Source: Campylobacteraceae bacterium (GTDB taxonomy: Bacteria > Campylobacterota > Campylobacteria > Campylobacterales > Sulfurovaceae). Taken from it: a DNA stretch of 64,000 nucleotides. Position numbers and translations under genes: made by a program. This document shows positions 1-64,000 of the stretch, in pieces. Each line of letters begins with the position of its first letter. Positions within the stretch are counted from its first letter, which is position 1. The DNA is taken from assembly GCA_027024155.1 (NCBI GenBank), contig JALVTE010000121.1, forward strand, positions 102,313 through 166,312. Direction: 5' to 3'. Under the pieces are notes generated by a model, which saw only the letters and a list, made by a program, of their open reading frames with translations, was not told where the DNA came from and did no database searches.

Positions 1-1
1 T

Positions 2-184
2 TTTAGCCAATTAAGTAGTAAAAAAACACTTTTAAACTCACTGGAGTTAAAAGATAACACGATATCTGCTAACTATAGTGTAGATAGTAAAGAGTTAAAA
101 AGATTTAAATCTATTGCTTCTTCGGCTAAGTTAAAGATTAAGCAGAGTGGTAATAGCATAACAGTAGAGGGGGCAATTAAATGA
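2..184 (+). CDS. C-terminal fragment of a type II secretion protein, probably GspL-like (start outside window)
   Basis: Frame 2 is open from the window start (FSQLSSKKTLLNSLELKDNTISANYSVDSKELKRFKS...VEGAIK*) and its stop overlaps the start of the GspM-like ORF; call rests mainly on synteny. Confidence 0.5.
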   Translation, partial: FSQLSSKKTLLNSLELKDNTISANYSVDSKELKRFKSIASSAKLKIKQSGNSITVEGAIK

Positions 185-579
185 ATGTAAGCAAAAATAT
201 AATTGCTCTAGCTATTGGATTGCTACTTTTAATAGGTTCTATATTTTATAGTGTTACAATGAAGAGAAGTTATGAAAAGAGTCTACAAGAGGCTAAAACT
301 GAAGTAAAAGAGATAACAACTGTAGCATCTTTACAGAGACTATGGAAGGCTAAGGGCGAGATTAAGAAGATTAATACTATTTTACAAACTGTGCCAAGTA
401 GCAAGAAAGCAGGAATTTCTGTTAAACGCTCTAAAGCTACATTAAGCTTTAAAAATTTAACAGACAAAGAGTTAAATAAAATTTTAACAAAATTGGCGAT
501 GCAACCTATACAGTTTAAGAGTTTAAAAATCTTAAGAAGTGGAGAAAACTATTCTATGGAGTGCCTATGCGTGTGGTAA
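181..579 (+). CDS. GspM-like type II secretion inner-membrane protein
   Basis: Small single N-terminal TM protein between gspL-like tail and gspN/C/D/E; synteny-based. Confidence 0.5.
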   Translation: MNVSKNIIALAIGLLLLIGSIFYSVTMKRSYEKSLQEAKTEVKEITTVASLQRLWKAKGEIKKINTILQTVPSSKKAGISVKRSKATLSFKNLTDKELNKILTKLAMQPIQFKSLKILRSGENYSMECLCVW

Positions 580-1082
580 AAAATATAATACTATTTACTG
601 TTGCACTCTTAATTGGTGTTGTTTTGTTTATGCCAAAAAGTCAGCTATATTATTATGGAGAGAAACAGTTAAAGCAGTATGGTATTGTAATTGGTAATGA
701 GAAATTAGATGATAAATTGTTATCTTTAAATATTTTGCATCCTGTTGTATATTTACAAGGATTAGGAGTAGTAAGAGCTTCTAAAGTAGAGATAATGCCA
801 CTACTGTTTATTAATAAAATAGATGCAGATGGGGTTGAACTTATTAATGAAGCAAAGAAGTTTTTGAATATAAATATAACAAAACTTAAACTTAATCAAT
901 CTATTTTACAACCATACAGAGTAAAAATAGATGCGCAAGGAAGCTTTGGAATTGCTAATGGATATGCAAATTTAAAGAGTAGAGTAGTGCATATAGATAT
1001 TATTAAGTCAAAAGATATAAACTCTATTAAGAGATATTTAAAGAAAGGTGATAAAGGGTGGTATTATGAGTCAAAATTCTAA
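561..1082 (+). CDS. GspN-like type II secretion protein
   Basis: 173 aa, N-terminal TM, overlaps both neighbours in the T2SS operon. Confidence 0.5.
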   Translation: MPMRVVKNIILFTVALLIGVVLFMPKSQLYYYGEKQLKQYGIVIGNEKLDDKLLSLNILHPVVYLQGLGVVRASKVEIMPLLFINKIDADGVELINEAKKFLNINITKLKLNQSILQPYRVKIDAQGSFGIANGYANLKSRVVHIDIIKSKDINSIKRYLKKGDKGWYYESKF

Positions 1083-1929
1083 AAAAAGTACTTACACTCT
1101 TTTAGCTTCTATAGTAGCTGGCTTATTAATTGCTAAAGCTTCGTGGGTTGCTTTGGAGTTTACTAAACTACCTAAAAAAGGCGAAGATATAGAGAGTAGC
1201 AATGGCTTAAAACCTCTATATTACCACTACTCTTTAGCATCTAAAAAAGATTTACCAAAAGTTATAAAAACTAAAACTAAAACAGTAAAGAGAAATGTTG
1301 TAAAAAAGCCAAAACCAGAAAAGTTTAATAAATTTATATTGACAGGTATATATGATGGAGTTGATAAAAAGATAGTTGCATTAGAGTATTTAGGCAAAAA
1401 TTATGTACTAACAGTAGGAGAGGGCGTAGAGGGGTATATAGTTACTAAAGTATATCCAACTTATGCTATATTTACGAAGAATAAAAAAGAGTACAAATTA
1501 GATTTATATAAAGAAGGTACAAAAAGTTCTAATACGCGAGTAAATAGTGTAGCTAGTATTAGTAGTCAAGTTAAACCTGCTATTAAAAATAATAAGATAG
1601 AGAAAGAGGGTGATACAACATATATCCCTAAAAATTTATTTAATAAATATAAAACAAATATAAATGCCATTCGACAAAATATAGGTGTTGTTCCCTATAT
1701 GGATAATGGAAAATTAAATGGTTTTAAAATTAGATATGTAAAAAAAGGTAGCGATTTTGATAAATTAGGAGTTAAAAGAGGTGATATTATTACAGCAATT
1801 AATGGAGAACCACTAGATAACTTTAGGGTACCATTAGAGTTTTTTAATAATTTAGATTCAATTACAGCAGCAACATTAACAGTTAAACGCGGAAACGAAA
1901 TTAAGGAGTTAGAGTATGAAGTTCGTTAA
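1048..1929 (+). CDS. gspC: GspC-like type II secretion protein with C-terminal PDZ domain
   Basis: N-terminal TM, HR-like region, PDZ motif (VKKGSDFDKLGVKRGDIITAINGEPL), directly upstream of secretin. Confidence 0.75.
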   Translation: MIKGGIMSQNSKKSTYTLLASIVAGLLIAKASWVALEFTKLPKKGEDIESSNGLKPLYYHYSLASKKDLPKVIKTKTKTVKRNVVKKPKPEKFNKFILTGIYDGVDKKIVALEYLGKNYVLTVGEGVEGYIVTKVYPTYAIFTKNKKEYKLDLYKEGTKSSNTRVNSVASISSQVKPAIKNNKIEKEGDTTYIPKNLFNKYKTNINAIRQNIGVVPYMDNGKLNGFKIRYVKKGSDFDKLGVKRGDIITAINGEPLDNFRVPLEFFNNLDSITAATLTVKRGNEIKELEYEVR

Positions 1930-3922
1930 GATTATAATAAAAACATTAGCAGTAGCATTAGTTTTATCATCAACAGCAGTGGCAAAGGATGATATGATAA
2001 ATGTTAATTTTAAAAATATGCCACTTAAACAATTTGTACAATTAATTGGTAAATATACAGGTAAAAATGTTCTTATCGATGGTCAATTAAATGGAAAAGT
2101 TGATTTCGTAACTAATAATAATAAAATTAAGAGAAGTTCTCTTTTCTCTCTAGCTAACTCTATTTTAGGTAGTAAGGGGTATGCTCTTGTTGATCATGGT
2201 GATTTTTTAGAAGTTGTTAAAGCTTCTGATGCTGCTGGCTCTGGATTAGATGTAAGTAAAAATGTATCTGGTAATACAATGAAGACAGTTTTGTTTCCTT
2301 TGAAGTACTCTAATGCTGCTGTAATTCGTGCAAAAATAAGACCTCTTCTTCATAGAAATGCAAAGGTTATTTCGTTTAGGGCTAATAATATGTTAGCAGT
2401 AACTGCTTATCCTAGAACTTTAAAGGCAGTAAAGAAGTTGATAGAAGATATAGAAGCAAGTGGGCGTCGTGGTACAACTATAATTAAACTTAAAAATGCT
2501 GCTGTAAAAGATGTTTATCAAAATGTTTTGAATATGTCTAAATTACTTTTTCCTCAAACTATTCAGAGTGAAAAGGTTGGTGTACTTAAAGATGATGCAG
2601 CAAATACAATTATTTTAGTAGGTAAAAAGACAAATGTAGATAAATTGCTTAAATATGTTGAAAATTTAGATGTAAAGGGTGAATCTATTGAGCAAAAGAT
2701 GTATGTAATTCCACTGAAAAACTCTAATGTTGAAGATATGGAAAAGATTATGTCTAAACTTGTTGCACAAATGAATAATATGCCTACATCTCCTTTAAAA
2801 AAAGCTGCTGCTAAAAAATCTAAAGCTACAAAGGCAATGGTTGTAGCGGATAAAGAGAGAAATGCTCTTATTGTACTAGCAACTCCAGACCAAATTAAAA
2901 ATATTCGTGCAGTAATTAAAAAAATAGATGTTGCTAAACCTCAAGTGTATGTAAAAGCAAGAATAGTAGAGATAAATGTTGCAAAAGCTAGAAATGTTGG
3001 GCTTAAATATGGCTTTGAAGGTGGTAAAATAACGACTAGAGGACTCTTTAGTTTGGCTGGTAATATGGGGGCACCTACTCTTATGGTTAGTAGAAATTTA
3101 TTAGGTTTTTTAAGTACTCAAACGACAGACAGTAACGGTAATACCATTACAAATAATCCATTTAGTTTTGGAAATAGCATTAAAGAGTTGTTTGCAATAG
3201 GAATTAAGATGGATTTACTGCAACAAAATGGTGCAGCACATACACTAAGTGAACCATCAGTTCTTTGCTCGAATAATCAAGATGCAGAGATTTATGTGGG
3301 TGAGACTCGCTCTATATTGGTTAGTTCATCTGTGGGTGATACTAAAGATGCAGTTGTAAGAAACAAGTATAGCCGTGAAGATATTGGTATCTCTTTGAAG
3401 GTTAAACCAAGATTATCTAGTAACTCTAAAGTAGCCCTTCAGGTAGAAGCAACTATAGAAGATGTTGTTCCAGGTTCGGGAAGTGCAGCCGATAGACCAA
3501 CAACTACAAAGAGAAAAGTTACAACAAGTGCCATTGTGAATAATGCACAAACTATTATTTTAGGTGGATTGATGAAGAGTAGTGGTGGTAAAAGCGTGAG
3601 TAAAATACCAATTTTAGGAGATATCCCTATTATTGGTTCACTATTTACCTCTACAAGTTATAGTGAAAGTAAGATTAATGTTGTTATCTATTTAACTCCA
3701 TATATTGTTAGAAAAAGTAGCGACTTAACAAAACTTAGAGAGTTTTTGGGTGAGCTAGATAGTATAGGTGCTAAATATAGTAAATATATACGACAAAAGT
3801 TAGCAGAAAGGGCCGGAATAGTAGAAGATACACCACCAAGCAGTAAATATACTGTTCCTGTTCAAACACGAGCAAAGAGTACACATAGAGACCCACTTGA
3901 TGTTTTAAGAACTCGACCATAA
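1916..3922 (+). CDS. gspD: Type II secretion secretin GspD
   Basis: Signal peptide, N0/N1 repeats, secretin core (VPGSG..DRPTTTKRKVTTSAIVNNAQTIILGGL). Confidence 0.92.
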   Translation: MKFVKIIIKTLAVALVLSSTAVAKDDMINVNFKNMPLKQFVQLIGKYTGKNVLIDGQLNGKVDFVTNNNKIKRSSLFSLANSILGSKGYALVDHGDFLEVVKASDAAGSGLDVSKNVSGNTMKTVLFPLKYSNAAVIRAKIRPLLHRNAKVISFRANNMLAVTAYPRTLKAVKKLIEDIEASGRRGTTIIKLKNAAVKDVYQNVLNMSKLLFPQTIQSEKVGVLKDDAANTIILVGKKTNVDKLLKYVENLDVKGESIEQKMYVIPLKNSNVEDMEKIMSKLVAQMNNMPTSPLKKAAAKKSKATKAMVVADKERNALIVLATPDQIKNIRAVIKKIDVAKPQVYVKARIVEINVAKARNVGLKYGFEGGKITTRGLFSLAGNMGAPTLMVSRNLLGFLSTQTTDSNGNTITNNPFSFGNSIKELFAIGIKMDLLQQNGAAHTLSEPSVLCSNNQDAEIYVGETRSILVSSSVGDTKDAVVRNKYSREDIGISLKVKPRLSSNSKVALQVEATIEDVVPGSGSAADRPTTTKRKVTTSAIVNNAQTIILGGLMKSSGGKSVSKIPILGDIPIIGSLFTSTSYSESKINVVIYLTPYIVRKSSDLTKLREFLGELDSIGAKYSKYIRQKLAERAGIVEDTPPSSKYTVPVQTRAKSTHRDPLDVLRTRP

Positions 3923-3925
3923 GGA

Positions 3926-5446
3926 GTGCAGATGCAGTTACCTATATTAGAGCATGTAAACTTAGAGCCATTAATCGAAGATGGTATAGATTATCGCCAA
4001 GCCTTAAAACATGGATTACTCTTTGCAACAGTAGGCAAAGAGAAAGTTGCTATTTTATCTAAAGATAATTTAGCAGGGGCTATGAACCATAAGGCAAGAA
4101 TTGGTAATGATTACAAAATGTATATGCTCGATGACGAAAGTTACGAGAGACTGCATAATAAATTTTTAGAGATTCAAACAAGTAGTGAATTTGAAAAGAT
4201 GCAAAGTAGTGCATCAGACGAGCTTATAGAGGCAGAGAGTGAACTATTAGAGTTTATTCAAAATTCTCAAAACTTACTTAGTAGCGAAGAGTCTGCTCCT
4301 ATTATTAAACTTGTAAACTCTCTATTTTTCCAAGCGATTAAGAAGGGTGCGAGTGATATTCATATAGAAATTCACGAAAGAAGGGGCGAAGTTCGCCTGA
4401 GAGTGGATGGCGCACTTAAAAAGCATTTAGATTTAGAAAAGAGTGTTGCAAATTTGGTTATTAACCGTATTAAAGTTATCTCTAATTTGGATATTTCGGA
4501 AAAGAGAATACCGCAAGATGGCAGAACTCAAGTTTCGATATCTGGCAAAACATTAGATGTTAGGGTTTCGGTACTTCCTACCTATTATGGCGAGCGTGTT
4601 GTTATGCGTATTTTGATGCAGAGCGAGAGTATTCCTACACTTGAAGAGTTAGGTTTTGCAGAAGAGACAACAAAAGCATTTTATAAATTATTAAATCACT
4701 CTCATGGTATGATTTTGGTAACTGGACCAACAGGTTCTGGTAAATCTACCACATTGCATTCATTTTTACAGTATATTGCTTCGCCAGATAAGAATATTAT
4801 TACTGTAGAAGACCCAGTAGAGTACAATGCTGACCATGTAAATCAGATTCAAGTAAACGATAAAGTAGGGCTTACATTTGCTGCGGGGCTTCGCTCTATT
4901 TTAAGACAAGACCCAGATGTTGTAATGGTTGGAGAGATTCGAGATAGTGAAACAGCAGAAATTGCTATGCAAGCAGCATTAACAGGGCACTTACTGCTCT
5001 CTACTTTGCACACAAACGATGCTACATCTTCACTTACTCGTTTAATGGATATGGGAATAGAAGATTATCTATTAAGCTCTACACTAATTGGGGTACTTGC
5101 ACAAAGACTTGTTCGAAAACTTTGTGACCACTGTAAAGTGCCAACTCTTTTACCAGAAAATGTATTAAAAGATTTAGAGTTAGACGAAAGAAGTATATAC
5201 TATCAAGCAGTTGGGTGTAGACAGTGCGATTTTACTGGTTATAATGGAAGACAAGCAGTAGGCGAACTATTTATTATGAATGATGATGTAAAAGAGTATA
5301 TGAAAAAGGGTTTAAACGACCATGAGATTAGAGAAATACTTAAAAAACAGGGTATGAAGACAATAGCCGATAAGTTAAAAGATATGATGAAAAGTGGCTT
5401 AACAAGTTACGAAGAGGCTTTAAGAGTCGGTATTATGGATGGCTAA
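3926..5446 (+). CDS. gspE: Type II secretion ATPase GspE
   Basis: Walker A GPTGSGKSTT, Walker B/Asp box, HLLLSTLHTNDA, Cys motif CDHCKVP...CRQCDFTGYNGR. Confidence 0.93.
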   Translation: MQMQLPILEHVNLEPLIEDGIDYRQALKHGLLFATVGKEKVAILSKDNLAGAMNHKARIGNDYKMYMLDDESYERLHNKFLEIQTSSEFEKMQSSASDELIEAESELLEFIQNSQNLLSSEESAPIIKLVNSLFFQAIKKGASDIHIEIHERRGEVRLRVDGALKKHLDLEKSVANLVINRIKVISNLDISEKRIPQDGRTQVSISGKTLDVRVSVLPTYYGERVVMRILMQSESIPTLEELGFAEETTKAFYKLLNHSHGMILVTGPTGSGKSTTLHSFLQYIASPDKNIITVEDPVEYNADHVNQIQVNDKVGLTFAAGLRSILRQDPDVVMVGEIRDSETAEIAMQAALTGHLLLSTLHTNDATSSLTRLMDMGIEDYLLSSTLIGVLAQRLVRKLCDHCKVPTLLPENVLKDLELDERSIYYQAVGCRQCDFTGYNGRQAVGELFIMNDDVKEYMKKGLNDHEIREILKKQGMKTIADKLKDMMKSGLTSYEEALRVGIMDG

Positions 5447-6042
5447 TGTTTAAAAAGAATAGACCAGCCTTTACTCTAATAGAAATTTTAATAGCTATAA
5501 CACTGCTATCTATTGTATTGATAGGACTTTATGGAGTGCTAGATACTCAAAGACGCTCTGTAGATATTATAAAAAAGAATTTAGATAAAAGCATAGATAA
5601 TGACCGCGTTATTATGGTTTTGTATAATGATATTTTAAGTAGTGATGGCAATATTACTTTAAAAAAAGGCGAGAGAGATACTCTATGTATTGAATCTACT
5701 AGAAATTCTCTGTATGAGTTAGGCGTTGCTAAAGTTTGTTGGCTTGTTCTTAAAGAGGATGATACTTTGGTTAGAATCGAGGGTAATGGCTATAGACTGC
5801 CATTAGGCTTAGAAGATAATGTAGAGATAGATAGAGTCTTAAAAGGCGTTAGAGTATTTGATATCACAAGAAGTAAAAGTAATATTTTAGCAGTGATACA
5901 AGAGGCTAATAAAGAGCCTTATAGTTTTTTATTGCAAGGTATAAAAGCACCTCCAAAGCCTAAGCCAAAAAAGAAGAAAATAAAAAAGAGAGAAGATAAT
6001 AGAAGCAAAATACCTGTAAAAAATACAGGAGGAATGTTTTAA
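5446..6042 (+). CDS. Prepilin-type N-terminal methylation protein, minor pseudopilin (GspJ-like)
   Basis: RPAFTLIEILIAITLLSIVLIGLYGVLD prepilin leader; last gene of T2SS run. Confidence 0.7.
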   Translation: MFKKNRPAFTLIEILIAITLLSIVLIGLYGVLDTQRRSVDIIKKNLDKSIDNDRVIMVLYNDILSSDGNITLKKGERDTLCIESTRNSLYELGVAKVCWLVLKEDDTLVRIEGNGYRLPLGLEDNVEIDRVLKGVRVFDITRSKSNILAVIQEANKEPYSFLLQGIKAPPKPKPKKKKIKKREDNRSKIPVKNTGGMF

Positions 6043-6059
6043 ATTAAAAGGGTTTAATT

Positions 6060-6449
6060 ATGAAAGATAATATAGGTGAAAAATTTCAAAAAGATATAGA
6101 AAATTTAACAGATTTTGAGCAAGCAGTAATAGTAAATAAAGCCACCGAAGCTCCATTTAGCTCGCCTCTTTTAGAAGAAAAAAGAGATGGAGTATTTATC
6201 TGTAAACTATGCAAAAGCCCACTGTTTAAAAGTAGCGCAAAGTTTAATTCAGGAACTGGCTGGCCAAGTTTTGATGAAGAGATAGAGGGTGCAGTAAAAA
6301 GAGTCCCTGATGCAGACGGCAGACGAGTAGAGATAGTATGCGCAACTTGTGGTGCCCACTTAGGACATGTTTTCGAAGGCGAAGGCTTTACCCCTAAAAT
6401 GACCCGCCACTGCGTAAATGGTATCTCTTTAGAGTTTAAAGAATTTTAG
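6060..6449 (+). CDS. msrB: Peptide-methionine (R)-S-oxide reductase MsrB
   Basis: CKLC..., GTGWPSFDEEI, CATCGAHLGHVFEGEG, RHCVNGISLEF motifs. Confidence 0.95.
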   Translation: MKDNIGEKFQKDIENLTDFEQAVIVNKATEAPFSSPLLEEKRDGVFICKLCKSPLFKSSAKFNSGTGWPSFDEEIEGAVKRVPDADGRRVEIVCATCGAHLGHVFEGEGFTPKMTRHCVNGISLEFKEF

Positions 6450-6480
6450 TATTAGTAACTTCGGTTATTAATTTTTATTT

Positions 6481-7764
6481 CTAATAAGCTCTATTCCTAC
6501 TACGATTTCTAGGTTTTTGTACTCTATTAGAGTTGCCATCTCTCTTTTTACTAGCAGATTTTTTAGGCTGATTTCGGTTGCCTCTGCCACCCATATTTAT
6601 AGGTTCGGCTTTAATACTTGGGTCTACTTCGAAGCCTTCGATTACTACTTTTTTAATCTTTTGTGAAGTTAGGCGTTCTATATTTCTTAAGAAATCTTTT
6701 TCATCCACACAAACTAGAGATACAGCTTCGCCAGCTCTACCAGCTCTTCCTGTTCTTCCAATTCTGTGTACATAATCTTCGGGTACATTTGGTAGCTCGA
6801 AATTTACAACATGCGGTAGCATATCTATATCGAGTCCTCTAGCTGCAATATCTGTTGCAACAAGTACTTGCACTTGTTTCGCTTTAAAGTTTGCCAACGC
6901 CTTGCTTCTTGCACTTTGGCTCTTATTTCCATGAATTGTAGCCGAAGATATACCTTGTTCAGCTAAGTATTGGCTAAGTTTGTTTGCTCCATGTTTTGTG
7001 CGAGTAAATACTAATACTTGTTGCCATGAACCATCTTTAATTAGCTTGCAAAGTAGAGCTCTTTTTTTAACTTTATCTACGGGGTGAACAATTTGTTTAA
7101 CTCGTTCAGATGTGCTGTTTTGTGCTGCTACCTCTACCAAGCTTGGGTCTACTTGAAAACCCGATGCTAATGCTTTTATCTCTTTAGAAAATGTTGCTGA
7201 AAAAAGTAGAGTTTGTCTGTTTTTTGGAACAATTTTAATAATTTTTTTAATATCATTAATAAACCCCATATCTAACATTCTATCGGCTTCGTCTAGTACT
7301 AAAATTTCGACTTTTGTTAAATCTACAACTTTTTGCGAAATTAAATCTAGCAATCTACCAGGAGTTGCAATTAGAATATCGACACCTCTTCTAATAGTTC
7401 CAATTTGTCGGTTTATGCTAACACCACCAAAAACAATAGCCGATTTGTATGGTAAAAATTCAGAATATGTAGCTACATTTTCTCCAACTTGTGCTGCAAG
7501 TTCCCTTGTTGGCGTTAAGATAAGTGCACGAATATGTGGCTTTTTTTGCTTACTGTTTGTAGGCTTGCTCATCTCTAAATTCTCTAACATAGGCAGAGTA
7601 AACCCAGCCGTCTTTCCTGTACCTGTTTGAGCTGCTGCTAAAACATCTTTTCTCTGTAAAATCAGTGGAATAGCTCTCTCTTGAATAGGAGTTGGCTTTG
7701 TATAACCAGTTTTAGCGATAGCTTTTAAAATGGGTTCGCTAAGCCCCAATGTAGTAAATGACAT
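6481..7764 (-). CDS. rhlE: DEAD-box RNA helicase, RhlE-like
   Basis: [26 protein letters not shown] motifs and basic C-terminal tail. Confidence 0.9.
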
Positions 7765-7923
7765 ATATAACCTAATATTTAATTTGAATGCAAGTATAGC
7801 AGATATTTATATTTTGCAGGCTGTTTTTAGTCTATATATCAACTATTGATATATATATGCGGTTGGTAAATAATATGTGATATTATTAGAGATGCCCTAT
7901 AAAAAACCAAAAGGTAATAAAAA

Positions 7924-8676
7924 ATGAAACAAATTACTCTAAGAGTACTGTTTATTGGCATCTGTGTATTAGGATTTGTTGCATGTAATATTGTAAATAG
8001 TTCAAGCTTAGATAGTTCAGAAGAGAATCATTTGATTGCAAACATACCTGAGGCTTCGGGAATTTCATACTGCAATAATACAGATACTCTAATTGTTGTT
8101 AGCGATGAGGGCTCATTTTATGAAATCAATTCCAAAGGTAAAATTTTAGATACTCATGAGCTTGGAGATTACGACTTTGAGGGTGTAGTGTGTGAAGACA
8201 ATAAATTAATGCTTGCTGTAGAGGGTGAAGGCTTATTGCAAGTAGATAGAGATACTTTAGATACAAAATTTTTCGAGTTAAAAGGTGATGGTTACAAAAT
8301 AACTAATAAACATGGCATAGAAGGGCTTACAAAAATCAAAAAGCGATACTATCTCTCTATTCAGGCAAAAAATGAGGAGGATTCAAAACTATTAGTTGTT
8401 AAGCTTGATGGAGACTGTGCAGAGGTTAAGAGGGTAATAGACCATGGCATTATAGACTCTTCGGGGCTTACATATGAAAATAAAAAGCTCTATATTGTTT
8501 CAGATACAAACGATGCCCTATATATTTACAATATAAAGACAAAGGAGATAGAGCAAGAGATAGAACTCCCAGAATTCGCCCAAGAGGGCGTGGCATTTGA
8601 TAAAGATAATAATATCTTCTTTGCAGATGATAATGGAGCTGTATTGAGATATAAAATAAAAGATTTAGATATTTAA
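7924..8676 (+). CDS. SdiA-regulated/YjiK-like beta-propeller lipoprotein
   Basis: Lipobox-like LGFVAC and propeller-like repeats (IPEASGISYCNNTDTLIVVSDEGSFYEI, DFEGVV, GIEGLTK). Confidence 0.65.
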   Translation: MKQITLRVLFIGICVLGFVACNIVNSSSLDSSEENHLIANIPEASGISYCNNTDTLIVVSDEGSFYEINSKGKILDTHELGDYDFEGVVCEDNKLMLAVEGEGLLQVDRDTLDTKFFELKGDGYKITNKHGIEGLTKIKKRYYLSIQAKNEEDSKLLVVKLDGDCAEVKRVIDHGIIDSSGLTYENKKLYIVSDTNDALYIYNIKTKEIEQEIELPEFAQEGVAFDKDNNIFFADDNGAVLRYKIKDLDI

Positions 8677-8727
8677 AGTCTATTTATTATAGGGAGCAAG
8701 TAATTTTAGCTCCATATTTTATACAGA

Positions 8728-10428
8728 TTAATCATCATCTCTATTGAACCATTTATGGAATCTTCTGAATCTTTTTCTAAATATTTTTTTGTAAATTGTA
8801 CCAGTTGCAAACATATCTTTGCTTACATCATTTAAATTAGGTGTATCTTCAAATAGTTCGCCAAAGCCGTCATCAGTGTCTGGTGTTGGGATATCGCAAG
8901 TTGTATTAACCTCTTTATAAAAGTTACCTTGAATTGGAACACCGCCTGTATAAATACTTCCATCTAACTCTAATGTATCTAAGTTAATTCTAAAAAATCT
9001 ACCACCATCAGTCCAGAAATTATAATAGTATTCTCCATCTTCGCTAACATGTTGCATATGTGATTGAGTTAAGTTAAAAATGCCTTCTCTTTCAAAATCT
9101 AAAGGAATATTTTTAACAAATTTTTTATGTTTTGTATCTATGATAGTTACAAAATTATCTAAGTGGTTAGTTACAATAGCTAAATGTTTCTGTTTAGAAA
9201 ACGCTACGTGCCCAGCCCCATAGCCAGCTTGAATAACTTTTTTAACTTTCATATTTTTCGTTCTAATTACGAATACTTCGCCTTGCTTTTTAAACTCTTT
9301 AAATATATTTTGATAATAAGAGATACCTTTCCATTCTACAAATAATTTAAATGCTCTGCTATAGTGTCTTCTGTGTTTAATTTTATTAAAGAATTTTAAA
9401 ATTCTTTTTCTGTCGCTATAGTTTGCTATATTTTTTCCTAAAATATAGTGTGCTGCTACAGGAGCATATAGATATTTTTTATTTGGTGAAATATATAAAT
9501 TATGACCAAACATTCCCTCTATTTTCCCTTTGTCAAACTCTGCAATTCCTACAATTTTTAATAGTCCATGCTTTAATTTAAATTTATATACACGAGGTGC
9601 TATATTTAAATCTTTATTCCCCTCTGTCATACCAAAGAAAATTTTATTATGTGGATTGTTTTTATCTCTTGGTATCATTTGATGCATAGAAGAGTTTGTT
9701 CTTATTGTTTGTAGCAATTTTGTACTGTATAAATCATCTTCTTTTTCGATTTTGTACACATGTATTGCTCTATTTGCTCTATCTATAATTATAAATTCAT
9801 TACTACTTAGCCATAATGGATGTCCAGATATTTGGTCTCCTCCATAATCTGGTGCATAGCACTTAAAGTTAGGGTCAAAATTTTCTTTATCTGAATATAA
9901 TAGTACATTAGATTCTATTGGGTCAGCTTCGTAGTGATTACATCTAATATTAAAGCCTGCTCTACCTACCATTTTTAATTTTTGTGCATCTATTAATACT
10001 GCAGCTGGTCTATCTCTTGAATTTAATAAAATTAAATTATGCTTTTTATTGTAAGCATCTGATGAACGGGGTCTAAAAGGTAAATTAATCTTTTTAATAA
10101 AGGTATCGCTCTTAATATCCCAAACCGTTGTAAAGTAAGAGCCCTTTGCAACAAGCATCATATAGTTGGCACCACTTAAAGTTCCCATTGGGTCTGCGTG
10201 GTGATTTGTAGAGCCTTCAACAGGCTCTAAATTTAGTAACTGCATAGTGTCATAATTGATAGTTATTATATGATTCTCAGGATTATGTTCGTCAGCATAC
10301 TGAACAATATGTTCTTTGTATGGTGCATAGCAATCATTTGCATCATCTCCAGCAATAGCAGATGTAAATGTTAAAGATAGTATCGAAATAATCGATAATC
10401 CTATATTTTTATAATTTAATTTTTTCAT
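8728..10428 (-). CDS. Secreted beta-propeller-like protein of unknown function
   Basis: Signal peptide (LTFTSAIAG) then 566 aa with propeller-like repeats (FVTIIDTKHKKFVKNIPL). Confidence 0.5.
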   Translation of the reverse strand: MKKLNYKNIGLSIISILSLTFTSAIAGDDANDCYAPYKEHIVQYADEHNPENHIITINYDTMQLLNLEPVEGSTNHHADPMGTLSGANYMMLVAKGSYFTTVWDIKSDTFIKKINLPFRPRSSDAYNKKHNLILLNSRDRPAAVLIDAQKLKMVGRAGFNIRCNHYEADPIESNVLLYSDKENFDPNFKCYAPDYGGDQISGHPLWLSSNEFIIIDRANRAIHVYKIEKEDDLYSTKLLQTIRTNSSMHQMIPRDKNNPHNKIFFGMTEGNKDLNIAPRVYKFKLKHGLLKIVGIAEFDKGKIEGMFGHNLYISPNKKYLYAPVAAHYILGKNIANYSDRKRILKFFNKIKHRRHYSRAFKLFVEWKGISYYQNIFKEFKKQGEVFVIRTKNMKVKKVIQAGYGAGHVAFSKQKHLAIVTNHLDNFVTIIDTKHKKFVKNIPLDFEREGIFNLTQSHMQHVSEDGEYYYNFWTDGGRFFRINLDTLELDGSIYTGGVPIQGNFYKEVNTTCDIPTPDTDDGFGELFEDTPNLNDVSKDMFATGTIYKKIFRKRFRRFHKWFNRDDD

Positions 10429-10808
10429 ATCTTCTCCTAAATAAAATAATTAAAAGTTTACAGTTAAGATGTGGCATAAAATGAGTAATCTTTCAATATG
10501 TTATAAATTTTATTTTCAAAAGATAGATATATCGAGATAATGGAATATTTTTTATTGATAACTGATATAAAAGTTTATTAAATAGAACATAAAAGTGATA
10601 ACAAACAGTTTTTGTGTATGATTTGACATAAAATAGTGAGTTGTTTTTTAGGATATTTTTAGAACTTTACTTTCTTAATGCTAACTGTAGTTATTAAGAA
10701 TTTATTTCCATAGTTTTCTAAGTTTTTTCATAGTTTTTACTTTTATAAGAATGATGGTAAAAGCATATTAATTTTTTAACCCAAAAATTGTTAATCTAAA
10801 ATAGACAA

Positions 10809-11261
10809 TTATATAAGTAATTTTAAACAGCACTGTTTATACTTTTTACCACTACCACAAATACATTTACTATTTCTAGCTATATTAGCTTTGCTATTAT
10901 AGTGTTTACCACTTTTGTAAAGCCAGCTATCGTATTGTTTTACAAATGTAGACAACTCGTGAATTAACTCTTGTCTACCTTCATAAATATAGTAAGCCTT
11001 AAACTCTACTTCTGTTTCACTGTAATTTATAATCTCTAAATGTTGCCAAAAACTATTTTTAGCCCAATGTTCTACCTCTTCTAACTGGGCTTTACTCCAG
11101 TTGTCAATCTGTGTCTTTTGAATATACTCTAAGTTTACAGTTTTGTATGCGTAGTATCTGCTTTGCATAAGCTCTAGTGCACTTTTTGCTTTAGTTTTAC
11201 CATTTACGATATTGCGACAATAGCTATTGTCAAGTTTGTCATTTTTTATACAATTACTCAT
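10809..11261 (-). CDS. YchJ-like SEC-C metal-binding protein
   Basis: C-terminal CICGSGKKYKQCC SEC-C motif; YchJ-like core (SALELMQSRYYAYKT). Confidence 0.8.
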   Translation of the reverse strand: MSNCIKNDKLDNSYCRNIVNGKTKAKSALELMQSRYYAYKTVNLEYIQKTQIDNWSKAQLEEVEHWAKNSFWQHLEIINYSETEVEFKAYYIYEGRQELIHELSTFVKQYDSWLYKSGKHYNSKANIARNSKCICGSGKKYKQCCLKLLI

Positions 11262-11695
11262 ATCAATTTTACCCCAAGTCGTTTTGCTCCGTGTGCTCCA
11301 ATAACTAAGCTCTGCTCTATATCTGCTGTTTTGGATGGTCCACTCATAAAGATTGCAAAGTCGTCAATTTCTACCAACCCCATAGCCTCTTTCATTGTCG
11401 CTACTATTTTTGTTTTGTCAAGTAGTATAACAATGCTTTCATAGTAACTATAAACTTTTCTGTCAATCTCATTGTTAAGAAAACAGGCTCCATTTTGAGC
11501 TACTGCAAATTTTGCATTAAGCACTATTTCAAAGCCATCTATAGTATCTACTATCTCTCCTCCAGCTCTTTTTAAAGAGTCAATAAATCTATCAACTAAG
11601 TTGTCAATACTCTCTATATTATAAGTAGTAAACTCTCTATCAACTCTACTGTTAATATTTTGTTTTATACTTTTTAAAATTTTAGAGCGACTCAT
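11258..11695 (-). CDS. lutC: LutC-like LUD-domain lactate utilisation protein
   Basis: Short LUD protein translationally coupled to lutB/lutA; SGPSKTADIEQSLVIGAHG. Confidence 0.8.
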   Translation of the reverse strand: MSRSKILKSIKQNINSRVDREFTTYNIESIDNLVDRFIDSLKRAGGEIVDTIDGFEIVLNAKFAVAQNGACFLNNEIDRKVYSYYESIVILLDKTKIVATMKEAMGLVEIDDFAIFMSGPSKTADIEQSLVIGAHGAKRLGVKLI

Positions 11696-12962
11696 AATAA
11701 TCCTTAAAACTTTTTTTGGCTAATTTTGGTGCTACTCTACCTTTACCCCAAACCCCTCTGTATAGCCAGTGTGGCATATATTTAGCAAGCTTAATTAAGC
11801 TTCTATAAACTCTTGGCTTTGTTAATATTTTAGCTGTCAATTTATAGTATCTATCTTTACTCTCTTTTACTTGAGATTTGTAAACCCCTCTGTATGCTAC
11901 AAGTTGTTCGTGTAAATTAATCTTTACAGGGCATACAGCTGTGCAACTTCCACAAAGTGTAGAGGCAAAGGCTAACTTACCATACTCTTTTATATCTCTG
12001 CTAGAGCCAAGGTTGCTACCTATTGGTCCTGGAATTACATAGTTATACTCATGCCCACCAACGCGTCTAAATACGGGGCAAGTGTTCATACAGGCTCCAC
12101 AGCGAATGCACTTTAGAGCACCTTCAAACTTTTCGTCTCCTAACATTTGGCTTCGTCCATTATCTACAATTATTAAATGTATCTCTTTACCTCTGCTTGG
12201 CTTTTTAAATATAGAGCTATAGGTTGTAATATCTTGCCCCGTAGCACTGCGAGCAAGGAGTGTTAAAAAAACTCCTAAATCCTGCATATTTGGTATAATT
12301 TTTTCAATACCCATAACAGCAATATGCACATTTGCCAAGCTAGTACCCAAATCGGCATTACCTTCGTTTGTGCAAACTACAAAAGCCCCTTCGCTAGCAA
12401 CTGCAAAGTTTACACCTGTAATTGCGGCATCACAACTTTCAAAATGCTCTCTAAGTCGTACTCTTGCTATATTGGTTAGGTAAGTGGGGTCGCTGTTTTG
12501 TTCATTAAATATAGTGGCTACTTGCTCTTTTTTAAGATGAATTGCAGGCAGTACAATATGAGATGGTCTCTGCTTAGCAAGCTGAACTATACGCTCACCC
12601 AAATCGGTATCGATAACTTCGTAACCACGATTTTCTAAGTATGGGTTTAGCTCGCACTCCTCTGTTAGCATAGACTTACTCTTTACTATCTTTTTAGCAT
12701 TATGCTTTTTTAAGATAGATTCTACAATTTTGTTATGCTCTTTTGCATCTACAGCCCAGTGAACTTTTATACCATTTGCTAGGGCTTTAGCTTCAAACTC
12801 CTCTAAATAACTATCTAGGTGGGTAATTGTATGAGCTTTAATATTGGATGCCACTTCTCTTAAATACTCCCAATTATCAAGTTTTTTAGAAGCTAAATCT
12901 CTCTTGTGGCGTACAAAGTTAAGAGACTCATTAAGCCATTTATCATCATTAAAAACTCTCAT
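11682..12962 (-). CDS. lutB: LutB-like lactate oxidation iron-sulfur protein
   Basis: LUD domain plus two 4Fe-4S motifs CIRCGACMNTCPVF and CGSCTAVCPV. Confidence 0.9.
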   Translation of the reverse strand: MRVFNDDKWLNESLNFVRHKRDLASKKLDNWEYLREVASNIKAHTITHLDSYLEEFEAKALANGIKVHWAVDAKEHNKIVESILKKHNAKKIVKSKSMLTEECELNPYLENRGYEVIDTDLGERIVQLAKQRPSHIVLPAIHLKKEQVATIFNEQNSDPTYLTNIARVRLREHFESCDAAITGVNFAVASEGAFVVCTNEGNADLGTSLANVHIAVMGIEKIIPNMQDLGVFLTLLARSATGQDITTYSSIFKKPSRGKEIHLIIVDNGRSQMLGDEKFEGALKCIRCGACMNTCPVFRRVGGHEYNYVIPGPIGSNLGSSRDIKEYGKLAFASTLCGSCTAVCPVKINLHEQLVAYRGVYKSQVKESKDRYYKLTAKILTKPRVYRSLIKLAKYMPHWLYRGVWGKGRVAPKLAKKSFKDYYESL

Positions 12963-13689
12963 CAGCGACTCCGGCTAATATTTCGATTACATGTAGAGTT
13001 TTAAGCTCTGGCTCTAGTGATGCTAAATGCATTAAACAAGAGTTATCATAACCAACTAAATACTCAGCCCCACTAGCTTTAAAGTTTGCTAACTTATCCT
13101 GCCCCATCTTTTTAGATACTTCGCTTTCGTTTATACTAAATGTACCGCCAAAACCACAGCACTCTTGAGCGTTAGCTAGTGGTAGAATCTCTAACCCATC
13201 TACAAGATTTAATAAATTTTCTATCTTATTTTGGTATGGCAAATTAAGTTCGCTAGGGGTTGCAAGTTCCAACTCTCTAAGCCCGTGGCAACTTTGATGA
13301 AGGGCAATAGTGTGATTAAACGAGACATTTAAACTCTTTATTTTTACAATATCGTGTAAAAATTCGCAAATCTCAAAACTTTTCTTGTTTATTTCTCTAA
13401 ATTTATCAGCATCTAATAAATCCTTGTAGTGGTGTTTTACCATTGAGATACAGCTAGCACTTGGGGCTACAATATAGTCGTAATCTTTAAAGTCATTATA
13501 AAATTTCTCAGCTAACTCTTTTGCCTCTTTTACAAAGCCAGAGTTAAAAAATGGTTGCCCACAGCAGGTTTGATTTTTAGGATATATTACTTCAAAACCT
13601 TCCTTTTGTAAAATTCTTAAAGTGGCAACTCCAACACGCGGATAAACAGTGTCTACAAAACACGGAATAAAAAGTGCAACTCTTTTCAT
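12949..13689 (-). CDS. lutA: LutA-like lactate oxidation protein (CCG domains)
   Basis: FIPCFVDTVYPRVG, CCGQPFFNSG, ECCGFGGTFS motifs. Confidence 0.9.
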   Translation of the reverse strand: MKRVALFIPCFVDTVYPRVGVATLRILQKEGFEVIYPKNQTCCGQPFFNSGFVKEAKELAEKFYNDFKDYDYIVAPSASCISMVKHHYKDLLDADKFREINKKSFEICEFLHDIVKIKSLNVSFNHTIALHQSCHGLRELELATPSELNLPYQNKIENLLNLVDGLEILPLANAQECCGFGGTFSINESEVSKKMGQDKLANFKASGAEYLVGYDNSCLMHLASLEPELKTLHVIEILAGVADESF

Positions 13690-13790
13690 AAATTTCTCTT
13701 TTTTTGTAAAATTATAACAGAAAATTAAAAAGTAGTCTATTTATGAAATAAGATGGATTAATTTTGCTATACTTAAAAGAGGTTAATGAG

Positions 13791-15008
13791 ATGAGACTTA
13801 TATTTATAATACTTATTGTTATATCTTTTTTATATTCAGCAAGTAATAAAAAAGCGAGTATACACAATATTTCAAAACAAGATATAACTTGGTTTTTACA
13901 ACAACACAAAGATTTAAAAAATAACTATTTTATAAATAATTTTGGAGTAGATAATCATCCTAGTGGCTGGGATAGAGGTGCGTATTTAAGGGCATATATA
14001 GATATGTATGAAGCTACTCATAATATTAAGATTTTAAGAAATTTAAATGAGTTACTTAAAATAGTAGCAGATGGTAATGATATCTTAACAAATCGAAAAG
14101 ATGATAGAGTAAATAGTGTTTTATCTGGTTGGGGAACAAGAGAGTATCGATATGGTTTGAATAAAAAAGAGCGATATTCCGATATGCTTACAAATGCATT
14201 ATATGCTTATCCTCTTGCTGCATTTGCTAGAATAGTAAAAGAGAATAAATATCTTAATAAAGAATTTGGAGTAGATGCTAATAGATATTATAAAATGGTA
14301 GCAAAGCTCTATGCAATGCAAAAACCTTTTAAAAAAATTATACGCTATAAAGATGCTACTTTTGGTACTTGCTACTCTTATCCAAATAATTATTATGAAG
14401 ATGGCGATAAACTATCTAAAATTGAAGCACCAATTAATTGGACTGTAATTATTGCAGAGCCTCTTATTGAGTTATATAGAGCGAGTCGTGCTGATGGAAA
14501 AAGTACTCAAGAGTATAAAAATACTATTTTAAAAGTTAGTAATTATATTTGGAAAAATATGCATTTAAAAACGAAATCTAGTAGAGATAAATATTTAGTT
14601 TGGTACTATTGGCATACAGATATTAATCCTGAAACATCAGATAGAATAGAAGATTTAACACATGGGGCACGCTTGGCGGAGTTTGTTGTCTCTTTGTACG
14701 ATGCAAAAATAGAGCGAAACAGTCAGAAAAGATGGACTAAAAAGAGATTAACTTACCTTGCTAATACTTTTACTGTTGGAGCTCTCATAAAAGATACAAC
14801 TTTTGCTAACTATATTAATGGAACAGGCGGAGTATATCAAGATGCCCCAGCCACACTATATGAGTGGTTAGAGTTACAGAAATTTTCTCACCAATCAACG
14901 CATAAAAGTATAGTTTACTACATTACAAAAGCTATGAGAAAGAGCCACGAAGGCAAAAAGTATAATTTAGCAGTTTTCGCTAAATTTATTAGATTTGCTA
15001 ATGATTAG
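13791..15008 (+). CDS. Secreted hypothetical protein, possibly alpha-helical toroid fold
   Basis: Signal peptide from ATG at 13791 (RBS-like AGAGG upstream; ORF-track start 13764 is TTG); no family confidently recognised. Confidence 0.6.
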   Translation: MRLIFIILIVISFLYSASNKKASIHNISKQDITWFLQQHKDLKNNYFINNFGVDNHPSGWDRGAYLRAYIDMYEATHNIKILRNLNELLKIVADGNDILTNRKDDRVNSVLSGWGTREYRYGLNKKERYSDMLTNALYAYPLAAFARIVKENKYLNKEFGVDANRYYKMVAKLYAMQKPFKKIIRYKDATFGTCYSYPNNYYEDGDKLSKIEAPINWTVIIAEPLIELYRASRADGKSTQEYKNTILKVSNYIWKNMHLKTKSSRDKYLVWYYWHTDINPETSDRIEDLTHGARLAEFVVSLYDAKIERNSQKRWTKKRLTYLANTFTVGALIKDTTFANYINGTGGVYQDAPATLYEWLELQKFSHQSTHKSIVYYITKAMRKSHEGKKYNLAVFAKFIRFAND

Positions 15009-15130
15009 ATTTCTTAATTAACTTCAGTTATTTAAATAGAGCATTAATATAAAATATTGTCATATAATAGATAAATTATATTTCAATATGATATATTTAC
15101 AACTGAACTTATAGGGGAAAGGGTTGGCAA

Positions 15131-16033
15131 ATGAAATTTTTCTTAAAAATTATAGTAATACTCTTACTATCTACGGCAATAGCATCATCAAAAGGTATAG
15201 AAAAAAAGATAGTTGTAAATTTAGCAAAACAAGAAGCTTATGCATATGAAAATAATAAATTAGTATTAAAAGGGTGGATATCTTCGGGAAGAGAAGAGTT
15301 TAAAACTCCACAAGGAAGATATAGAGTATTAGCAAAAGAGAAGTTTCATATCTCTAATGAGTGGCCAAAGCCAACTGGTGGGGCAGAAATGCCTTATATG
15401 CTTAGATTAACATGGAGTGGTATAGCTTTACATTTAGGGTATGTTCCAAATCGTCCAGCATCTCACGGTTGTGTTAGGCTAAAAAATGGATTTGCTCAAG
15501 AGTTATTTAAGTGGGCAGATATAGGTACAAGAGTAATTATTAAAGGTAAACAGACAAAGCATGTATCAAGAAAGCACCGCTCACCATTTTATATGACAAA
15601 ATATTTTTATAAAAAATATAATACTTCATATAAGAAAGAGCATAAATATTTAGCTAAATTAAGTAAAGAATTACAGAGATTATCTAAAGCACACCATATG
15701 GCAATGGCAAAAGAGAAGAATAAGCTCAAAAGAGATTTGGCATTGAAAAAGAGAATTAAAAAACATTTAGTAAAGAGAAGAAAAAAAGCTAGATATAATC
15801 GCCATATAGTATCTAATAAAATGAAATTAATAAGATATTACTCTAAATTTTCGTATAGAAAATTAAATAGAATATTAAGAGAGAACTATATTAAAAAAAG
15901 AAAAATTTTAGCATCTAAAATAAATAAAAGAGATAAACTAAAAAGGCTTAAAAAGATAACTAGGGTATTAAAAATTATAAAAGAGGCAAAATATACTAAA
16001 AGACATAGAAAGTATAAAAAAAGCTTTGTATAG
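15131..16033 (+). CDS. L,D-transpeptidase (YkuD domain) with long basic C-terminal extension
   Basis: Catalytic motif HLGYVPNRPASHGCVRL; about 155 aa Lys/Arg-rich tail. Confidence 0.85.
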   Translation: MKFFLKIIVILLLSTAIASSKGIEKKIVVNLAKQEAYAYENNKLVLKGWISSGREEFKTPQGRYRVLAKEKFHISNEWPKPTGGAEMPYMLRLTWSGIALHLGYVPNRPASHGCVRLKNGFAQELFKWADIGTRVIIKGKQTKHVSRKHRSPFYMTKYFYKKYNTSYKKEHKYLAKLSKELQRLSKAHHMAMAKEKNKLKRDLALKKRIKKHLVKRRKKARYNRHIVSNKMKLIRYYSKFSYRKLNRILRENYIKKRKILASKINKRDKLKRLKKITRVLKIIKEAKYTKRHRKYKKSFV

Positions 16034-16038
16034 AAAAT

Positions 16039-16072
16039 ATATTAACACAACTTGTAATAGTTGTGTTAATAT
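16039..16072. terminator. Hairpin terminator between convergent genes
   Basis: Perfect 14-bp inverted repeat ATATTAACACAACT-TGTAAT-AGTTGTGTTAATAT. Confidence 0.7.
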
Positions 16073-16085
16073 TTCTATTGATATC

Positions 16086-16466
16086 TTAGCTAATTCCTAA
16101 ATTTATCATAAAATTTCTGCCAATCATTTGGCTTCTCTCTTTAAAAAATGCTCCGGCGTTTGGTTCGTAAACTTTATCTATCGCTATTTCGAATAGTTCT
16201 AACCATCTATCAAAAGCCTTTTTATCTAAACCCTCTAATCCAAAGTGTGGTGCTAGGGGTGAACCACTGTAGCTTAAATCACCTAACGCTTGCATTGCCC
16301 AGAAATTGCTTAATAGCTCTAAGTGTGCTTGCCACTCTGGACTGTTTATATCAGCTCCTATTTTTGCAACAAAAAATGGTGCTGTTATTTCGTCGGCTAG
16401 TATTGTTGGATAGAATGTTTCAACCAATTTGTCTATACTCTCTTTTGTTATTGTATTTGCTTTCAT
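16086..16466 (-). CDS. Group III-type truncated haemoglobin
   Basis: MKANTITKESIDKLVETFYPTILAD..., FW..., APHFGL; ATG at 16466 is more plausible than the upstream ORF start. Confidence 0.85.
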   Translation of the reverse strand: MKANTITKESIDKLVETFYPTILADEITAPFFVAKIGADINSPEWQAHLELLSNFWAMQALGDLSYSGSPLAPHFGLEGLDKKAFDRWLELFEIAIDKVYEPNAGAFFKERSQMIGRNFMINLGIS

Positions 16467-16677
16467 ACTTTCTCCTTTTTCTTGGAGTATATAGATTTTT
16501 CTTAAGATTTGTCTTAAACCCAAATATTAACCTGAGTTCGACGGAGTTTCCTATCTTCAAAAGCCTAAAAATAGCTAAGGTTTTTTGTTTATACAGCATT
16601 CCATCAAATTCAGCTTACTAAAGCTTTTTTTCTTTTGTATCAAAGAAATACTCTTATAGCAATTAATCTCTAAAGAA

Positions 16678-16697
16678 TAATTGATGTAGATCAATTA
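16678..16697. promoter_or_regulatory. FNR/CRP-like palindromic site
   Basis: TAATTGATgtagATCAATTA: perfect 8-bp arms with the FNR consensus core TTGATnnnnATCAA, in the divergent hb/soxC intergenic region. Confidence 0.55.
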
Positions 16698-16864
16698 ATA
16701 AAACTGATAATCATATTAAATAATTTATATTAATAATAGAGTATAATGTGTAGCTAATAGTAACATATAAAAAAAATTAATGCACTTGTGTATAGTTTAA
16801 AGTTATATTTACTCTCTTGCTGATATTATTGTAATACAAATCTTTATTTCGGAGGTTACACGAT

Positions 16865-18205
16865 TTGAAACAAAATACAAATAATACAACTGCAGATAGA
16901 AGAGGCTTTTTGAAAAATGTAGCCGCTTCTGTTGTTGCGGCGGGCGCTTTGGTTCCGGTTGGATTAAGTGCCAAGGATGACCCAGCACTTATGAAAGAAC
17001 CAGAGTGGGGTAAGAAACTTGGTAGACCTGTAGATGCTGATCCATATGGAATGCCATCTCCTTACGAACATAATGTGGAGAGAAGAGTACACGAATTATT
17101 ATCTTCAGGAGATATGTATGCTTCTGTTGCTATGTGTCCAATTCAGGATCTAGATGGAATAATTACACCAAATGGACTATTTTTTAGTAGATGTCATGGT
17201 GGTGTTGCAATTATTGATCCTAATGAGTATAGACTTATTATTCATGGCTTAGTAGAGAAACCATTAGTGCTAACACTAGAACAGTTAAAAAGATACCCTA
17301 GTGAGTCAAGAATTCACTTTATTGAGTGTCCTGCAAACGGTTCTACTGAATGGAGAGCACCACAATTTGATACACTTCAATTTATGAAGGGTATGATGTC
17401 TCAAGCTGAGTGGACAGGTGTTAAACTTTCTACTCTACTTAAAGATGTAGGTGTTAAGCCAAATGCAAAATGGGTTTTAGCTGAGGGAAGTGATGATTCT
17501 CATATGGGTAGAACTATTCCAATCGAAAAGATTATGGATGATGCAATGGTAGTATGGGCTCAAAATGGTGAGGCTTTAAGACCAGAGCAGGGTTATCCAG
17601 TAAGATTACTTGTTCCAGGTTGGGAAGGTAACTTAAATGTTAAATGGCTTAAGCGTCTTAAATTTGGCGATAAACCATGGCATGCAAAAGAGGAGACTTC
17701 TAAGTATACAATGCTAACTCCTACAGGTAAAGCAGTACAATTCTTCTGGCCAATGGAAGTAAACTCTGTAATTACTAGCCCATGTCCAGATAAGCCTTGG
17801 ACAGACCTTAAGAAGGGTGATATTGTAGAGATACAAGGTTTAGCTTGGTCTGGTGAAGGTACTATTAAAGGTGTAGATATTAGCTTTGATGGCGGTAAGA
17901 ATTGGGTAGAGGCTAACTTAAAAGGTTTAGTTCTTCCAAAAGCTTGGACTAGATTTAGTTATATCTATAAGTGGGATGGAAAGCCTATAGTATTAAGCTC
18001 AAGAGCTTATGACGATGCAGGATTTGTTCAGCCTACAATTACACAAGAGGTAAGTAAAATGGGAGTAGAGGGTATCTACCACAGAAATGCTATCGTATCT
18101 TGGGAAGTTAAAGCAAATGGTGAAGTACATAATGTACAAGTTCGTGATTACGAAAAAGAGAAAAAAGCTATAGAAAAAATGCAAAAGGGGGCAAAAAATG
18201 CTTAA
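16865..18205 (+). CDS. soxC: Sulfite dehydrogenase-type molybdopterin subunit SoxC
   Basis: Tat signal DRRGFLKNVAAS; sulfite oxidase family Mo fold (HFIECPANG, GYPVRLLVPGWEG); followed by soxD. Confidence 0.92.
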   Translation: MKQNTNNTTADRRGFLKNVAASVVAAGALVPVGLSAKDDPALMKEPEWGKKLGRPVDADPYGMPSPYEHNVERRVHELLSSGDMYASVAMCPIQDLDGIITPNGLFFSRCHGGVAIIDPNEYRLIIHGLVEKPLVLTLEQLKRYPSESRIHFIECPANGSTEWRAPQFDTLQFMKGMMSQAEWTGVKLSTLLKDVGVKPNAKWVLAEGSDDSHMGRTIPIEKIMDDAMVVWAQNGEALRPEQGYPVRLLVPGWEGNLNVKWLKRLKFGDKPWHAKEETSKYTMLTPTGKAVQFFWPMEVNSVITSPCPDKPWTDLKKGDIVEIQGLAWSGEGTIKGVDISFDGGKNWVEANLKGLVLPKAWTRFSYIYKWDGKPIVLSSRAYDDAGFVQPTITQEVSKMGVEGIYHRNAIVSWEVKANGEVHNVQVRDYEKEKKAIEKMQKGAKNA

Positions 18206-19319
18206 ATTAAATAAAAAGATTTCTGTATTTGCCGCTATTGCAATATCTTTTTCTGTATCTGCTGTTGCGGGTGAAAAAGATGTAAAAGTTAAAGCTCCAA
18301 AAGTAAGAGCTATAGACGCTGCTACTGAATACAAAGTAGAAAAAGGTGTATATGCTGGTGTATATAAAGTAAATGAGCAGACATCAAAAATTAAAAAATT
18401 TGGTTATGGTAAAAAAGCTACACCAGATGAAATTAAATTTAATAATATTGATGTAAGATATGATTGGAAAGGTTTACCAGAGGGTAAAGGTACAGTTGCA
18501 GAGGGTGAAGAGTTATATAGCAAAAACTGTATTATGTGTCACGGTGACTTTGGTGCAGGTGGAAAAGGTTATCCTGTTTTAGCAGGTGGACAAGGGTCAC
18601 TTAAAAACCAATTAATCAACCCAGAAAATGGAGATGAGCCACCAGTAAAAACTATTGGTAGTTACTGGCCATATGCATCTACACTATTTTGGTATGTAAA
18701 GACTGGTATGCCATTCCCTCATCCTATGAGTTTAACTAATGACCAAACTTATGCAATCGTTGCATATCTTTTATCGCTTAATGATATTCAAGTAGGTGGT
18801 GAAGATTTAGATGACGATACTGTACTTGATAAGAAGAAGTTAATGACAGTAGTTATGCCAAATGTAAATGGTTTCTACCCAGATGTTAATGCTAAAAATG
18901 GTGCAGATAATATGAAAAAGTACCTAAGTAAAGCTAGTAACTATGGTACTCAAACAGTTAGATGTATGAAAAATTGTAAACCTGGTAAGGTTATTAGAAT
19001 TAAACATACACTAGATGAGGGTATCAAGCCTCCATTATCTGAAAAGAGAGATTTACCAAAAGTTAAAGCAGGTGGAGCAGCTGATAACAAATATGCAAAA
19101 ATGTTTGAAACAAACTGTAAGGCATGCCATGGTAATAAAGCTATTGCACCAGTACCAGGGGATAAAGAGGCATGGGCAGCTAGAATCAAGCAAGGTAAAG
19201 ATACACTTTACAAACACGCTTTAAAAGGTTTCCAAGGTATGCCTCCTAAAGGTGGTACAAACTTGCCAGATGCTGATATAAAAGGTATCGTAGATTATAT
19301 GGTGAGTAAATCTAAATAA
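18198..19319 (+). CDS. soxD: Di-haem cytochrome c SoxD
   Basis: Haem motifs CIMCH and CKACH; 8-bp overlap with soxC. Confidence 0.9.
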   Translation: MLKLNKKISVFAAIAISFSVSAVAGEKDVKVKAPKVRAIDAATEYKVEKGVYAGVYKVNEQTSKIKKFGYGKKATPDEIKFNNIDVRYDWKGLPEGKGTVAEGEELYSKNCIMCHGDFGAGGKGYPVLAGGQGSLKNQLINPENGDEPPVKTIGSYWPYASTLFWYVKTGMPFPHPMSLTNDQTYAIVAYLLSLNDIQVGGEDLDDDTVLDKKKLMTVVMPNVNGFYPDVNAKNGADNMKKYLSKASNYGTQTVRCMKNCKPGKVIRIKHTLDEGIKPPLSEKRDLPKVKAGGAADNKYAKMFETNCKACHGNKAIAPVPGDKEAWAARIKQGKDTLYKHALKGFQGMPPKGGTNLPDADIKGIVDYMVSKSK

Positions 19320-19378
19320 AGTAAAGTTTATTTAAAAAGACTTTACTATAATATAAGTTCCATATTAAGGAATAATAT

Positions 19379-19574
19379 AGCGACAAGTCGCATGAGTTTA
19401 TCGACGAGAAGGACTCAGCGTCAGCTAAGCTTAGGGCTTTGCCCAAATAGCGTCCTATCAAAGAGTTTCTTACAAAAGAAACTCAAAAAGCGACAAGTTG
19501 CGTGGGCTCACCGCCGAGGTGGACTCAGCGTCAGCGTAGCTATTAGGGCTTTGCCCAAATAGCGTCCTATCAAA
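19379..19574. repeat. Two diverged tandem copies of a ~85-bp intergenic element separated by a hairpin
   Basis: Copies 19379-19462 and 19489-19574 share AGCGACAAG...GGACTCAGCGTCAGC...TAGGGCTTTGCCCAAATAGCGTCCTATCAAA; spacer has perfect 9-bp hairpin GAGTTTCTT-ACAA-AAGAAACTC (19463-19484). Confidence 0.9.
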
Positions 19575-19591
19575 ACGAAAGGGGATGGATA

Positions 19592-19933
19592 ATGAAAAAG
19601 ATATTCAAAATCGCAGCATTAGCTGTTATGGCTAGTGGTATTGTATATGCAGGTAGCGATTTAGTTAAAGAGGGTGAAAAAATCTTCAAAACTAAAAAAA
19701 TCGGTAACTGTTTAGCTTGCCATGCAGCAAATGGTGTAAAATTAGATGGACCAGGAAGTCTTGGACCAAAATTGCAAGGTTTATCTGCTTGGCCAGAGAA
19801 AGCGTTGTATGATAAAGTATATGACCCATATACAACAAATCCAATTTCTGCAATGCCAGCATTTGGAAAAAATGGTGTGTTAGATGATCATCAGATTAAA
19901 GCAGTAGTTGCTTTTTTAAAAACAATTAAATAA
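19592..19933 (+). CDS. soxX: Mono-haem cytochrome c SoxX
   Basis: Signal peptide, CLACH haem motif, GSLGPKLQGL; sox context. Confidence 0.92.
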   Translation: MKKIFKIAALAVMASGIVYAGSDLVKEGEKIFKTKKIGNCLACHAANGVKLDGPGSLGPKLQGLSAWPEKALYDKVYDPYTTNPISAMPAFGKNGVLDDHQIKAVVAFLKTIK

Positions 19934-19951
19934 AAACAGAAAGGAAACAAA

Positions 19952-20425
19952 ATGGAAAGAAGAAAATTTTTAGGTTTAGGTTTAGGAGCGGCAGCTATTT
20001 CTCTAGCACCGGTTTCAGCAATGGCTAAGAACTATAGAAAAGAGTTACCAAAAGTATGGACTATTAAGAACAAAGATAAAGCAGATGATTTATCAGGAGT
20101 AAATGAGGCAATTAAAGCTGTATTTGGAAGTGATAAAACAGAAGATGGAAAAATTAAGTTAAAAGCTCCAGATATTGCAGAAAACGGTGCAGTTGTGCCT
20201 GTAAGCTTTTCTTTAGAAAAAGCTACTAGAGTTGCTCTTTTCCAAAGTGCTGACCCTGAAGCATTAGTTGCTATTTGGGATATTCCAGAAGTTGGTATAC
20301 CTAACTATTCTGTAAGAATTAAACTTAAAAAGACTGGTACAGTAGTTGTTGTTGCTGAAGTTGATGGAAAGTTATATAAAGCTCAAAAAACAGTTAAAGT
20401 AACAGCTGGTGGATGTGGTGGTTGA
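19952..20425 (+). CDS. soxY: Sulfur carrier subunit SoxY
   Basis: Tat leader ERRKFLGLG; C-terminal carrier motif GGCGG. Confidence 0.96.
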   Translation: MERRKFLGLGLGAAAISLAPVSAMAKNYRKELPKVWTIKNKDKADDLSGVNEAIKAVFGSDKTEDGKIKLKAPDIAENGAVVPVSFSLEKATRVALFQSADPEALVAIWDIPEVGIPNYSVRIKLKKTGTVVVVAEVDGKLYKAQKTVKVTAGGCGG

Positions 20426-20527
20426 TTCTATCCACCAAGGATTAGAGTTTACGCATAGAAGTTAAAAAGAGTTGCTCATAAGAGTTGATAAAAATAGTTT
20501 AAAAGTTATAAGAAGAAAGGTAAAAAA

Positions 20528-20818
20528 ATGAGAATTAAAGCAAAAGCAAAAGATGGTGTAGTAACTGTAAAAGCAATGATGAAGCATCCAATGTTAAGTT
20601 ATGATGTAGCTAAGAAAAAAGGTAAAGAGGCAAACTTTATCGTTTATATTAATGGTAAAGTTGATGGTAAAGATGTATATGAGGCTTCAACTAGCCAATT
20701 CTTATCAAAAAATCCATATATTAAATTCCAATTCAAAGGCGAAGCTGGTAAAGAGCTTGAGCTTAGTTGGGTAGATTTAAAAGGTAATACAAAGAGCAAA
20801 AAAGCAAAAATTAAGTAA
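20528..20818 (+). CDS. soxZ: Sulfur carrier partner SoxZ
   Basis: MRIKAKAKDGVVTVKAMMKHPM typical SoxZ start, follows soxY. Confidence 0.95.
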   Translation: MRIKAKAKDGVVTVKAMMKHPMLSYDVAKKKGKEANFIVYINGKVDGKDVYEASTSQFLSKNPYIKFQFKGEAGKELELSWVDLKGNTKSKKAKIK

Positions 20819-20861
20819 TTTCTTTTTGTATATATGCCGTAACAGGTAGAAAGGATTAAAA

Positions 20862-21752
20862 ATGAAAAAAAAGATAATAGCTTCTTTACTACTTGGTTCA
20901 TTTGCACTTTTAAGTGCAAATAGCTTTAGTACACAAGCTGATAAAGATAGAAAAGCACTACAAGCATATTTCGAAAAGAAATTTGCAGATAGAAAAAATG
21001 CTTCTACATATTTTCCTTACTCAACAAAAGATGAGTTAGATAACAATTTCAAATGGGGCATTAAAGGTGATGAATTTAGATTAGGTTCATATGCTTTTGA
21101 TAAAGGTGGAAGAGCTCAACATGATGAAATGATGGATATGCCACCATTTGAAGATAATATAGATAACGGTAAAGAACTTTACGAAAAAACTCCTGGAATG
21201 AAAAAGTGTTTTCCTAATCCGGCAATAGCTGGTGATTATCCAAAGTTTGTAAAGGGTAAAGGTGTTGTTACTATTAGTGATGCTATTGTCTCTTGTGCAA
21301 AAGATAATAAGCAAAAAGGGTGGAAACTCACAAAAGGTAAAACAGCAGATTTAGAGGCTTATTTTGCAAATGCTTCTAAAGAGAAAGGTAAAAAAATCAA
21401 TGTTGTTATTAACTCTAAAGAGGCAGCAGCAGCATATGAGAGAGGTAAAAAAGAGTATTATACTCAAAGAGGTTATTTAGAACTTTCATGTGCAACTTGC
21501 CATGTTCAGGGTGCTGGACAGAGAGTTAGAAATGACATACTCTCTCCTTTATTTGGTCATACAACTCATTTCCCTGTATATAGACTTAAGTGGCAAGGTT
21601 TAGGTACACTAGAGCGTCGTATCAAGGGTTGTAATAAAAACCAGGGTGAAACACCACATAAGCCAGGTAGTACTTGGACTAAAGAGTTGATCTACTTTAT
21701 GGGTTATATGTCAAATGGACTACCAGTTGATGGTCCAGATATCAGAAAGTAA
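20862..21752 (+). CDS. soxA: Cytochrome c SoxA
   Basis: Signal peptide, haem motif CATCH, FPVYRLKWQGLGTLERRIKGCN. Confidence 0.94.
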   Translation: MKKKIIASLLLGSFALLSANSFSTQADKDRKALQAYFEKKFADRKNASTYFPYSTKDELDNNFKWGIKGDEFRLGSYAFDKGGRAQHDEMMDMPPFEDNIDNGKELYEKTPGMKKCFPNPAIAGDYPKFVKGKGVVTISDAIVSCAKDNKQKGWKLTKGKTADLEAYFANASKEKGKKINVVINSKEAAAAYERGKKEYYTQRGYLELSCATCHVQGAGQRVRNDILSPLFGHTTHFPVYRLKWQGLGTLERRIKGCNKNQGETPHKPGSTWTKELIYFMGYMSNGLPVDGPDIRK

Positions 21753-21763
21753 AGGGGCTGAAT

Positions 21764-22180
21764 ATGAAAAAGATATTATTAGCATCAGTTTTGGGTCTTT
21801 CAATAGCCTCTGCTGGTTTAGTTGAAGATGCAGCAAAGTTAGATGTAAAAAAAGTTTGTGATGTAAAAGCAAATGGTGCTGCTAAAGTTTTAGCAGTTGC
21901 TAAAAAGTTTAACCCAGAAGCAATAAAGTTAGGTGTTGAGTTTAAAAGACTTGGCATTAGAAACAAACTTTATGTAAAAGCTGTAGAAGAGGCTATCAAA
22001 GCTAAAAAGAAAGAAGTTGTAATCAAATATACTGTGAAAAAGAAGGATAAAGTTAAAAAATTTCCTTTAGATTATGCAGCTTGGAGAACTTGTACTTTTG
22101 CAGTTAGAGCACTACAGTTACATAAAGAAGCGGATAAGACATGGCGTTTAGCTGTGCCAGGCGATGGTTATAAATTTTAA
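21764..22180 (+). CDS. Small exported protein inside the sox operon, function unknown
   Basis: Signal peptide MKKILLASVLGLSIASA, 138 aa, Lys-rich, two mature-part cysteines; 11 bp after soxA and 9 bp before soxB. Confidence 0.85.
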   Translation: MKKILLASVLGLSIASAGLVEDAAKLDVKKVCDVKANGAAKVLAVAKKFNPEAIKLGVEFKRLGIRNKLYVKAVEEAIKAKKKEVVIKYTVKKKDKVKKFPLDYAAWRTCTFAVRALQLHKEADKTWRLAVPGDGYKF

Positions 22181-22189
22181 AGGAAAAAA

Positions 22190-23956
22190 ATGAGTGGATT
22201 AGGTAGAAGAGAATTTATGTATATGATGGCTGCTTTAGGTAGTACGCCTATTTTCGCTAATTCTCACATGAGATTATCTCCAGAAGGCGGTATAAAAGAT
22301 TATTATAAACTTAAGCCATTTGGAAATGCAAGAATTTTACATATGACAGATAGTCATGCACAGTTAATGCCAGTTTACTTTAGAGAACCAAGTGTAAATA
22401 TTGGTCTATTTGGTAATAAAAATGTACCACCACATGTTGTTGGTAAATATTTTTTAGACTATTTCCATATTAAAAATAATGATAGATTAACTTATGCATT
22501 TACATGTGTAGATTTTGAAAAACATGCTAAAGCAATAGGTAGAGTAGGTGGTTTTGCACACTTAAAAACTATTGTTGATCATTTACGAGGAGAGTTTGGT
22601 AAAGATAAGACTCTATTCTTAGATGGTGGAGATACATGGCAAGGTAGCTGGACTGCTTTACAAACTCGTGGTAAAGATATGGTAGGTGCAATGAACCTTT
22701 TAGGTGTAGATGTGTGTACCGGACACTGGGAGTTTACATATACAGAAAAAGAGATTCTGGATAATATTAAGCATTTAAATGCAGACTTTATTGCACAAAA
22801 TGTTTTTGTAAAAGAAGATGCACTAATGGATGGCTCTCCAGCATATGATGAAGATAGTGGAAGACTATTTAAGCCATATGTTATGAAAAAACTAGGCAAA
22901 GCAAATGTTGCTGTAATTGGACAAGCATTCCCATATACAACTATTGCAAACCCTAAGAGATTTATTCCAGATTGGACATTTGGTATTAAAGCTGATGATA
23001 TGCAAACTCTTGTTGATCAAATCAAGAAAAAAGAGAAGCCAGATGCAATTATTGTTATCTCTCATAACGGTTATGATGTTGATAAGAAGATGGCACAAGT
23101 TGTTAGTGGTATCGACTTTATCATGGGAGGACACACTCACGATGGCGTTCCAGAAGCAGTACCTGTTAAAAACAAAGGTGGGGTAACTCACGTATGTAAC
23201 GCAGGTAGTAATGGTAAGTTTTTAAATGTACTAGACTTAGATATTAAAGATGGTAAAATTGCTGACTTTAAATTTACGCTACTTCCAATTTTTCCAGATG
23301 TAGTGCCAGAAGATAAAGAGATGAAAGCATACATCGAGAAGGTAAGAGCTCCGTACAAAAAAGATTTAGAAAGAGTAATTGCTACAACTGATGTAACACT
23401 ATTTAGAAGAGGTAACTTTAACGGAAGTTTTGACCAAATTATTTGTGATGCACTTCGCCATGTTAAAGGTGCTGATGTTTCTCTATCTCCAGGATTTAGA
23501 TGGGGTACAACCGTAATGGCTGGTGATAAGATTACATTTGATGATTTAGCAACACAAACTGCTATGACTTACCCAGAGACTTATGTAAAAGAGATTAAAG
23601 GTAAGAATATCAAAGATATCTTAGAAGATGTTGCAGATAACCTATTTAACCCAGACCCATTCTATCAGCAGGGTGGAGATATGGTTAGAACTGGTGGTTT
23701 ATCTTATACTATTGACCCAACTCAAAAGATTGGTAAGAGAATTAGTAATATTAGAATGCAAGATGGTAAACCACTTGATGCTAGTAAAAGCTATAAAGTT
23801 GCTGGTTGGTCAACTGTTAATTCTAAAGCTCCAGGTGAGCCTGTATGGGAAACAGTTGAGAATTACCTTAAAAATGTTAAACACATTAAAGACCTTAAAG
23901 TTGATACTCCAGAAATTATTGGACTTAAAAATAATAAAGGTATCGTTCAGTGCTAA
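22190..23956 (+). CDS. soxB: SoxB thiosulfohydrolase (5'-nucleotidase-like dimanganese family)
   Basis: Tat leader LGRREFMY; LHMTDSHAQL, DGGDTWQGS, GGHTHDG, sox context. Confidence 0.96.
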   Translation: MSGLGRREFMYMMAALGSTPIFANSHMRLSPEGGIKDYYKLKPFGNARILHMTDSHAQLMPVYFREPSVNIGLFGNKNVPPHVVGKYFLDYFHIKNNDRLTYAFTCVDFEKHAKAIGRVGGFAHLKTIVDHLRGEFGKDKTLFLDGGDTWQGSWTALQTRGKDMVGAMNLLGVDVCTGHWEFTYTEKEILDNIKHLNADFIAQNVFVKEDALMDGSPAYDEDSGRLFKPYVMKKLGKANVAVIGQAFPYTTIANPKRFIPDWTFGIKADDMQTLVDQIKKKEKPDAIIVISHNGYDVDKKMAQVVSGIDFIMGGHTHDGVPEAVPVKNKGGVTHVCNAGSNGKFLNVLDLDIKDGKIADFKFTLLPIFPDVVPEDKEMKAYIEKVRAPYKKDLERVIATTDVTLFRRGNFNGSFDQIICDALRHVKGADVSLSPGFRWGTTVMAGDKITFDDLATQTAMTYPETYVKEIKGKNIKDILEDVADNLFNPDPFYQQGGDMVRTGGLSYTIDPTQKIGKRISNIRMQDGKPLDASKSYKVAGWSTVNSKAPGEPVWETVENYLKNVKHIKDLKVDTPEIIGLKNNKGIVQC

Positions 23957-23989
23957 GAGCTTAGGCTCTTGGTAGATGGCGATGGTATA

Positions 23990-24045
23990 GGGTCAGACGT
24001 TGAATATACACTTTTTGTAAAAAGTGTATATTCAACGTCTGACCC
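23990..24045. repeat. Perfect 27-bp inverted repeat with 2-nt spacer downstream of soxB
   Basis: GGGTCAGACGTTGAATATACACTTTTT-GT-AAAAAGTGTATATTCAACGTCTGACCC. Confidence 0.95.
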
Positions 24046-24114
24046 CTGCTGGGAAGTAAGATTTATTATATAAATATATGTTTATATTGTAAATTTTATT
24101 TAGGAGATATTTAG

Positions 24115-24576
24115 TTGATATTAGGTAAAACATTAAACTTATATATTGCACCTACAGGAACAAGTGGCATAAGAGAATCTCGAGATAGTATAGAGTTAAA
24201 AGAGAATTTTGGTGTTATTGATGATAAGTTTGCAGGTAATCCAAAAAAGATACATAGAAGTGTAATGATTGTAGGCACAAAAGCATATACAATGGCAAAA
24301 GAAGCCGGTATTGAAATGCCAGAAGTTGCACTTGGTGAAAATATATTGTTAGATTTTGACCCACATACTTTAGATATTGGAGCAAAATTAGCAATAGGCG
24401 AAGCTATTTTAGAGATAACAACTGCTTGTACACTCTGTAGTCACTTGAAACAGTATCACAAAGATTTACCTAAATTGATAGTTAAACACCGTGGAATATA
24501 TTGTAGAGTTCTTAAAAGTGGTATAATAAATAAAGGCGACAGTGCCACTCTTCTAAAACAAAAGGATATTGCATGA
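24115..24576 (+). CDS. MOSC-domain protein
   Basis: GNPKKIHRSVMIVG, LGENILLDFD..., TTACTLC, HRGIYCRVLKSGII; TTG start. Confidence 0.75.
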   Translation: MILGKTLNLYIAPTGTSGIRESRDSIELKENFGVIDDKFAGNPKKIHRSVMIVGTKAYTMAKEAGIEMPEVALGENILLDFDPHTLDIGAKLAIGEAILEITTACTLCSHLKQYHKDLPKLIVKHRGIYCRVLKSGIINKGDSATLLKQKDIA

Positions 24577-25013
24577 GACGACTCTTTTTGCTTCTACTAA
24601 TAAGCCCATTTTTACTCTTTGGAAAATATAATTTTAAAGACCCAAAACCAAGTTTTGATAATCCAAGAAAAATTATTATGAAACTTAACAATAAAGATAT
24701 TCACTACGCAAATCACTTATTAGGGACTATATATAATATTTTAAAAGAGTATCCAGATGAAGGGCTTAAAGTTGTTGTAATAGCTTACGGTCCAGGTATG
24801 AGAGTACTTAAAAAAGATTATGATAAAAATACCCTAAAGAGAATTCGCTCGCTAATGGAGTATGATGTAGAGTTTATAGGCTGTATTAATACTATGCAAA
24901 CAATGGGTTGGAAAAAGAAAGATTTTATTGATGATATAACATTTGTTCAAGCTGGCATTGTGGAGGTAATAGAAAGACAAGCACACGGTTATATAGATGC
25001 TACACCTTATTAG
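24573..25013 (+). CDS. Exported DsrE-family protein
   Basis: Signal peptide then DsrE-like fold signatures (KVVVIAYGPGMRVL, CINTM, VQAGIVEVIERQAHGY). Confidence 0.75.
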   Translation: MRRLFLLLLISPFLLFGKYNFKDPKPSFDNPRKIIMKLNNKDIHYANHLLGTIYNILKEYPDEGLKVVVIAYGPGMRVLKKDYDKNTLKRIRSLMEYDVEFIGCINTMQTMGWKKKDFIDDITFVQAGIVEVIERQAHGYIDATPY

Positions 25014-25149
25014 ACTTATTCAATAACTGAAGTTAATACTTTTAATTTTTTTATTATAAAAATACTCTATATTATATTGTCATTTTATAATAGCTTAATC
25101 ACAATTACTTGTTATAATGTAGGAATATTATCTATCCAAAGGCAATTTT

Positions 25150-28100
25150 ATGATTAAGCGATATATTATACTATTAATACTATTTTTTACAATAACTAGT
25201 AGTGCTGCTATTAAGAGTCTACATATAGAGAAAACTTATACAAGAAGTAACACTAACGATGTATCTATTTGTGCCAAAGTAGATAGATATTTTAATGCTA
25301 CAAATTCTGAACTTGCAAAGCCTTATATTAAAATTCTACCTATGCAGTACTTTAAAGTTAGACTCTCTTATGATGAAATTTGTATTAAGGGTTTAAAACC
25401 ACAAACTGAGTATACTATAACAATAGATAAATCTATACCTTTAGGTAAAATTGGATTAGATAAAACATATACCTTTACTAAAAAAACAGGTGACTTAGAG
25501 CCTAGTTTCTCTTTTAAGGGTGGTGGATATATTTTGCCTGCAAAAGGTGATATTGCAATTCCTATAGAGACTACAAATGTTAAAAAGTTAGAGGTAAGTT
25601 TATATAGAATAAACCGAAACAATTTAATTGGTGCAGTTAATAGATATGGTTTAATTAAAGAGATAGCCAGTTATAAGTTAGAAGATATTAAAAACCAAAA
25701 TGGTTACTTTTTATGGAAAAAATTACTACCGATTAGAAACTATAAAGAGAATATCGCTAAAGTAACAGCTATTCCAGTAGGTAAATATATAAAAAAGCTT
25801 GACGCTGGGGTTTATATATTAGCTGCGACTACTATCAATTCTGATGGTACAGTTAATGAGTGGAATAGTGTTACTCAATGGTTTATGGTTTCAGATATTG
25901 GCTTATTTACTATGCAGGGCGATAAGGGAATGCATATATATGCAAAACATTTATCAAATGCTAGTAAATATAGTGGTGTAAAGCTTGAGTTAGTATCTAA
26001 AAATAATGAAGTTTTAGCTAAGAGTATTACAAAAGATGGCTACGCATTTTTTAAATCGGCACTCTTAAATGGCGAATTAGGTCTTGCACCTAAGGCGATA
26101 TATGCATATGGAGAGAATGGTGATTTTACAGTTTTAAATCTTTCTCAATCTCCGCTAGATTTAACCGATAGAGGTGTAGCAGGAAGAGAGCCTCCAAAGG
26201 GTTACGATGGCTTTATATTTAGCAATAGAGGAATTTTTAAACCAGGAGAGAGAGTTGCTTATAACCTATTGGTTAGAGATAGCTATGGCAAAGTAGCTAA
26301 AGATTTAAAGCTTATTATTAAAATATGGGATTCGAGGGGTGTAGCGTTAGAGAGTAAAACTGTTACAACTGATGAATTGGGTTATATAGGTGGTGAATTT
26401 AAAATACCAAAAAGTGGAGAGACTGGAAGATATATAATTTCTGCATATGCAGGTAATGAAAATGAAATAGCAAATTTAAACTTTCTTGTAGAAGATTTTG
26501 TACCTCCAAAAATAGAAGTTATTATAAAAGATAAGCCAAAAGAGCTCAAGCCAAATAGTAACAATTTAGTAAAAGCTGTTGCAAAGTATTTAACTGGTGA
26601 TAGTATGCCAATGCCTAGTGGAGATTTTAAAGTAATACTGCATGCCAGCAAGACTCCATTTAAAGAGTTTAAAGGATACCAATTTGGTAGAGTAGAAGAT
26701 ACATTTAGCAATGATTACGCTTTAGAAGATAGTTTCACTGGTGATAAAAATGGCACAATAGAGTTGCCTCTAAAGCTAAAAACTCCTGCTAAGACAACTT
26801 TGCCAGTTAGTGCATATGTTAAGATTTCGGTTAATGAGCCTGGTGGGCGCCCTGTAGAGAATGGATTTAATATATTCTATAACGATAAATATGGCTATAT
26901 TGGTATAAAGCCGAACTTTAAGTATGATGCTGTAGATTTAAATTTGAAGCCTAGTTTTAATGTTGTTTATGTAAAAAATAGCAAAGCGGTTAGTGCTAAA
27001 GTTCACTATAGAGTTGTAGAGGAGGAGCGAGAGTGGAATTGGAGCTACAATAACGAAGATGATACTTGGGATTACTATGTAACGTACAATGATAGTTACG
27101 AAGTTAGCAAAGGCGATTTAAACTTGCAAGCACACCCAACACCTTTAACTATAGATAAGCTCGATTGGGGTAGTTACCGCATAGAGATTAGCGACGATAG
27201 AGGCATAGTAAGTAGTTATCGATTTAGTGTAGGGTACGAAGAGTTATCTAGCAAAGCTTCGCCAGATAGATTACCTATTGCTATTAACAAAAAAGTTTAT
27301 AAGCCAAATGATACACTAAAAGTTAATATTACACCAAAGTTTAGCGGTCCGTTAATTGTGAATATTGCAAACAATAGGATTATTGAGTCAAGAGAGTTGC
27401 AAGCAAAAGAGGGTGTGCCATTAAAGGTAGAGTTTAAAATTAAGCCAGAGTGGGGTAGTAGCGTATATGTATTAGCAAGTGAATTTAGAGCCCAAGATAA
27501 AAAGAGAGGGGCAAGCCGTGCTATAGGTGTTGCACATATTGCGGTTCATGACGCTAGTAAATATATAGAGCTTAAAGTTAATACTCCTAAAAAGATAGAG
27601 TCTAACTCTAAATTAAAAGTTACTTTAAATGCCACTAATTTAAAAGATAAAGCTTATGCAGTAGTTGCAGTGGTTGATAAAGGGGTTTTAAATATGACCA
27701 AATATAAAACTCCTAATCCTGCAAAATATTTTTGGGGTCAGAAGAAGTTAGGCATTATGATAAGAGATGTCTATTCTGATTTAATCAAAGTAACAGGTGA
27801 GCATGGCGAGTTTGAAGTTGGTGCAGATGGGGAATTACAAGATAACTTAAACGAAGATGTAACAACTAATAAAAGAGAAGTAGTAGCTTTAATTAGTAAG
27901 CCGTTAATGTTTAGAGATGGTAAAGCTGTGGCAGAGTTTGATATTCCTTCTTTTCAAGGTAGCTTAAAAGTTATGGCTGTTGCTTGGGGTAAAAAAGGTG
28001 TTGGCAGTAGCGATAGTGTAACTATTGTTAAAGACCCAATCTCGCTAGAGGCTTATATGCCACGCTTTTTAGCAAATGGTGATAGTGCCAATATTATGCT

Positions 28101-30456
28101 AAGTGCTAAGTTTGATAACGAAGTTATAAAGCCAGGTAAATATATTTTAAAAGTAGATACAAGCGGTGGTGTTAAAGCTGAGGAAAATAGTATAGAGTTT
28201 AATTACGATGGTAAGAGTAGCTTCTTAAAAGCAGTACCAATAAAGGCGATTAAACTAGAAGATGGGAATATAACATTAAGTGTTTATAAAAATGGTAAAA
28301 GATTGGCAAGTCGAGAGTTTGGCTTGGCGGTTAGAAGCCCTTATCCACAGACATTTGCACGTCGTGTTAAGATATTAGATAAGGGAGCAAGTTTAGATGC
28401 CAAAAGTTTAATATCTAAAGAGAATTGGCAAAATATTAGCAAGCTTAGATTAACAGTGTCAGCTTCGCCTTTAATTGATAAAAAATCTATAGAGAATGAG
28501 CTAACAAGTTATTGTTGTAGATGTGCTGAACAGACAACTAGCAGGGCATTTCCTTATGTTAATGCTAAAGATGAGTTTAGCAAAGAGAGGGTAAATAGTG
28601 CAATCGAGCGTCTACTTAATCTACAAAAAATAGATGGCTCATTTGGGCTTTGGTATGAGAGTAAGGCTTCAACTTGGGTTAGTGCCTATGTGCTAGATTT
28701 TTTAACAAGAGCAAAAGCTAATGGCTACAATATTCCGGATAAAAATATAAACGAAGGTTTAAAGTGGCTACAAAATAGCCTATATAAATGGAGTAATAAA
28801 CAAGAAAAACAAGAGGCAGATGCTTACGCACTATATGTTTTAGCAAGAAATGGTAAAGTATTGATAAGCGATATAATGCATCATGTAAATGACAAACACT
28901 CTCTTATAAAATCGGGCTTTGCTTGGGGGCATTTAGCAACTGCGCTAGCAATAGTTGGCGAGAATAAAAAAGCAAAAGAGATATTTAAACTCGCACAAAA
29001 AAGCTTAGGTGTTTCTGGTAGCTACTCTAATTATGGAGGAGTTTTAAGAGATAAAGCTGCACTTGTTGTTTTAGCAAAAGAGGCGAAGTTTGATAATATA
29101 GCACAATCTCTATATGCAGATTTAGCCTTAGATTTAAAAGATAAAAAATACTTAAGTACACAAGAGATGAGCCAAATTTTAAGAGCTGTTAATGTAATGC
29201 AGATTAGACCAAGTAAATTAAATATAGTAGTAAACAGTAAGCCATACAACTCTGCTAAAAACTTTGTAATAGAGGCTAACTCTTTAGATAAAATACCAAC
29301 TATTACAAACAGCGGTAAAGAGAGTATTTGGTACAACTTAAGCTTTATAGGTACACCTACACCAAAGAGTTATAATCAAGCTTATAATAAAGGCTTTAGT
29401 ATTTATAAAACTATCTATTCTATAGATGGTAAAATATTAGAACCTACTCAAATTGCCAAAAATAGACGAGTTGTTGTTGTAATTAGTGGAAAGGTGGAAG
29501 ATAGTGCCATAAATAGACCGCTAGTTATAGATTTCTTGCCATCAGGTTTTGAGCTAGAGAATCCAGATATTAGTGGTGTAGATGAATTATCTGCATTAAA
29601 GTGGCTAAAAGATAGAAGTGCCCTAGAGCATGCAGCTTATAGAGACGACAGATACGCAGCCGCAATTAAGCTAGAGGGTAAAACAGAGTTTAAAGTTGCA
29701 TACATAGCAAGAGCTGTAACGCTAGGTAAATTTGCTTATCCACCAGCACTAATAGAGGATATGTATAAACCAAGATATAGAGCATTTAGTCAATTTAGTC
29801 CAAGAGCTTTAGAGATAAAAAATGCTAGTGATATAACAGTTGCTCCATCAAAAAGTGAGAATAATGCAACTGAAAATAATACAATAGAGTCTACTAATAA
29901 GCTCTCAAGTAGCGACTATACTGCTCTTATGAGTCATGGTGTTGGAGATTTAAATAGATACAGTGTGGTTGATTTAAACAGGCTAAGAAATGGAATTTTT
30001 GCACAAGCTGGGTTAGATTTTTCAAAAACTAACCCAGCTCTATATAAACTATTTAGTAAATTTGATTGGTACAAGCCAAGCATAAGTAGTGGCAGTGTTG
30101 CATATGCAAAGCTAACTCCATTACAAAAGAAAAATGTGCTAGCACTGCTAAACGAAGAGAAAAAGCGATGTGGGGGTAGTTTAACGCTGTCTGATTTCTA
30201 TAGAGTAAAGGTGCGCCAATTAAGTGAAGATGACTTAAAAAAGTATAGCAAAGAGGATTTAAGAGTACTTAGAAACTCTTTAATTGCAAGATATGGCTTA
30301 ACCTTTAAAGATGAAAAATTAAGAAAAATATACTCTAATATGCCTTGGTATAAACCCAACCCAAATATAACAGCAAGCGAAATTATAGACAAGCAGATGA
30401 GCGATTTAGAGAGAGCAAATATTCAGACAATATTAAGAGTTGAGCAGAAGAGGTAA
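25150..30456 (+). CDS. Bacterial alpha-2-macroglobulin with two C-terminal YARHG-like modules
   Basis: MG domains, thioester motif CAEQ in YCCRCAEQTTSRAFPY, toroid region; C-terminal LNRLRNGIFAQAGLDF..WYKPS and LRVLRNSLIARYGLTF..WYKPN. Confidence 0.9.
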   Translation: MIKRYIILLILFFTITSSAAIKSLHIEKTYTRSNTNDVSICAKVDRYFNATNSELAKPYIKILPMQYFKVRLSYDEICIKGLKPQTEYTITIDKSIPLGKIGLDKTYTFTKKTGDLEPSFSFKGGGYILPAKGDIAIPIETTNVKKLEVSLYRINRNNLIGAVNRYGLIKEIASYKLEDIKNQNGYFLWKKLLPIRNYKENIAKVTAIPVGKYIKKLDAGVYILAATTINSDGTVNEWNSVTQWFMVSDIGLFTMQGDKGMHIYAKHLSNASKYSGVKLELVSKNNEVLAKSITKDGYAFFKSALLNGELGLAPKAIYAYGENGDFTVLNLSQSPLDLTDRGVAGREPPKGYDGFIFSNRGIFKPGERVAYNLLVRDSYGKVAKDLKLIIKIWDSRGVALESKTVTTDELGYIGGEFKIPKSGETGRYIISAYAGNENEIANLNFLVEDFVPPKIEVIIKDKPKELKPNSNNLVKAVAKYLTGDSMPMPSGDFKVILHASKTPFKEFKGYQFGRVEDTFSNDYALEDSFTGDKNGTIELPLKLKTPAKTTLPVSAYVKISVNEPGGRPVENGFNIFYNDKYGYIGIKPNFKYDAVDLNLKPSFNVVYVKNSKAVSAKVHYRVVEEEREWNWSYNNEDDTWDYYVTYNDSYEVSKGDLNLQAHPTPLTIDKLDWGSYRIEISDDRGIVSSYRFSVGYEELSSKASPDRLPIAINKKVYKPNDTLKVNITPKFSGPLIVNIANNRIIESRELQAKEGVPLKVEFKIKPEWGSSVYVLASEFRAQDKKRGASRAIGVAHIAVHDASKYIELKVNTPKKIESNSKLKVTLNATNLKDKAYAVVAVVDKGVLNMTKYKTPNPAKYFWGQKKLGIMIRDVYSDLIKVTGEHGEFEVGADGELQDNLNEDVTTNKREVVALISKPLMFRDGKAVAEFDIPSFQGSLKVMAVAWGKKGVGSSDSVTIVKDPISLEAYMPRFLANGDSANIMLSAKFDNEVIKPGKYILKVDTSGGVKAEENSIEFNYDGKSSFLKAVPIKAIKLEDGNITLSVYKNGKRLASREFGLAVRSPYPQTFARRVKILDKGASLDAKSLISKENWQNISKLRLTVSASPLIDKKSIENELTSYCCRCAEQTTSRAFPYVNAKDEFSKERVNSAIERLLNLQKIDGSFGLWYESKASTWVSAYVLDFLTRAKANGYNIPDKNINEGLKWLQNSLYKWSNKQEKQEADAYALYVLARNGKVLISDIMHHVNDKHSLIKSGFAWGHLATALAIVGENKKAKEIFKLAQKSLGVSGSYSNYGGVLRDKAALVVLAKEAKFDNIAQSLYADLALDLKDKKYLSTQEMSQILRAVNVMQIRPSKLNIVVNSKPYNSAKNFVIEANSLDKIPTITNSGKESIWYNLSFIGTPTPKSYNQAYNKGFSIYKTIYSIDGKILEPTQIAKNRRVVVVISGKVEDSAINRPLVIDFLPSGFELENPDISGVDELSALKWLKDRSALEHAAYRDDRYAAAIKLEGKTEFKVAYIARAVTLGKFAYPPALIEDMYKPRYRAFSQFSPRALEIKNASDITVAPSKSENNATENNTIESTNKLSSSDYTALMSHGVGDLNRYSVVDLNRLRNGIFAQAGLDFSKTNPALYKLFSKFDWYKPSISSGSVAYAKLTPLQKKNVLALLNEEKKRCGGSLTLSDFYRVKVRQLSEDDLKKYSKEDLRVLRNSLIARYGLTFKDEKLRKIYSNMPWYKPNPNITASEIIDKQMSDLERANIQTILRVEQKR

Positions 30457-30491
30457 AGTTCTGCTTTTTTTAGAATTAAGTAGAGTAAAAA

Positions 30492-30968
30492 CTATATAGC
30501 TCTATCTACTTTTTTAACTTCTTTACCGATTCGTTTAAAACAACTTTTATCTCCTATGTTATTGAGAGTTGTTATATTTGTACCTCCCCATTTAATTATT
30601 ATTGGTGTACTTGCAGTTTTAACTGTTTTAACTCTTACACCAGCTCCTCCACAATCGGCAGTTGCAATTTGGGAGTTGTTTTTTCTATACATTGAGTAAG
30701 TCTCTATCGCCACGACAGAGCCATTTGCTTTTAGGTTTATATCGTTCATTTGCCAGCTATATTGTGAAGATGATTTACAAGTACTATTTAGTGGTAAGTA
30801 TGTTGCTTTTAGTATATTTCTGCTTACTCTTTGCAGACATACAGTACCTTCGTTAGAGAGTATTTTATATTTACTGTTGTCTGTTTTTTTATGCTTTAGT
30901 GATAAATTATTTATAGAACAACTTGTTAGTAAAACAGCGATTATTGTTATAAAATATATCTTTTTCAT
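30492..30968 (-). CDS. Hypothetical lipoprotein
   Basis: Lipobox LLTSC; no family recognised. Confidence 0.6.
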   Translation of the reverse strand: MKKIYFITIIAVLLTSCSINNLSLKHKKTDNSKYKILSNEGTVCLQRVSRNILKATYLPLNSTCKSSSQYSWQMNDINLKANGSVVAIETYSMYRKNNSQIATADCGGAGVRVKTVKTASTPIIIKWGGTNITTLNNIGDKSCFKRIGKEVKKVDRAI

Positions 30969-31024
30969 TAGCGTCCTTTGGTGAAATTATGTATAATTAT
31001 AGCAAATTTATAGGAGATTTTAAA

Positions 31025-32212
31025 ATGTATGACTATTTAATCATAGGAGCGGGTGTTATAGGCTTAGCAGTTGCTAGAGAGTTAAAGTTTAAAAATCCTG
31101 ATGCTAAGATTTTAATAGTAGAAAAAGAGAGCGATGTCGGATTTCACTCTAGCGGTAGAAATAGCGGTGTTTTACATGCAGGTTTTTACTATACTTCATC
31201 ATCTCTTAAGGCAAAATTTACAAGAGATGGCAACCGCGAATTAACAAAGTATTGTCTCGATAATAATTTAGCTATAAATCGCTGTAAAAAAGTAGTTGTG
31301 GCAAAAGATGAGGATGAACTAGATACTCTGCACGAACTATATAAACGAGGTGTAGCAAATGGCGTAGAAGTAGAGTTAATAGGGCAAGATAGGCTAGATA
31401 GAGATTTTAAAAATGTAAAGACACATAAAGAGGCACTTCTGTCTCCAACGACTGCAACAGTTAATCCAAAAGAGATACTTATACATTTAAAAAATCAACT
31501 AATTGCTAGTGGGGTAGAGATTAAATTTAATACTCCATACTGCAAAGAGTATAAAGATAGTGCAAAGTTTGTAATAAATTGTGCAGGATTATATGCAGAT
31601 AAAATTGCTAAAGAGTTTGGTTTTAGTAGAGATTATAAAATATTGCCATTTAAAGGGATATATTTGCAATATAGCAAGAGCGATAGTTTTATAGATACCA
31701 ATATCTACCCAGTACCTAACCTTAAAAACCCATTTTTAGGTGTGCATTATACAATTACAGTAGATGGGCATATAAAGATAGGACCAACAGCAATACCCGC
31801 ATTTTGGCGAGAGAATTACAGAGGTTTAGCAAATTTTAATATAGCTGAATTAGCCGATATATTAGCAACAGAGGCTAAACTTTTTATAAAAAATAGTTTC
31901 GGCTTTAGAGATTTAGCCATAGAAGAGATGAAAAAGTATAATAAAAAATATTTTGTCTCACTAGCTGAATCTATGGTAAAAGAGTTAGATAGTAGTGGCT
32001 TTAATAGTTGGAGCAAACCAGGCATTAGGGCGCAACTATTAAATACCAAAACTAACGAGTTACTGCAAGATTTTGTAGTAGAGGGCGATAGCAAGAGTGT
32101 GCACATTTTAAATGCAGTAAGCCCCGCTTTTACAAGCAGTTTTCCATTTGCGAGGTGGGTTGTGCAGGAGTATATAAATAGCTATAGGCGCCCTGTATTA
32201 CCATTAAGTTAA
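31025..32212 (+). CDS. lhgO: L-2-hydroxyglutarate oxidase LhgO-like FAD protein
   Basis: GAGVIGLAVARELK Rossmann motif; HSSGRNSGVLHAGFYY; full-length DAO fold. Confidence 0.88.
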   Translation: MYDYLIIGAGVIGLAVARELKFKNPDAKILIVEKESDVGFHSSGRNSGVLHAGFYYTSSSLKAKFTRDGNRELTKYCLDNNLAINRCKKVVVAKDEDELDTLHELYKRGVANGVEVELIGQDRLDRDFKNVKTHKEALLSPTTATVNPKEILIHLKNQLIASGVEIKFNTPYCKEYKDSAKFVINCAGLYADKIAKEFGFSRDYKILPFKGIYLQYSKSDSFIDTNIYPVPNLKNPFLGVHYTITVDGHIKIGPTAIPAFWRENYRGLANFNIAELADILATEAKLFIKNSFGFRDLAIEEMKKYNKKYFVSLAESMVKELDSSGFNSWSKPGIRAQLLNTKTNELLQDFVVEGDSKSVHILNAVSPAFTSSFPFARWVVQEYINSYRRPVLPLS

Positions 32213-32262
32213 GGAGTATATAGCAATATAATGGAATTATTACTAAATAAAATTAATAATTT

Positions 32263-32384
32263 TCCATCGCCGTCATTCCCGTGAAAACGGGAATCTACAA
32301 TTATAACTGTCTATAAGTTGCAATTTAACTTTTTTGACAATTTAAACCGTGGATTCCCGTTTCCACGGGAATGACGCAGTGGCA
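32263..32384. repeat. Paired inverted dRS3-like repeat units
   Basis: ATTCCCGTGAAAACGGGAAT (32275-32294) and ATTCCCGTTTCCACGGGAAT (32353-32372) in opposite orientation with homologous flanks. Confidence 0.85.
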
Positions 32385-32466
32385 AGCTTTTAGCCTTGTT
32401 CTTTAAACTTATTTTGTTTTATGGAGGTAAATTTCTTAACATAATTGCAATGGAGTTACCCTATAT

Positions 32467-34506
32467 TTACTCCTCTTGGCAATCTGGCATATCTACCCAA
32501 ATGTTTCTGCTAATGCTCTCCCCACTGCTATCTAATACTGTAACAGTATGCCCACCTACGCCCAATTTTAAATTTACTCTTTTTGAATTTAGGGTTTTAG
32601 GTTTAGCATCTACATAGAAGTAGTAGGGCTCTTTGCCATTGTCTATTGCGACTTTAATAGTAACTTTGTGGCAACTAGCACTCTGGTATCTTGCACTAAT
32701 TTTTGGGTATAGAAACTTTAACTTATCTTGCGATTTTAACTCTTTATCGAAATACTTAAGCACTTTTGGGGCTTGCTTTTTTATAAAATTGCTGCTCCAG
32801 CTCCACTGTTTTAGCCCTTTGATGGCATCGGTTAGACTAAATGCTTCAAACATTATAGGGGTTGCTATCTCTCTTGCAGATAGTTTTACAACTGGTTGGT
32901 TATTGGCTTTTCCAACCCACACGCCAATAGTGTAGTTTTTACTATACCCCATACTCCAAAAGTCGCGGTAGCCGTAGCTAGTACCTGTTTTGTATGCTAT
33001 TTTATCGGTTCTATCTCGATAGTTTTCTGGCGGTGGTAGCTGTCTTAAAATTGCTGTAACTGTTTTTGCACTCTTGCTATCAATAAAATGTAGTTTATGC
33101 TGTTTCGCACCCTCTAAGATAGCTAAACTTTTAGCACTACCACCATTTGCTAGTGTAACATACCCTTGCGTTAATTGCTTAAGGCTAATGCCAAGTCCAC
33201 CTAAAGCAATAGGGAGAGTGGCGCTGTTTTTAGGTATATGTACCTTGCCAACAACTTTTTGCAATCTATCTATAAATTCACCTGCCCCAACACGATACAA
33301 AACCTTTACCGCAGGAATATTTAGCGAATTTTTTAACGCTTCGCTTATTGTAACTTCTCCGTGGAATTTGCGAGAGTAGTTGTGTGGATGGTAGCTACCA
33401 AAGCTCACCTCTTTATCTAAGATGATTGTTTGTGGGTGTATTATATGTTGCTCGAAGCCTAAAGCATAAATAAAGGGCTTCAGAGCAGAACCTGGCGAGC
33501 GAATGGCATCTGTCATATCTATATAGCCAGATATTTTTGAGTTAAACATATTGTAGCTTCCTAAATAGGCTCTAATTTTTGAGCTAGAGTTTTCTACAAC
33601 AAGTATAGCCATACTCGCGCCATTAGGTAAGCTTTTGCCACGCTCTTTTGCCCAAAGCTCTAACTGCTTTTGAAGTGTGCCATCTATTGTGGTGTAGATT
33701 TTTGTTTTAGAGCTATTTTGTAATAACTTTAAGGCCAAATGTGGTGCAAATCTTGGGAATTTATATAGCTTTGTCGCTATTGGCTCTTTTAAAGCTTGTT
33801 TATAGATATAGTCGCTTAAAATCCCAGATTCGTAAGCCTTTTTTAAGACTCTATCTCTTGCCATTTTTGCTCTTTTTGGGTGCTTATCGGGGCGATAACT
33901 CTCTGGATTTTTAGGCAAGGCAACAAGCATCGCAGCTTCGCTAGCACTCAGAGCATATGGATGCTTACCAAAATAGTACCAACTAGCCGCCTCTATACCC
34001 TCTACATTGCCACCATATGGGGCTAAAGTTAAGTATATATTTAAAATTTGCTTCTTTGTGTAGTGGTGCTCAAGTTGCAAAGCCCTAATAATCTCTACTA
34101 TTTTAGAGCTAAATGTTCTGCGTTTAGGTTCTAAAAGTCTAGCAACTTGCATAGTCAAAGTAGAACCACCAGATACAATATGCCCTCTAGTTGCCAACTG
34201 ATAAGAAGCACGAAGCAAAGCAGCTATATCTACTCCAAAATGGCTATTAAATCGCTTATCTTCAAAGTTTATAAGCATCTTTATATATAGTGGGTCTATA
34301 CGCTTAAACTCTGGCTTAAAACGCCACTTTTGACTCTTGTTTGTAGTAGTATATAGCCAATTTTTAGAGCTATCGTAAACTATTTTAGAGGTATCATCTG
34401 TTTTGTAGATAGAGATAGGATAAAATATATCACTAACAATAACAAACAGTAAAAAACTAAACAGTGCCAAGAGGGTATATTTAAATAAATTCTTTATAAA
34501 TTTCAT
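32467..34506 (-). CDS. pbpC: Penicillin-binding protein 1C
   Basis: Glycosyltransferase motifs (NFEDKRFNSHFGVD, SGGSTLTMQVARLL), transpeptidase SPGSALKPFIYALG, KTGTSYGYRDFWSMGY, C-terminal BiPBP_C-like domain. Confidence 0.92.
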   Translation of the reverse strand: MKFIKNLFKYTLLALFSFLLFVIVSDIFYPISIYKTDDTSKIVYDSSKNWLYTTTNKSQKWRFKPEFKRIDPLYIKMLINFEDKRFNSHFGVDIAALLRASYQLATRGHIVSGGSTLTMQVARLLEPKRRTFSSKIVEIIRALQLEHHYTKKQILNIYLTLAPYGGNVEGIEAASWYYFGKHPYALSASEAAMLVALPKNPESYRPDKHPKRAKMARDRVLKKAYESGILSDYIYKQALKEPIATKLYKFPRFAPHLALKLLQNSSKTKIYTTIDGTLQKQLELWAKERGKSLPNGASMAILVVENSSSKIRAYLGSYNMFNSKISGYIDMTDAIRSPGSALKPFIYALGFEQHIIHPQTIILDKEVSFGSYHPHNYSRKFHGEVTISEALKNSLNIPAVKVLYRVGAGEFIDRLQKVVGKVHIPKNSATLPIALGGLGISLKQLTQGYVTLANGGSAKSLAILEGAKQHKLHFIDSKSAKTVTAILRQLPPPENYRDRTDKIAYKTGTSYGYRDFWSMGYSKNYTIGVWVGKANNQPVVKLSAREIATPIMFEAFSLTDAIKGLKQWSWSSNFIKKQAPKVLKYFDKELKSQDKLKFLYPKISARYQSASCHKVTIKVAIDNGKEPYYFYVDAKPKTLNSKRVNLKLGVGGHTVTVLDSSGESISRNIWVDMPDCQEE

Positions 34507-34653
34507 ACTAGGTAAATTATATCTAATTTATGCTACAATTTCTAATGCGAACATTAATATACAACTACACAAAACAGCTCCTAACTCCTTGGCTTTAAGC
34601 CTGTCTACTGCTAAACAAACTATTAATCAATTAAAATTTTCATAAGGATAAAT

Positions 34654-35043
34654 ATGGCACAAGTCAAGATATATGGGCTTAAAGAGTCTATACAAAAAAT
34701 ACAAAATCAACTTAGCGATGTGGTTCATTACTGCGTTGTAGAAGCACTAAAGTTTCCAAAAGATAAAAGGTTTCATCGATTTTTTATGATGGATAGAGAG
34801 AATATGATATTTCCAGATAATAAAAGCTTATCGTATACAATAGTAGAGATAACATTAATGAGCGGACGAAGCGTAGAGGCAAAAAAGAGACTAATTAAGA
34901 TGCTTTTTGAGCAAGTAGAGCAGAAGTTAGCTATCAAGCCAAACGATTTAGAAGTAGTTTTAATAGAGGTACCGCCAGCAAACTTTGGCTTTAGAGGAAT
35001 ATGTGGTGATGAGATAGAGTTAAATTATAAGATAGAGGTATAA
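34654..35043 (+). CDS. Tautomerase-family protein
   Basis: Tautomerase-like VVLIEVPPANFGFRGICGDE; RFFMMDRENM. Confidence 0.65.
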   Translation: MAQVKIYGLKESIQKIQNQLSDVVHYCVVEALKFPKDKRFHRFFMMDRENMIFPDNKSLSYTIVEITLMSGRSVEAKKRLIKMLFEQVEQKLAIKPNDLEVVLIEVPPANFGFRGICGDEIELNYKIEV

Positions 35044-35044
35044 A

Positions 35045-35725
35045 ATGGAGTTAAAAAATATAGTGCCATGGGGTAGAAATATGCAAGAGTATATGCAGAT
35101 ATTTAACTTAACGCACGATGATATAGTAAATAAAAAGTTTTTAGGCTGTGGCGATGGACCAAGTAGTTTTAATACAGAGGTAGATTGCGAAGGTGGAAGT
35201 GTGGTATCAATAGACCCACTTTACAAATATAGTAAAAGCGAAATTATTGCCAGAATAGATGAGGTAAAAGATGATATTTTAGAACAGGTAGAAGCTAATA
35301 AAGATAGTTTTGTATGGAAAGAGATAGAGAGTGTTGAAGCTTTAGAGAATGTAAGAGTTAATGCAATGTTAGAGTTTTTAATGGATTACAACGAAGGTAA
35401 AGAGGAGGGCAGATACATAGATGCCTCTTTACCAAGCCTGCCTTTTAAAGATGATACATTCGATATTGCTCTAAGTTCTCATCTGCTATTTTTGTATAGC
35501 GAGCATTTAGATTTAGAGTTTCATATTAAATCTATTGAAGAGATGCTAAGAGTTGCCAAAGAGGTTCGTATCTTCCCAATAGTAACTCTAAAAAACAACC
35601 GTTCACCCCATATAAACGAAGTAATAGAGTACTTTAAAAGTTTAGGCTTTAATACCCAAATAGTAAAAAGTAAGTACGAATTTCAAAAAGGTGCTAACGA
35701 AATGTTAGTTTTAAAAAGGCTCTAA
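35045..35725 (+). CDS. SAM-dependent methyltransferase-like protein
   Basis: FLGCGDGPSSFNTEVDCEGGSVVSIDPLY and FDIALSSHLLFLY. Confidence 0.65.
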   Translation: MELKNIVPWGRNMQEYMQIFNLTHDDIVNKKFLGCGDGPSSFNTEVDCEGGSVVSIDPLYKYSKSEIIARIDEVKDDILEQVEANKDSFVWKEIESVEALENVRVNAMLEFLMDYNEGKEEGRYIDASLPSLPFKDDTFDIALSSHLLFLYSEHLDLEFHIKSIEEMLRVAKEVRIFPIVTLKNNRSPHINEVIEYFKSLGFNTQIVKSKYEFQKGANEMLVLKRL

Positions 35726-35775
35726 CTTTAAGGAAATTTACATACAATAGCGATACAAATTATGAAAGGAATTAA

Positions 35776-36270
35776 ATGGCTATAAAAGAGGCAAATAGTG
35801 TTGTTTCTATAGATTATGAGTTAAAAGAAGTTGGAAGCTCAGAAGTTATAGATAGCAGCAAAGGTAGAATGCCCCTAGAGTTTATCACAGGCAAGGGGCA
35901 ATTAATACCTGGTTTAGAGGCACAACTTGTAGGTATGAATGCTGGTGATAGTGCTAAAATTGTAGTACCTGCAAAAGATGCTTATGGCGAGTATACTCAA
36001 GAGGGTCTTCAAAAGCTCCCACGAGAGCAGTTTGAAGGTATTAATTTAACAGAGGGGATGACACTCTACGGACAAGGTGCAGATGGTCATCAAGCAGAGG
36101 TAAAAGTTGTAGCTTTTGATGATAAAGAAGTTACAATAGATTATAATCACCCATTAGCTGGTAAAGATTTAGAATTTGATGTAACTGTTGTAAGTGAGCG
36201 AGATGCAACTTATGAAGAGGAAGCAACAGGAGTTGTTGGCGGTTATGCAAATTGTAGTATAAGTGGTTGA
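35776..36270 (+). CDS. slyD: FKBP-type peptidyl-prolyl isomerase, SlyD-like
   Basis: VSIDYELKEVGSSEVIDSS, PLEFITGKGQLIPGLEAQLVGM, DYNHPLAGKDLEFDVTV. Confidence 0.9.
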   Translation: MAIKEANSVVSIDYELKEVGSSEVIDSSKGRMPLEFITGKGQLIPGLEAQLVGMNAGDSAKIVVPAKDAYGEYTQEGLQKLPREQFEGINLTEGMTLYGQGADGHQAEVKVVAFDDKEVTIDYNHPLAGKDLEFDVTVVSERDATYEEEATGVVGGYANCSISG

Positions 36271-36337
36271 TAACATTAGTTTAGAGTCAGGTTGGCTCAT
36301 ACATAATAGCCCTTTTGGGCACTAATTGTTATAAACT

Positions 36338-36366
36338 AAACCCTATCAATATGGTAGGGTTTTTAC
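36338..36366. terminator. Hairpin terminator between convergent slyD and AsmA-like gene
   Basis: AAACCCTATC-AATAT-GGTAGGGTTT followed by T-run. Confidence 0.75.
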
Positions 36367-38948
36367 TGATGTAGTAAGTTTTTAAACAGTCCCTTTACCT
36401 CTTTAGGTAAAACTTTTTTAATCTTCTTTTCAACTTTTTTCTCAACATTTTTTTCTATACTTGTGCTATTAGCATCTTTGCCAAATAGTTTTTGTATAAC
36501 TTTTTTCTTAACTTTATTCTTGATATATCCACCAAATACTGGGATAATATGTGGTTTACTTAAAGAGCCTTTTACTTTAAATTGGTAATCGTTACCATTA
36601 AGGATAAAGTGTACTTTTGCATTAATTGTTTGATTTTTTGTATTTACTACACCATTTTTTATATCTATTTTGGTTCTTTTGCTTGAACTATTTATATTAA
36701 ATATTACGGTAGAGTTATCAATATTTCCTGAAATTTTTGCATTAGAGAATAACTCTTTTGATAAATCAAAGTTTGCATACTGTTTCAGAGCATTTACAAG
36801 TTGGCTATTTAAAAATCTTGCATCATTTAGGTTGGCTGTGTAGCTTCCCTTTTTACTTTTTAAGTTATATTCAAAATGAACTTTTGAAATTGCATCTAAA
36901 AAGGCTGGATAGTTTAACATTTTTGTTATTTGAACTACACTTACTCCAGCTGCATCTAATGTTAATTTATCATTGTGTAAAATATAGTTTATAGAGCCAC
37001 CAAACTCATTAGCAATTCCTGTAACTACTAAATCTTTGTTTTGATATTTAATATCTCCATGAACAGATAAGCTACCATTAAATTTCTGTTTCGTTATTGG
37101 TTTTAGTTTTGATAAATCTGGAATATTTATGGTGTATATACCATTTGTTGCTTGAGTTTTTGTATTGTAAAGAAGTTTACTAAACTTTACACTTCCCATT
37201 GATGTATTGAGAACTGGTTTAAGGTTGGCTACTCCTCTTTTTATAATGCCATTTTTTATATTAACTATATATCTAAAATTTTTACCAAGATTTATATTGT
37301 AAAGTTTTTGTAAAACAGCTGTATTTAATGAACCCTTACTATATAAGCTATATAAGCCATTTAAAGTACTTATAGAATTAATTTTGACAATACCATTGAC
37401 AATAGCACTATTTACAAGTTTTGCTTGTTTAAGCATATATAAGATTTTTGGAACCGATAAATTTTTAAAGCTAGCGTATAAACTATTTTGCTTGTAATTT
37501 AACTTTACAACTCCGCCTAAAGATTTTGTGACTCCTTTTAAATTTACAGTTGTGCCAAGTTGCTTTAACTCTCCATTAAATTTAATAGCTCCTCTTAAGT
37601 TTTGCCCAGTTATTTTATTTAAAGCTGCCAACTCTTTTATATCTGCTACAAAAGAGGTACTTAATGCTTTTGTTAAAATTGAGAACTTTGTATTGCTTAA
37701 AAATAGATTAGCAAAATTTGTAATTAAACTACTCTTTTTGGCATATATTACTCCATTTTTCAAGCTACCTTTTGTACTTAATCTATAGCTATAACTTGGT
37801 AGTTTAATCTTTAACATTTTTTTGTTTAATTTACCACTGCTACTTAAATTAAAATTACCATTTAGGGTTTTTAGATTAGGTACATTGATAATACCGCTTA
37901 TTAACCCGCTACTTAAATACTTAGGTAGGTAAGCAGTGTAGATTATTTTTACAATAGATATTTTGTTCAAATTCACTTTTAAGCTATTATTAGATAGAAA
38001 TAGTTTTAAATTTCCACCAAAACTTGAGCTTTTTACACTGAGCTGTTTAATATCTCTCTTTTTATTTACATAAAATGCCCCATTGGCTATAAATTTACCC
38101 CTTAATTTATGTTTTGCAATGCTATTAAGTCTGTTTAATTTTTCAATATTAAGAGTAAAAAACCCTTTTGTAACTAAAAAATCTAGTGTTGTAGTTATTT
38201 TGTTGATAGTTAATTTTGCAGTTGTTGTGTTTATGACTCCATCGCCAACTATAAATTTTTTCTCAACATTTGCTTTTACTTTTGCAGTGAATTTTTCATC
38301 TTTTAGTAATTTAATACCAAATTTTTTACTAATTAATTTACGATTAAAGCTACCATTTTTTATCTCTACATTGGCTAAACCACTTGGATTTTTAATATCT
38401 AATGATGGCATATTAATATTAACAAAAGCGACTCCATCAACAAGAGGCTCTATACTTGCAATAACAAACATTTGTGAAAGTTTAGCACTGTCAATATTTG
38501 CTTCTATGGCTTGGGCTTTACTATCTTTTATTATAAATTTATATTTTATATCTGAGTTAAAAGCTTTACCTTGACCATTTACTCCAAAATCTTTTATATC
38601 TCCTACGGCTTCTCCTGCAATATCTACTTTTGCAACTATCTCTCTATTTTGCACTTTAATTTTATTAGCATCTGCTTTATATTTTAAGTCAAAACTCTTT
38701 TTAAAGTAATCTATATTGCCTTTTGCATTAAATTCAACGCCATTACTTGCTTTCGCATCTACATTTATAAAACCATATTTACTATCTAGTTTTATAATCT
38801 TAATTTTTGGCTCTTTTATCTTTTTTGCTAAAGTTTTATTTACGATAGGCTTAATAACTGCATTACTACCTGCTGGTGTAAATAGTACTACAAAGATAGC
38901 AATAAATATTGCCAATATTGGCAAAATAATATATAATAATTTTTTCAT
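36363..38948 (-). CDS. AsmA/TamB-like large exported repeat protein
   Basis: N-terminal TM, long repetitive beta-rich sequence with AsmA-like N terminus (TPAGSNAVIKPIVNK). Confidence 0.6.
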   Translation of the reverse strand: MKKLLYIILPILAIFIAIFVVLFTPAGSNAVIKPIVNKTLAKKIKEPKIKIIKLDSKYGFINVDAKASNGVEFNAKGNIDYFKKSFDLKYKADANKIKVQNREIVAKVDIAGEAVGDIKDFGVNGQGKAFNSDIKYKFIIKDSKAQAIEANIDSAKLSQMFVIASIEPLVDGVAFVNINMPSLDIKNPSGLANVEIKNGSFNRKLISKKFGIKLLKDEKFTAKVKANVEKKFIVGDGVINTTTAKLTINKITTTLDFLVTKGFFTLNIEKLNRLNSIAKHKLRGKFIANGAFYVNKKRDIKQLSVKSSSFGGNLKLFLSNNSLKVNLNKISIVKIIYTAYLPKYLSSGLISGIINVPNLKTLNGNFNLSSSGKLNKKMLKIKLPSYSYRLSTKGSLKNGVIYAKKSSLITNFANLFLSNTKFSILTKALSTSFVADIKELAALNKITGQNLRGAIKFNGELKQLGTTVNLKGVTKSLGGVVKLNYKQNSLYASFKNLSVPKILYMLKQAKLVNSAIVNGIVKINSISTLNGLYSLYSKGSLNTAVLQKLYNINLGKNFRYIVNIKNGIIKRGVANLKPVLNTSMGSVKFSKLLYNTKTQATNGIYTINIPDLSKLKPITKQKFNGSLSVHGDIKYQNKDLVVTGIANEFGGSINYILHNDKLTLDAAGVSVVQITKMLNYPAFLDAISKVHFEYNLKSKKGSYTANLNDARFLNSQLVNALKQYANFDLSKELFSNAKISGNIDNSTVIFNINSSSKRTKIDIKNGVVNTKNQTINAKVHFILNGNDYQFKVKGSLSKPHIIPVFGGYIKNKVKKKVIQKLFGKDANSTSIEKNVEKKVEKKIKKVLPKEVKGLFKNLLHQ

Positions 38949-38981
38949 TAAATCTCCATATTTTTATGTAATTATAGCACG

Positions 38982-39275
38982 CTATAGGTAGCTTTTAGCA
39001 AATTTTTCTACAAAAATTTTTAACTCTTTAAACTCTATATCATATGTATCGATAAGTTGGCTAAATTTTAAGTAGACTTGCCAAACTTTTCTGCTATTTT
39101 TTTCTCTTCCTCGTTTTTTTAATTCAAATGAAACAGCAGCATTTATGAAACCTTTTACAATCAATACCTCTTTAGATTTATCTTTTCGTCGAGGAAACCA
39201 AAACTCTTCTAATACTTCATGTGCTTCAAAAAATTTATGCTCTATTATTAACTTTTTATATTCATCTATTTTCAT
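38982..39275 (-). CDS. DUF309-family protein
   Basis: HKFFEAHEVLEEFWFPRRKDKSKEVLIVKGFINAAVSFE. Confidence 0.8.
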   Translation of the reverse strand: MKIDEYKKLIIEHKFFEAHEVLEEFWFPRRKDKSKEVLIVKGFINAAVSFELKKRGREKNSRKVWQVYLKFSQLIDTYDIEFKELKIFVEKFAKSYL

Positions 39276-39976
39276 TTACTATCTCCAATTAAAAGCAGAG
39301 CTTCGAACTCTAAATAGTTTAATTTATACTCTTGCATTACTCTTTTTATCTCTCTATAGTCTAAACCTAAACCACCGCCATTAACACCGCTCTTTTTAAT
39401 GTATCTTAGCATATCTAAAGTGTTATTAAATTCAAGTTTAAAATTTAAACGCTCTACATCTGTTGCGATATAATTATTACTGTAAGCACTTAAAATTTTA
39501 TCTATTGTATATATTGGAGATTTTACAGAAGCAATTTTATGCAAACTCTTAAATGTCCCTGAAGTAAAGATAAAGAATGCAGATTTTGGGGCTATTGAGC
39601 TAATATATTTAAAAGTTTTATCTATATCTTTAGCCCACTGTAGCGCTGATGAAGAGATTGCAATATCGATTTTATATTTACTATATATTTTAATAAACTC
39701 TTCTGAATTAAAATCTGCAATATTTAACTCTATTCTCTCACCTTTTGGGTGTAGTTGTAACATATTTTCAGAAAAGTCTACAGCGTAAAATTTATTAAAT
39801 TCTATATTATTACTATTTATAGCATTAAAAACCCTACCATTACCACAACCTATATCTAAAATAGTATCAATTTTTTTTGGTAATTTATTAACTAAAAGTT
39901 CTGCACCTTGCTGTTGAATTTTACTATATTTATAATAATTTTTGGCATTTTGGCTAAATTGTTCTTTTATTCGCAT
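39272..39976 (-). CDS. BioC-like SAM-dependent methyltransferase
   Basis: Class I MTase motif ILDIGCGNGRVF; SSSALQWAKDIDKTF as in malonyl-ACP methyltransferases. Confidence 0.75.
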   Translation of the reverse strand: MRIKEQFSQNAKNYYKYSKIQQQGAELLVNKLPKKIDTILDIGCGNGRVFNAINSNNIEFNKFYAVDFSENMLQLHPKGERIELNIADFNSEEFIKIYSKYKIDIAISSSALQWAKDIDKTFKYISSIAPKSAFFIFTSGTFKSLHKIASVKSPIYTIDKILSAYSNNYIATDVERLNFKLEFNNTLDMLRYIKKSGVNGGGLGLDYREIKRVMQEYKLNYLEFEALLLIGDSK

Positions 39977-40068
39977 TCTGAAATTAGTTCCTAAAGCTTA
40001 ATTTGGATATAATCGCGCCAATTATATCCAATTTTTTTGGGGTAAACTTTACATTACAGAGGAATATC

Positions 40069-40434
40069 ATGACATCAGCTCTATTTATCGTTCAGATAGT
40101 TTTAGCTATCTTAATTACAATCGCAGTACTTTTACAAAAGAGTTCAAGCATCGGTTTAGGTGCATATAGTGGAAGTAACGAATCACTTTTTGGAGCAAAA
40201 GGTCCAGCAGGATTTTTAACTAAAATCACTTTTGTGTTAGCATTTTTATTTGTAGCTAATACTTTGACACTTGGTTATTTATACTCAAAAGATAGTAAAT
40301 CTAGTGCAGTAGATACAGTAAAAACTATAGATAAAGTTATTCCTGCTCCAAAAACAACTGCTGCTCCATCAGTACCTGTTGCAAAAACTAATGCAACACC
40401 TGCAAAAAAAACAGAAACAAATACAACTAAGTAA
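40069..40434 (+). CDS. secG: Preprotein translocase subunit SecG
   Basis: Two TM helices with LLQKSSSIGLGAYSGSNESLFGAKGPAGFLTK. Confidence 0.9.
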   Translation: MTSALFIVQIVLAILITIAVLLQKSSSIGLGAYSGSNESLFGAKGPAGFLTKITFVLAFLFVANTLTLGYLYSKDSKSSAVDTVKTIDKVIPAPKTTAAPSVPVAKTNATPAKKTETNTTK

Positions 40435-40541
40435 CACTACAGCCACTGGCTGTGGCTAATCACATCTTCTAAATCCAAAATAAACTACTTTAAACCAAAA
40501 TATAGTTAAAATATAGTTAAATTTTTATCGAAGGATATTTT

Positions 40542-41099
40542 ATGTTAGAAGCAATCTTTAACGAAACAGCAGAGCATATGAAAAAGAGTATTGACTCTAT
40601 GAAAAAAGAGTTTGCAACTCTTAGAACTGGTAAAGTTACAACATCTGTTGTAGACCATGTAAAAGTAGATTACTATGGAACTCCTACAGCACTTAATCAA
40701 GTTGCAAGTGTAACAAGCTTAGATGCTACAACAATAGGTATTTCGCCATGGGAGAAGAACTTACTTCCAGATATCGAAAAGGCAATTCAACAAGCGAATA
40801 TTGGAGTTAATCCAAATAACGATGGCGATTTTATTAAGCTTTTTTTCCCACCTATGACTGTTGAACAGAGAGAACAAATTGTAAAACAAGCTAAAGGGAT
40901 GGCAGAGAAGGCAAAAGTAGCTGTGAGAAATGTTAGAAAAGATGCCAATAATAAAATTAAAAGATTAGAGAAAGATAAAGAGATTAGTGAAGATGAGTCT
41001 AAAAAAGCTCAAGATAAGATTCAAAAATTAACAGATGAGCATACAGCATTAATTGATGAGGCTTTAAAATCCAAAGAAGCCGATATTTTAAAAGTGTAA
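40542..41099 (+). CDS. frr: Ribosome recycling factor
   Basis: [47 protein letters not shown]. Confidence 0.97.
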
Positions 41100-41102
41100 A
41101 TT

Positions 41103-41711
41103 ATGAATATAGAAGAGATTTATAAAGATGCAGGAGCATTACTTAGTGGACATTTTATATTAAGTAGTGGCAACCATTCACCAAACTATTTACAGAGTGC
41201 AAAAGTTTTAGAAGATACACAAAGAGCTGAATTATTAGCTACAGCTTTAGCAAAACAGATTAAAGATGCTGGTGTAGAAGTAGATACGGTATGTGCACCT
41301 GCTCTTGGCGGTGTAATTGCAGGATATGAGTTGGCTAGAGCTTTAGGTGTTCGTTCTATATTTGTAGAGCGAAAAGGTGGAGAGATGGAGCTAAGACGCG
41401 GTTTTGAGGTATCTAAAGACGAAAAAGTTTTAATTTGCGAAGATATAATTACAACAGGGGGCTCTGCATTAGAGGCTGCTAAAATTATAGAGTCTCTAGG
41501 TGCCGATGTCGTAGCATTTGCAGCACTTGCAAATAGAGGATTTTGTAAAAGAGAAGGTACAGAGAATACTCCAAAAGCGGAGTGTAAACTTCCAACAAAT
41601 AAGCCACTATTTGCACTTGCAGATTTTGAATTTGAAATTTACGAAGCAGACAACTGCCCATTGTGCAAAGAGGGTAGCACTGCAATAAAACCAGGAAGTA
41701 GGGGGAATTAA
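41103..41711 (+). CDS. pyrE: Orotate phosphoribosyltransferase
   Basis: [37 protein letters not shown] motif. Confidence 0.96.
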
Positions 41712-41854
41712 CTCTACTTCTTTTGCAATATTTTATACTTTTTTATTACCTTTTTTACACACTTATTTATTTTAATTTATAATAAAATTATTTATCAACT
41801 CTCTTTAATAAATTTTAATATATGCTACTCTATATCAAAAACAAGGATACCGCT

Positions 41855-42451
41855 ATGCGTAAAATCTTACTATCAATCTCTTTCTTTGCATTAATATTAA
41901 ATAGTGGCTGTAGTAGTACTACTTCTAATAACACATTAAAAAAGAGTGTTCCAAATATCAGTAATGTGTCGTCTATAGACTCTTATAGAGGTAAAATGCT
42001 ATCTTATGTTAATCAAATTAGAACAAGAGGAGCAGTATGTGCCGCACCTACTACACCTTTAGAGTGGAATAGAGTTTTAGAAAATGCAGCAAAATCTCAT
42101 TCAATAGATATGGCTGAGAGTGGAGTGGTATCTCATGCAGGTTCTGGAAGCATATATGATCCAGCAAAAAGTGCTATAGGTATTGGTAGTACATTTATAG
42201 ATAGAATAAAATACTTTGGATATCCTGTAAAACCAGGATTACTTGTAGGTGAAAATTTGAGCAGAACAAGTATTAAACTTACTAAAAGTGATAAACTAAT
42301 GCCTAACTTTAAAATGGCAATACAAAATTTAATTAACGATAGACCACATTGCGAAATAATTATGAACCCTAGATTTAAAGATGTAGGTATGTATATAGTT
42401 AGAAAGGGTAATTACTACTATTTTACAATGGAGCTAGGAGAGAGACTGTAA
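41855..42451 (+). CDS. CAP-domain (SCP-like) lipoprotein
   Basis: Lipobox LNSGC; LSYVNQIRTRG, LEWNRVLENAAKSHSIDMAESGVVSHAG. Confidence 0.8.
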   Translation: MRKILLSISFFALILNSGCSSTTSNNTLKKSVPNISNVSSIDSYRGKMLSYVNQIRTRGAVCAAPTTPLEWNRVLENAAKSHSIDMAESGVVSHAGSGSIYDPAKSAIGIGSTFIDRIKYFGYPVKPGLLVGENLSRTSIKLTKSDKLMPNFKMAIQNLINDRPHCEIIMNPRFKDVGMYIVRKGNYYYFTMELGERL

Positions 42452-42656
42452 TCTCTTCTATCAAAAAGCATATATCCTACTAATCTAACAATATTTTTAA
42501 CTTCTGTACATAATTTAAATAGTTAATCTTTCCTTTTCTAAAAAATCATTAAGTCAAAGATAAATTTTTCATTAGAAATGAGCAAATGCTTTGTTGATTC
42601 TAATGTAATATTTGGTTTAAAATTTTAATTCTATTACACTAAGCCTAAAGCATAAA

Positions 42657-42714
42657 AAGCCAAAAGCCTACCACTATGTCATTCCCGTGAAAACGGAAAT
42701 CCACAGTTTAAAAT
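42657..42714. repeat. Third, degenerate copy of the dRS3-like repeat
   Basis: CCACTATGTCATTCCCGTGAAAACGGAAATCCACAGTTTAAA; flanks align with the 32263-32384 copy. Confidence 0.7.
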
Positions 42715-42808
42715 CTTGTACTCTGACTCTTAAAAGAGTGATAAAGTGTATAGCTTTGAGCTTAAAGCCAAGAAATGGATATGTAATACTTAACTTAATG
42801 GTAATGGA

Positions 42809-42937
42809 GGCACCCTAAAGATAATAGTGCTCTAATTCTTTTTTAGGAGAATCAGGCGAAAGGTGAGATTTTCCTAAGTGGGACTAAAGTATATGCTTGT
42901 TTTTTATAATTTTTTTCACTATCTCTCGTAGGGTGCT
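42809..42937. repeat. MITE-like / IS-remnant candidate
   Basis: Imperfect terminal inverted repeat GGCACCCTA...ATAGTG / CACTAT...TAGGGTGCT flanking an 11-bp-stem hairpin (42843-42877), no ORF. Confidence 0.35.
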
Positions 42938-43189
42938 GAAGTGGATATAGAATCCTTAATAATAGTCTTGTAAGTATCCTATATTGTTTTGGGGTACTTT
43001 TAATTTAAATTAGAGTTTAATTCACTTATATAGAAGTATATTTGACTTTATAGATACTTGAAGTATGCAATAAGAGAATATATAATTTTAGTTAAAAGTT
43101 AAGAATACTGTAGTATCTTTTGAAGTATTTAAATAGTAAAAGTTTAAGTAAATAAAATTAATTCCCCCGTTAGGAGGAATAAGTTACTT

Positions 43190-44029
43190 CTAGTGAAGAA
43201 CTGTTCTACAATTAACTGGTTGCCAAGTGTAGTATGCATTAGATACTTTAACTCTCTTAGTTACAGTAGTGTATCTAGGAGGAGTTTTTAAAGTAACTGT
43301 TCTTGCAGGTTCTACAACTTTTTTAACTCTTACAGTTTTATATTGTGCTGGTACTGGAATTTTTACAGTTTCAGCAGGTTTTGCAAGTACTCTTTTTGTA
43401 ATAGTTTTGTACTGTGCAGGAATAGGAATTCTCTTAGTTGTTGGAGGAGTAACCATTACTCTTTTAGTAACAGTTTTATATTTAGCTGGAACTTTTACAA
43501 GACAGTTTACACCTGTTACGTGACCACCACCAACGATAGGAGTAGTTACTCCACTTCCTCTTTTCCACTCAGTAGTAGCTGGAGATACTAAAATTCTCTC
43601 TGTTACAGTTTTATATTTAGCTGGAACAGTAACTAATTTGTAGCTAGCTGGCTTAACTAATACTCTCTCTGTTACAGTTTTATATACTGGTGGCTTACAT
43701 ACTAACTTATAGCCAGGCTCTCTAACTAATTTTTTCTCAGTTGCATAACCATATTTAGCTGGGATAACTTTTAATTTAGCACCACCCTCATCTACAGTTA
43801 CTTTTTCAGTTTTAGTAGCATATTTAGCAGGAATTAAAACTTTAGCATAACAGTGTCCTGGTTGTGCGTTAGGTGGATATAAACCTAAATCTGAAGGGTT
43901 AGCAGCTTTAACTACTTTTGTGTGTCCTGCACCCATTGCTGAACCAGCAGCAGCTTGTTGTGTACATCCTGTAAATCCTAATGCTAATGCGGCAGCAGTA
44001 GCAATAATGATTCCTTTTTTTAAACTCAT
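43190..44029 (-). CDS. Lipoprotein with about eight imperfect PAxYKTVTxRVxVxPA repeats
   Basis: Lipobox LGFTGC from ATG at 44029; repeats visible in translation. Confidence 0.8.
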   Translation of the reverse strand: MSLKKGIIIATAAALALGFTGCTQQAAAGSAMGAGHTKVVKAANPSDLGLYPPNAQPGHCYAKVLIPAKYATKTEKVTVDEGGAKLKVIPAKYGYATEKKLVREPGYKLVCKPPVYKTVTERVLVKPASYKLVTVPAKYKTVTERILVSPATTEWKRGSGVTTPIVGGGHVTGVNCLVKVPAKYKTVTKRVMVTPPTTKRIPIPAQYKTITKRVLAKPAETVKIPVPAQYKTVRVKKVVEPARTVTLKTPPRYTTVTKRVKVSNAYYTWQPVNCRTVLH

Positions 44030-44384
44030 GTCTTCTCCTTGTTTGTTTAATCTAGTTGCGTATGCAAAAAGATTGTGTTTTATCATATTTAGCATAATGC
44101 CTGATAATCCACAACTAAATATTTCAAATAACTATTTAATTGTGGATTATTTGACATTTTGCACCTTATAACTATATTACTATTACAAATTATAAGATAT
44201 TTTTAATTTTCTCAATTAATATCTTACAAATTGCCATATAAACCATTTTACTACTTTAAAAGCAGATTAATACAATAAAATAGTAGTATAATATTATAAG
44301 TTTGTCAAGTTATTAAAAATTCTATTTAGAGGAGGATATTACTTGATTAAAGTTGAAAAAAATAGTGGAATAAATATGTGGTTA

Positions 44385-44460
44385 TGGTGGCCACGACAGG
44401 ATTCGAACCTGTGACCACTACCATGTCAAGGTAGTGCTCTACCAACTGAGCTACGCGACC
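44385..44460 (-). tRNA. tRNA-Val (anticodon GAC)
   Basis: Cloverleaf with GGTCGCGTAGCTCAGTTGGTAGAGCAC, loop TTGACAT, GGTTCGAATCC, encoded CCA. Confidence 0.95.
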
Positions 44461-44603
44461 ATCGTTTATATTAAATTATAATATAAAAAACTTAAATAAT
44501 TATCTAATTAATCATATTAATATAATTCTAATATGATTAATTGTTTTAGATATAATATTTTAATGCTCAATAAAATAAATTTATATAAATAATTATGACA
44601 CTT

Positions 44604-45374
44604 TTATAACATATATGGAGGTATATCCATAGTGACTTCAGCTTCAAAGGTTTTGCTTACTTTCCCTCCAAATCTATACTGCCCATCTTCATATTCCATA
44701 TATAACTCTTCACCACTTTTTGGATAAACAGCAGTTATATCTTTAACTTTTTCTTCACTATATGCACGTACAAAAGATGCCATTATACCAGTTCCACAAG
44801 CTAAAGTTTCATCTTCAACTCCACGCTCATATGTTCTAACTTTCATACTGCCATCATCCAAAAAGTATACGTTTACATTGGCATTATACTTATTTCTAAG
44901 CTCTCGTGCCTCCTCTATTGAAAAATTTTCAATATTTTTTACTTCTGTTACCAAATGTGGCACTCCAGTATCAATTAGCCACCAATTTTTACCAAACTCT
45001 TCTATATTTTTCTCTAAAAATTTAGGCTCTAACATATCAGTAACTACATAATTTCCATTTACTGTTGCTCTAATTACACCCGCACCAGTTAAAAATTCTG
45101 CTTCTGAATTGACGCTAATGCCATGCTCTATTGCATAGTGCGATACTGCTCTTGTTGCATTGCCACACATAGAGGCTACGCTTCCATCGCTATTGTAAAA
45201 CTCCCACTCAAAATCGTACTCTGGGTGAGGCACTAGTACTACAAGCCCATCTGCACCTACGCCTGCTTGTCTATGGCATAGAAGTTTTGCTAAATCGTTT
45301 CTACTCTTTTTTACGCTATCGTGATAAATTACAAAGTCATTTCCACTTGCGTTATATTTAACTACTTGAAGCAT
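44604..45374 (-). CDS. dapF: Diaminopimelate epimerase
   Basis: SGNDFVIY, MCGNATRAVSHY, RGVEDETLACGTG. Confidence 0.96.
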   Translation of the reverse strand: MLQVVKYNASGNDFVIYHDSVKKSRNDLAKLLCHRQAGVGADGLVVLVPHPEYDFEWEFYNSDGSVASMCGNATRAVSHYAIEHGISVNSEAEFLTGAGVIRATVNGNYVVTDMLEPKFLEKNIEEFGKNWWLIDTGVPHLVTEVKNIENFSIEEARELRNKYNANVNVYFLDDGSMKVRTYERGVEDETLACGTGIMASFVRAYSEEKVKDITAVYPKSGEELYMEYEDGQYRFGGKVSKTFEAEVTMDIPPYML

Positions 45375-45957
45375 CTTTTAAAATCTCCTCTTTTACTCTT
45401 TCGCACTCATTTTGAAGGTGTGCTAAATCTTTGCTATTGTCTATTATATAGGTAGCTTTTGCCTTTTTGCTATCGATTGGAAGCTGTGCATCGATTCTCT
45501 GCATAGCCTCTTGCTCGCTTAAGCCCTCTCTTTTGATTAATCTCTTTAGCTGAATCTCTTTGGGGGTGTAGGCTACTAAAACTTTATCTATATTGTATGC
45601 ACCCTCTCTTTCGAAAAATAGTGGAATATCTATAAAGTATGGTTTGCCTAGCTCCTCTTGCTTACTAGCTTGCTCTAAAATCTCTGCTCTAATTTTAGGG
45701 TGCACAATGGCTTCTAACTCTAGTCGCTTATCTTTGTTGGCAAATACCAAAGAGCCAAGTTTTTTTCTATTAACTATACCAGAGTCTACATATTCAGCCC
45801 CAAAAGCCGAAGCGATTTCGCTAGAGGAGTTGTTTAATACTTCGTGTGCAATTTTATCGGCATCTATAACCCTAAAGCCAAAAAGTTGCATCAGAGCCGT
45901 TACGGTACTCTTTCCGCTAGCAATTCCACCTGTTAATACAATAGCATTTTTAAGCAT
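45358..45957 (-). CDS. coaE: Dephospho-CoA kinase
   Basis: LTGGIASGKSTV, DADKIAHEVL, IDIPLFFE. Confidence 0.96.
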   Translation of the reverse strand: MLKNAIVLTGGIASGKSTVTALMQLFGFRVIDADKIAHEVLNNSSSEIASAFGAEYVDSGIVNRKKLGSLVFANKDKRLELEAIVHPKIRAEILEQASKQEELGKPYFIDIPLFFEREGAYNIDKVLVAYTPKEIQLKRLIKREGLSEQEAMQRIDAQLPIDSKKAKATYIIDNSKDLAHLQNECERVKEEILKDASSS

Positions 45958-45959
45958 AA

Positions 45960-46553
45960 TTATCTTTTAATAATTCCTAAATACTCTTTATAGACAAATG
46001 CCGGTACAGTAAATGAAGCAATAGCAACATCGCTACTGTAGTATGCAAAACCATCTGTTAAATCTGCTCTTTGCAAGTTAATATCTGCTGTTGGGTGGTA
46101 GAATCTGCTTGCTAACATTAAGTATTCGCTTGTAACTACATCTCCATCAATAGCTTTGTCGTATCTATATGGCATAACTATCGGATAAATTGCACCAGCT
46201 AGTTTTAATTCGCTCTTGGCATCATCTACTTTTGTGATAATATTGCTCATCTCTATAGCTGTAACACCTTTTTCATCTAAAAGTTTAGTAAGCTCAATCC
46301 AAAACTCTCTATTATTTGTATAATCGCTTGTAGATACTATAGCTACATCAAACTTTTTTGCACCTAAATCTTTTAGTTTCTCAACTGTATCTATTCCATC
46401 AACATTAATTACTTCTGTAATTGTATTATACTTTTCTAGCTCTCTGCCAACTCTTTTACCACCATTAATTACCAAAACTCTCTTTGGGTCTGCATGCGTA
46501 TTGATTGCTACATGTGTAAGCATTTCGCTCTTAATAAAATCTAAATTTTCCAT
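45960..46553 (-). CDS. Spermidine synthase-like protein
   Basis: MLTHVAINTHADPKRVLVINGGKRVGRELEKY; divergent from canonical SpeE. Confidence 0.7.
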   Translation of the reverse strand: MENLDFIKSEMLTHVAINTHADPKRVLVINGGKRVGRELEKYNTITEVINVDGIDTVEKLKDLGAKKFDVAIVSTSDYTNNREFWIELTKLLDEKGVTAIEMSNIITKVDDAKSELKLAGAIYPIVMPYRYDKAIDGDVVTSEYLMLASRFYHPTADINLQRADLTDGFAYYSSDVAIASFTVPAFVYKEYLGIIKR

Positions 46554-46637
46554 AACTCTACCTTTGTATCTTTTTAAATTATCTACTAATATATATAAAA
46601 TTTATAAAACAATTATAAAATAGTATTAATATTTATC

Positions 46638-47414
46638 TTAAATAAGCTTAACTTCCTCTTTTAGTAACACTCCAAACTCTTCAAATACCAATTTTTTTGC
46701 TAAATTTGTAAGTTCTATAGCCTCTTCGTAAGTTCCACCGCCTAAATTTACTAAAAAGTTTGCGTGCATTTGGCTAAATGCCATATTCCCAATTTGCTTA
46801 CCCTTTAGCCCAACAGCTTCTATAAGTCTACCGGCATAATCACCCTCTGGATTTTTAAAAAAACTTCCAGCACTTGGCTCGCTTGGTTGGTTAGCTCTAA
46901 GAGCTAAAAGCTCCTCTTTAAGCTTTTCATTGTATCCATACTCAAGATTAAACCTAACCTCAGTAGCAACACCACCGAGCTTTGCAAAGCGATAACCATG
47001 TTCAATATTCTCTTTTTTAACCCACTTGCCATCTATTTTAATTTCATCTATAATATTAAAGACTTCGTAAGCTTTAACACCTGCATTCATTGCAAGCATT
47101 CCACCAATAGTTCCTGGCAATTTTGCGACAAATTCAAAATTTGCTAAATTATGCTTTTTTGCAAAGCTAAGCAGTCTGCCAGTTTTTGTTGCACATCCAA
47201 CTACTACAGAGCTCTCTTCTATTCGCATAAAATCAAAATCTTTACCCAAAATAGCTAAAGGTGGTGGATTGTTTGATACCAATAAATTGTTTGCCCCACC
47301 TATTAAAAAGTGTCCATCCGGTAGTCTGTCGCCAGACTCTAACACTTTTACTTCTATTTGTGGCCCAATTTTTATACTACTATATTTGGAAAAGTCGATT
47401 ATCTTACTTTGCAT
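46638..47414 (-). CDS. murB: UDP-N-acetylmuramate dehydrogenase
   Basis: LIGGANNLLVS, KLPGTIGGMLAMNAGVKAYE, PSAGSFFKNP. Confidence 0.94.
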   Translation of the reverse strand: MQSKIIDFSKYSSIKIGPQIEVKVLESGDRLPDGHFLIGGANNLLVSNNPPPLAILGKDFDFMRIEESSVVVGCATKTGRLLSFAKKHNLANFEFVAKLPGTIGGMLAMNAGVKAYEVFNIIDEIKIDGKWVKKENIEHGYRFAKLGGVATEVRFNLEYGYNEKLKEELLALRANQPSEPSAGSFFKNPEGDYAGRLIEAVGLKGKQIGNMAFSQMHANFLVNLGGGTYEEAIELTNLAKKLVFEEFGVLLKEEVKLI

Positions 47415-47943
47415 ATCTCACCTTTGTGCAACCTTTTAAATATAGCCAAAATATGCTCATTCCAGTAATAATTAGCAGTAAATTTCCACCAATATCGTGT
47501 GCCAAAAAGAAGTAATCGGCTCCATATTTGTTTACTATTTGCGTTACTACATATAGCCTAATTAAATTTACAACAGTAAAAATAAAGTACCCAACAACTC
47601 CATAAATTACTTTACGTTTTAGAGTGCAACTATATGCCAAAACTCCGGCTAAATATATATAGTATGGTACAAACCCATTACACTCTGGAGTTATAACGAC
47701 ATGATATTTTGAGTTTATTACAATATCAAAATTTTGAATCTGATTATCAAGAGTTGAGTCTAATACACTCATTATTATATCTCTTTGCAGAGTATCTAAA
47801 TAATGCCCAATAGGCGACATACTCCAGTAAGTTCCCCAATAAAAAACTCCAAAAAGTAGCAAAAACCAAAACGGGTAAGCTATTAAGAACTTGTTAGAGT
47901 CATCTAATGAGTGCCACTTATCTATTATTGACACCCAACACAC
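47404..47943 (-). CDS. Exosortase/archaeosortase-family-like membrane protein
   Basis: Multi-TM with ordered Cys (PECNGF), Arg (NLIRL), His (LAHDIGGN) candidate triad; overlaps nrdA and murB ends; possible GTG start at 47934. Confidence 0.65.
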   Translation of the reverse strand: MCWVSIIDKWHSLDDSNKFLIAYPFWFLLLFGVFYWGTYWSMSPIGHYLDTLQRDIIMSVLDSTLDNQIQNFDIVINSKYHVVITPECNGFVPYYIYLAGVLAYSCTLKRKVIYGVVGYFIFTVVNLIRLYVVTQIVNKYGADYFFLAHDIGGNLLLIITGMSIFWLYLKGCTKVRYAK

Positions 47944-50300
47944 TCCATACTTCTATCTTCTACATAACCTTTATCTTCTAACGCTTCTGGTGATTGTGCA
48001 CGTAGGTAGTATGTAGATTTAAGTCCATATTTCCAAGCAGTCATGTATATATCGTTCAGGTATTTACCACTTGCTTTATCTAAACGGATAAATATATTAG
48101 TGCTTTGCCCTTGGTCTATCCACTTTTGGCGAATTGCAGCAGCTTTTACCAATACTCTTTGGTCTAACTCGTAACTGCTTACATAGTAACTCCAAGTATC
48201 AGGGCTTAAGTTCGGTGCTGTTACTGGTATCTCGCCACTTAAGTTTACCTCGAACCACTTTCTTTTATAAATTGGCTCTATTGCTTGTGTTGTTCCTGTT
48301 AAAATAGAGATAGAGCTTGTAGGTGCTACAGCCATAAGGTAGCCATTTCTCATACCATCTTTTTTAACCTTCTCTTTTAGGGCTAACCAATCGTGAGTAT
48401 AGCCAAATAGACCACCCCTATCTACAAGTTTGCAAGCATTTTCGTTTGCCTTGTCGATTGGGAAGATTCCTTTGCTCCAGTCAGAGCCTTCAAACTCTGA
48501 ATATGGCTCTTTCTCTAGTGCTAAATCACTAGATGTTTTAATGGCATAGTAGCTAACCGATTCCATAATTTCATCTATCTTCTCAAAGTGTTCGTTGCTT
48601 CCCCACTCTATAGCGGCTTCGGCTAACATTTGTGCTTCGCCCATAACACCAAGCCCAATAGCACGAGTTTTTAAGTTTGTCTTTTTAACCTTCTCTAGCG
48701 GGTAGAAGTTTAAGTCAATTACATTATCTAACATTCTAATTGCAACAGGTACAACACGAGCTATATCTTCTGGAGTGTTAATTTTAGATAGGTTTACACT
48801 CGCAAGGTTACAAACAGCTGTATCGCCATCAATTTTCTCTTTGTCTACTATATATATGTCTTTTCCGCCAATCGAATCTAAGGCTGTAATCTTTTTAGCT
48901 AGTTTTGTAATACCATTATCGACTGTTACCTCCTCTTCCTCTTCAAAAATTGCAACAGAGCCGTCGTTAAATTTTACACGAATTTTGTAGTGATTTGGGC
49001 TAGTATTTTGGAAAATTTCAGTACATAGGTTAGAGCTTCTGATAACACCTGTATGTTTATTAGGGTTTGCTCTATTTGCTGTATCTTTAAATGTTAAGAA
49101 TGGGTTACCCGTCTCGAAGTAGTTTCTAAGAACATCTTTCCATAAACCTTTTGCAGAGATTACCTCTTTTGTTATATCTTCTCTAGCTTCTAACTCTTCA
49201 TATTTTGCTTTGAATTCATCGCCATATAGGTCACAAAGTTCGCCAGCTTCGAATGGGTCAAACAGCGTCCAAGTTTCATCATTCTCTACACGCTCCATAA
49301 ATAGGTCGTTTAGCCAAAGTGCAGGGAACAAATCGTGTGCACGGCGACGCTCCTCTCCAGAGTTTTTCTTTAAATCCAGGAAGTCTCTAACATCTATATG
49401 CCAAGGCTCAATATATACTGCAATAGCCCCTTTTCTTGTGCCCAACTGATCAACTGCAATAGCAACATCATTTGCGATTTTTAAAAAAGGTACAATTCCA
49501 CCAGCTGCATGTTTGTGTCCGTCTATGTAGCTACCCATACCACGTACTTTGCCCCAATCCCAGCCAATACCGCCACCAAATTTAGATAAAAGTGCCATCT
49601 CTTTGTATCCATCGAAAATACCTTCGATATTATCTGGAGTTGAGCCGATATAACAAGAGCTTAACTGATGTCTTGTAGTTCTTGCATTACTTAATGTTGG
49701 AGTTGCTGCCATTACTTCGAATTTACTTAAAATATCGTAAAATCTTTTTGCCCAAGTTTGGCAGTCAAACTCATTTTGAGCTAAAAACATAGCAACTGCC
49801 ATAAACATTTGCTGAGGCAACTCTATAGGTGTGCCATTTTTATCTTTTATTAAATATCTGTCGTAAAGTGTCTTTAATCCAAGGTAAGTAAATTGTAAAT
49901 CTCTCTCTGGTTTAATATAGTCATTTAAATCATTTAAATCATACTTTTCCTTAAGACCAGGAATTAATCTGCCCTCTTTCTCTCCACGCTCAAAATATTC
50001 ACGAAGGTGCAGATAACCTGTAAAACCAGAAGCTTTGTGATAAATATCGTAAAGAAATAGTCTTGCAGCAACAAAAGTCCAATTTGGTCTATCTATATCT
50101 ATTTTATCAACTGCTGTTTTAATCATAGTTTGTTGAATCTCTTCAGTGCTTATCATATCACGGAATTGTAATTTGGCATCTACCTCCAATTCACTCTGAT
50201 TAACTCCGCTTAAACCCTCTACTGCCGAAGAGGTATATTTTTGAATTTTTGTTACGTCTAACGCTTCAATACGTCCATTTCTCTTTACTACTCTTATCAT
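47925..50300 (-). CDS. nrdA: Ribonucleoside-diphosphate reductase alpha subunit
   Basis: ATP-cone N terminus, SSCYIGS, NLCTEI, MAVAPTSSIS, C-terminal CVGCQ. Confidence 0.94.
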   Translation of the reverse strand: MIRVVKRNGRIEALDVTKIQKYTSSAVEGLSGVNQSELEVDAKLQFRDMISTEEIQQTMIKTAVDKIDIDRPNWTFVAARLFLYDIYHKASGFTGYLHLREYFERGEKEGRLIPGLKEKYDLNDLNDYIKPERDLQFTYLGLKTLYDRYLIKDKNGTPIELPQQMFMAVAMFLAQNEFDCQTWAKRFYDILSKFEVMAATPTLSNARTTRHQLSSCYIGSTPDNIEGIFDGYKEMALLSKFGGGIGWDWGKVRGMGSYIDGHKHAAGGIVPFLKIANDVAIAVDQLGTRKGAIAVYIEPWHIDVRDFLDLKKNSGEERRRAHDLFPALWLNDLFMERVENDETWTLFDPFEAGELCDLYGDEFKAKYEELEAREDITKEVISAKGLWKDVLRNYFETGNPFLTFKDTANRANPNKHTGVIRSSNLCTEIFQNTSPNHYKIRVKFNDGSVAIFEEEEEVTVDNGITKLAKKITALDSIGGKDIYIVDKEKIDGDTAVCNLASVNLSKINTPEDIARVVPVAIRMLDNVIDLNFYPLEKVKKTNLKTRAIGLGVMGEAQMLAEAAIEWGSNEHFEKIDEIMESVSYYAIKTSSDLALEKEPYSEFEGSDWSKGIFPIDKANENACKLVDRGGLFGYTHDWLALKEKVKKDGMRNGYLMAVAPTSSISILTGTTQAIEPIYKRKWFEVNLSGEIPVTAPNLSPDTWSYYVSSYELDQRVLVKAAAIRQKWIDQGQSTNIFIRLDKASGKYLNDIYMTAWKYGLKSTYYLRAQSPEALEDKGYVEDRSMECVGCQ

Positions 50301-50768
50301 ATTTGTTATCTCCAGAGACCTACAATATTTTTATTTTAACTATTTTAGTAGGTAATTTGTTTTTATTTGTAATTATACATTGTTAGTATGTATTTTTTGA
50401 TTAATATTATAATTTGTTAATTTTTGTTAAATAGTTTTAAGCTATTAAAAAAGTAATTAATTTTGCTTTAAATAAATTATAATTTGTGTAATTTTCGGGC
50501 TAAATTAATAAATACCCACTAAAAATGGGACTATTGTGGAATGTATATGTAACATTAAGTAACACTAAAATATTTATTTCATTTATTATTTTAATTCATT
50601 TTTATTGTATGAATCATAGTATGCCCATTTTATGGTATATTTGTAACAATAAGCCTAAAATAGCCTATTTGACGCCCTTGATTATAAAATTTATTATGAT
50701 ATTATTTCATAATAACAAACAAATATACTAAATAGTATGCATAGTGTATAACTAAAAGAGGAGCATTA

Positions 50769-51047
50769 ATGAAAAAATCAGTATTGATAAATGAGGTAGC
50801 AGAGAAAACAGGATTGTCTAGAAAAGAGACAGAATTAGTAATAAATACAATGTTAGATACTATTGTAGATTCACTAAAACATAAAGAACCTGTATCGTTT
50901 TTAGGTTTTGGTTCTTTCGAGCCTGTAAAGAAGAATGCTAGAGAGATTTACATTCCAGGAACAACTACAAAAGTTCAAGTGGCAGAGAAGTATGGTGTTC
51001 GTTTTAAGCCTGGAAAGACTCTTAAAAAACAGATTCAAGAGGGATAA
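50769..51047 (+). CDS. HU/IHF-family DNA-binding protein
   Basis: GFGSFEPVKKNAREIYIPGTTTKVQVAEKYGVRFKPGKTLK. Confidence 0.9.
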   Translation: MKKSVLINEVAEKTGLSRKETELVINTMLDTIVDSLKHKEPVSFLGFGSFEPVKKNAREIYIPGTTTKVQVAEKYGVRFKPGKTLKKQIQEG

Positions 51048-51325
51048 ACTCTGTAGCTCCACACTCTTTTTGTGGACTATATTAATTTACATAAACTTTA
51101 TAATAGTTATAAATAATTATTATAATATATTTGAGATAAGTTATTAATCTCCTACTTTTATATATTCTCAATTTTTTTATATCTTATATCTCCCATAGAT
51201 TGGAGTCTATTATTCTGTACCACTCTCTAATAGCAAATCTAACGCTTAATTATCTATATATAAGGTATATATTTAGCTAGTTTTAGGTAAAATTTTGCAA
51301 AATTTTTTAAATTTAAGGATTTAAT

Positions 51326-52615
51326 GTGAATGTAAATGTTGAGAAAATAGATAATGCTAACTATAAAATTAGTGCATCATTAGAGAATAGTGATATCGAG
51401 AAAAAATTAGATAGATTAGCAAAAGAGGCTAGCAAAAGTGTAAAAGTAGATGGTTTTAGAAAGGGTAAAGTACCTGTTGCTGTTGTTAAAAAGATGTATG
51501 GCGAAAAGCTAGAGCAAGATGCAGAGGGTGAAGCAATTAGAGAAGCTGTAGAAGTAGCTTATAAAGATGCAGGTATAGATGCTAAAGATATAATTGGTAA
51601 CCCAATTTTTGAAAAATTCGAAGAGAATGGCGATAAGAAAGATATGGAAATTGTTGTATCTCTTAAGCCAAAATTTGAGTTAGGCGATTATAGCGATGTT
51701 GCTCCAGAGTTTACAAAACCAGAAGCTAGCGAAGATGAGATTAAAGAAGAGATAGAGAATATAGCTTCAAGATTTACAAAAACAAAAAGCATCAAAGAAG
51801 ATAGAGAGTTAGCAGAGGGCGATGTTGCTGTATTTGACTTTACTGGTAAGCTAGATGGTGAGCCATTTGAGGGTGGAAGTGCAGAGAATTTTGAACTTAA
51901 AATTGGTTCTAAGCAATTTATCGAAGGTTTCGAAGAGCAATTAATTGGTATGAAAAAAGGTGAAGAGAGAACTATTAAAGTTACTTTCCCAGAGGATTAC
52001 CAAGCAGCAAATTTAGCAGGTAAAGAGACTGAATTTGATATTAAACTACACGATATTAAAGAAGAAGTTGCACCAGAAATTGATGATGCATTAGCTAAAA
52101 AAGCACTTGGTAAAGATGATGCAACTTTAGATGAGTTAAAAGAGCACGCTAAAAAAATTATTGTAGATAATAAAGTTAGAAAAATTTACGAAGATGAACT
52201 TAAGCCAAAAATTTTAGAAAATTTAATTGCTAAATATGACTTTGATTTGCCAAGAAATATTGTAGAGCAAGAGATAGATAACTTAACTAACCAAAAAGCT
52301 CAAACTCTAAGCAAAGAGGAGTTAGAAGAGGTTAAAAACTCTAAAGAGAAGTTAGATGAGTTAAGAGAGAGTGTAAGAGAAGATGCAGAAAAAAGTGTAA
52401 AAGCTACATTTATTGTTGATGAGTTAGCTAAAGCTGAAAATATAGAAGTTACTGATGGAGAAATCAACGAAATTCTTTATTACGAAGCATTAATGAGTGG
52501 GCAAGACCCTCAAAAACTTATGGAATATTATGTAGCAAATAATCTTTTACCTGTTGTTAAAATGGGAATGATGGAAGATAAATTATTTGCTAAACTTCTT
52601 AAATTAGAAGACTAA
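51326..52615 (+). CDS. tig: Trigger factor
   Basis: GFRKGKVP ribosome-binding signature and PPIase domain; start codon GTG. Confidence 0.95.
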   Translation: MNVNVEKIDNANYKISASLENSDIEKKLDRLAKEASKSVKVDGFRKGKVPVAVVKKMYGEKLEQDAEGEAIREAVEVAYKDAGIDAKDIIGNPIFEKFEENGDKKDMEIVVSLKPKFELGDYSDVAPEFTKPEASEDEIKEEIENIASRFTKTKSIKEDRELAEGDVAVFDFTGKLDGEPFEGGSAENFELKIGSKQFIEGFEEQLIGMKKGEERTIKVTFPEDYQAANLAGKETEFDIKLHDIKEEVAPEIDDALAKKALGKDDATLDELKEHAKKIIVDNKVRKIYEDELKPKILENLIAKYDFDLPRNIVEQEIDNLTNQKAQTLSKEELEEVKNSKEKLDELRESVREDAEKSVKATFIVDELAKAENIEVTDGEINEILYYEALMSGQDPQKLMEYYVANNLLPVVKMGMMEDKLFAKLLKLED

Positions 52616-52623
52616 TTCACTCA

Positions 52624-52641
52624 AGGTGCCATATGGCACCT
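52624..52641. terminator. Perfect 18-bp palindrome after tig, likely terminator hairpin
   Basis: AGGTGCCATATGGCACCT; lacks a strong T-run. Confidence 0.45.
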
Positions 52642-52734
52642 ATACCAAACTCACACTCACACACCCACCTCATACTAACTTAAAATAATATTTTTTTAGC
52701 TATAATAGCTTTAAAAAAATAAGGATAATTTAAA

Positions 52735-53319
52735 ATGAGTTATATTCCATATGTAGTAGAGCAGACAGGTCGTGGAGAGAGAAGTTATGATATATATTCA
52801 AGGCTACTAAAAGATAGAATTATTATGCTAAGTGGTGAAATTAACGATGCTGTAGCTTCTACAATCGTGGCACAACTTCTATTTTTAGAGGCACAAGACC
52901 CAGATAAAGATATATACTTTTATATTAACTCTCCTGGTGGAGTAATTACAAGTGGTTACAGCATTTATGACACAATGAATTACATAAAGCCAGATGTTCA
53001 TACAATCTGTATTGGGCAAGCAGCATCTATGGGTGCATTTTTGCTAAGTAGTGGAGCGAAGGGTAAACGATATGCACTTCCAAATGCTAGAATTATGATT
53101 CATCAGCCTTTAGGTGGAGCACAAGGGCAAGCTACAGATATTGCTATTCAAGCTGAAGAGATTCTTAGAATGAAAGAACAACTAAATAAGATAATGGCTA
53201 AGAATTGTGGAAAAACAGCTAAGCAGATAGAGAAAGATACAGAGAGAGATAACTTTATGAGTGCTAAAGAGGCAGTTGAATATGGTTTAATCGACGAGGT
53301 TATTGAAAAAAGTAAATAG
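52735..53319 (+). CDS. clpP: ATP-dependent Clp protease proteolytic subunit
   Basis: [49 protein letters not shown]. Confidence 0.98.
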
Positions 53320-53329
53320 GTTAGAGAAG

Positions 53330-53857
53330 ATGATTAGAGAAATAGTTATATATCCAGATAAAATTTTAAAGCAAAAATCAGAACCAGTAACTGAATTTAA
53401 TGAAGAGTTACATACACTATTAGATGATATGTACGAAACTATGGTTGCAAAAAATGGGGTAGGGTTAGCTGCAATACAAGTTGCTGTACCTCAAAGAGTA
53501 TTAATTATTAATATACCAATAGAAGAGCAAGATGGGGCGCAACCAAAAGAGAATACATTAGAGATTATAAACCCTGTTTTTTTAGATAAAAGCGGAAAAA
53601 GAAAATTTCAGGAAGGGTGCTTATCTGTTCCTGGATTTTTTGAAGATGTAGAACGGGCGAATTATGTAAAGTTGCAGTATCAAGATAGATATGGTAATGA
53701 ACATATTATAGAAGATGATGATTTCTTAGCAATAGCCATTCAACACGAGTGTGAACACTTAGAGGGGCACTTATTTATAGAAAAATTATCTATTTTAAAG
53801 CGTAAAAAGTTTGAAAAAGAGTGGAAGAAAAAGAGGTTAAAAAGTATTAAAAAATAA
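53330..53857 (+). CDS. def: Peptide deformylase
   Basis: GVGLAAIQV, EGCLSVPG, HECEHLEGHLF. Confidence 0.97.
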   Translation: MIREIVIYPDKILKQKSEPVTEFNEELHTLLDDMYETMVAKNGVGLAAIQVAVPQRVLIINIPIEEQDGAQPKENTLEIINPVFLDKSGKRKFQEGCLSVPGFFEDVERANYVKLQYQDRYGNEHIIEDDDFLAIAIQHECEHLEGHLFIEKLSILKRKKFEKEWKKKRLKSIKK

Positions 53858-53938
53858 ATTTATATTTTTACATCTTGTATTAGTACCATTTTTTGGGTAT
53901 AATTGTATAATAATTTATAAATTACAAGGTAAAATATT

Positions 53939-55507
53939 ATGTACATAGATTTTAGAGACCCAGAAAAAAATAGTTATAGTTCAAATTCTAAGAGAGTAGA
54001 AATTTCTAATTCAGAGCCAGTTAAAACGAGAGGTTTTGATAAATTTAGAAGAAAAAAACGAGAGAAAGATACTAAAGAAGATAAACCTATAATTAAAGAA
54101 GTATCTTCTCCTCCAGAGAGTATTAAAACAGAGAAAAGCAATCTTAAAAATAGTGAAAATAGTAGTTTAGATATTCTTCAAAAAATAAATCAAGTTATTG
54201 CAGAGCAAAATGGGACTTCTATAAATACTCAAGAGAGTAGAATTAATACAACGCATACAAAGCAAGAAGAGTCGGCAAATTTAAGTCTAAAAGTAGACTC
54301 TAAAGAAGATAGAATAATTTCAGACAATAGTACAGATGCTAATTATACTCCACCTTCTGTTCCAAAAATTGGTAGAGGTGGTTTTCAAGCTTTTGAATTT
54401 AGAGGTAATGCAAAAGAGTATTTTAAAATTTGGATAGTAAATGTTGCTTTAAGTATTTTAACATTAGGTATATATTCAGCTTGGGCGAAAGTTAGAACAA
54501 ACCGTTATTTATATGGAAATACATATTTAAATAATTCAAATTTTGAATACAATGCAGACCCTAAAAGAATACTTATAGGTAGAGTGATAATTGTACTATT
54601 TTATGCCTTATTTTTAATATTTGGAAAATACTTAAATATGCATATGGTTGCTATTGGTATACTTATTGGCTTTTTATTGCTGCTACCTTGGTTAATTCGT
54701 CAAGCAATTAGTTTTAAGTTAAAGAGTGCGAGTTATCGAAATATTCCATTTAAATTTCATGCAAAAGTAAGAAGTTTCTACTTGATAGCAGGATTAGCTA
54801 TATTTGCAGTTATCGTTATAATAGTTGCAGTAGTGCTTCTTGGTCAGATAAATCCTATATTTGCTGGAATTGCAGGAATTATTGGCTATTTTTTAATCTC
54901 TTATTTAGTTGCACCTAGAGTTTATAGAAGATATAAGTCTGTAGTTATAAATAATTCAACATATGGAAATGCCAATTTCTTCTTTACTGCAACAAGAGGC
55001 GATGCTATAAAAATGTTTTTTAAAATAAGTTTTTTAACTTTTATTGCAGGAGTAATTTTCTTTGCTTTAGTAGGAGCTGCTATAGGTATGGGAGGTCCAC
55101 TTCTACATTATATACCAGCTAGTATTACACAGCATCCTCTCTTTAAATATGTGACAATGGGCTTTAGTATGATGCTTTACCTTGTATTTACAGGATTATA
55201 CAAAGGAATTACCGATGGCTATTTATCTAATTTTACAAGAGAACATACAACATTAGAAACTGCTGCATTTAAGAGTAGAATAAAGCCTTTGAAGTTGGGT
55301 TTTATTAGTGCAACAAATATGCTTATGTTACTTTTTTCTATAGGCTTACTGTATCCATATACAAAACTTAGATACTTAAGATACAAGATAGAAAATACAT
55401 ACTTTGAAGGTAGTAATTATGATAATATTGCTTCACAAGGGTATGAAGATACAAATGCAATAGGCGAAGAGGCGATGGACTTTTTTGATATTGATATAGG
55501 TATCTAG
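53939..55507 (+). CDS. DUF898 (YjgN-like) multi-TM protein with disordered N-terminal extension
   Basis: FEFRGNAKEYFKIWIVNVALSILTLGIYSAWAKVRTNRYLYGNT, repeated YjgN motifs. Confidence 0.85.
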   Translation: MYIDFRDPEKNSYSSNSKRVEISNSEPVKTRGFDKFRRKKREKDTKEDKPIIKEVSSPPESIKTEKSNLKNSENSSLDILQKINQVIAEQNGTSINTQESRINTTHTKQEESANLSLKVDSKEDRIISDNSTDANYTPPSVPKIGRGGFQAFEFRGNAKEYFKIWIVNVALSILTLGIYSAWAKVRTNRYLYGNTYLNNSNFEYNADPKRILIGRVIIVLFYALFLIFGKYLNMHMVAIGILIGFLLLLPWLIRQAISFKLKSASYRNIPFKFHAKVRSFYLIAGLAIFAVIVIIVAVVLLGQINPIFAGIAGIIGYFLISYLVAPRVYRRYKSVVINNSTYGNANFFFTATRGDAIKMFFKISFLTFIAGVIFFALVGAAIGMGGPLLHYIPASITQHPLFKYVTMGFSMMLYLVFTGLYKGITDGYLSNFTREHTTLETAAFKSRIKPLKLGFISATNMLMLLFSIGLLYPYTKLRYLRYKIENTYFEGSNYDNIASQGYEDTNAIGEEAMDFFDIDIGI

Positions 55508-55515
55508 GAGTAGAA

Positions 55516-56526
55516 GTGAAAATTAGAGCCAAAATGTATGATGGTGTTAGTTCTAAAGAGCACAATGTTGTAATAGAATTTACAGACAATAAGCGTGTAA
55601 TTATAGCATCACATGGTATTGATGTACCTATTGCTAGTGTTAAAATATCATCAAGACTTGGCTCTACACCACGCGTTTTACACTTTCCTAACGGAGAGCG
55701 TTGCAAAAGTGAAGAGAATGATAAAATAGATGAAATATTAGATAAATTAGAGGTTAAACGCTCAAAAATTCATAAGTTAGAGCGTTCTTGGAAATTGGCT
55801 ATATCATCTGTTGTTTTAATTGCAATATTTGTTGGCGTTATGCTTACAGCGGGTGCTGATTACTCTGCTAATTTATTGGCAAATGTTTTACCAAAAGAGA
55901 CACTTGATAGTGCTAGTCATGAAGGTTTGAAGCAGCTAGATAAACACTATTTGCACAAAAGTAATTTAAGCAAAGCAAAAAAGCAAAAAATTCTGGCAAT
56001 GTTTAAAAAGCTTACAAATGGAGATAAAAGATACAAGTTGCATTTTCGTTCATCTCCAAAGATTGGAGCAAATGCTTTTGCCTTGCCGAGTGGTGATATA
56101 GTTCTTTTAGATGAATTGGTAATGTTAGATAAAGATAGAGAACTTCGTGGTGTTTTAGGAGTGCTCGCCCATGAAAAAGGGCATGTAGTTTATAAGCATG
56201 CCTTAAAAGGAATGATAAAAGGTGCAATAGCTTCTACTATTATTGGTTATGCAACAGGAGATTTATCTTTTATTGTAACAACACTGCCAACAATTTTAGT
56301 AACTAGCAGTTATAGTCGAGAGTTCGAAAGCCAAGCAGACCATTATGCTAAGTCAGAGTTAAAAAGAATGGGAGTATCTTCTAAGCCATTAGCTTTACTA
56401 TTTATAAGATTAGAAGAGCTTGAAAAGAAAAAACACAAAGATAGCAACTCTACAGATTCATTTGATTGGATCTCTAGCCATCCAGCTACAAAAGATAGAA
56501 TTAAATACTTTATGACAGATGATTAG
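55516..56526 (+). CDS. M48-family metalloprotease
   Basis: FALPSGDIVLLDELV, HEKGHVV (HExxH), SREFESQADHYA, SSHPATKDRI. Confidence 0.9.
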   Translation: MKIRAKMYDGVSSKEHNVVIEFTDNKRVIIASHGIDVPIASVKISSRLGSTPRVLHFPNGERCKSEENDKIDEILDKLEVKRSKIHKLERSWKLAISSVVLIAIFVGVMLTAGADYSANLLANVLPKETLDSASHEGLKQLDKHYLHKSNLSKAKKQKILAMFKKLTNGDKRYKLHFRSSPKIGANAFALPSGDIVLLDELVMLDKDRELRGVLGVLAHEKGHVVYKHALKGMIKGAIASTIIGYATGDLSFIVTTLPTILVTSSYSREFESQADHYAKSELKRMGVSSKPLALLFIRLEELEKKKHKDSNSTDSFDWISSHPATKDRIKYFMTDD

Positions 56527-56621
56527 ACCCTATATTTATATAAAGAGTTCTACTTCTTGCTTCATATAAACTATCTTTGGCTATAATTAGCTTAAAATTT
56601 TATAATTTGTAAGGAAATATT

Positions 56622-58424
56622 GTGAGTGAAGTAATCGGCTATATTAAAGATGGCGAAATTTTTGATACTCAAAGTGCACAAAGCGGAGATAGTGAAGTAG
56701 TTTTTGATAACTCAAAAGAGGCACTAGAGATAATTCGCCACTCAGCAGCACACCTGATGGCACAAGCTATTAAAGAGCTTTATCCTAATACTCAATTTTT
56801 TGTAGGACCTGTAGTAGAAGAGGGCTTTTATTACGACTTTAGATGCGATGCAAAAATTGGCGAAGAGGATTTGAAAAAAATCGAAAAGAAGATGAAAGAG
56901 TTAGCTAAGAAGAAGTATGAAATCGAAAAGTATACTCTTAGCAAAGAGGAAGCCTTAGCGAAGTTTGCCAATGATGACTTAAAGCAGAGATTAATAAAGC
57001 AAATACCTGGTGAAGAAGTTAGTATCTATAAGCAGGGTGATTTCGAAGACCTTTGCCGTGGACCTCATGTTCCAAGTACAGGCTTTTTATTTAATGTAAA
57101 GCTTACAAAATTAGCGGGTGCTTACCTCGGTGGCGATGAAAATTCTGAAATGCTAACAAGAATTTACGGTATTGCATTTGCTGATAAAGAGAGCTTAAAA
57201 GCTCATATGAAAATGCTTGAAGAGGCTAAAAAGCGTGACCATAGAAAGCTAGGTAATGAGTTAGATTTGTTTATGTTTAGTGAAGAGGCAGGAGCAGGGC
57301 TTCCATTTTGGCTACCAAAGGGTGCTAGACTTAGAGGTCGCTTAGAGCAGATTTTATGGAGAGCCCACAGAGCAAGAGGTTACGAGCCAGTTAGAGGCCC
57401 TGAGATTTTAAAATCACAAATGTGGCAGACAAGCGGACACTACGCATGTTATGGCGAAAATATGTACTTAACTCAAATTGACGGGCAAGAGTATGGACTT
57501 AAGCCTATGAACTGCATCGGGCATATTTTAATGTATAAACATAGCGGAAAGAGTTACCGTGATTTGCCTATTAAATTCTTTGAGTATGGTGTTGTTCATC
57601 GCCACGAAAAGAGTGGGGTACTGCATGGACTATTTAGAGTTAGAGAGTTTACACAAGACGATGCACACATTATCTGTACACCAGAGCAGATTAAAGAGGT
57701 TGTATTAGAGGTAGTGGACTTTATCGAAAAGATTATGAGCAAATTTGGCTTTAAGTATGAGATGGAAATCTCTACAAAACCAGAAAAAGCGATTGGTGAC
57801 GATGCTGTTTGGGATATGGCAACAGATGGTCTTAAAGATGCATTAGACAGCTATGGAATTAGTTACGGAATCGACGAGGGAGGTGGAGCATTCTATGGTC
57901 CTAAAATCGATGTTAAGATTACAGATGCAATCGGCAGAAAGTGGCAGTGTGCAACTATTCAGGTAGACTTTAACTTGCCTGAGCGTTTTGAGATGGAATA
58001 TACAGACGAAAATAACGAAAAGAAGCAACCTGTAATGGTACACCGTGCAATTTTAGGAAGTTTCGAGAGATTTATCGGTATATTAACAGAGCACTATGCG
58101 GGTGAGTTCCCAACATTTATTGCTCCAACACAAGCAATTTTTGTACCTATTGCTGATACACACGTAGAGTACGCTAAAGAGTTGGCTAAAGAGTTTAGTG
58201 CAAATGAGATAGATACAGAAATTTACGATAAAAACGACTCTTTAAACAAAAGAATTCGTTTAGCAGAGAAGCAGAGAGTGCCATATGTAGTAATTATTGG
58301 CGATGAAGAGGTAGCAAATAACACAGTTGCCATAAGAGATAGACGAAAAAAAGAGCAATATAATATAAAAGCTAAAGATTTTATGTTACAATTAGTAAAC
58401 GAAATAAAAGAGGGAGAACTTTGA
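56622..58424 (+). CDS. thrS: Threonyl-tRNA synthetase
   Basis: [28 protein letters not shown], class II motifs; start codon GTG. Confidence 0.98.
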
Positions 58425-58972
58425 ACAAGCAAGGAAGAGGAAAAAGTAAAAAAGATAGCGTGATTATGAATGAGGCTATCAGAGCAAATGAGTTAAGAGT
58501 AATTAGTGATACAAAAGGTCAATTAGGTATTTTATCTAAAGCCGAAGCACTGCAACTAGCAGAAGAGGAAGGTTCAGATTTGGTGCTAATGTCACCAGAT
58601 GCAAAACCGCCAGTTGCAAAAATTATGGATTATAGTAAATATAAATACCAACAAGAGAAGAAGAAAAAAGAGGCTCGTAAGAATCAAAAGAAGATAGATG
58701 TAAAAGAGGTAAAATTCTCTTGTAAAATTGCTCAAAACGATATAGATTATAAAGTTAAACACGCTAGAGAGTTCTTAGAGAAGGGTAAGCACGTTAAGTT
58801 GCGTGTATTCTTAAGAGGTCGTGAAATGGCAACTCCTCAACTAGGTGTTGAGGTTCTAAATAATATATGGCCACTTCTTGAAGATGTAGCAACATTAGAG
58901 AAACCTCCAGTACAAGAGGGTAGATACATTAGTATGTATGTTGTACCTAAGAATGAGCATAAAAAGAATTAA
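58421..58972 (+). CDS. infC: Translation initiation factor IF-3
   Basis: [41 protein letters not shown] start overlapping thrS stop. Confidence 0.95.
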
Positions 58973-58992
58973 TTTTATATAAACTACTTCAT

Positions 58993-59023
58993 ATAAATAG
59001 CAATAAATTGTATTGCTATTTAT
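58993..59023. terminator. Hairpin terminator after infC
   Basis: 13-bp perfect stem ATAAATAGCAATA-AATTG-TATTGCTATTTAT. Confidence 0.7.
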
Positions 59024-59127
59024 AACTTCTTTTAAACATAGCATAATACTTAAAATATTTTGTTCTATTCATATTCTATTAATAAATTATAGGCATAATA
59101 AATTTCATAAAATAATAAAGGAAAATA

Positions 59128-59499
59128 ATGGCAATAGTAGAATTAACTGCTGAAAATTTTAATGAAGTAGCAGAGAAAAATCCAATCTTAGTAATCGACT
59201 TTTGGGCACCTTGGTGTGGTCCATGTAAACAGTTTGGACCAATTTATGAAGAGGTAGCAGGAGAATATCCAGATATAGCATTTGGTAAAGTAAACACAGA
59301 AGAGCAACAAGATATAGCAGGATACTTTAAAATACAATCTATCCCAACTGTAATGATTATTAGAGAGGGTGTAATAGTATTTGCACAACCTGGAATGCTA
59401 CCTAAAGAGGGTTTAAAAGATGTAATCGAGCAAGTAACAGCTCTGGATATGGACGAAGTTCGTGCAGAAATTGCAAAAGAAAAAGAGGCTAATAAATAA
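59128..59499 (+). CDS. trxA: Thioredoxin
   Basis: FWAPWCGPCKQFGP, IQSIPTVMI. Confidence 0.95.
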   Translation: MAIVELTAENFNEVAEKNPILVIDFWAPWCGPCKQFGPIYEEVAGEYPDIAFGKVNTEEQQDIAGYFKIQSIPTVMIIREGVIVFAQPGMLPKEGLKDVIEQVTALDMDEVRAEIAKEKEANK

Positions 59500-59683
59500 A
59501 ATTTATTAGTGGCTGTATGCATTATATCTACTCTTGTATTATATAATGCATATCTTTTAAAGGTAGTTAATATTCCTCTTTTCTACCTATAAAGTTTAAT
59601 ATTATTACCAATATAAAATTTATTTTTACTTACATTATATGGCTTAACATCAGTTTATAAGTTCTATTTGTTATACTTCTATT

Positions 59684-60313
59684 ATGAAAATTTTACTATT
59701 AGAAGATGATACTATTTTAGCGGAGAGCTTGCAAGAGTTTTTAGAATTAGAGGGTTTTATTGTAGATGTAGCTAATTGTGCTGATGATGCTTATGATTTA
59801 ACTTATAAAAATGCATATGATTTTTATATTTTTGATATTAACTTATCTGGAGATAATGGTTTTGAAGTATTAAAAAATTTAAAAAATGCTAACGATACAA
59901 CACCTACAATCTATATTAGTGCATTAGTTGATATTGATTCTATTACAAAGGGTTTTAATATTGGAGCTTGTGATTATATAAAAAAGCCTTTTGACCCAAT
60001 GGAGTTAGTTGTTAGAATAAAACAACAGTATAAGAAAAATGATTTAATAAAATATAAAGATATAGTTTATAATCCAAATAGTAAAATAGTTACAAAAAAT
60101 GGCGAGGATATTCCTTTAGGTAATATCCAATTTGCAATATTTGATAAACTTATTAGAAATATAAATAGTGTAGTAGATAATGTAGAGTTGCTTGAATTGT
60201 TAGAAACATCTAATGGTAACTCTTTAAGAGTAACAATATCTAAATTAAAAAATAGACTTGATTTAGATATAAAAAATATTAGAGGTAGAGGCTATATTCT
60301 TGAAGAGGTATGA
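59684..60313 (+). CDS. OmpR-family response regulator
   Basis: LLLEDDTILAESL, phospho-Asp FIFDINLSGDNGFEVL, winged-helix C terminus (ISKLKNRLD..IRGRGYIL). Confidence 0.92.
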   Translation: MKILLLEDDTILAESLQEFLELEGFIVDVANCADDAYDLTYKNAYDFYIFDINLSGDNGFEVLKNLKNANDTTPTIYISALVDIDSITKGFNIGACDYIKKPFDPMELVVRIKQQYKKNDLIKYKDIVYNPNSKIVTKNGEDIPLGNIQFAIFDKLIRNINSVVDNVELLELLETSNGNSLRVTISKLKNRLDLDIKNIRGRGYILEEV

Positions 60314-61340
60314 GAGAGAAGCATTAATTAAAAATTTTCTTATATTTTTTTCTGTAGAATTATTTCTATTAAGCTTGCTTTACATAAAAGAGTATAGTCA
60401 AGAGATTCATAGTAATTTAGATAATATAAAAAACGAAATGAAGTTATGTAGTTTTGACTTAAATTGTCCTAAGTTTAATTTAGATTTTGTACCTAAAAAA
60501 AGTGGCATAAAGACTTATTATTTATATAAAGATAATAATTTAACTACATATTATCATGTACCAACAGTAAAAAGTTATCTTCTTAAAATAACTCTAAATA
60601 GAGATAAGTATTATGATATAAAATCTAAAATAAAGATTAAATTGTTTGAAAGATTTACAATATATACATTGTTAATGGCACTTTTGTCTTTTATATTTTC
60701 TCTTTACTCTCTATATCCACTTAAACGAGCATTGAAATTAAATGATGAATTTATAAAAGATATTTTACATGATATAAATACACCGATAAGTTCTATAGTT
60801 ATAAATTTTAAATTATTAAAAAAAGAGTTTGGACAAAATCGTAAAATAGATAGAGTGGAATCTAGTATAGATACAATAGTATATTTACAAAAGAATCTTC
60901 GAACATTTTTAGATAATTCAAAACTTCAGAAAGAGGAGCTTTGCATAAGAGATATTTTACTTGATAGAGTTGAACACTTTAAACATATTTATCCTAATTT
61001 AAATTTTTATATTGAATTAGAAGAGTGTAGTGTATTAACAAATAAAGAGGCATTTGTAAGAATAATAGATAATTTATTAAGTAATGCATCTAAATATAAT
61101 AAAGAGAATGGTAGAGTAGAAGTAGTTTTGAAAAATTGTACTATTAATATTAAAGATAGTGGTATAGGTATAGAGAATGTTAAAAATATCTTTAAAAGAT
61201 ATTACACAGAGAGTGAAAGAGGTATTGGTATAGGTATGCATATTGTGAAAAAACTTTGTGATGCTTTGGGAATAAAAATATCTATAAAGAGTAAGTTAAA
61301 TATAGGAACTAATGTTACACTTAAATTAAGTAATGTTTAG
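60300..61340 (+). CDS. Membrane sensor histidine kinase
   Basis: Two TMs, H-box HDINTPISS, N-box DNLLSNASKYN, G-box DSGIGIENV..GIGIGMHIVKKLC; overlaps the regulator. Confidence 0.92.
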   Translation: MKRYEREALIKNFLIFFSVELFLLSLLYIKEYSQEIHSNLDNIKNEMKLCSFDLNCPKFNLDFVPKKSGIKTYYLYKDNNLTTYYHVPTVKSYLLKITLNRDKYYDIKSKIKIKLFERFTIYTLLMALLSFIFSLYSLYPLKRALKLNDEFIKDILHDINTPISSIVINFKLLKKEFGQNRKIDRVESSIDTIVYLQKNLRTFLDNSKLQKEELCIRDILLDRVEHFKHIYPNLNFYIELEECSVLTNKEAFVRIIDNLLSNASKYNKENGRVEVVLKNCTINIKDSGIGIENVKNIFKRYYTESERGIGIGMHIVKKLCDALGIKISIKSKLNIGTNVTLKLSNV

Positions 61341-61364
61341 GTAATGCTTTTGTGGTATAATTTT
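61331..61364 (+). promoter_or_regulatory. Candidate promoter/operator, copy A
   Basis: TAATGTTTAGGTAATGCTTTTGTGGTATAATTTT; 29/34 identical to 62631-62664. Confidence 0.6.
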
Positions 61365-61416
61365 ATTAGATTTCTTGCAAGAGTCTATTCCTTATTCAGT
61401 TAATAAAGAGAGATTT

Positions 61417-61851
61417 ATGATAAAAAGAGTAATATTAATTTTAACAATATTTATATCTTTTGTAATGGCAGATAATTCGTTAGAACTTAAAATTGCACAA
61501 TTACAGACAGCTCCAAAAGATAAAAAATATATTATAATGAACCAAATAAAGCGCGAGCTTGCTAATATGAATGTAGAACAGAGAAGTAGAGCATTAAATC
61601 AGCTAAAAGCTACTATCCATACTGCTGAAAATGGTATGCATAAACATAATAACTCTACACATTTAAAAACAAGAGAGCATATTCAAGAGCATTTAAAGCA
61701 TAATGAAACACACCTTTTAAACAAACACCAACATTCAAAATTTGATGAAGTGAAGAAGTCTCAAGAGCATCATCATAAAGATAGTCAAGATAGCCAACAT
61801 TCTCATAATACACACCATACACATCATAAAAAAGGTTCACATGAGAAATAG
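61417..61851 (+). CDS. Exported histidine-rich protein
   Basis: Signal peptide MIKRVILILTIFISFVMA then His-rich C terminus (QEHHHKDSQDSQHSHNTHHTHHKKGSHEK). Confidence 0.8.
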   Translation: MIKRVILILTIFISFVMADNSLELKIAQLQTAPKDKKYIIMNQIKRELANMNVEQRSRALNQLKATIHTAENGMHKHNNSTHLKTREHIQEHLKHNETHLLNKHQHSKFDEVKKSQEHHHKDSQDSQHSHNTHHTHHKKGSHEK

Positions 61852-62602
61852 CACTATCTTAAAGTTATTATTAATGATACTCTTTTGTGTTAATATTGAA
61901 GCAAAAATCTTTTTAGATAACGATTTAGATGGTGTTGCTAACAAAGATGATAAATGTCCAAACTCTAAAATTACTGATATTGTAGATAAATATGGTTGTG
62001 CAGTTAGTAAAGTTGTTTTTAAAGAAGATAAACATTTAGATATTAGTATTGGAATAAGCAGAGACAAAAGTTCTGGAAATTGGCAAAATAGTCAATATTT
62101 ATCGTTAAGTTACTATTATGGTAATTCAAATTTTTCAATAACTGCTTCTAAATATAGTAGTAATAATTCAAATGATTTAACGGTTGCTTACTATTACTAT
62201 ATAAATAATCCTAAATATTGTATTAGTTTGGGTGCTGGAACTTATATACCTTTTGACTCTAATGACAAAAATGACTATTTTTTAAGTGCAAAGTATACAT
62301 ACTATTTTTATAATAGTGTATTGAGCGCAGAATATAAGCATATATTTTCAAGAGATGTTGGTACAAAAGATTCAAATTCTTTAACAGTGGAGTATGGTTA
62401 TTTAATAAATAAAAAACTATTTATTGCTTTATCTTATAGTTTAGAAAATTCAATATATGAAAATAAAAATAATATACAGACTATAGATTTTTATACAAAT
62501 TATCACTTTAATAAAAATTGGTATATTTCGGGAGATTTACAAAAAAATGTAAGTTCATCTTCTGATATATCATATACTGTCTCTTTAGGTTACTATTTCT
62601 AA
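61841..62602 (+). CDS. Outer-membrane beta-barrel-like protein with TSP3-like Ca-binding motif
   Basis: Signal peptide, LDNDLDGVANKDDKCPNSK, then alternating Tyr/Ser/Asn-rich strands ending in aromatic ...SLGYYF. Confidence 0.7.
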   Translation: MRNSTILKLLLMILFCVNIEAKIFLDNDLDGVANKDDKCPNSKITDIVDKYGCAVSKVVFKEDKHLDISIGISRDKSSGNWQNSQYLSLSYYYGNSNFSITASKYSSNNSNDLTVAYYYYINNPKYCISLGAGTYIPFDSNDKNDYFLSAKYTYYFYNSVLSAEYKHIFSRDVGTKDSNSLTVEYGYLINKKLFIALSYSLENSIYENKNNIQTIDFYTNYHFNKNWYISGDLQKNVSSSSDISYTVSLGYYF

Positions 62603-62630
62603 TTTTATTCTTACTTCCATTAATAGGAGG

Positions 62631-62664
62631 TAATGTTCAGGTAATACTTTTTTTGTATAATTAT
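62631..62664 (+). promoter_or_regulatory. Candidate promoter/operator, copy B
   Basis: TAATGTTCAGGTAATACTTTTTTTGTATAATTAT; TATAAT 33 nt upstream of the lipoprotein ATG. Confidence 0.6.
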
Positions 62665-62694
62665 CCTATAATAAAATTTTAGGAGTATACAGAA

Positions 62695-64000
62695 ATGAAA
62701 TTATCATTAAAAAGTGTAATTTATTCGGCTATTGCAGCATCTTTCTTAGTAGGATGTGGTGGAGGCGGTCCTACTGCTAGTAGCAATACAAACGGGGCAC
62801 CTTCAGCAAGTAACAAAACTACAACAGTACAAGCTTCAGATGCATATGTTGTATCTTTAATAACACCAGCTACATTAAAGGTGGATGGAAAAGAGTACAA
62901 CACTACAAAAGTTGGCTTAAATGGAGAGGTAATATTTATCGTACCTGACGATTTAAATTTAACAAATGCAGAGGTACATATACCAGCAGACGCTATTGTA
63001 GATGCTGATGGAGATGGTAAACTTTCTGCTAAAGACCAAATTATTAGAATGTCTTTAAGCACAAAAGGTGAGGGAACAGTTGCAAACCCTTTAGCAACAG
63101 TAGCATTAACTAAAAAAGATATTCAAGCTTATAGTAAATTTAAAGATTTTGACCCTGTTAAAGCTAAAGAAGAGTTAATTAATAATCCAGATAATGACCA
63201 ATTAAAAGCATTAGTTGCAGTAAATGATGCTATCGCTTCATTAATAAAAGAGGCGAATACAACAAATCCAAATGCAGTATTAAAAGATATTGATTTAAAT
63301 AGAGTTAAAGAGATTGTAGAGAGTAATAGCTCTGTTGTTGATGTTACAGCATTAACAGTTGATACTATCCAAAATGCGGCAGGTAAAGCTGGTATTGATG
63401 ATAGTAAAATTACAGATAAAACAGAAGAGATTTTAAATGTTATACGCAGTGTACATAATGCAATCAAAAACGGTAAAATAAAATCTCATAAAGATGGTTT
63501 AAAAGCAGTATTAGCTGTTTCAGATGCTGATGTAAATGCGAGTGTAGTAAATAGAGCTATAGAAGATGGTAACATTACAGATATAGAGACACACATTAGA
63601 GAAGACGAAAGAGTTAGAAGACATAGAGGTCACAGAGATGACAATGCAACTCATAATTCTGGAGACAATGGTAACCATGACGGAATGAATGATGACAACA
63701 ATGAAACTCACAATCCAGGACATGACCAAGATGATGACAATGCAACTCATAACCCAGGACACAATGGTAACCATGATGGAATGAATGATGACAACAATGA
63801 AACTCACAATCCAGGACATGACCAAGATGATGACAATGCAACTCATAACCCAGGACACAATGGTAACCATGACGGAATGAATGATGACAACAATGAAACT
63901 CACAATCCAGGACATGACCAAGATGATGACAATGCAACTCATAACCCAGGACACAATGGTAACCATGATGGAATGAATGATGACAACAATGAAACTCACA
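62695..64000 (+). CDS. Lipoprotein with EF-hand-like loop and His/Asp/Asn-rich tandem repeats (truncated by window end)
   Basis: Continuous frame from ATG 62695; lipobox FLVGC; DADGDGKLSAKD; repeats DDDNATHNPGHNGNHDGMNDDNNETHNPGHDQ. Confidence 0.85.
   Translation, partial: MKLSLKSVIYSAIAASFLVGCGGGGPTASSNTNGAPSASNKTTTVQASDAYVVSLITPATLKVDGKEYNTTKVGLNGEVIFIVPDDLNLTNAEVHIPADAIVDADGDGKLSAKDQIIRMSLSTKGEGTVANPLATVALTKKDIQAYSKFKDFDPVKAKEELINNPDNDQLKALVAVNDAIASLIKEANTTNPNAVLKDIDLNRVKEIVESNSSVVDVTALTVDTIQNAAGKAGIDDSKITDKTEEILNVIRSVHNAIKNGKIKSHKDGLKAVLAVSDADVNASVVNRAIEDGNITDIETHIREDERVRRHRGHRDDNATHNSGDNGNHDGMNDDNNETHNPGHDQDDDNATHNPGHNGNHDGMNDDNNETHNPGHDQDDDNATHNPGHNGNHDGMNDDNNETHNPGHDQDDDNATHNPGHNGNHDGMNDDNNETH
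63637..64000. repeat. Tandem 96-bp coding repeat, about 3.8 copies to window end
   Basis: GATGACAATGCAACTCAT recurs at 63637, 63733, 63829, 63925. Confidence 0.95.

Follow-up and report, generated by a model that had tools for sequence, protein, structure and literature searches.

In Helicobacter pylori, the two-component pair CrdRS (HP1365-HP1364) accompanies the copper resistance determinant CrdA, and a 21-nt sequence at crdA is reported as the binding site of CrdR (PMC9927306, PMC9449129). In Campylobacter jejuni, the OmpR-like pair DccRS activates a small set of periplasmic and membrane proteins in response to an unknown signal (PMC9449129). The module described here links a response regulator (RR) and a sensor histidine kinase (HK) to a small exported protein (SMALL) and a TSP3-tagged outer-membrane barrel. 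By description, it shares the OmpR-like type of pair with DccRS, with which it is not known to have accessory genes in common, and resembles CrdRS in its phylum, its OmpR-type pair and a copper-linked output, as relatives of the module appear to control YtkA plus CusCBA-type genes. The CrdRS system is not known to include a SMALL or a TSP3 barrel.

As with CusRS, CzcRS and CopRS, an OmpR-type regulator adjoins CusCBA or CopAB in some relatives of the module, although the module scores far below the cut-offs of these families and differs in the CX5C loop of its kinase, its direct-repeat operator and its new accessory proteins. ZraP-ZraSR and CpxP-CpxAR also have a small exported protein (metal-binding in the case of ZraP) coded beside, and regulated by, a two-component pair; SMALL, however, matches neither family, and the present pair is coupled to an outer-membrane barrel. 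In Pseudomonas, the outer-membrane barrel gene of the PhoPQ-OprH system lies within the operon of an OmpR-type pair, whereas the barrel found here is 12-stranded and TSP3-tagged, SMALL is additional and Mg2+ is not indicated. By analogy, the module may work like a CrdRS- or CusRS-type metal response carrying a CpxP/OprH-like accessory layer. A literature search found no description of the module, in keeping with the sequence-only reading, which had called the envelope system uncharacterised; nor did it find any of SMALL and the TSP3 barrel as families, and no match to the module could be assigned in a published Nitratiruptor Cu/Cd transcriptome.

Organisation of the locus and its exported proteins

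The window, i.e., the whole stretch of 64,000 nucleotides that was analysed, sits on contig C121 of a 2.15-Mb genome in 123 contigs. The overlapping regulator and kinase, the His-rich exported protein, the TSP3/barrel protein and the lipoprotein with an EF-like loop that had been read from the sequence are all present (Table 1), the RR and HK genes overlapping by 14 bp. Since both Response_reg and Trans_reg_C were matched, RR was assigned to the OmpR type. HK has two transmembrane helices enclosing a periplasmic loop of approximately 80 aa, which carries the CX5C motif. The genome contains several similarly styled compact RR-HK pairs, including a paralogous one at L011:4217-7480 (G000:C120), located near ftsZ and flanked by a thioredoxin-type protein on one side and two small c-type cytochromes on the other.

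Table 1. Features of the locus, in window coordinates unless otherwise indicated.
Feature	Position	Strand	Description
Thioredoxin gene	starts 59128		First in the listed gene order, 5' of the RR gene
RR, OmpR/PhoB-type response regulator, 209 aa	59684..60313	+	Response_reg (E 4e-24), Trans_reg_C (E 8e-6)
HK, sensor histidine kinase, 346 aa	60300..61340	+	TTG start; HisKA, HATPase_c
HK cysteine codons	60447-60449 (C50), 60465-60467 (C56)		CX5C of the periplasmic loop
Operator/promoter 1, 32 bp	61330..61361	+	Overlaps the 3' end of the HK gene; 5' of SMALL-TSP3 barrel
SMALL, exported, about 144 aa	61417..61851	+	Helical core of ~55 aa and His-rich tail (26%); profiles A2/A4
TSP3 motif and 12-stranded outer-membrane barrel, 253 aa	61841..62602	+	Profile A3; AF2 pLDDT 88; Foldseek
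Operator/promoter 2, 32 bp	62630..62661	+	5' of the lipoprotein gene
Lipoprotein	62695..64000, runs on past the window	+	EF-like loop; His/Asp/Asn-rich 32-aa tandem repeats
EF-like loop DADGDGKLSAKD	63001-63036		Within the lipoprotein
His-rich beta-propeller lipoprotein, 3' of the window	L009:7532-8872 = G000:C121:167531-168871		Cytochrom_D1 and YVTN-type matches

The start of SMALL is likely the ATG at 61417, because the -10 element of operator 1 occupies 61356-61361. The protein is helical in its structure model and conserved in its core (IDxQIxxIxxAPxxERxxLMNxxKxxLxxMNxxxRxxAIxxL), the sequence of the tail being unconserved. Among 67 tails compared, that of the window has the highest His content; others are Met/Gln-rich (families f4 and f16), Pro-rich (genus g3) or Glu/Asn/Gln-rich (vent clade), and His plus Met reach at least 10% in 32 of the 67. 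His- or Met-rich tails occur in several families, and about half of the tails are neither. As orthologue tails differ in composition, the His-richness is a local variant of a tail that is hypervariable and disordered and of which the window holds the extreme, and on these statistics it was rejected as the defining feature of SMALL. The His-rich character emphasised in the sequence-only reading is thus not conserved among the orthologues.

No significant Pfam family was found for the 38 SMALL members scanned, and no significant PDB relative emerged from a profile search, short protein A matches to one helix having been set aside. Kinship with Spy, CpxP or ZraP was rejected, as the profile scan, the PDB profile search and the fold search gave nothing significant; LTXXQ (CpxP/Spy) is absent among the families listed for the 38 members, and there was no fold match either.

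The barrel model comprises 12 long strands, and its Foldseek matches include KdgM (TM 0.86) and NanC (TM 0.75, both by target length). The modelled protein therefore has the 12-stranded fold of KdgM/NanC-type porins, and may be a pore. In the window protein a single DxDxDG repeat precedes the barrel; its aspartates, together with two following cysteines, are invariant in the barrel alignment, and the conserved motif may bind Ca2+. Of 18 members compared with TSP_3 of Pfam, 17 give a match with E no higher than 1 (best 1e-4); the score of the window protein is 12.4 against a cut-off of 25.

The lipoprotein gene (lipobox LVGCGGGG) extends to about G000:C121:166749, its His/Asp/Asn repeats running on beyond the window and into an assembly gap, which the gene crosses. 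The 32-aa repeat (96 bp in DNA; 63630-64000 and its continuation in L009) is very uniform and is broken by an N run. The cassette, delimited at first by the window, in fact goes past position 64000 to the propeller lipoprotein under the same promoter element. This protein shows weak matches to cytochrome D1 and lactonase-type NosZ, bears the third operator and shows strong homology (E about 1e-177) to lipoproteins of the regulon in other clades.

Conservation of the module and its predicted operator

The HK query retrieved 23 Campylobacterota loci from named genomes, whose neighbourhoods were set against that of the window; most of the closest named HK relatives belong to Sulfurovum or to other Campylobacterota MAGs. 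RR adjoins HK in 23/23, a TSP3 barrel is found downstream at every locus except one, and SMALL is present in nearly all. Across 150 family genomes, 65 of the 87 SMALL genes are followed directly 3' by a TSP3 protein on the same strand, a pairing beyond what chance would give. SMALL was detected in 38 of 298 phylum genomes, all 38 from the window's order, and full-length TSP3 barrels were found throughout this order. The four genes stand together, among the loci read, in f1, f4, f6, f7, f14, f15, f16 and f17, so that the module spans eight or more families of this order of Campylobacterota; f9 and f20 have short TSP3 proteins or lipoproteins, and f18 has SMALL plus TSP3 without HK. The linkage anticipated from the window alone is thus conserved. 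Two gene orders exist, RR-HK-SMALL-TSP3 and SMALL-TSP3-RR-HK, and this shuffling with the linkage kept argues that the module is a functional unit. Some lineages have lost the barrel while keeping the TSP3 part. At L177 and L189-L194 (G016, G053, G038, G046, G035, G026, G085), a TSP3 protein of 56-82 aa stands alone after SMALL; in the loci of this barrel-less type that were read, HK lacks the Cys pair.

The segments upstream of SMALL and the lipoprotein have in common a 32-bp element, GTAAT-N6-GTAAT-N10-TATAAT, which combines an 11-bp direct repeat with a -10 box. Its two copies in the window compare with 0.00 in 100 dinucleotide shuffles. Perfect copies number three in the whole 2.15-Mb genome, where no site differs by a single mismatch; the third lies beyond the window, 29 bp 5' of the gene for the propeller lipoprotein. 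At two mismatches the count amounts to noise (23 sites in total vs 13 for the reversed pattern), and a looser form (BTAAY, TAWAAT) adds mostly TTAA-rich sites in this genome. In the 150 family genomes, perfect sites number 39 and control sites 3; operator-like sites in module-less genomes may, for some genes, belong to other regulators. A position weight matrix built from 18 sites gave 33 matches in 1.23 Mb of fetched loci and none when reversed, a count that includes its own building sites and is thus partly circular; the matches lie mostly 8-41 bp 5' of start codons, chiefly those of SMALL and lipoproteins. Pairs of BTAAY were counted independently of the matrix, although a few of the loci had been fetched by motif: the 11-bp spacing occurs upstream of 35 of 90 non-redundant SMALL genes (1.4 in shuffles; other lags at most 4) and of 23 of 34 lipoprotein genes (1.3 expected). 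As many as four tandem 11-bp repeats lie ahead of the -10 box in f4 loci, and in the vent clade, where SMALL overlaps the HK gene and has no site of its own, the neighbouring lipoprotein often bears the operator.

An 11-bp repeat combined with a -10 box is what a site for an activator of the OmpR/PhoB type should look like, and RR would bind to it. Because the operator is shared, the pair very probably controls SMALL, the barrel and the lipoprotein effectors. The proposal that the kinase governs its own His-rich effectors is thereby supported as regards control, and not as regards His-richness as their defining trait. Autoregulation of RR through the operator was rejected as weak, with the 11-bp pair in 4 of 59 RR upstream segments (1.0 expected). 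Operator-like sites or 11-bp repeats before DUF2202 (PF09968) proteins, or linkage of these proteins to the module, were observed at L183, L200, L204 and L227; they are possible further regulon members.

The sensor kinase and copper genes in relatives

The two cysteines seen in the periplasmic segment of the kinase correspond to a conserved CX5C: 18 orthologues all retain C50 and C56, and over 86 loci, some of them fetched twice, the loop has CX5C in 79, no Cys in 7 and a single Cys in none. The pair is therefore conserved and lost only as a pair. In the kinase tree, the window HK and the copper-linked loci fall in one clade (support 0.994), outside which lie the included paralogous kinases of its own genome and of relatives.

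Copper-handling genes adjoin the module in several of these relatives. L202 is ordered HK-oxidase lipoprotein-SMALL-TSP3 barrel-CopA-CopB, and four 11-bp repeats lie where the HK gene ends (CopA, TIGR01480, 800 bits vs a cut-off of 479; CopB, PF05275, 251 bits). Divergent operators precede YtkA and CusCBA at L059; YtkA-CusC-CusB lie 3' of HK at L094-L096, and an operator precedes a CueO-like oxidase at L096; CusA/CzcA, over its cut-off, is immediately 5' of SMALL in two f16 genomes (L156, L158); and two NosL genes follow SMALL at L184. CopA matches occur in 4 of 41 family genomes and strong YtkA matches in 3 of 41, so that, judging by the frequencies of these two genes, the adjacencies are unlikely to be due to chance. 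The window genome has no CopA or YtkA match, and at most module loci a copper gene is absent nearby.

By family criteria, RR and HK are an OmpR/PhoB-type pair, with a receiver and Trans_reg_C, HisKA and HATPase, and a direct-repeat operator near -35. The best NCBIfam match of RR is TIGR01387 (CusR/CzcR), at 101.3 bits against a cut-off of 279.2, and HK reaches 49.4 bits with TIGR01386 (CusS/CzcS; cut-off 292.55). Linkage to metal genes, another mark of heavy-metal pairs, was found at L059, L094-L096, L156, L158 and L202, and not at the window genome's own locus. Membership of ZraPSR was rejected, as RR carries Trans_reg_C, unlike the NtrC-type ZraR, and SMALL has no significant Pfam match. On the sequence criteria tested, the system falls outside the named heavy-metal, ZraP and CpxP families.

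In Sulfurovum, at L050:2911-5223, L066:3534-5216 and approximately 30 other loci, the lipoproteins linked to the module contain as many as 9 CxxCH motifs together with matches to MtrC/MtrF domain II/IV (PF22113), and are possible extracellular electron transfer proteins.

Interpretation of the system and its significance

The reading that we favour, with moderate confidence, is that of a Campylobacterota OmpR-type system responsive to copper or a similar soft metal, possibly to envelope redox state, with a dedicated exported regulon. A metal cue is supported by the copper-handling genes beside same-clade kinases of relatives, and copper or a similar soft metal is the cue we infer; of the cation detection suggested earlier, the metal part is retained, and Ca2+ through the EF-like loop is not. 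The paired cysteines in the short periplasmic loop of HK would bind metal or form a redox-switchable disulfide, and phosphorylated RR would then bind 11-bp-spaced [CGT]TAA[CT] repeats, which replace the -35 box, and activate its target promoters. Judging by the operators, the targets would be SMALL and the TSP3 barrel, surface lipoproteins and, depending on lineage, copper-handling proteins; in the window genome the strict operator would define three promoters, all at this locus, the last being that of the propeller lipoprotein. SMALL and the barrel may serve to buffer the signal or to pass it on: SMALL, which has a disordered tail, most likely acts in the periplasm as a metal buffer, a feedback element on HK, or both, and the 12-stranded barrel would be the outer-membrane component. 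Against copper stand the several kinases with neither cysteine, the scores of RR and HK below the curated Cu/Ag/Zn family cut-offs, the majority of module loci with no copper gene close by, the lack of a CopA or YtkA match in the window genome, and the half or so of the tails that are not rich in His or Met.

Credible, if unlikely, is a system for envelope or outer-membrane stress, in which SMALL would be a periplasmic repressor of HK, the barrel a monitored or adjusted outer-membrane protein, and the copper genes later recruits. The core conserved whatever the neighbours is indeed a kinase, a periplasmic protein and an outer-membrane protein, the last of them porin-like, and where the barrel has been lost a short TSP3 protein or lipoprotein is left, so that SMALL and TSP3 go with HK. 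SMALL, however, has no significant match to LTXXQ/CpxP/Spy or another Pfam family, and in several lineages the metal genes either have the operator in front of them or sit within the same transcription unit.

We regard as rather improbable a regulator of electron transfer whose Cys pair would sense periplasmic redox, with multiheme MtrC/F-like lipoproteins, oxidases and the cytochrome-D1-like propeller as output. The joint loss of the cysteines would fit it, and the lipoprotein linked to the module in Sulfurovum relatives from deep vents is an MtrC/F-like cytochrome with 9 hemes, a linkage that recurs at many Sulfurovum loci, several of these multi-CxxCH lipoproteins standing behind the 11-bp operator, and that could point to redox rather than metal. 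CopA-CopB, YtkA, CusCBA and NosL, on the other hand, handle copper, not respiration, and none of the three operators of the window genome serves a heme protein. Similarly doubtful is an outer-to-inner-membrane relay, in which the SMALL tail, extended and of variable length, would span the periplasm and couple the state or metal loading of the TSP3 porin to the Cys-pair HK; if true, this way of sensing metal or the surface would be architecturally new.

Sensing and buffering of Ca2+ or another divalent cation, suggested by the invariant DxDxDG motif and the EF-like loop, is very improbable, as the EF-hand match is not significant (E 0.38), lipoprotein relatives of high similarity are confined to one genus and no Ca-linked neighbours were found; an EF-hand route was accordingly rejected.

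The comparison separates what is conserved, the module and its operator, from a local exaggeration, the His-rich tail. It describes an order-wide, previously undescribed envelope signalling module in abundant bacteria of hydrothermal vents and sediments, in which a sensor with a conserved Cys pair, two protein families so far uncharacterised and a predicted operator come together. The regulon is thereby open to direct testing, and the module suggests a way in which Campylobacterota may detect metals at their surface.
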